Shown here one piece after another: positions 1-6,141 of a stretch of DNA of 6,141 bases (position 1 is the stretch's first letter; every line of letters begins with the position of its first letter). The position numbers and the translations under genes were made by a program. The stretch spans positions 1-6,141 of the forward strand of contig QMWA01000105.1 in assembly GCA_003661385.1 (NCBI GenBank). The letters run 5' to 3'. This DNA is from Thermoproteota archaeon. GTDB lineage: Archaea; Korarchaeota; Korarchaeia; B14-G2. Under the pieces are notes generated by a model. The model was not told where the DNA came from and ran no database searches. It worked only from the letters and a program-made list of their open reading frames with translations.

Positions 1-138
1 ACCGAGAAGCCGGCTGGGGCAGCCACGCCAGCTCAGCGGGCACACGGTAAGTCAGCAGACAGCCAGGTGTGCTGTAGCAGCTATCACAGCTTGCAGACAT
101 ATAGCTCCATAGCTGCGGTTAGCAGCTAGCCAGGCTGC

Positions 139-366
139 TTAGGACACTGTTGGGATGTTGGCTTCCCTGAGTAGCTCTCTGAAGCGTGCTATTGGCTGCT
201 GAGCTATTCTCGCAGCTATCCTTATGTCTCCTGTCTTGATGTAGTAGAGTAGTGCTGCCTTCAGTGGCTGAGGCTGCCTCTGTATGAAGCTCCAGTCAGC
301 ATGCTCCTCCCTTATACGCCTAGCCTCCTCCAACCTCCTCCTCCACTCCTCTAGCTTCCTCTCCAC
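139..366 (-). CDS. Antitoxin B: second, mosaic copy of the antitoxin downstream of the PIN toxin
   Basis: This is a 75-residue protein with a GTG start. A strong Shine-Dalgarno (GAGGTGAT, 373-380) lies 6 nt before the GTG and decides the start. The first 16 bases overlap the 3' end of the toxin gene. Residues 3-47 form a highly charged, probably helical region (Arg/Glu-rich, then a WSFIQRQPQP segment), identical over 45 residues to antitoxin A (904-1128). The last 28 residues align without gaps but only 9 are identical. The tail has the look of the C-terminal helix-turn-helix of UPF0175-type antitoxins (AARIA...FRELL...IP). The inferred role is neutralising the PIN toxin, or a lost or unseen second toxin, and perhaps binding the promoter. 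No toxin gene is recognisable after it in the remaining 138 bases. Real gene: likely. Family assignment: tentative. Confidence 0.75.
   Translation of the reverse strand: MERKLEEWRRRLEEARRIREEHADWSFIQRQPQPLKAALLYYIKTGDIRIAARIAQQPIARFRELLREANIPTVS
226..360. repeat. Direct repeat, copy B (5' half of antitoxin B)
   Basis: These 135 bases match 991-1125 with only two differences (position 271 A against 1036 G; position 352 T against 1117 C). Both are synonymous in the antitoxin frame. Identity drops abruptly outside these limits. The repeat covers the part of the gene encoding antitoxin residues 3-47 and runs into the toxin stop codon. Confidence 0.95.
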
Positions 367-914
367 TTCTCTATCACCTCTCTTATAGCCTCCTCTAGGT
401 CTCTCCTGGGGAACTTGTGCTTGGTCTCGTGCTCGTACCTCTGGAATAGGTGGAGTAGCTGGCTTCTAGTCTGGATTGCAGCCAGCTTTCTGGCGGCTAT
501 CTCCTTTAGTAGCTCTAGAGCCCGCCACACTTTGACAGCAGAGTACTCCTGTATCATGTCAGCTACCATCAGTGCTCCTGTGTTCTCTGTGAGGACGATG
601 TAGCCTTTCTGCTTACCTAGTGTGAGGCATAGTGCTTCAGGGATCTCTATCCTACGCATATGTGGCCTTGTGGCCACGAGCTCCACTAGCTGCTCTGCTT
701 CACGCCTCTTGTCTGGGCTTGGTGTGAACAGGGTGAAGTACCCTGAAGCCAGGTTGTCAGCTACCCACTCTACTGCTGGACTAGACCTGACTTCTGCTAG
801 CACATCCTCGAGGAGAAATACAGCTGAGAACACCTTTCTCATGAGGTCTCTGAGCGAGAAGCTCGCCCAGTCCAGTATGAAGCATGTGTCAGCTACAGCT
901 ATGCTATGCGACAT
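351..914 (-). CDS. PIN-domain ribonuclease toxin (VapC-like)
   Basis: This 187-residue protein is a probable Mg2+-dependent RNase toxin of a type II toxin-antitoxin pair. The PIN acidic residues are visible in order: Asp9 in AVADTCFILDW, Glu41 in LAEVR, Glu93 in IPEALCLTLG, and Glu110 in VLTENTGA, where many PIN proteins have Asp. The C-terminal about 60 residues are extra charged helices beyond the minimal 120-130-residue PIN core. ATG start; the first 11 bases overlap the end of antitoxin A, which is typical of translational coupling. The 3' end overlaps antitoxin B by 16 bases. Its TAG stop falls inside a Leu codon of antitoxin B. The target RNA cannot be told from sequence. The catalytic set looks intact, so it may be active. 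Confidence 0.85.
   Translation of the reverse strand: MSHSIAVADTCFILDWASFSLRDLMRKVFSAVFLLEDVLAEVRSSPAVEWVADNLASGYFTLFTPSPDKRREAEQLVELVATRPHMRRIEIPEALCLTLGKQKGYIVLTENTGALMVADMIQEYSAVKVWRALELLKEIAARKLAAIQTRSQLLHLFQRYEHETKHKFPRRDLEEAIREVIEKWRGS
373..380 (-). promoter_or_regulatory. Ribosome binding site of antitoxin B
   Basis: On the minus strand GAGGTGAT matches eight bases complementary to the archaeal 16S rRNA 3' end. It lies 6 nt upstream of the GTG at 366, inside the toxin's last codons. It supports separate translation initiation of antitoxin B within the toxin gene. It also encodes toxin residues, so chance is not excluded. Confidence 0.55.
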
Positions 915-1128
915 TGGGGATCCCAGCTTTGATCCTGAGCTTATTCATCTCGTCTAGAGTTAAGCCAGCTATCCTAGAGGCTACATACAGGTCTCCTGTC
1001 TTGATGTAGTAGAGTAGTGCTGCCTTCAGTGGCTGGGGCTGCCTCTGTATGAAGCTCCAGTCAGCATGCTCCTCCCTTATACGCCTAGCCTCCTCCAACC
1101 TCCTCCTCCACTCCTCCAGCTTCCTCAA
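904..1128 (-). CDS. Antitoxin A: first gene of the toxin-antitoxin operon
   Basis: This 74-residue protein starts with TTG; GAGGG lies a few bases upstream at 1133-1137. It precedes and overlaps the PIN toxin by 11 bp, the usual antitoxin-first order. Residues 2-46 are a charged helical region identical to residues 3-47 of antitoxin B. The C-terminal 28 residues (ASRIAGLTLDEMNKL...GIP) look like the helix-turn-helix seen at the end of UPF0175-type antitoxins; this assignment is by pattern only. By analogy with VapBC-like systems it should bind and inhibit the toxin and repress its own promoter. A TATA-like box lies at 1157-1164. It could also belong to a different archaeal antitoxin family. 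Confidence 0.8.
   Translation of the reverse strand: MRKLEEWRRRLEEARRIREEHADWSFIQRQPQPLKAALLYYIKTGDLYVASRIAGLTLDEMNKLRIKAGIPNVA
991..1125. repeat. Direct repeat, copy A (5' half of antitoxin A)
   Basis: Same-orientation partner of 226-360, offset by 765 bases. The two copies bracket nearly all of the PIN toxin gene. Homologous recombination between them would remove the toxin and leave a single hybrid antitoxin. Confidence 0.95.
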
Positions 1129-1156
1129 GGCTCCCTCTTAAGTGAGCAGCATGTGC

Positions 1157-1164
1157 TTATTTAA
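1157..1164 (-). promoter_or_regulatory. Probable TATA box of the toxin-antitoxin operon
   Basis: Minus strand TTAAATAA is centred about 33 nt upstream of the TTG of antitoxin A. With the usual archaeal TATA-to-start distance of about 26 nt, transcription would begin near 1134-1135, giving a leader of only a few bases. The flanking CTTAAATAAG is nearly palindromic. No clear BRE was seen. Confidence 0.45.
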
Positions 1165-1261
1165 GTGATGCCGTTTGCTTATGTAGCCTAGAGCCGCGGA
1201 ATACAAGGTGCTTGCAGTTAAAACAATCCCACAACTTGCCTCCAACAGGCGCTCCTAAGCC

Positions 1262-1643
1262 CTAGATTATCTTGAATTCTATTGGTGTCTTTCTTGGCCT
1301 TGTGGGGTGAACTCTATTTCCCACGAGTCTGTCTCTGGCCTACCTATTATCAAGTCCACACCCTTCCTAAGGTTCTCTGCCATCTCAAACCTAGCTCCAC
1401 TGGGAACTTCTACACCCTGAAACCTGACATACACGTTGCAGTATCCTGTCATCTTTAGTTTTCCTTCTTTGTCTGCTGTTTTGAGCTCGTATGGCTTTTT
1501 AGTGGGGTGTAGGCTCCTAGCTCTTCTGCTATCCTCCTTGATATCACGCTTCTGCTAGCGCCAGTGTCTACTAGAGCCTCCAGCTTGACAGCCTTTCCAC
1601 CATGCTCAAGCTCAACGTCAGCTGAAGCCTGCTCAGCTCTCAA
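1262..1643 (-). pseudogene. Retropepsin-like (clan AA) aspartic protease, broken by two frameshifts
   Basis: From the TTG at 1643 (AGGTG about 5 nt upstream) the first frame encodes the active-site segment LVDTGASRSVI, catalytic Asp26 in DTGAS, then runs to a stop at 1455. After an A5 run (1496-1500) the coding continues in another frame with KKPYELKTADKEGKLKMTGY, later DLIIGRPETDSWEIEFTPQG, and stops at 1279. A second shift near 1297-1299 restores the last residues PRKTPIEFKII and a stop at 1262-1264. DTG, IIGRPE.DSW and the PIEF end are what I expect of archaeal clan AA aspartic proteases of about 120-135 residues; the repaired protein would be about 127. Both lesions need one added base, so each is a one-base loss. 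It may be a decayed gene, a sequencing error in a homopolymer, or (less likely) a recoded gene. Confidence 0.8.
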
Positions 1644-1655
1644 ACAGACACCTAG

Positions 1656-1691
1656 GCACAGAAGCTGCGTCCTTGATTAAGGCTTCTGTGC
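1656..1691. repeat. Perfect 10-bp inverted repeat upstream of the aspartic protease gene
   Basis: GCACAGAAGC (1656-1665) and GCTTCTGTGC (1682-1691) are exact reverse complements separated by 16 bases. The pair lies just downstream of the minus-strand TATA-like box at 1695-1701 and upstream of the AGGTG/TTG start at 1643. That position suits a repressor operator across the transcription start, or an RNA hairpin. Confidence 0.6.
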
Positions 1692-1694
1692 GTC

Positions 1695-1701
1695 AATATA
1701 A
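1695..1701 (-). promoter_or_regulatory. Possible TATA box of the aspartic protease gene
   Basis: Minus strand TTATATT is centred at 1698, predicting a transcription start near 1672 and a leader of about 29 nt before the TTG at 1643. The start would fall between the arms of the inverted repeat. Confidence 0.35.
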
Positions 1702-2045
1702 GTGTTTGGTCTAGTAGCTTACTGTTGTTTTTGGTGTTTTCTCCTGTAGCTCTAAGCTGATGCTTATGGAGGATGTGCTGGTGGCAGTTAGGTGGTTCTG
1801 GGGTGTACTGCCAGAGGCTGCTTTAGGGTCCCCTGCCTGCAGTGGATAGCATGACATGTTCTCAGCTGCTTTGGGTTAAGGGTGTGCGCTTTAGCTGCCT
1901 TGAGAGGCTGGGACTCAGGCCGTGTGGTAGCCATGCATGCTGTTCTTCCGCTGACTGCTGGAGAGCGCTATAGTGGGAGCTTTGAAGTTGTCGGAGGTCT
2001 ATCACATTAGGCTACTGACGTGTTGGGTTGTAGTGTTGGCAGTAA
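1702..2045. other. Intergenic stretch without a convincing gene
   Basis: No frame on either strand gives a recognisable protein. Two short ATG-initiated plus-strand frames exist: 1760-1849 (29 residues) and 1851-1973 (40 residues, six Cys). Neither has a ribosome binding site or a well-placed TATA box. No tRNA-like or C/D-box RNA pattern was seen. TGTTGG occurs twice at 2021-2026 and 2034-2039, just before the promoter of the next gene. Confidence 0.5.
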
Positions 2046-2047
2046 GC

Positions 2048-2053
2048 TTTTAA
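2048..2053 (+). promoter_or_regulatory. TATA box of the bifunctional solute-synthesis gene
   Basis: TTTTAA in the context AGCTTTTAAGG is centred about 25 bases before the GTG at 2076. The predicted transcription start coincides with the start codon, so the mRNA is probably leaderless. No Shine-Dalgarno sequence precedes the GTG, which agrees with this. Confidence 0.6.
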
Positions 2054-2075
2054 GGTTGGTTGCTGTTGCTATGGT

Positions 2076-4013
2076 GTGAGGCAGACAGTAGCTTTGATAC
2101 TTGCAGCTGGGCAGGCATCTCGGATGAGGCCTTACTCTAGGGAGATGCCTAAGTGCCTTTTTGAGCTTGCTCCAGGCCTCTCCATCCTAGATTACACCCT
2201 GCGTGTGTTGAGGGAGGAGGGTGTTGATAGGGTTGTTGTCGTCACGAGGCCTAGCTTGAAGCAGGCTTTTGTCGAGAGGTATGGGAGCTCAGTTGAGGTT
2301 GTGACTACAGATGCTGAGGAGGGGTTCGGTAACCTCTACTCCCTGAAGGCTGGAATGGATGCAGTTGATGGCGAGGAGTTCCTGCTGCTGATGTCAGATC
2401 ACATCTTTGAGCCGAAGATCTTGAGGAGGCTGATTAGGGGAGGTGGAGGTAAGGCGTTCACGCTCTGCCTTGACAGGAACCCTCCGTGGGATAAGATAGA
2501 GGAGGGGCTGAAGGTTGTTGTGAGAAATGGCGTCGTGGAGCAGGTTGGGAAGCAGGCTCCACCGTACTATGGAGTCGACACAGGGCTCTTCTACTGCTCT
2601 AAGGGGGCTAGGAGGGTCGTAGATGAGACCATAGCTGAGCTAGGGCCTAAGGCTACGATAGCAGACGCCTTGAGGAGGGCGATAGGGGAGAGGGAGGTTG
2701 GGTATGTTGATGTGACTGGCTTGATGTGGCTTGACGTGGACACGCCAGAGGACCTAGAGAGCGCTAGGAGGATGCTCCCTAACCTGCTTAGAAGGAGCTT
2801 GGTCAAGCCTGAGGACGGCCCTGTCTCAAGGTACTTGAACAGGCCTATCTCCACAAGGATCTCAGTCTGGCTCTATCTTAAGGGCTGGTATGTAAGCCCT
2901 AACCTGGTCTCGCTGATCTCCTTTGCCGTAGGCTTAGCTGGCTCCATTTCGATAGTGCTTGGGCTCAACCTGCTTGCTGCAGCTCTTATCCAGGCTGCAT
3001 CCGTGCTCGATGGAGTCGACGGGGAGATTGCTAGGCTCTTCCAGAGAGCTAGCAGGTTTGGCGGCATCTTCGACGCGATGCTAGATAGGTACGCTGACCT
3101 GTCTGTAGTCGCTGCTATAGGCTTCACCCAGTGGCCTCTCACGCCGCTTCAGGTCCTGCTGCTGACCATAGCAGCTGGAAACGTCTTCATATACAGCTAC
3201 GTAACGCACATGGCTGAAAAGCAGGTTGTGAGGAGGATCAGAGCCTACAGCCCAGCTGGCAGAGATGTGAGGCTGCTTGCTGCAGCTATAGCAGTAGCCT
3301 TGCAGAGGCCTTGGGCTTTTATAGCCTACCTGGCTTCAGTGCCGCTAGCTATGTCCTCTGCTGTAGCTGCTCTCTCGGCTAGAGCAGCTCCCAGGAGGAG
3401 GGAGGCTAAGGTTCCTAAGAGGCTTCCAATCCCTCACCTTGAGCTTGAGGGGGAGAGGCTCACTGAGATAGAGGAGAACATAACTCAGCTTCTGTCAGCT
3501 TCTCTGAAGCTCTTCATAGCGCTGGTCATCTTGAAGACTGCTGGAAGCCTGATATCTGGCATCGGAGCTGTGGAGCTCGGCCCCATCTCGGTGAAGCCAG
3601 AGCATGCTGTCGGGTTCCTCCAGCTCATGGCAACAGTCTACTTCGGCTACAAGATCCTGATGTCCTCAATCTTCTTCACAGACTTGATGTCAGAGTGGCT
3701 TGTGAGGAGGATAGGGGTTGTGACTAGGGCAGCTGTCAGGAGAGGGCTAGCTGACATCATATACCTTGGGTTCATAGCTCTCCTCATGAAGACCATACCT
3801 CCGCTGCTAGAGGAGATGCCTAGGGCTGGAGCTACTGCAGCCAAGCTGTCGACGCTAGCTCTCCTAGCACTCTTCATCCTGGTGACATATGACCTAGCTA
3901 AGCTGTTCTACAGGAGCTTCAAGGGGATCTACAACAGGGCTGTCTCCAGGATAGCTGAGAAGCTCAAGCAGCTCAGTGAGGAGAGGCACAGAGCTAGCGG
4001 GCCAGCTGGCTGA
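2076..4013 (+). CDS. Bifunctional inositol-1-phosphate cytidylyltransferase / di-myo-inositol-phosphate-phosphate synthase
   Basis: This 645-residue protein makes the hyperthermophile solute di-myo-inositol phosphate in two steps: CTP plus inositol-1-phosphate gives CDP-inositol, then CDP-inositol plus a second inositol-1-phosphate gives the phosphorylated product. Residues 5-235 are a nucleotidyltransferase: LAAGQASRM (Ala where many relatives have the second Gly), PK at 25-26, MSDH at 106-109, VDTG at 167-170, and Asp220/Asp222. Residues 254-435 are a membrane CDP-alcohol phosphatidyltransferase with a perfect signature: Asp312, Asp315-Gly316, Ala319-Arg320, Gly329, Asp333 and Asp337. DGVDGE favours the inositol-specific type over phospholipid synthases. 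Residues about 470-615 add about four hydrophobic segments not part of either catalytic domain. GTG start chosen by TATA spacing and by the usual N-terminal length. A phosphatase for the last step is not obvious nearby. Confidence 0.9.
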   Translation: MRQTVALILAAGQASRMRPYSREMPKCLFELAPGLSILDYTLRVLREEGVDRVVVVTRPSLKQAFVERYGSSVEVVTTDAEEGFGNLYSLKAGMDAVDGEEFLLLMSDHIFEPKILRRLIRGGGGKAFTLCLDRNPPWDKIEEGLKVVVRNGVVEQVGKQAPPYYGVDTGLFYCSKGARRVVDETIAELGPKATIADALRRAIGEREVGYVDVTGLMWLDVDTPEDLESARRMLPNLLRRSLVKPEDGPVSRYLNRPISTRISVWLYLKGWYVSPNLVSLISFAVGLAGSISIVLGLNLLAAALIQAASVLDGVDGEIARLFQRASRFGGIFDAMLDRYADLSVVAAIGFTQWPLTPLQVLLLTIAAGNVFIYSYVTHMAEKQVVRRIRAYSPAGRDVRLLAAAIAVALQRPWAFIAYLASVPLAMSSAVAALSARAAPRRREAKVPKRLPIPHLELEGERLTEIEENITQLLSASLKLFIALVILKTAGSLISGIGAVELGPISVKPEHAVGFLQLMATVYFGYKILMSSIFFTDLMSEWLVRRIGVVTRAAVRRGLADIIYLGFIALLMKTIPPLLEEMPRAGATAAKLSTLALLALFILVTYDLAKLFYRSFKGIYNRAVSRIAEKLKQLSEERHRASGPAG

Positions 4014-4641
4014 TGAGCTCCACGACTTCAGCTGGAGAGGAGGCTTCACCTACCAGAGCTGGAGCCCTGCTTGCCCTAGCCTCCCTCCTGAAGGCATCCT
4101 CGACGTCTCTGACCTGCTCCTCACTCAGCAGAGGGACTGCTCTCCTGGCTCCAGGGAGCTTAGCTGAGGCTGAGAGCGGGGTGAGCTGAGCTAGCCTAGC
4201 TGAGGCAGCGTAAGCTGCCCTCACCACCTTTATGGTGGGCTTGAGCACCAGCGTGTAGACTGCAGTACGCCTGTCTACTGGCCTAGCTATGGCAAATGGG
4301 TGGCTGCAGCACTCTAAGTCCCTTCTGGAAGGGACTGCAGGCCCCATTGGGTGGGTGTGAGCTGAAGCCTCTACCCTAGAGCTCCAGGCTTCAAGGGCCA
4401 CTGGGCTTCTAGACCTCATGAGCACTAGCCTGCCTCCCCTTACTGCTGCAGCTGCCTCAGCCAGCCTTGCTCCAAGCTTCCTGACCAGGGCGAAGCCGGC
4501 TTCATCTGGTGAGAGGCCTGATGCAGCCTCTAGGGCTTCAGATGGGCTAGCTGACCTCAAGGCTTCTGGAAGCAGCGCCAGCGCTGCTATAGCCAGCTTA
4601 GCTGTGCTGCAGCCTGCTGCCTTCAGGAAGGCCTTCAGCAA
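3994..4641 (-). CDS. JAMM/JAB-like (MPN) putative metalloprotease
   Basis: This 215-residue protein has a JAMM-type zinc motif: AHTHPMGPAVPSRRD, i.e. His95-x-His97-Pro-x6-Ser105-x2-Asp108, with the spacing of the family consensus. Glu47 in SPDEAGF could be the upstream catalytic Glu. The next strand, HPFAIARP followed by TAVYTLVL, also fits a JAB fold. JAMM proteins remove ubiquitin-like tags or cleave other isopeptide or peptide bonds; the substrate here is unknown and no ubiquitin-like gene is in the window. The Ala-rich N-terminus and the C-terminal helical tail (about 170-215) are not recognised. TTG start with GAGG shortly upstream. An in-frame ATG at 4674 is separated from it by a TGA (4648-4650). 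The 3' end overlaps the convergent gene by 20 bp. The fold is inferred from one motif and its surroundings. Confidence 0.6.
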   Translation of the reverse strand: MLKAFLKAAGCSTAKLAIAALALLPEALRSASPSEALEAASGLSPDEAGFALVRKLGARLAEAAAAVRGGRLVLMRSRSPVALEAWSSRVEASAHTHPMGPAVPSRRDLECCSHPFAIARPVDRRTAVYTLVLKPTIKVVRAAYAASARLAQLTPLSASAKLPGARRAVPLLSEEQVRDVEDAFRREARASRAPALVGEASSPAEVVELISQLAR

Positions 4642-4710
4642 GGCTCCTCAACTCCCATGCTTCTCCAGCTCCATGCATCGCTGAGGCAAGCAAGGGAGCT
4701 CGCTCTCGGC

Positions 4711-4716
4711 TTTAAG
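4711..4716 (-). promoter_or_regulatory. Possible TATA box of the JAMM-like gene
   Basis: Minus strand CTTAAA, within AAGCCTTAAAGCC, predicts a transcription start near 4687. That is about 9-13 nt before the ATGs at 4678 and 4674, and about 46 nt before the TTG at 4641. It suggests the gene is transcribed separately from the upstream hydrolase gene. Confidence 0.4.
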
Positions 4717-4770
4717 GCTTATGTGCCTAGCACACGCTTATAGTGGCCGGAGCAGGCTGGAGCACGCTAG

Positions 4771-5679
4771 CTATAGGGGGATGCTTAGAATCGACTTGAG
4801 GCACTCGATGATGTCGCAGGCTTCTGCGGGCTTTAGGACTATGGGCTTCCTGCTGTAGTCTACCTCTAGCAGGCTGAGCTTCTCTAAGAGCTTAGCTGAC
4901 GCAAGAGCCTCTCTGGAGGCTATCATGAGCTCAAGTGGGCCTAGGGACTCTCCATGCATCCTTCTGACGGCCTCGCTGAGCGTGGCCTTCGGCTGGCAGG
5001 CTTCTAGAAGCCTGCTCAGCCTCCCTGCATACTCCCTTATGAGCTCAAGGCCTCTCCTCCTGGCGTCCTCGACTGGAGGCCCGTGGCCAGGGTAGGCTTT
5101 CACTCTTGGAGCTGAAGCAAGGGATCTCAGGTGGGCTTCTAGGTCTATGAAGGACGGGGGCTTGCCTGCTAGCATCAGGTCTCCTGCTATCAGAGCTCCC
5201 TTGAGCAGGTATGATGTGTGAGCTACGGTGTGGCCTGGTGTCGCAAGGGGCTCAGCTGGAAGCCCCCGGGCCTCTTCAGCTGCCTCAATATAGCTGTCAG
5301 GGATCTTCAGCAGCTTATACCTCCTGTAAGCCCTCTTAACAACCCACTCCACCACTGAGCTTGGTAAGGCAGCTGCTTCAGCTACAGGCTTCAGGTTCAC
5401 CTCGATCATCGCATCTATGCTTGAAAGCATCTCAAGCTCAGCTCTGCTAGCGACTACAACGGCTCCGGTGGCCTCCCATAGCTCCTGGAGGGCAGCTGAG
5501 TGGTCCCAGTGGTGGTGTGTGAGCATCACATAGCTTATGGACGGCAGAGCTGGCTGGATCCTCTTGATGAGCAGCCTGGCGTCAGCTCCCACGTCAAACA
5601 AGGTGGACTCATGGATGTACACGTTCACGTGCGCAACCCACCTGCTAACTGGCAGCTGCACTCTCAGCACAAGCACCAC
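4771..5679 (-). CDS. Metallo-beta-lactamase-fold hydrolase
   Basis: This 302-residue protein starts at the GTG at 5679; the reading frame is open to another GTG at 5691. The MBL metal ligands are all visible (5679 numbering): THHHWDH gives His55, His57, Asp59 and His60; TPGHTVAHTSY gives His150; AGD gives Asp167; YPGHG gives His199. This is a complete dinuclear zinc site. Residues about 210-302 form a helical, possibly winged-helix tail, like the C-terminal region of LACTB2/glyoxalase II-type members. Thioesterase, glyoxalase-like or RNase activity cannot be separated from sequence. Start choice: the TATA box at 5704-5709 lies only 13 nt before the 5691 GTG but about 27 nt before 5679, so a leaderless message from 5679 fits best. 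The gene is divergent from the TnpB fragment and about 100 bp from the JAMM-like gene. Confidence 0.85.
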   Translation of the reverse strand: MVLVLRVQLPVSRWVAHVNVYIHESTLFDVGADARLLIKRIQPALPSISYVMLTHHHWDHSAALQELWEATGAVVVASRAELEMLSSIDAMIEVNLKPVAEAAALPSSVVEWVVKRAYRRYKLLKIPDSYIEAAEEARGLPAEPLATPGHTVAHTSYLLKGALIAGDLMLAGKPPSFIDLEAHLRSLASAPRVKAYPGHGPPVEDARRRGLELIREYAGRLSRLLEACQPKATLSEAVRRMHGESLGPLELMIASREALASAKLLEKLSLLEVDYSRKPIVLKPAEACDIIECLKSILSIPL

Positions 5680-5703
5680 TAGCAGACGCACACCAGGGCA
5701 GGC

Positions 5704-5709
5704 TTATAA
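5704..5709 (-). promoter_or_regulatory. TATA box of the metallo-beta-lactamase-fold gene
   Basis: Minus strand TTATAA (context GGTTATAAGCC) is centred near 5706, about 27 nt upstream of the GTG at 5679. This is the archaeal TATA-to-start distance and predicts a leaderless transcript. Confidence 0.55.
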
Positions 5710-5729
5710 CCTTGGAGCATACGCCAAGG
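5710..5729. promoter_or_regulatory. Candidate operator: CCTTGG-N8-CCAAGG dyad next to the TATA box
   Basis: CCTTGG (5710-5715) and CCAAGG (5724-5729) are perfect reverse complements separated by 8 bases and directly abut the TATA box on its upstream side, covering the BRE position. A transcription regulator of the hydrolase gene could bind here. A second 10-bp palindrome, GCTGCGCAGC, lies at 5738-5747. This is inference from position and symmetry only. Confidence 0.35.
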
Positions 5730-5805
5730 CTGCTTCAGCTGCGCAGCAGAGGAGCATAGCTAGTAGCAGTGTGATGGTGGCTATGAAGGCTGAGACATAG
5801 GCTTG

Positions 5806-6141
5806 GTGAAGGGCTGGATAAAGCTACACAACAGAGGCAGAGCCAAGAGAAAGCCAGAGATAACAAGAAGAACAGTCTACATCAAGAGCACGCTGTTCAG
5901 GGTCAAGGGGAGCAAGCTCATCATCAGGATAGTCGCCAGGGAGCGTTACCTGGAGGTGGACCTGTCGAGGTTCGACTACCTGCCCAGAGACTACGACTCC
6001 ATCGGTGGCCTGCTGATGACCGATGACAGGCTCTACATCACGTTTAAGCGCTCTGCAGAGCCAAAAGAGCCCAAGGGGTGGTCAGCCTTCGACGTGAACG
6101 AGACTAACGTGACGGAGGCGAGGGACGGAGCTGGAGTGATC
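5806..6141 (+). CDS. TnpB/OrfB-type RNA-guided transposon nuclease, fragment (cut by window end, 5' truncated)
   Basis: One frame stays open from after a TGA at 5791-5793 to the window edge; the GTG at 5806 (or the TTG at 5803) is the first possible start. The 112 visible residues include KLHNRGRAKRKPE, a beta-rich segment around RYLEVDLSRFDYLP, SIGGLLMTDDRLYITFKR, then KGWSAFDVNETNVTEA. The last motif matches the RuvC-I strand of archaeal IS605/OrfB (TnpB) proteins, with catalytic Asp at 6091-6093 (residue 96 from 5806). In full-length relatives this Asp lies much deeper, so about 90 N-terminal residues appear to be missing. Upstream frames have several stops and no similar sequence. Codons ending in C are commoner than in neighbouring genes, suggesting separate origin. 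It is probably a decayed or truncated element. No TATA box was found at the expected place. Confidence 0.65.
   Translation, partial: MKGWIKLHNRGRAKRKPEITRRTVYIKSTLFRVKGSKLIIRIVARERYLEVDLSRFDYLPRDYDSIGGLLMTDDRLYITFKRSAEPKEPKGWSAFDVNETNVTEARDGAGVI

What the first reader, a model, noticed from the sequence alone, without database searches (positions are those of the whole stretch)
139..1128. Antitoxin-toxin-antitoxin sandwich operon
Seen: three overlapping minus-strand genes in the order antitoxin A, PIN toxin, antitoxin B; the antitoxins share 45 identical residues in a row. Known: VapBC-like operons normally have one antitoxin and one toxin. Inference: antitoxin B may be a second inhibitor of the same toxin, a regulator working on another promoter, or the relic of a second TA pair whose toxin was lost. 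Downstream of B (1-138) no PIN-like frame is visible, which favours an orphan or second inhibitor.
Basis: partly seen in the sequence, partly recalled or inferred. Interest (0 to 1): 0.7.

Follow-up and report, generated by a model that had tools for sequence, protein, structure and literature searches.

The report
Toxin between two half-identical antitoxins
This heat-loving archaeon carries a predicted RNA-cutting toxin gene sandwiched between two predicted antitoxin genes whose first halves are kept identical by gene conversion while their second halves stay different, and the same three-gene layout recurs in dozens of related archaea, so it is a conserved variant of a toxin-antitoxin system and not a one-off relic.

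Summary
A (904-1128), T (351-914) and B (139-366) form an overlapping minus-strand operon; A and B share 45 identical residues (134/136 nt). I collected 68 A-T-B loci, 64 with an unbroken T. In a toxin-first search of 398 genomes, 52 of 54 near-full-length T hits were sandwiched, so B is not a relic of a lost pair. In 52 non-redundant loci the N-terminal halves of A and B are 86% identical within a locus but about 60% between loci; the C-terminal halves do the opposite (44% within; A-A 64% between). Four-fold synonymous sites match 77% in the N-half and 37% in the C-half, with a sharp edge after a conserved Gly-Asp. That is intra-locus gene conversion, with selection keeping two different C-halves. 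Five orthologous sites show single genes with an A-like start and a B-type end, the product expected from recombination between the repeats. T models as a VapC-like PIN fold with four conserved acidic residues. A and B match paREP6, a PIN-associated antitoxin family predicted in 2009; I found no description of the sandwich or its concerted evolution. Likely mechanism (inferred): the shared half does a common job, probably toxin docking, and the C-halves differ.

The parts
904..1128 (-). A: first antitoxin-like gene (74 aa, TTG start), paREP6-like with predicted HTH; A-type C-half
   Evidence: A-type markers Tyr, Asn and Arg at alignment columns 44, 58, 61
351..914 (-). T: PIN-fold ribonuclease-like toxin gene (187 aa) with acidic residues D9, E41, E93, E110
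   Evidence: fold of two homologues matches VapC chains
139..366 (-). B: second antitoxin-like gene (75 aa, GTG start), B-type C-half
991..1126 (-). direct repeat copy 1: N-half of A (136 nt, 134 identical to copy 2)
226..361 (-). direct repeat copy 2: N-half of B
907..990 (-). A-specific C-half (helices 4-5 of the HTH region and tail), not homogenised
142..225 (-). B-specific C-half, not homogenised
1156..1165 (-). TATA-like CTTAAATAAG upstream of A, presumed operon promoter (by eye only)
   Evidence: sequence; similar A/T-rich elements upstream of A in other loci; not tested

Best explanation
A conserved three-gene type II-like toxin-antitoxin operon of Thermoproteota and Korarchaeia: antitoxin A, PIN toxin T, antitoxin B. 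SHOWN: fixed order; A and B are old paralogues with position-specific C-halves; their N-halves are repeatedly homogenised inside each locus by gene conversion, ending at a conserved Gly-Asp turn; recombination between the two N-halves has, at several sites, apparently left a single gene with an A start and a B end. INFERRED: the shared N-half (predicted helices 1-3) does a job that A and B have in common, most likely docking onto the same toxin, so copies can be swapped freely and must track the toxin together. The C-halves (the last two helices of a predicted HTH) do two different jobs, for example operator reading by one and active-site capping or a different half-site by the other, so conversion into them is purged. 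PIN toxins are commonly dimers, so a mixed complex with one A and one B per toxin dimer is the most likely form.
For: Sandwich in all full-length T homologues of the first sample and in 52 of 54 near-full-length T hits among 398 genomes searched toxin-first. N-half within-locus 86% against 60/58/59% between loci; C-half 44% within against 64% A-A. Best N-half match is the own partner in 81 of 104 genes, C-half in 3 of 104. Four-fold sites 391/505 against 111/304. Column identity falls from 0.94 to 0.19, 0.06, 0.06 at the Gly-Asp edge. In sister loci N-half sites are concerted and C-half sites orthologous, e.g. 20:0 against 1:8 and 22:0 against 3:13. Conversion is local: paralogous sandwiches of one genome share only 58% in the N-half. 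dN/dS mostly 0.02-0.2 for A, T and B. Natural T-B fusion in C154. A-T and T-B chains model at pLDDT 93 and 96. A-start/B-end single genes at orthologous sites.
Against: No biochemistry: toxicity, neutralisation and DNA binding are all untested. Mutual information in a shallow alignment did not favour the N-half as the toxin-contacting part, and A's C-half tracks T identity more closely (rho 0.63) than the N-half does (0.49), so docking through the N-half may be wrong. No shared operator was seen upstream of A by eye. Coordinates of the models could not be read, so contacts were not measured, and pTM of 0.77-0.79 leaves the A-T and T-B placement uncertain.
Confidence: 0.5

Rival explanations
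1. A alone neutralises T; B is a dedicated regulator (or the reverse), in the manner of three-component systems with a separate repressor such as paaR-paaA-parE or omega-epsilon-zeta. The N-half is homogenised passively because it is a shared dimerisation domain.
For: C-halves are strictly distinct by position; the differing part is the last two helices of a predicted HTH. The three-component precedents are named in PMC4526809.
Against: B is fused to T in C154, which suggests that B contacts T. Regulators in those precedents are, from general knowledge, not near-identical copies of half the antitoxin.
Confidence: 0.3
2. B (or A) is the leftover of a second TA pair whose toxin was lost.
For: Truncated toxins and single antitoxins do occur elsewhere.
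Against: Same A-T-B order in 68 loci, never A-T-B-T or two intact tandem pairs; C-half types conserved across loci; purifying selection on B.
Confidence: 0.02
3. The homogeneous N-halves are passive: short direct repeats 0.75 kb apart convert often in these archaea, and the identity has no function of its own.
For: Some loci have diverged N-halves yet intact genes (C154 33%, L146 58%, L127 69%), so identity is not strictly required.
Against: Most loci stay highly identical; the edge at Gly-Asp is uniform, so selection acts at least on the boundary. Compatible with the best explanation as to how conversion arises.
Confidence: 0.15
4. The repeats serve as an exit or entry device: recombination between the N-halves removes the toxin and leaves a single antitoxin, or a toxin cassette enters a single gene by homology.
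For: Five orthologous-site comparisons with A-like start and B-type end; toxin-less single genes inside contigs all have B-type ends, while A-type singles are followed by toxin remnants.
Against: The product follows from any direct-repeat deletion, so function is not implied; other decay routes exist (A plus T fragment, T fragment plus B). Direction of the events was not polarised.
Confidence: 0.1

Closest known systems
paREP6 family, PIN-associated predicted antitoxins (Makarova et al. 2009, PMC2701414; Pyrobaculum oguniense genome, PMC3558965)
   Same: Small HTH-predicted proteins next to PIN genes in Pyrobaculum, other Thermoproteales and Korarchaeum. Four hits in a 1,590,757-nt contig (G002) lie where Kcr_0407, 0470, 0472 and 0836 would by gene number; sandwich L146 (1,684,947-1,685,864 in a 2,436,033-nt chromosome) falls in the region 1,672-1,690 kb listed as paREP6 for P. 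oguniense.
   Different: The 2009 text describes association with a PIN gene, not two antitoxins flanking every toxin, the split between homogenised N-half and distinct C-halves, nor the single hybrid genes. I read the text only, not figures or supplements.
COG2886/UPF0175 antitoxin with PIN toxin
   Same: HTH antitoxin preceding a PIN gene; PF03683 matches 11 of 25 A/B members weakly (best E 8.8e-4).
   Different: Best E-values are weak; one antitoxin per toxin is the known form (PMC2701414).
VapBC
   Same: PIN-fold toxin with four acidic residues, small upstream antitoxin gene, overlapping genes; fold match to VapC (3h87_B, Z 12.8).
   Different: Two antitoxin genes around the toxin; HTH instead of the usual RHH/AbrB/Phd type; longer toxin (about 165-195 aa) with a C-terminal extension.
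SpoIISABC of Bacillus (PMC4526809)
   Same: One toxin with two antitoxins in one operon; B and C of one species resemble each other more than their counterparts (27% identity in B. cereus).
   Different: Unrelated families, order toxin-antitoxin-antitoxin, no near-identical half.

Membership tests
VapBC-type (PIN) toxin-antitoxin system | PIN fold of the toxin | tested here: met
   Models of two homologues (C192 and C154) match VapC chains with Z up to 12.8 and 12.6; the window's own T was not modelled but is 36% and 35% identical to those two
VapBC-type (PIN) toxin-antitoxin system | four conserved acidic active-site residues | tested here: met
   D9, E41, E93, E110 conserved as D/E in 47-50 of 50 T proteins; assignment to the PIN quartet is from general knowledge
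VapBC-type (PIN) toxin-antitoxin system | ribonuclease toxicity neutralised by the partner | not testable with these tools
   needs expression assays
VapBC-type (PIN) toxin-antitoxin system | one antitoxin gene per toxin gene | tested here: not met
   two antitoxin-like genes flank T in 68 loci
paREP6 (PIN-associated predicted antitoxins) | identity with the named family members | tested here: inconclusive
   genome lengths and positions agree in Korarchaeum cryptofilum and Pyrobaculum oguniense; named sequences were not compared directly
COG2886/UPF0175 | match to the Pfam model PF03683 | tested here: inconclusive
   11 of 25 members match, best E 8.8e-4; neither A nor B of the window does
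PF01850 PIN family | score above Pfam's cut-off | tested here: not met
   window T has no hit; 1 of 14 relatives at E 8.2e-4; the fold is PIN all the same
three-component TA with two antitoxins (SpoIISABC-like mode) | both small proteins bind and neutralise the toxin | not testable with these tools
   needs co-expression and pull-down

The most novel reading that the evidence does not exclude
A toxin-antitoxin system built as an exchangeable cassette: gene conversion keeps the two antitoxin N-halves recombination-competent and equally matched to the toxin, so the toxin can be dropped (leaving a working single hybrid antitoxin that prevents post-segregational killing) or regained by homologous recombination.
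Probability: 0.1. Interest if true: 0.8.

Novelty: new variant of a known kind. Interest (0 to 1): 0.62.

Why it matters
PIN toxin-antitoxin loci are abundant in archaea, and one antitoxin per toxin is the usual model. Here an obligatory second antitoxin, half kept identical and half kept different, splits an antitoxin by evolution into a shared part and two specialised parts. That gives a direct natural handle on which segment does what, and on how a toxin and two inhibitors evolve together. The apparent deletion products suggest a route by which toxin-antitoxin loci can disarm. It also explains why assemblies break at these genes.

Tried and rejected
Relic of a second pair: rejected. Purifying selection alone for the N-half identity: rejected because four-fold synonymous sites and concerted site patterns follow the same N/C split. 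Conversion among all copies of a genome: rejected, N-halves of different loci in one genome are only 58% alike. Assembly artefact: unlikely, since sandwiches lie inside complete single-contig chromosomes (G193, G235, G369, G424, G456). Toxin-antitoxin mutual information: too shallow and not supportive of N-half docking. Operator search: only looked at by eye, A/T-rich promoter-like elements, no common motif noticed. One alignment meant for folding put antitoxin rows onto the toxin and was replaced. Foldseek and VIA hits fell on the PIN part; the antitoxin fold was barely tested. No relative in PLSDB plasmids, and none confirmed in IMG/VR (pattern-based, so weak). Control in the same genome: 10 of 11 ordinary PIN loci tested show no homologous ORFs on both sides; the window itself was missed by that script's ORF filter, so the control is weak.

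Full report
WHAT IS THERE. The window is the whole 6141-nt contig C105 of an archaeal draft genome of 206 contigs. On the minus strand three genes overlap: A (1128-904), T (914-351), B (366-139). A and B share 45 identical residues and 134 of 136 nucleotides. The match starts a few codons into each gene and ends exactly after a Gly-Asp pair. Pfam, NCBIfam and PADLOC give no family for A, T or B of the window above their cut-offs; relatives of T match PIN models weakly, and relatives of A/B match UPF0175 weakly.

THE SANDWICH IS THE RULE. Searching 61 relatives with T, and the GTDB-based contig collection, gave 14 full or nearly full T homologues, three of them in this genome (C105, C192, C154). 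All 14 have an A before and a B after. An antitoxin-profile search of 398 further genomes found the family in 56 of them, and a toxin-first search of the same number found T in 40. I fetched about 110 loci in all and recovered 68 A-T-B sandwiches, 64 with T in one frame. Of 54 T hits covering at least 150 of 185 model positions, 52 are sandwiched (my count from the tables). One exception has its contig ending at the first codon of T (G270:C50); the other is an A plus a T with an internal stop (G235:1660459). Gaps are tight: median 7 nt between the A and T matches and 19 nt between T and B. dN/dS is mostly 0.02-0.2 for all three genes in close pairs, so all three are maintained.

HALF SHARED, HALF DIFFERENT. 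In 52 loci with T less than 80% identical to one another, A and B of the same locus are 86% identical in the N-half (alignment columns 7-42) but only 44% in the C-half (43-70). Between loci the N-half is 58-60% identical whichever genes are compared, while the C-half is 64% for A-A, 45% for B-B and 41% for A-B. The best N-half match of a gene is its own partner in 81 of 104 cases, the best C-half match in 3 of 104. Judged by C-half, the nearest gene in another locus is of the same position in 100 of 104 cases. Column by column, within-locus identity is 0.94 at the Asp and 0.19, 0.06, 0.06 in the next three columns; A has Tyr, Asn, Arg at columns 44, 58, 61, B has Arg at 44.

GENE CONVERSION, NOT ONLY SELECTION. 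Four-fold degenerate sites of matching codons agree in 391/505 cases in the N-half and 111/304 in the C-half of the same gene pairs. Among sister loci the N-half shows the concerted pattern (copies agree inside a locus and differ between loci) at 20 sites against 0 orthologous ones in L030/L031, 22:0 in L126/L130, 12:0 in L152/L163 and 33:0 in C192 against the window, while the C-half shows the reverse (1:8, 3:13, 0:21; for C192/window 2:2). Paralogous sandwiches within one genome are no more alike (58%) than sandwiches of different genomes, so conversion runs inside the locus. Not all loci are homogenised: C154 (33%) and L146 (58%) have diverged N-halves. Assemblies break here: contig C29 ends, and C39 begins, with the same 105 nt of N-half, with upstream sequence on one side and a B-type C-half on the other. 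I infer a fourth sandwich in this genome whose middle contig was lost.

SINGLE HYBRID GENES. At five orthologous-site comparisons a single antitoxin stands where a relative has the sandwich: L204 against L151, L189 against L142, L199 and L201 against L178, L200 against L170. Flanks match upstream of A and downstream of B. The first residues match A (for example VEEFRRYFEDMEEARRV) and the C-half matches B (L189: 81/81 nt against B, 47/79 against A). That is the product expected from recombination between the direct repeats. Toxin-less singles inside contigs all carry B-type C-halves, while A-type singles are followed by T remnants. Direction was not polarised, so insertion into a single gene is not excluded. 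Other decay forms exist: A plus a T fragment (L038, L040), T fragment plus B (L183, L188).

STRUCTURE. The A and T genes of C192 lie in one frame with one TAG between them; read as one chain and with relatives as alignment it models at mean pLDDT 93.2, pTM 0.77. The natural T-B fusion of C154 models at 95.9 and 0.79. Both toxins have the PIN fold (best VIA match 3h87_B, Z 12.8, 2.9 A over 122 residues). D9, E41, E93 and E110 (window numbering) are D or E in nearly all of 50 T proteins. The antitoxin is five helices; the Gly-Asp edge falls between helix 3 and the last two helices, which would be the helix-turn-helix pair of the HTH predicted for this family. I could not read coordinates, so contacts are not reported.

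WHAT IS KNOWN. Makarova et al. 2009 (PMC2701414) describe paREP6, distantly related to COG2886/UPF0175, often next to a PIN gene, expanded in Pyrobaculum and present in Korarchaeum cryptofilum as Kcr_0407, 0470, 0472 and 0836. In G002 (one contig of 1,590,757 nt) my four antitoxin hits lie at 417, 481.6, 482.4 and 845 kb, as those numbers predict, the middle two being the sandwich L035. G193 has the exact chromosome length of P. oguniense (2,436,033 nt), and sandwich L146 lies in the region 1,672-1,690 kb listed there as paREP6 (PMC3558965). So the antitoxin family and its PIN link are known as predictions. In the open-access text that I could search I found no statement of the sandwich, the concerted N-half or the hybrid singles. 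Subscription papers, figures and supplements were not read. Other systems with two antitoxins or three components are known (SpoIISABC, PMC4526809).

HOW IT MOST LIKELY WORKS. Shown: architecture, conservation, conversion, boundary, hybrid singles, PIN fold of homologues. Inferred: that T is toxic and A and B neutralise it; that the shared N-half docks to T; that the C-halves do different jobs (DNA reading, capping); that a mixed T2AB complex forms. Two results cut against N-half docking: mutual information does not favour it, and A's C-half tracks T identity best. Hence confidence 0.5 in the mechanism, but above 0.9 in the architecture and the conversion.

Noticed in passing
L045 (C192) 499-510: T of this sandwich has no ATG, GTG or TTG start: it begins right after the TAG of A, in the same frame (CTG CTA GCC...). 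CTG start, stop read-through, or a decayed start.
   Followed up: partly
L045 (C192) 1285-2322: B is followed directly by a 345-aa ORF that by eye resembles a nucleotidyltransferase (MNT) joined to a HEPN-like part, another TA-type module.
   Followed up: no
L039 / L046 (C154) 948-1673 minus: Natural fusion of toxin and second antitoxin in one 241-aa frame, with diverged N-halves of A and B.
   Followed up: yes
window 1279-1643 minus: Retropepsin-like aspartyl protease (Asp_protease_2, E 6.5e-7) split over two frames: a frameshift or a decayed gene upstream of the operon.
   Followed up: no
window 5803-6141 plus: ORF running off the contig end; by eye like the N-terminal part of a TnpB-type transposase protein; no Pfam hit.
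   Followed up: no
L146 (G193:C1:1684200-1686600): The sandwich lies about 0.5 kb from one end (1,686,376) of the polymorphic C8 inversion reported for Pyrobaculum oguniense (PMC3558965).
   Followed up: no
L033 (G027:C126), L032 (G026:C32), L051/L053 (C29/C39), L052 (C168), L048 (C76), L206 (G270:C50): Contig ends and an N-gap fall in or next to the antitoxin N-half, a sign that short-read assemblies undercount these sandwiches.
   Followed up: partly
L013 (C33): An ordinary PIN locus with a small ORF before it whose homologue (54% over 46 aa) lies about 0.9 kb downstream; perhaps another TA pair.
   Followed up: no
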